Assembly: GCA_016764415.1 (NCBI GenBank)
Contig: JAESRY010000070.1
Coordinates: 521-10,642, forward strand
Source of the DNA: Cycloclasticus sp.
Lineage (GTDB): Bacteria; Pseudomonadota; Gammaproteobacteria; Methylococcales; Cycloclasticaceae
Direction: 5' to 3'
DNA length: 10,122 nucleotides
In this document: positions 1 to 10,122 of the stretch, piece by piece
Numbering within the stretch: the first letter of the stretch is position 1
Layout of the letters: each line of letters begins with the position of its first letter
The notes under the pieces: generated by a model
Seen by the model: only the letters and a program-made list of their open reading frames with translations
Databases searched by the model: none
What the model was told of the DNA's origin: nothing
Made by a program: the position numbers and the translations under genes

Positions 1-17
1 TTTTGAATTCTATCCAT
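1..17 (-). CDS. Start of next gene, probably a tyrosine autokinase (partial)
   Basis: An ATG at 17-15 opens a frame reading M-D-R-I-Q before the window ends. It lies 30 bases after the stop of the chain-length gene on the same strand. Many CpsD/CapB/Wzc-type tyrosine kinases in EPS loci start with M-D/E-R-I-x-x-A-L, and the chain-length protein here has no kinase domain, so a separate kinase is expected next. Only five codons are visible, so the identification is inference from context, and no good ribosome binding site is seen. Confidence 0.35.
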
Positions 18-47
18 TTTTTATCTTGTTAAATTAAATCCAATTAA

Positions 48-1670
48 TTACAGCATGCTAATCTTGCGCAGAACCTTAAACCAAATTATTTCAAGATCCA
101 TAACAAAAAAATGAACGCCCAACATTACGATAATAATCAGCCCTGCTAGCCAATATAATTTCACATACACACTTTGAGCTTTATATATCTTTACATACCA
201 ACTTTGCGTCGCATTAACACCATCACTCTTTACTGTAATAAGCGGCACGACGACTAACGGAGGAGCCCCAACGATACGAGTCAATTCATTGTATCCGCGA
301 ACACCCCCTACCAATATTTCAAACAACAAGGCTAAGCCAACACCGATTCCTATCGATGCGACTACTCCCATTAAAAATATTTTTGGACGATTAGGTTTTT
401 CTGGTTTATTAGGCACCAATGGTGGCTCGATAAGGGTAAAGCTTTCACCTTTATTCTCAGACTCTAAATTTTGAGCCAGTTCTGCTTGCAATTCCTTTGC
501 CCTCAACTCTTGATATTTAGCTAGATTATTCTGGTAATCACGGACTAAATCTTCATACGCACGCTTAACTTGATGCGTTTCAGCCACTCTTTTTTCAAAC
601 TCATTTAATTTTCCATTGATTATCTTTCTGCGCACCTGAATTCTTTTAATCTCTCTTTCAGAAGAATCTATTTTCGAATTTATCTTCAAAAGTAATGGGC
701 TTTTATATCTAGTACCTACTACTGTTTTTTTAGCCGCATTAGTACCCAATTGTTTTTCAAGGCTTTTTATTTGTCGCTTTAAGCGCTTGATATCTGGGTG
801 ACTTTCAGAATATTTATCTTGTAACGCAGCATACTGAGCCTTAGCTTGAGATAGCTGTTGAGCCGGACTAGCCGCTTGTTGAGAGCCGACTGATGGTAAT
901 AACGCATCTAAATTCGCTAATTCCAAACTCATTGTCATTATTTGGTCTTTTAAAACCATTATATTGTTTTGGCCCGTCACTAGCTGTTCCTGAAGCTTTT
1001 CTACCATGGATAAGTTATATGGCAACAGTTCCGGCAAGCTGTCATTAAACTCTTCTTTAAAATCAGCGATTTTCTTTTCTAGAGACTGAATTTTTCGTTG
1101 GAACTTATCCCCTTCTTCTTTTAAGAATGCCCGGGTTTCATTTGCTCGTGCCGTTCTCGTTTTAACGTTTTCATTTAAAAATTGAGTGGTTAATTCGTTT
1201 GCTATTTTTTGGGCCATTACAGGATCTTCATCCATAAATGACACATTAAAAGCAATGTTTGCTCGTTTAGATCTACCGCTACGCGGGTCGGTTACGTTAG
1301 CTTGAACCATGTCAACCGACATGTTTTGACGAAACAAACCCACAATGACTGAAGGTGCTGATTTTTTAACTGTTTCTGGATATAAATGGTATTTTTTTAC
1401 AATCCCCATCACCCTTGATGTCGTCATTAGTTTTTGCTTAATAACGGCTATTCGTTGATCTGCATAACTGGTGACTGTTGAACGAACCAGATCAATCGGG
1501 ATTTCCTGTGCCTCAATTAGTATTAGCCCCGTCGATTTATATGTGGCGGGCAAAAGCAGTGCTACCGCTGCTGACACTAAGATTAAAAAAATCGCAGGAT
1601 AAATAACAATCTTTTTATGGCGTTTAAGTATCTCTAGGTATTCACTTATTCCTTTAACTTCTTCTTCCAT
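48..1670 (-). CDS. Polysaccharide chain-length determinant (Wzz/GumC-like)
   Basis: Inner-membrane co-polymerase of the polysaccharide co-polymerase family, which sets EPS chain length and contacts the outer-membrane exporter. A Wzz domain starts at the N-terminus (ISEYLEILKRHKK), followed by a membrane helix at about residues 21-41. The conserved stretch EIPIDLVRSTVTSYADQRI comes next. The periplasmic part, about residues 160-400, is charged and predicted coiled coil. A proline-rich motif (PNKPEKPNRPK) leads into a second membrane helix at about 430-452. A third hydrophobic segment near 505-525 precedes a tail (DLEIIWFKVLRKI) typical of GumC-like proteins. There is no Walker A or tyrosine-rich kinase tail. 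The frame can be read from TTG at 1685, but ATG at 1670 is preferred: it lies 15 bases after the barrel stop with an AGAG-like site just upstream. It is the last gene of the export trio. Confidence 0.88.
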   Translation of the reverse strand: MEEEVKGISEYLEILKRHKKIVIYPAIFLILVSAAVALLLPATYKSTGLILIEAQEIPIDLVRSTVTSYADQRIAVIKQKLMTTSRVMGIVKKYHLYPETVKKSAPSVIVGLFRQNMSVDMVQANVTDPRSGRSKRANIAFNVSFMDEDPVMAQKIANELTTQFLNENVKTRTARANETRAFLKEEGDKFQRKIQSLEKKIADFKEEFNDSLPELLPYNLSMVEKLQEQLVTGQNNIMVLKDQIMTMSLELANLDALLPSVGSQQAASPAQQLSQAKAQYAALQDKYSESHPDIKRLKRQIKSLEKQLGTNAAKKTVVGTRYKSPLLLKINSKIDSSEREIKRIQVRRKIINGKLNEFEKRVAETHQVKRAYEDLVRDYQNNLAKYQELRAKELQAELAQNLESENKGESFTLIEPPLVPNKPEKPNRPKIFLMGVVASIGIGVGLALLFEILVGGVRGYNELTRIVGAPPLVVVPLITVKSDGVNATQSWYVKIYKAQSVYVKLYWLAGLIIIVMLGVHFFVMDLEIIWFKVLRKISML

Positions 1671-1685
1671 TTTTACTCTACCCAA

Positions 1686-2855
1686 TTAGCGTGAAACGCT
1701 AAAACCATCCCAATTGTAATTAAACGTTAACATCACTGCATTGCTGCTTACTCTTGTATCATTCACAGATTCTTTTTGTTGGCGATACCTATACGTCAAC
1801 GCAATACTAGCATCAGGTGAGAGCTTTAAATTAATAGCCGGTGACACACTAATATTTTCTCGTTTATCGCTGGAATTAACTCTTGCGGAAGATGTTTGTT
1901 GAATACTTGCGCGAATACTTGTAGAAAGAACGTCTGACAAATCCCTTGACCAATTAATACTGAACTTATCTATTTCGTTTACACCACCATCAATCGATGG
2001 CGATATTGAACGTGAAACACCTATACTCGCAGTGTCTACATCTTTTTTATACGAAACATTAACATTTAAAGACGAACCGGTTGTACTCCCGTTACTTGTT
2101 ACATTGGCTGCATCCTTTTGCTCACTGTCTAACTGCCGAATACCTACGCTACCATTAATAGACCAAATTTCAGACATTTCATATTGTGATGTTAATGATA
2201 AATTATATGTATCATCATCTGATGAGCTAGCAAGCCCGGTGGATTTGTTATTACTAACCGTTAAAGCAACGCCACCATTAAGGCGCTCTGTGAATTTGTG
2301 CGTCCAACTTGTTGTTAATGAACGACTCTTGCTATCACTAAAATCTACCGTAGAAGATTCTTGCTTAACATAACTACCTCTTACTCCCAATACATCACGC
2401 TCTGTCAATTGGTAACTAAATGAAGGCGCAATTGTTTCTGACGTATTAATCGAATTCGTTTCAAAATCACCAGTATTATCCGCCGCCAAACTTCTACTTG
2501 TTCGTTCTTGGTAGCTAACCCCTAAGCCCCAACTGCTTCTTTGTGTCTGATATTGCGTATTAAAGCGCCAAAAAGGATTCTCTGTATTCAGCTCACTCGA
2601 CTCATCGTAACGATCCACGACATAACCTGTATTAAATGATACGTTCATATTTTCAAGGTTATATGCTGCACTTAATGTCGGGCTCATTCTCGAGTGGTAG
2701 TCTCCGATTTTGTTGGTATCGCGCATGAAAATATTATCATCGTATTCTAATGACGGATCAACACTACCCGACAACGACCATTGCGCCGCATGCACAGCCG
2801 GCATACTAAACACACTAATTATTGCTACTGAAATTATTTTATACATTGAAAGCAT
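1686..2855 (-). CDS. Outer-membrane beta-barrel protein of the EPS export set
   Basis: A 389-residue protein with a Sec signal peptide (cleavage probably after VHA near residue 23). The mature part consists of alternating polar/hydrophobic strands and Ser/Asn/Asp-rich turns, with repeated aromatic strand ends, as in a beta-barrel. Early residues (DPSLEYDDNIFMRD) resemble the start of the beta-barrel proteins found beside exosortase/EPS genes (TIGR03016-like or BBP2-like). Exact family membership was not tested. The last residue is Arg rather than the usual aromatic residue recognised by the Bam machinery. The start is two bases after the export-protein stop, which implies translational coupling. 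Its place between the export protein and the chain-length gene suggests it is the outer-membrane pore for the polymer. A second ATG three codons in is possible. Confidence 0.8.
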   Translation of the reverse strand: MLSMYKIISVAIISVFSMPAVHAAQWSLSGSVDPSLEYDDNIFMRDTNKIGDYHSRMSPTLSAAYNLENMNVSFNTGYVVDRYDESSELNTENPFWRFNTQYQTQRSSWGLGVSYQERTSRSLAADNTGDFETNSINTSETIAPSFSYQLTERDVLGVRGSYVKQESSTVDFSDSKSRSLTTSWTHKFTERLNGGVALTVSNNKSTGLASSSDDDTYNLSLTSQYEMSEIWSINGSVGIRQLDSEQKDAANVTSNGSTTGSSLNVNVSYKKDVDTASIGVSRSISPSIDGGVNEIDKFSINWSRDLSDVLSTSIRASIQQTSSARVNSSDKRENISVSPAINLKLSPDASIALTYRYRQQKESVNDTRVSSNAVMLTFNYNWDGFSVSR

Positions 2856-2857
2856 AC

Positions 2858-3397
2858 CTACGGAACAACGATGACATCACCGCTTTTAAGTTTAATATTG
2901 CTGGATACATCGCCGCCTTTTATATCTGCATATCGTACATGTATGACCTTGTCGCCGCGAATGACTGAAATATTATTTTCTTCTGCATAAGGCGATAAGC
3001 CACCTGCCATACTTAGCGCCTGCATAACATTAAATCGTCTATTCATAACAAAGCTGCCTGGGTTAGAAATTTTGCCTAACACATGCACCGTATTACCACT
3101 TACGCTACTTACAACAATGGTTACTAACGGATCTGAGAGAAATTCAGTCAATTTCTTCTTAAGCGCCAATTGCAGCTCTGTTACGCTTTTTCCTTCAGCA
3201 AGAATTTCACCCGCGAGAGGAAAAGAAATCATTCCATCGGGTAAAACAATGACTGTTTTTACAAGCGTGGTCTCTTTCCAAACAGAAACATCAAGAATAT
3301 CACCTGGGTTAAGCAGGTAACGATCTGCAGCAATAGCCGCATTACCCACTAAAATCAATGTCATCCAAAAACTAAATCGCAAAAAAATACATTTCAT
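2858..3397 (-). CDS. Short periplasmic polysaccharide export protein (Wza-like OPX)
   Basis: A 179-residue polysaccharide export protein. After a signal peptide (about 1-23, site AIA|AD) comes the Poly_export domain (YLLNPGDILDVSVWKE ... LPDGMISFPLAGEI ... DPLVTIVV). One SLBB-type domain follows (VHVLGKISNPGSFVMNRR, then NVMQALSMAGGLSPYA), ending in GDVIVVP. It is about half the length of E. coli Wza, which has about 380 residues. It lacks Wza's further repeats and the C-terminal amphipathic helix that forms the outer-membrane pore. No Cys lies at the cleavage site, so it is not a lipoprotein. The adjacent barrel probably provides the membrane pore. ATG 3397 has an AGAGGG site (3409-3404) at good distance. 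It begins the export operon after the terminator of the upstream gene. Confidence 0.9.
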   Translation of the reverse strand: MKCIFLRFSFWMTLILVGNAAIAADRYLLNPGDILDVSVWKETTLVKTVIVLPDGMISFPLAGEILAEGKSVTELQLALKKKLTEFLSDPLVTIVVSSVSGNTVHVLGKISNPGSFVMNRRFNVMQALSMAGGLSPYAEENNISVIRGDKVIHVRYADIKGGDVSSNIKLKSGDVIVVP

Positions 3398-3426
3398 CTG
3401 CCACCCTCTTTATTAAATTTTTACTA

Positions 3427-3432
3427 AGTATA
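3427..3432 (-). promoter_or_regulatory. Candidate -10 box for the export operon
   Basis: A TATACT hexamer on the minus strand lies about 30 bases before the export-protein start and just past the T-tract of the preceding terminator. The export genes need some promoter if the terminator is efficient, and this is the best -10 match in the short gap. The -35 region would fall in the terminator stem and matches poorly, so the call is weak. Read-through from upstream is the alternative. Confidence 0.25.
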
Positions 3433-3442
3433 GCTTACAAAC

Positions 3443-3470
3443 AAAAAAAAGGGAGCATAAGCTCCCTTTT
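3443..3470 (-). terminator. Rho-independent terminator after the PEP-CTERM gene
   Basis: On the minus strand a perfect GGGAGC/GCTCCC stem with loop TTAT is followed by eight T residues. AAAA before the stem can pair with the first T residues to extend it to ten pairs. It lies about 75 bases after the stop at 3544. It closes the PEP-CTERM transcript and separates it from the export genes. The four T residues on the plus side make weak activity in the other direction possible. Confidence 0.92.
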
Positions 3471-3543
3471 ATATCCAACCATATTATTAACTTTAGGTTA
3501 CTGAAATTACCGCCCTTAACCCTTAATTAAAAATATTTAATAA

Positions 3544-4047
3544 CTACGCTGCTACCGCTGCTTTACGACGTAAGCCGAAAAAGCCAAGTAGAGCTGGTGC
3601 AAATAAGAACAATGCAGCAGGTATTGGTGTAGCAATACGCAAATCATAGTTACTAGCCGCAACTGCATTAGTGATATCGATATAAACATTATATACAGTA
3701 TTAGCTGCTAACACCCAAAAATATGAAGCCGAACCATTAGGCCCTACTGCATTTACAGCTAGATTTATAAGACTATTACCATCAAATAATGAAACAGTTG
3801 ACCCTGGTGTTAAAGGGTTAAATGTAACTGATAAGTAACCGCCAGATAACGCATCTGTTGTAACTGTATACACATCGTTGATAGTTTCACCACTGTTTTG
3901 ACTAGATGACCAATCAGCAGTTACAAGGTTACCCGAACCAAATTTTACGGCTCCAGCATTACCAACAGCACCAGTCAAAGTCAAAGTCGCAGCATTAACA
4001 CTTACAGCAAACAACATCCCCACTATTAAAAACATTACTTTTTTCAT
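3544..4047 (-). CDS. Small secreted protein with PEP-CTERM/VPLPA-type sorting signal
   Basis: A 167-residue probable exosortase substrate. It has an N-terminal Sec signal peptide (KK start, hydrophobic core, site VNA|AT near residue 19) and a C-terminal tripartite tail from about 141. The tail has the motif PIPAAL, a hydrophobic helix (FLFAPALLGFFGL), then RRK and a short Ala-rich end. This matches the PEP-CTERM class, VPLPA-like variant, in which exosortase cleaves at the motif and the protein is released or attached outside the cell. The roughly 120-residue middle is rich in Ser, Asn, Thr, Gly and Val, has no Cys and looks like a small beta-sandwich. The DALSGGYLSVTF ... YNVYIDI ... YDLRI pattern recalls PPC-like domains, but this is only resemblance. 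AAAGGA at 4060-4055 is the ribosome binding site. The gene stands alone between its own riboswitch leader and terminator. No exosortase gene is in the window. Confidence 0.85.
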   Translation of the reverse strand: MKKVMFLIVGMLFAVSVNAATLTLTGAVGNAGAVKFGSGNLVTADWSSSQNSGETINDVYTVTTDALSGGYLSVTFNPLTPGSTVSLFDGNSLINLAVNAVGPNGSASYFWVLAANTVYNVYIDITNAVAASNYDLRIATPIPAALFLFAPALLGFFGLRRKAAVAA

Positions 4048-4079
4048 AATTTTTTCCTTTAAATTAAATTTAATTTTCT

Positions 4080-4172
4080 AAGTAATGTAACTCAGCCATC
4101 TTTAAAGAATTGCGCGCTTTTTAAAGACCTGAAGCTTTCCGTCCTTGGTTCACACCAAGTTTGGCTTAATTT
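4080..4172 (-). promoter_or_regulatory. Probable cyclic-di-GMP class I (GEMM) riboswitch
   Basis: The minus strand shows the GEMM-I order of conserved blocks. AAGC (4167-4164) pairs with GCUU (4135-4132). Inside are GCCAAAC (4165-4159), a six-pair P2 hairpin CUUGGU-GUGA-ACCAAG with a GNRA loop (4159-4144), and GGACGGAAAGC (4144-4134). CAGGUCUUUAAA follows, opening P3, whose arms 4127-4120 and 4106-4099 are perfectly complementary over eight pairs. The closing block GAUGGCUGAGUUAC (4100-4087) matches the family's 3' end (Vc2: AGGUAGCGGGGUUACC). The usual G-C pair below P2 appears swapped to C-G, which keeps pairing. The aptamer ends about 35 bases before the start codon with no clear terminator between, so control may act on translation. 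Whether ligand turns the gene on or off cannot be read from the sequence. Confidence 0.8.
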
Positions 4173-4200
4173 TAATACCTTAACCATTTAAAGTATTAAA
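4171..4200. repeat. Inverted repeat upstream of the riboswitch
   Basis: TTTAATAC (4171-4178) and GTATTAAA (4193-4200) form a perfect eight-base inverted repeat with a 14-base loop, immediately 5' of the aptamer in the leader. It could be an extra leader hairpin or an operator. AT-rich composition makes chance occurrence possible. Confidence 0.4.
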
Positions 4201-4204
4201 AACC

Positions 4205-4236
4205 AACTAACCAAACAATCAATTAGTTAGTTAGTT
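4205..4236. repeat. TTAG tandem repeat with facing inverted copy
   Basis: TTAG is repeated in tandem at 4223-4234, and AACTAAC (4205-4211) is the inverse of GTTAGTT (4226-4232). On the minus strand TTGATT within this area could serve as a -35 box 18 bases before a poor -10 (TAATAC), so the riboswitch promoter may lie here. The evidence is weak. Confidence 0.3.
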
Positions 4237-4587
4237 AAGCACCAATGTATATAAATTTTAAAACCTCGTCTATTGTACTTTGGTACTAGTTTCTAATGAA
4301 AAAGCATCTTATTTAATAAAGATTGCTCAAACATTAGTCGCAGATTTGATTGTATAGACATAGCTGTCGCAAATAAAGGGTTATCTTGAAGCTGTCATAT
4401 AACTACAAACGCTGCATGCAAAACGCCAATGCCCTGTATTAAGACATTTACGTAGAAAAAAAATTTCTGTTTCTAGACAAGGCGAAATGCGCGGAAAGAT
4501 GGCTTTTACTAGAGAAAATGACCGGTTGAGCATTTTTTAACGCCACATAGGGACAAAATAACTTTCGTGCGAGGGTCTCACCTTTAG
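4237..4587. other. Non-coding spacer upstream of the riboswitch unit
   Basis: No credible gene is visible. A 50-codon minus frame (4533-4381) has no ribosome binding site and no recognisable domain. The part 4440-4585 is richer in G and C and in short inverted repeats than 4240-4440. Examples are AGAAA/TTTCT around an A-tract at 4455, AAAATG/CATTTT at 4515-4536 flanking ACCGGT, and a mismatched hairpin at 4567-4581. It may be a dispersed intergenic repeat. The promoter for the PEP-CTERM unit must lie in or just after this stretch, but no convincing box was found. No strong terminator is seen after the transferase stop. Confidence 0.4.
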
Positions 4588-5997
4588 CTAATAAGCATTT
4601 TTATTTACGAAACCTTTGAAAATAGTAAGGAATATAATTTTAAGATCCAAACCGATTGACCATGTTTGAATGTATTTAAGGTCATAGTGCACACGTTCTT
4701 CCATTTTATCTAACGTATCTGTTTCGCCCCTAAACCCTTTAATTTGCGCTAAGCCCGTAATGCCTGGCTTTACTTTGTGCCGTAACATATAACCTTGTAT
4801 CTTATTTCGGTATTCCTCATTGTGCGCCACCGCATGTGGCCGTGGCCCAACAATGGACATACTGCCACCTAGCGCATTAAAGAATTGAGGCAATTCATCC
4901 AACGAGGTTTTCCGTAAAAGCCTGCCTAAAGAAGTTACCCGCTCGTCATTTTTTGAGGCTTGATTTATAATCAAGCCATTATCTTCTACTCTCATGGAAC
5001 GGAATTTCCATACTTTTATCCTTTTCCCATCTGCTCCGTAACGATCTTGTTTGAACAATACAGGGCCTGGCGACGTTAATTTGATCAGCAATGTAACAAC
5101 TAACATAATTGGTGCAATCAATATAAGGATAACAATACTTAACACGATGTCTTCTAGACGCTTCAGGATGGAATCCAAACCCGCGAAAGGCGTTTCATAA
5201 ATACTAATCGCTGTGATGCCTTGGTAGTCCACCCAACGAGAATTAATCAAGTTGAATATAAACAAATCAGGCACGAGATACACCGATGCTGTAGTGTCAG
5301 CAAGCGCTTCTGTTAATTTTTTAATCCTATGTTCAGCAGACATCGCTAATGTAATAAATACCGTATCTATTTTGCCGCTTTTACAGTCTTCTATTAATTG
5401 TTTAGTATGCAAAACATCACCTGCGGACTCTTTACTTAAGCGACGCCCCTCCGACTGATCGCCCCTGTCATCATAATAACCGGCGAATCTATACCCACTC
5501 CATTCCATTCTGTCAAAAGCAATTTTAAGACGGGCAGCTAGGGGTGTTACCCCCACGATAGCGACTGCACGTGTGTTGTAACCTTTTGCTCGCAGAAAAC
5601 CCAGTATTGCTCGCACAACGGCATGCCACGAAACAAGCTCTATGGGTGTTAGGACAATCCAATAAAGGATGGGTTCGTCACTATATATATGAGTCTGAAA
5701 AAATAGCAGCCCCCCCATAATTAAGATAAAAATACCGGATAACCATGAAAATAAAACAGCCACTATCTCCTCTCGCAGCTTTCCGCCCCGCCAAGAACGG
5801 TAGGTATCTTGCGATTCAGCAAAAAAATTAAACGCGACAATAGACAGTAATGCAACAGGCAAATATAACGGCTTCCATTCCGCTTCAAGCAAATCAACCG
5901 ATGCAATAAACGTTAATAAAATAATGCTGCTATCTACCAATCTAGATATCGCATTTATTTTTGAGTCGTATTGTCTAATCTTTCCTTGGCGCTGCAT
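4588..5997 (-). CDS. Undecaprenyl-phosphate hexose-1-phosphate transferase (WcaJ-like)
   Basis: Polyprenol-phosphate sugar-phosphotransferase that starts EPS repeat-unit assembly by moving a hexose-1-phosphate, probably glucose, from UDP-sugar to undecaprenyl phosphate in the inner membrane. The N-terminal half has four hydrophobic segments (about residues 20-35, 45-62, 83-107 and 115-135). A Rossmann-like CoA_binding_3 domain follows, with AVAIVGVTPLAARL, where the usual third glycine is Ala. A further membrane segment (about 287-308) leads into the Bac_transf catalytic domain: SPGPVLFKQDRYG, KFRSM, SLDELPQFFNALGGSMSIVGPRPH and VKPGITGLAQIKGFRGET. At about 469 residues it is full length. TTG at 6003 is in frame, but ATG at 5997 is preferred because the AGGGA site is about ten bases before it and only about four before the TTG. 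Sugar specificity cannot be seen. Confidence 0.93.
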   Translation of the reverse strand: MQRQGKIRQYDSKINAISRLVDSSIILLTFIASVDLLEAEWKPLYLPVALLSIVAFNFFAESQDTYRSWRGGKLREEIVAVLFSWLSGIFILIMGGLLFFQTHIYSDEPILYWIVLTPIELVSWHAVVRAILGFLRAKGYNTRAVAIVGVTPLAARLKIAFDRMEWSGYRFAGYYDDRGDQSEGRRLSKESAGDVLHTKQLIEDCKSGKIDTVFITLAMSAEHRIKKLTEALADTTASVYLVPDLFIFNLINSRWVDYQGITAISIYETPFAGLDSILKRLEDIVLSIVILILIAPIMLVVTLLIKLTSPGPVLFKQDRYGADGKRIKVWKFRSMRVEDNGLIINQASKNDERVTSLGRLLRKTSLDELPQFFNALGGSMSIVGPRPHAVAHNEEYRNKIQGYMLRHKVKPGITGLAQIKGFRGETDTLDKMEERVHYDLKYIQTWSIGLDLKIIFLTIFKGFVNKNAY

Positions 5998-6077
5998 CTG
6001 CAAATGTTCCCTGCTTATTGTTGTACGCGGTGTATATATTTCAACCGCAACGATTTACGTATTTTTAACAAGCTTAG

Positions 6078-6127
6078 TTGAATTTTTCGATTTAATTCAA
6101 AAATCGTACCTCCTTAGCGAAGAGAGG
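6078..6127 (-). other. Hairpin cluster between rmlB and the transferase gene
   Basis: On the minus strand CCTC-t-CTT/AAG-GAGG (6127-6109, loop CGCT) is followed after five bases by TTTTT, which resembles a weak intrinsic terminator. Just beyond lie two overlapping, mutually exclusive hairpins: CGATTT/AAATCG (6106-6088) and TTGAATT/AATTCAA (6100-6078). They may partly end the rml transcript or act as an attenuator before the transferase gene. No promoter is convincing in this 180-base gap. Confidence 0.35.
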
Positions 6128-6181
6128 CCTTACTTCCCCACTTCATACCGAGAAACTCAAGCTTTTATACCGCCTGATTTT

Positions 6182-7273
6182 TCAGGGTTCTTGCTGATAG
6201 CTACCATCTAGCACATGCTCGCACCAGTCTTGATTCTTGAGATACCACTGAACTGTTTTTCTGATGCCCGTATCAAAACTTTCGTCTGGCGTCCAATTTA
6301 GTTCCTTTTGGATTTTACTGGCGTCAATCGCGTACCTTACATCATGCCCTGCTCGATCTGTTACGAAAGTAATTAAGCTTTCAAAGCCTCCTGCATTTCC
6401 ACTTGCACGGGAATGTTGGTTATCGGCGGCTAGTTCTTCAAGCAATTCACAGATGGTTTTGACCACATCTATATTTTTCTTTTCGTTATGGCCGCCAATG
6501 TTGTAGGTTTCATTTATTTTGCCTGTTGTGGCCACTAGCACTAATGCTCTTGCGTGGTCTTCGACGTATAACCAATCGCGTATTTGATTACCTGCTCCAT
6601 ACACGGGTAATGGCTTGCCTGCTAAGGCATTAAGGATAACTAATGGAATGAGCTTTTCTGGAAAATGATACGGCCCGTAGTTGTTTGAGCAATTGGTAAT
6701 AAGGGTTGGGAAACTGAAGGTTCGGTACCATGCTCGCACTAAATGATCTGAACTGGCTTTACTGGCGGAATAAGGCGAACTTGGTGCATAAGGCGTGGTT
6801 TCGGTAAATAGATCGTTGGTGCCTTCTAAATCGCCATACACTTCATCGGTTGAGATATGGTGAAAGCGAAAGCCTGCTTTTTTTGTGTCATTTAATGCGG
6901 CCCAATACTGCTTTGATTGGTCAAGCATCGTATAGGTACCGATAATATTGGTATGTATAAATTCAGCAGGGCCATCAATGGAACGATCTACATGCGATTC
7001 TGCCGCTAGGTGCATGATGATGTCGGGCTGATATTGCGTTAGAACTCGTTTAATTTCACCTGCATCGCAGATATCAACTTGTTCAAAACTGTATCGCTCG
7101 TTGTCACTAACTGATTTGAGGGATTCTAAATTCCCTGCATAGGTGAGCTTATCGACGTTAACAACGTGATAGTCAGTCTCTTTTATTAAGTGCCTTATAA
7201 CGGCCGAGCCGATAAAGCCGGCACCACCAGTGACTATGATTTTCAATGGTGAGTTTTTAATTTTTAATTTCAT
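6182..7273 (-). CDS. rmlB: dTDP-glucose 4,6-dehydratase RmlB
   Basis: Second enzyme of dTDP-L-rhamnose synthesis. It converts dTDP-glucose to dTDP-4-keto-6-deoxyglucose with bound NAD+ in the cytoplasm. This extended short-chain dehydrogenase has TGGAGFIGS (about 15-23), [37 protein letters not shown], the YSASK catalytic pair near 170 and [27 protein letters not shown] and [17 protein letters not shown] follow. It is 363 residues, slightly longer than usual. Part of the excess is a small insertion near 287-293 (HSRASGN) that looks like a translated REP-type palindrome. Nine residues precede the usual start position; a TTG at 7246 would give the standard MKIIVTGG start. ATG 7273 is kept, although neither start has a clear ribosome binding site. 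The start overlaps the remnant of the upstream pseudogene, so translation may once have been coupled. Confidence 0.96.
6394..6415. repeat. REP-like imperfect palindrome inside rmlB
   Basis: The minus strand reads CATTCCCGTGC then AAGTGGAAATG. The ends pair (CATT/AATG, then CC/GG after one mismatch) as in the widespread proteobacterial palindrome CATTCCCGC...GCGGGAATG. That palindrome, when translated, gives the well-known HSRASGNP/HSRESGNP string. Here it encodes HSRASGNA in frame in a variable surface loop of RmlB. It appears to be an old, partly decayed insertion tolerated by the protein. Confidence 0.5.
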
Positions 7274-7601
7274 CGTTTTTTAATTTAGGACTATCTGATT
7301 TTGCTTGCGTTGTTTTTATTATGCTTGTTAATAGTTTTATCAACTCTAAAACTCTCATCTAACATTGTTTGGACATATTTTTCGCTTGCATCTAAATACC
7401 CTGTTTCGCACAGTAACTGAAGCCAGTATTGGACTTCACGTGCTTCTTTGCTCGCGATACTTAACTTAGCAATAAAGTCTTTTTTACTTTAAGCAGCTTG
7501 TGCTTCATTTATATTTGCCCCTTACAAAGATGCTGGTATAACCTGACCACCCTTACTGAAAATTTAAAAGACTTATCTAAAACAATATTCTCATCTTTCA
7601 T
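7257..7601 (-). pseudogene. Broken four-helix-bundle protein (23S rRNA IVS-type)
   Basis: Three frames together spell a decayed member of the four-helix-bundle family (TIGR02436/PF05635-like). From ATG 7601 the first frame gives MKDENIVLDKSFKFSVRVV, then RLYQHLCK. The family's middle part (the QLLRSGTSIG region, about 20 codons) is missing. Another frame gives GANINEAQAA, a TAA where Gln is usual, then SKKDFIAKLSIASKEAR and EVQYWLQLLCETGYLDA. A third frame gives RVLELIKLLTSIIKTTQ and runs to a stop at 7259-7257. There are therefore three lesions: a frame-changing deletion, a nonsense codon and a late frameshift. The gene starts three bases after the rmlD stop, and its original end overlapped the rmlB start by 17 bases. 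Intact relatives are found in polysaccharide loci, but their role there is unknown. This explains the otherwise empty 330-base gap. Confidence 0.85.
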
Positions 7602-7604
7602 AAT

Positions 7605-8492
7605 TCAACATTTAGAAATATTAATTAAACATTGCTTGAGGCTATCTTTCCAGTAAGGAATGCTTAAACCGAACGTGTCTTTTATTTTTGCTTTATTCAG
7701 TAAACTATACGCGGGACGTTTTGCGGGTGTTGGGTAGTCTTTGGTTTCAATTGGGCTTACCTTGCATTGAACATTGCTGTGCTCAAAAATGGCTTTGGCA
7801 AAGTCATACCAACTGCACACGCCTTCGTTGCTGTAGTGGAATAGTTGCGATTTAAAGCTGGCTTGATTAAACGGCTGGCTATTAACCATGCTCATGATGG
7901 CTTCTGCTAAATCGTGCGCATAGGTTGGCGTGCCTATTTGGTCGTAAATAACGGTTAGCGCGTCTCGCTCGCCACCTAGTTTTAGCATGGTTTTTACAAA
8001 GTTATTACCGAACTGCGAATACACCCAACTGGTTCTTATAATGAAAGCATTGTTAACCATTGTATTTTGAACGGCTTGTTCGCCAGCCAGTTTGGTTGAT
8101 CCGTAAACACCTTGTGGCGCTACTGCATCGGTTTCTATATACGGCCTATGTTGCTGACCGTTAAATACATAGTCTGTTGAAACATGGATAAGTTTGGCTT
8201 GTTGCTGAACGGCTATTTGTGCCAATTGCTGTACGGCTAAGTGATTAATTTTATCGGCCAAGTCAGGTTCGGACTCAGCTTTGTCTACAGCTGTATAAGC
8301 GGCACAATTGATGATAACGTCGAATTTGTTTTGCTTAAAATACTCTGTGATATGTTGAGCGTCACTTAAGTCTAATTGCTTGCGTTTGGCAAACACCATG
8401 TCATATTGCGGGTAGTTTCCTTCTATCGCATGAATGGATTGCCCTAACTGGCCGGTTGATCCGATGATTAAAATTCTCTGCGTGTTAGGCAT
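7605..8492 (-). CDS. rmlD: dTDP-4-dehydrorhamnose reductase RmlD
   Basis: Last step of dTDP-L-rhamnose synthesis: NAD(P)H reduction of dTDP-4-keto-rhamnose in the cytoplasm. It is an SDR-fold protein of 295 residues, normal for the family. ILIIGSTGQLGQSI binds the nucleotide at about 7-20. INCAAYTAVDKAE, VSTDYVFNG, the YGSTK catalytic pair near 130 and IRTSWVYS follow, then PTPAKRPAYSLLNKAKI, the typical C-terminal rhamnose-reductase stretch. ATG 8492 lies five bases after the rmlC stop, so the genes are co-transcribed. The stop is three bases before the start of the four-helix-bundle pseudogene. Confidence 0.96.
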   Translation of the reverse strand: MPNTQRILIIGSTGQLGQSIHAIEGNYPQYDMVFAKRKQLDLSDAQHITEYFKQNKFDVIINCAAYTAVDKAESEPDLADKINHLAVQQLAQIAVQQQAKLIHVSTDYVFNGQQHRPYIETDAVAPQGVYGSTKLAGEQAVQNTMVNNAFIIRTSWVYSQFGNNFVKTMLKLGGERDALTVIYDQIGTPTYAHDLAEAIMSMVNSQPFNQASFKSQLFHYSNEGVCSWYDFAKAIFEHSNVQCKVSPIETKDYPTPAKRPAYSLLNKAKIKDTFGLSIPYWKDSLKQCLINISKC

Positions 8493-8497
8493 GGTGA

Positions 8498-9076
8498 TTA
8501 TTCGGCGTAGTAATTGATGCTCGCGTCAAAACACGCCCCTAGCTCAGCAAATGCTGGTTGCTGGGTGTCTTTTGCTGACAGCTGTAATTGATCATTGGGC
8601 AACTGCCAATTTATATTAAGCTGCGAATCGTTAAACGCTAGGCCTCTATCGCATTCTGGCGAATAGTAGTTATCTACTTTATAGGCAAAAGTAGCTGACT
8701 CGCTAAGTACAATAAAGCCATGCGCAAAACCGCGTGGCACGAACATCTGTTTTTTATTGTCTGCGGTTAATTCAACCGCAACATGTTCACCGTATGTATC
8801 ACTGCCTCGGCGAATATCTACAGCAACGTCTAACACACTGCCTTGAATAACGCGTACCAGCTTACTTTGTGCATGGGGTGCTAATTGAAAGTGCAAGCCA
8901 CGCAAAACACCCTTTGATGATTTTGATTCATTATCTTGCACGAATTTAACAGCGTGCCCCACTGCTTTTTCAAACAAGTCTTGGCGGAAGGTTTCTACAA
9001 AGTAGCCACGATCATCGCCATGAACAACGGGCTCAACGATGAGCACATCGGGGATCGACTGAGGAATAAACTTCAC
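8498..9076 (-). CDS. rmlC: dTDP-4-dehydrorhamnose 3,5-epimerase RmlC
   Basis: Third step of dTDP-L-rhamnose synthesis: epimerises dTDP-4-keto-6-deoxyglucose at C3 and C5. It is a cupin-fold protein of 192 residues. Seen in order are DDRGYFVETFR, FVQDNESKSSKGVLRGLHFQ (with the catalytic-base His near 67), KLVRVIQGSVLDVAVDIR and FVPRGFAHGFIVLSE. YKVDNYYSPECDRGLAFND follows, with the conserved Tyr and Asp. The start codon is GTG at 9076, six bases after the rmlA stop. The GAAGG in the last codons of rmlA can serve as its ribosome binding site, which supports coupled translation. Confidence 0.96.
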   Translation of the reverse strand: MKFIPQSIPDVLIVEPVVHGDDRGYFVETFRQDLFEKAVGHAVKFVQDNESKSSKGVLRGLHFQLAPHAQSKLVRVIQGSVLDVAVDIRRGSDTYGEHVAVELTADNKKQMFVPRGFAHGFIVLSESATFAYKVDNYYSPECDRGLAFNDSQLNINWQLPNDQLQLSAKDTQQPAFAELGACFDASINYYAE

Positions 9077-9082
9077 TGTTAA

Positions 9083-9961
9083 CTACCCTTCTTCAGCGCG
9101 AGCTAAAAGGTATTGGCCGTATTGGTTTTTAGCCAGTGGCTTGGCAAGCGCGATGAGTTGTTCTTTTGAGATATAGCCTTTTTCAAAAGCAATTTCTTCT
9201 AGGCAGGCAACTTTTAAGCCTTGGCGCTTTTCTATAATCTCAATAAATTGAGCCGCTTCTAATAAGCTTTCGTGTGTACCGGTATCAAGCCAGGCATAAC
9301 CTCGGCCCATTAATTCTACTTTAAGGCGGCTTTCAACTAAATAGGCTTGATTAACGGATGTTATTTCAAGTTCACCACGATGAGACGGCACCACTTCTTT
9401 TGCTTTTTGAATCACGTCATTCGGGTAAAAATACAGCCCTGTTACCGCATAATTGCTTTTAGGGTGTTCTGGCTTTTCTTCCAAGCTCACCACGTTACCA
9501 TTTTTATCGAACTCTGCTACACCATAGCGTTCAGGGTCAGACACTCTATAACCAAATACGGTGGCGTTATTTTGCTCTTTTACATTTTTAACGGCACGGG
9601 CTAACATGCCGGTCAGATCGTGTCCGTGATAAACATTGTCACCCAACACTAAACACACATCATCACTGCCGATAAAGTCTTCACCAAGAATAAAGGCTTG
9701 CGCAAGACCATCGGGTGACGGTTGGGTGACATATTGGAAGTTAACGCCTAGTTCTGCGCCATCGCCCAATAAACGCTGGAAACCTGATTGATCTTCAGGT
9801 GTGGTAATAATAAGGATGTCTTTTATACCCGCTAACATCAAAACAGATATTGGGTAGTAAATCATCGGCTTGTCGTACAGAGGGACTAACTGCTTTGAAA
9901 CGCCGCGGGTAATCGGATAAAGGCGCGTTCCACTACCGCCAGCTAATACTATTCCTTTCAT
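9083..9961 (-). CDS. rmlA: Glucose-1-phosphate thymidylyltransferase RmlA
   Basis: First step of dTDP-L-rhamnose synthesis: joins dTTP and glucose-1-phosphate to dTDP-glucose. It is a nucleotidyltransferase of 292 residues, the usual length. [17 protein letters not shown] with [15 protein letters not shown] forms the signature at residues 2-35. [21 protein letters not shown] with the metal-binding Asp, [20 protein letters not shown] and [15 protein letters not shown] follow. ATG 9961 starts exactly at the signature. The only ribosome-site-like AAGG is about 14 bases upstream, so initiation may be weak. It is the first gene of the rml block, 84 bases after the stop of the preceding gene. Confidence 0.97.
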
Positions 9962-9994
9962 GATTGTTAAAACTACCTTAATAAACTAATACAT

Positions 9995-10021
9995 ATTCTA
10001 ACCCAACAAGTTTTAACTCAA
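9995..10021 (-). promoter_or_regulatory. Candidate promoter for the rml block
   Basis: On the minus strand TTGAGT (10021-10016) and TAGAAT (10000-9995) resemble sigma-70 boxes but are only 15 bases apart. TAGAAT matches the -10 consensus at five of six positions. It lies in the 84-base gap before rmlA. The short spacing makes the call weak, and transcription from the preceding gene is equally possible. Confidence 0.28.
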
Positions 10022-10045
10022 CATAATACTTTAGACCTTCCGTTA

Positions 10046-10122
10046 CTATTCTAGCTCTTGCATGATTCGAAGTATTTGTTCTGTTTTTTCTTGCATTAAG
10101 GAGACATCTGCTCGCGACTCTA
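10046..10122 (-). CDS. C-terminal end of an unidentified gene (partial)
   Basis: A frame open at the right window edge runs 24 codons to a TAG at 10048-10046. It reads ESRADVSLMQEKTEQ then ILRIMQELE. This is a charged, heptad-like amphipathic helix of the kind found at the end of many membrane or coiled-coil proteins. It looks like real coding sequence because the helix ends naturally and it precedes an operon on the same strand. No family can be named from so short a tail. Confidence 0.45.
   Translation of the reverse strand, partial: ESRADVSLMQEKTEQILRIMQELE

Follow-up and report, generated by a model that had tools for sequence, protein, structure and literature searches.

The stretch of Cycloclasticus sp. 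DNA analyzed here (10,122 nt, hereafter the window) carries a riboswitch-like leader before a small gene for a probable exosortase substrate among EPS genes, which raises the question of what this RNA senses, which genes it governs and by what means. To our knowledge, the role and timing of exosortase-processed proteins are largely open. The initial annotation had proposed a c-di-GMP class I riboswitch at 4080–4172, together with a covariance-model check. In a cmscan of the whole window, RF01051 (c-di-GMP-I, GEMM-I) matched over the full model (1–87) at 60.1 bits with an E value of 4.7e-10, the gathering cut-off being 35 bits, and was the only RNA family above its gathering threshold. The proposal is thus borne out, and the annotated interval was the right element, shifted by 3 bases (Table 1). 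The variant model RF03167 (GGC) also matches the window, but at 55.7 bits it stays below its own cut-off of 59. Taken alone, the 93-nt aptamer has an unremarkable folding energy (z −0.97), so that the evidence for it comes from conservation and from the match to a model of sequence plus structure; by these, the element is a genuine c-di-GMP-I riboswitch of a known kind, with c-di-GMP as its presumed ligand. The window's own genome (G000, a 1.63-Mb assembly, 58% complete) holds one RF01051 match and 13 GGDEF matches.

As first described, the GEMM-I blocks follow one another in order: GCCAAAC, a GNRA-capped P2 (six pairs, loop GUGA), GACGGAAAGC, a P3 of eight perfect pairs (UCUUUAAA/UUUAAAGA) and the closing GAUGGCUGAGUUAC. 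Residues G20 (4165), A47 (4138) and C92 (4087), whose role in ligand contact is given in the available text of PMC3764141 and PMC4744006, are all present. Two departures from the model consensus had gone unmentioned, namely a C21–G46 pair (4164 and 4139; consensus G21–C46) and the GUGA loop (consensus GAAA).

Table 1. Features of the window discussed in the text, in order of position.
Feature	Position	Strand	Basis
Chain-length determinant	48..1685	-	TIGR03007-like, below cut-off
EPS-locus outer-membrane protein	1686..2855	-	TIGR03016-like, below cut-off
EPS export protein	2858..3397	-	PF02563, SLBB
Terminator-like site, 10-bp stem then T run	3447..3470	-	2 sites in region vs 1.0 mean in shuffles
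167-aa protein, signal-peptide-like start, probable VPLPA-type exosortase (XrtD) substrate	3544..4047	-	ORF; 216 relatives
C-terminal sorting signal TPIPAALFLFAPALLGFFGLRRK	3562..3630	-	By eye; pattern common to relatives
3' strand of proposed occluding helix, codons 3 to 6 (AAGUAAUGU)	4032..4040	-	Fold, covariation
Shine-Dalgarno-like AAAGGA	4055..4060	-	Sequence
5' strand of proposed occluding helix, includes C92	4080..4088	-	Pairs with 4040–4032; covariation
c-di-GMP-I (GEMM-I) aptamer	4083..4175	-	RF01051, 60.1 bits, E 4.7e-10
Leader hairpin 2 (predicted), ending 4 nt before G20	4170..4201	-	Folds
Leader hairpin 1 (predicted)	4202..4235	-	Minimum-free-energy folds
-10-like hexamer TACATT at conserved distance from box	4244..4249	-	Spacing across box sites
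Promoter box TAGTACCAAAGTACAATAG / TAGTACCnnnGTACAATAG, putative activator site	4270..4288	-	0 mismatches
WcaJ-type undecaprenyl-phosphate glucose phosphotransferase	4588..6003	-	TIGR03023, 535.6 bits, cut-off 410.75

The gene order on the minus strand is rmlA, rmlC, rmlD, rmlB, wcaJ, the riboswitch gene, and the genes for the export, outer-membrane and chain-length proteins. The riboswitch gene was therefore rightly placed inside an EPS locus, with the WcaJ transferase and rmlBDCA on its upstream side and the export machinery downstream; the three downstream proteins resemble PEP-CTERM-system models, below the cut-offs of these. The link to c-di-GMP, once drawn within the EPS locus itself, would hold for the leader of one gene of that locus and not for the locus as a whole: between the riboswitch gene and the export gene stands the terminator-like site at 3470–3447, and control by the riboswitch is therefore probably limited to a single gene. 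Bounded by its own box and this site, with aptamer and coding region between them, the riboswitch gene looks like a unit of its own.

The product had been called a PEP-CTERM protein. That it is a probable exosortase substrate stands, but its C-terminus (IPAALFLFAPALLGFFGLRRK / TPIPAALFLFAPALLGFFGLRRKAAVAA) is VPLPA-like, and the exosortase of the genome is XrtD (TIGR04152, 561.6 vs a cut-off of 400, on contig C64), the VPLPA-specific type. No Pfam family matched the 167-aa protein, and no PEP-CTERM model reached its cut-off, the best NCBIfam match being flocculation protein PepA (14.4 of 80 bits). TIGR02595/PF07589 (PEP-CTERM) gave no match to the window protein and weak ones to two of nine relatives (12.2 and 7.9 bits vs 16), and TIGR03370 (VPLPA-CTERM, cut-off 25.35) matched neither the protein nor its C-terminal piece, with 9.5–12.2 bits in six of the nine relatives. 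Since neither type of model reached its cut-off, we infer the substrate type, which is probably VPLPA rather than PEP-CTERM; anchoring would presumably be carried out by XrtD. The 216 relatives (E ≤ 0.001) include one named VPLPA-CTERM by its source (P0069) among the 120 listed, and the named records come from Cycloclasticus, Methylophaga and one unclassified gammaproteobacterium.

The association of aptamer and substrate gene recurs in the genus. RF01051 was found in five of 18 genomes (six copies), and five of these copies lie directly upstream of a member of the window gene's family (G000, G002, G010 and twice in G016). Full-length relatives of the gene occur in four of the 18 genomes, all four with the riboswitch, and G015 has a C-terminal match only. 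XrtD was detected in G002, G010 and G015 besides the window genome, XrtA in G009 and G017, and XrtB in G001; G016 has matches to PF09721. The sixth copy (L004:1501-1579, in G007) has A20, the cGAMP-type residue, and precedes an M11-like metalloprotease gene opposite a PAS-GGDEF gene. Outside the genus, five tandem aptamers, each before a paralogue, occupy a Methylophaga EPS locus (L011:4026-7554); for one of the five, GGC is the best model.

At the order level, RF01051 was found in 100 of 201 genomes. The loci examined comprised 30 that were returned and 39 of 40 hand-picked from the matches listed (L197, at a contig end, was dropped), i.e., 69 rows with 68 distinct aptamers (L114 equals L167), so that the following fractions are not population estimates. 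By C-terminal pattern, 21 of the 69 rows precede a substrate-like gene; all 21 have C21 and 20 have G46, the remaining one not being parsed. None of the 31 G21–C46 rows does so, but in 22 of them the downstream gene is cut by the locus end or none was found. A further 17 C21-type rows lack such a gene, 10 of them being cut. As the choice of downstream genes was automatic and the starts of four substrates are more than 130 nt away, this link between C21 and exosortase substrates is a lead and not a census.

An alignment of 21 aptamers (one further, L137, was omitted for Ns) defines what is particular to this RNA. G20, C21, C22, G45, G46 and A47 are invariant, and C92 is kept in 20. The exception (L128:1311-1397), upstream of an exosortase-substrate-like gene, has U at this position in the alignment and may be decayed or altered in its ligand. 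The P2 loop is GUGA in 18 aptamers, GCGA in two and GUAA in one, above a plain P3 helix; the GAAA loop with an 11-nt receptor, typical but not required, was found in none of the 21. A GUGA loop favours a CU:AG helical receptor, of the kind that P3 offers. A consensus fold of the 21 leaders (RNAalifold) gives P2 and P3 with compensatory change in 13 of 22 pairs, and a P1 formed by the two flanks was undetectable (own −3.1 vs swapped −3.5, p 0.85). The missing P1 does not exclude the aptamer from the Rfam family, because P1 of the RF01051 model carries no pairs. Judged from the alignment, this is a lineage-specific aptamer version with G20, C21–G46 and a GUGA loop, without detectable P1; a G at the third loop position is described as infrequent in the available text of PMC3764141.

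The flipped pair beside the pocket could mean that the aptamer senses another cyclic dinucleotide. The flip is present in all 21 aligned aptamers, the GGC model comes near in the window, and RF03167 outranks the other families for L008 and for one of the L011 aptamers. Yet G20 is kept, and an A20-to-G change turned a cGAMP riboswitch into a c-di-GMP one (PMC6456294, available text); positions 21 and 46 are also absent from the list of highly conserved nucleotides in the portion of PMC3764141 available. A different ligand is accordingly improbable, and a cGAMP-type aptamer in particular was rejected as unlikely in view of G20. More improbable still is a degenerate aptamer without function, to which the single copy in a partial genome and the undetectable P1 would be congenial: the match scores 60 bits, P2 and P3 are maintained by the compensatory changes across the 21 leaders, and five copies are retained in tandem in L011.

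How binding might reach the gene, on which the initial annotation had made no proposal, was sought in the rest of the leader, which is ~190 nt long. Two hairpins are predicted before G20 in the window, and in the set of 21 leaders the 50 nt preceding this residue fold better than shuffles, with a combined p of 3.5e-9 as against 0.007 for a control stretch. A terminator platform was rejected, as the segment that links the aptamer to the gene has no terminator-like site on the gene's strand, and so was a P1, as no flank pairing was found in the 21 leaders. The strand containing C92 is complementary to codons 3–6 of the gene itself, and in the window leader fold C92 pairs with G4033 (codon 5) with a probability of 0.67. 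Over 13 leaders, which are related to one another, 97.4% of the 117 cells of this 9-bp helix are paired, a value reached by none of 500 shuffles, and controls slid along the sequence are 35–53% paired. Exchanges between A–U and G–C occur at two pairs, nine cells are changed on both sides, and the covariation score exceeds that of all 500 shuffles. Two of the five measures stay within the shuffles: 281 of 500 shuffles equal or exceed the number of pairs changed on either strand alike, and 497 of 500 do so for further pair types.

The partner of the C92 strand differs among leaders. When the region from 12 nt after C92 through codon 6, covering the Shine-Dalgarno (SD) sequence, was compared with shuffles, 15 of 21 leaders paired with their own start region at p ≤ 0.05, a test that is partly post hoc since the region was widened after a codon-only version in which seven of the eight leaders outside the 13 had p > 0.1 or an N. 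With the widened region, these eight give a combined p of 2.7e-4, and over 20 of the 21 leaders (L128 omitted for an N) own partners are better than swapped ones (mean −8.7 vs −5.8 kcal/mol, permutation p 5e-5). The partner is the SD region in L013, L136 and L146 (p 0.005–0.02), whose genes start differently, the AUG in L129 and L131, weakly (p 0.14 and 0.08), a site beside the AUG in L128 (p 0.07) and the codons in L011a (p 0.052); L143 and L144, two of the 21, have no such pairing. Among 27 methanotroph leaders (of 31 tried) the outcome is mixed, with p 0.18 against shuffles (Fisher) and 7.5e-4 in the swap test. Three of the methanotroph leaders (L172, L200 and L206) have a complement to the SD region within the C92 strand, either ACCUUAU or ACCUCGU (p 0.08–0.16).

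The window's folding calculation gives a different picture. Forcing C92 or its strand open did not open the SD or the AUG, because other pairs replace the helix: the unpaired probability went from 0.65–0.89 to 0.41–0.78 for the SD, from 0.38 to 0.22–0.29 for the first AUG base, and from ~0.1 to only 0.2–0.4 in the middle of codons 3–6. Even while the helix is in place, SD and AUG are for the most part open. The helix is thus a candidate platform supported by covariation and not by the window's own folding energetics. These energetics, along with the methanotroph leaders that do not differ from shuffles, suit a working c-di-GMP-I riboswitch with another platform, acting through RNA stability, Rho or as an OFF switch, with the helix arising as a by-product of AU richness and of conservation in the coding sequence. 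Vc1 of Vibrio cholerae offers a parallel, having no apparent anti-SD or terminator and a mechanism called unclear in the available text of PMC4744006. We consider this rather unlikely, though a serious contender, as a by-product does not readily account for the compensatory changes at two pairs and the swap test, nor for the same strand pairing with the SD region in L013, L136 and L146 despite their different gene starts.

Upstream of the leader lies a box that may supply a second input. It is the sole match in the window at ≤3 mismatches, a threshold at which one or more matches turn up in 19 of 200 shuffles. A TATAAT-like hexamer stands exactly 20 nt after the box at 28 of 55 distinct sites (next best offset, eight of 55), which in the window is TACATT, and transcription would start near 4238; a plain −35/−10 consensus scan found no promoter at the TACATT site. 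At ≤2 mismatches, the box occurs in 14 of the 18 genus genomes (34 sites vs 11 for a reversed-pattern control) and in all five further genomes, reached via L010-L013 and L015 (24 sites vs four). Among the genes that follow it in the genus are those with the riboswitch, another VPLPA-like gene (L060, L062 and L025) and adhesins with a LapA-type start, preceded by a small operon; one adhesin (L038) scores 81.6 bits with the retention-module model (cut-off 50), the remaining ones being assigned by likeness. Some sites with two mismatches (L046, L051 and L063) precede no such gene and look like chance.

In the five further genomes, 17 of the 24 sites are followed by genes whose C-terminus, by eye, resembles that of exosortase substrates, and an aptamer lies between box and start codon at 13 of these 17 vs none of the seven others. 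The latter comprise three retention-module proteins (one checked with the model), two proteins that resemble each other, the one checked being dCache-PAS-GGDEF-EAL, one ShlB-type transporter and one site at which no ORF was found. Within L011, only one of the five aptamers has the box at ≤2 mismatches. The box before this dCache-PAS-GGDEF-EAL protein (L215:148-3036, where the domains were checked) and before the similar L149 protein in a second Methylophaga genome has two mismatches; c-di-GMP turnover may therefore share the regulon.

A LuxR-type regulator of 209 aa is a putative reader of the box. Its gene lies ~4.5–5.4 kb from the box of the adhesin operon in nine genomes and, in G000, between tolC-like and hlyD-like genes. 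The ortholog group, from a clustering of 29 of 37 matches (one of them shortened to 5 residues), is present in 11 of 18 genomes, all 11 having the box at ≤1 mismatch; of the seven without it, G014 alone has the box. Relatives in the five further genomes reach 36–40% identity at best. Among PDB matches, NarL (E 4.1e-11) is better than VpsT (E 2.8e-9), and the NarL, EpsA and CsgD models match the regulator below their cut-offs. The c-di-GMP motif of VpsT is W[FLM][TS]R; since WIQR replaces it, a VpsT-like motif was rejected and no c-di-GMP binding is claimed for the regulator. The adhesin operon of G000 also has a box-driven, receiver-like protein of 134 aa without HTH (L217:6552-6956, contig C14), which by eye resembles the N-terminal part of the regulator and could be an antagonist.

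Control by sigma-54 and PrsR was rejected for the window: a −10-like hexamer comes after the box, and no PrsR rose above the cut-off in the partial G000 (best 370.5 vs 502.6), an absence that is weak because the genome is 58% complete. In the genus scan, PrsR exceeded the cut-off in G009 and G017 only; both have XrtA, and neither a box at ≤1 mismatch, a riboswitch nor a member of the LuxR-type group was detected there. Within the genus, XrtA thus goes with PrsR, and XrtD with the box and the LuxR-type regulator (G000, G002, G010 and G015).

The reading that we favour, by a little, is a translational ON switch: a GEMM-I aptamer in the ~190-nt leader, behind an activator-type promoter of its own, whose ligand frees the start of the gene from the C92-strand helix. 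It builds on computed features, i.e., the aptamer, the covarying helix, the box with its −10 spacing and its co-occurrence with the LuxR-type regulator; the direction of switching, the ribosome block and the identity of the activator are what we infer. Without c-di-GMP, the C92 strand (4088-4080) would pair with codons 3–6 (4040-4032) and make it harder for ribosomes to load at the SD and AUG lying in between. With c-di-GMP bound, its beta guanine would take C92 and thereby bar the helix, and the small XrtD-type surface protein would be translated. Binding and helix would exclude each other because C92 must pair with the ligand. As the box is shared with LapA-type adhesins and with further exosortase substrates, the gene would need activator and c-di-GMP together.

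Extended to relatives, the proposal is more tentative, and we hold it at somewhat less than an even chance: a P1-less GEMM-I lineage (G20, C21–G46, GUGA) would gate the translation of exosortase substrates in marine methylotrophic and hydrocarbon-degrading Gammaproteobacteria, with C92 in an occluding helix that can take SD, AUG or codons 3–6 as its partner. The box, which many of the substrate promoters share with LapA-type adhesins and a GGDEF-EAL gene and which the LuxR-type protein possibly reads, would add transcription to c-di-GMP in an AND gate on surface anchoring. If true, c-di-GMP would set the synthesis of anchored proteins one by one, with one activator for a whole surface programme; the recurring riboswitch version and the box shared with giant adhesins make this a concrete, testable circuit. 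A ligand and a start region that compete for C92 would also make a very simple form of class I translation control without P1 or terminator, which is notable beside Vc1, whose mechanism was called unclear (PMC4744006, available text).

Several known systems bear on this proposal, each compared as far as the available text of the cited paper goes. The sigma-54 sites that Haft 2006 described before PEP-CTERM genes (motif 1/motif 2, with PrsK/PrsR; PMC1569441) are likewise conserved cis sites before single-gene exosortase-substrate units with long leaders, but the box of the window sits 20 nt before a −10-like hexamer. The GEMM-Ib cGAMP riboswitches of Geobacter have the same fold and surface genes downstream, with A20 where the window has G20 (PMC6456294). 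Vc1 (gbpA) and Vc2 of Vibrio cholerae share the G20, A47 and C92 positions and the P2/P3 layout; unlike them, the window has C21–G46, a GUGA loop with plain P3, an undetectable P1 and a C92 strand that pairs with the start region (PMC4744006). In Vc1, a GEMM-I riboswitch, lower c-di-GMP gave lower reporter levels, in favour of the explanation preferred here; against it, the reporter did not respond to mutation of the residue that corresponds to C92 (PMC4744006).

The closest parallel is M. nitratireducenticrescens GP59, with seven c-di-GMP riboswitches, four of which (Ribo4-7, within 18 kb) flank PEP/VPLPA-CTERM genes near EPS genes (PMC12530212, PeerJ 2025). Relative transcript levels were higher in reactor biofilm for three of the four and, for Ribo5, in planktonic anoxic cultures (PMC12530212). 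As in the window, a c-di-GMP riboswitch there stands beside a PEP/VPLPA-CTERM gene in an EPS region; the genus is another one, and the available text of that account holds no aptamer analysis, platform or promoter box (PMC12530212). The bare association of riboswitch and exosortase substrate is therefore already in print for GP59. A word-based literature search, in which subscription papers were mostly outside, brought up no description that we recognised of the platform, the flipped pair or the box. Collectively, what goes beyond the earlier reading is the covarying helix of the C92 strand, the C21–G46 pair with G20 kept, and the recurring box.
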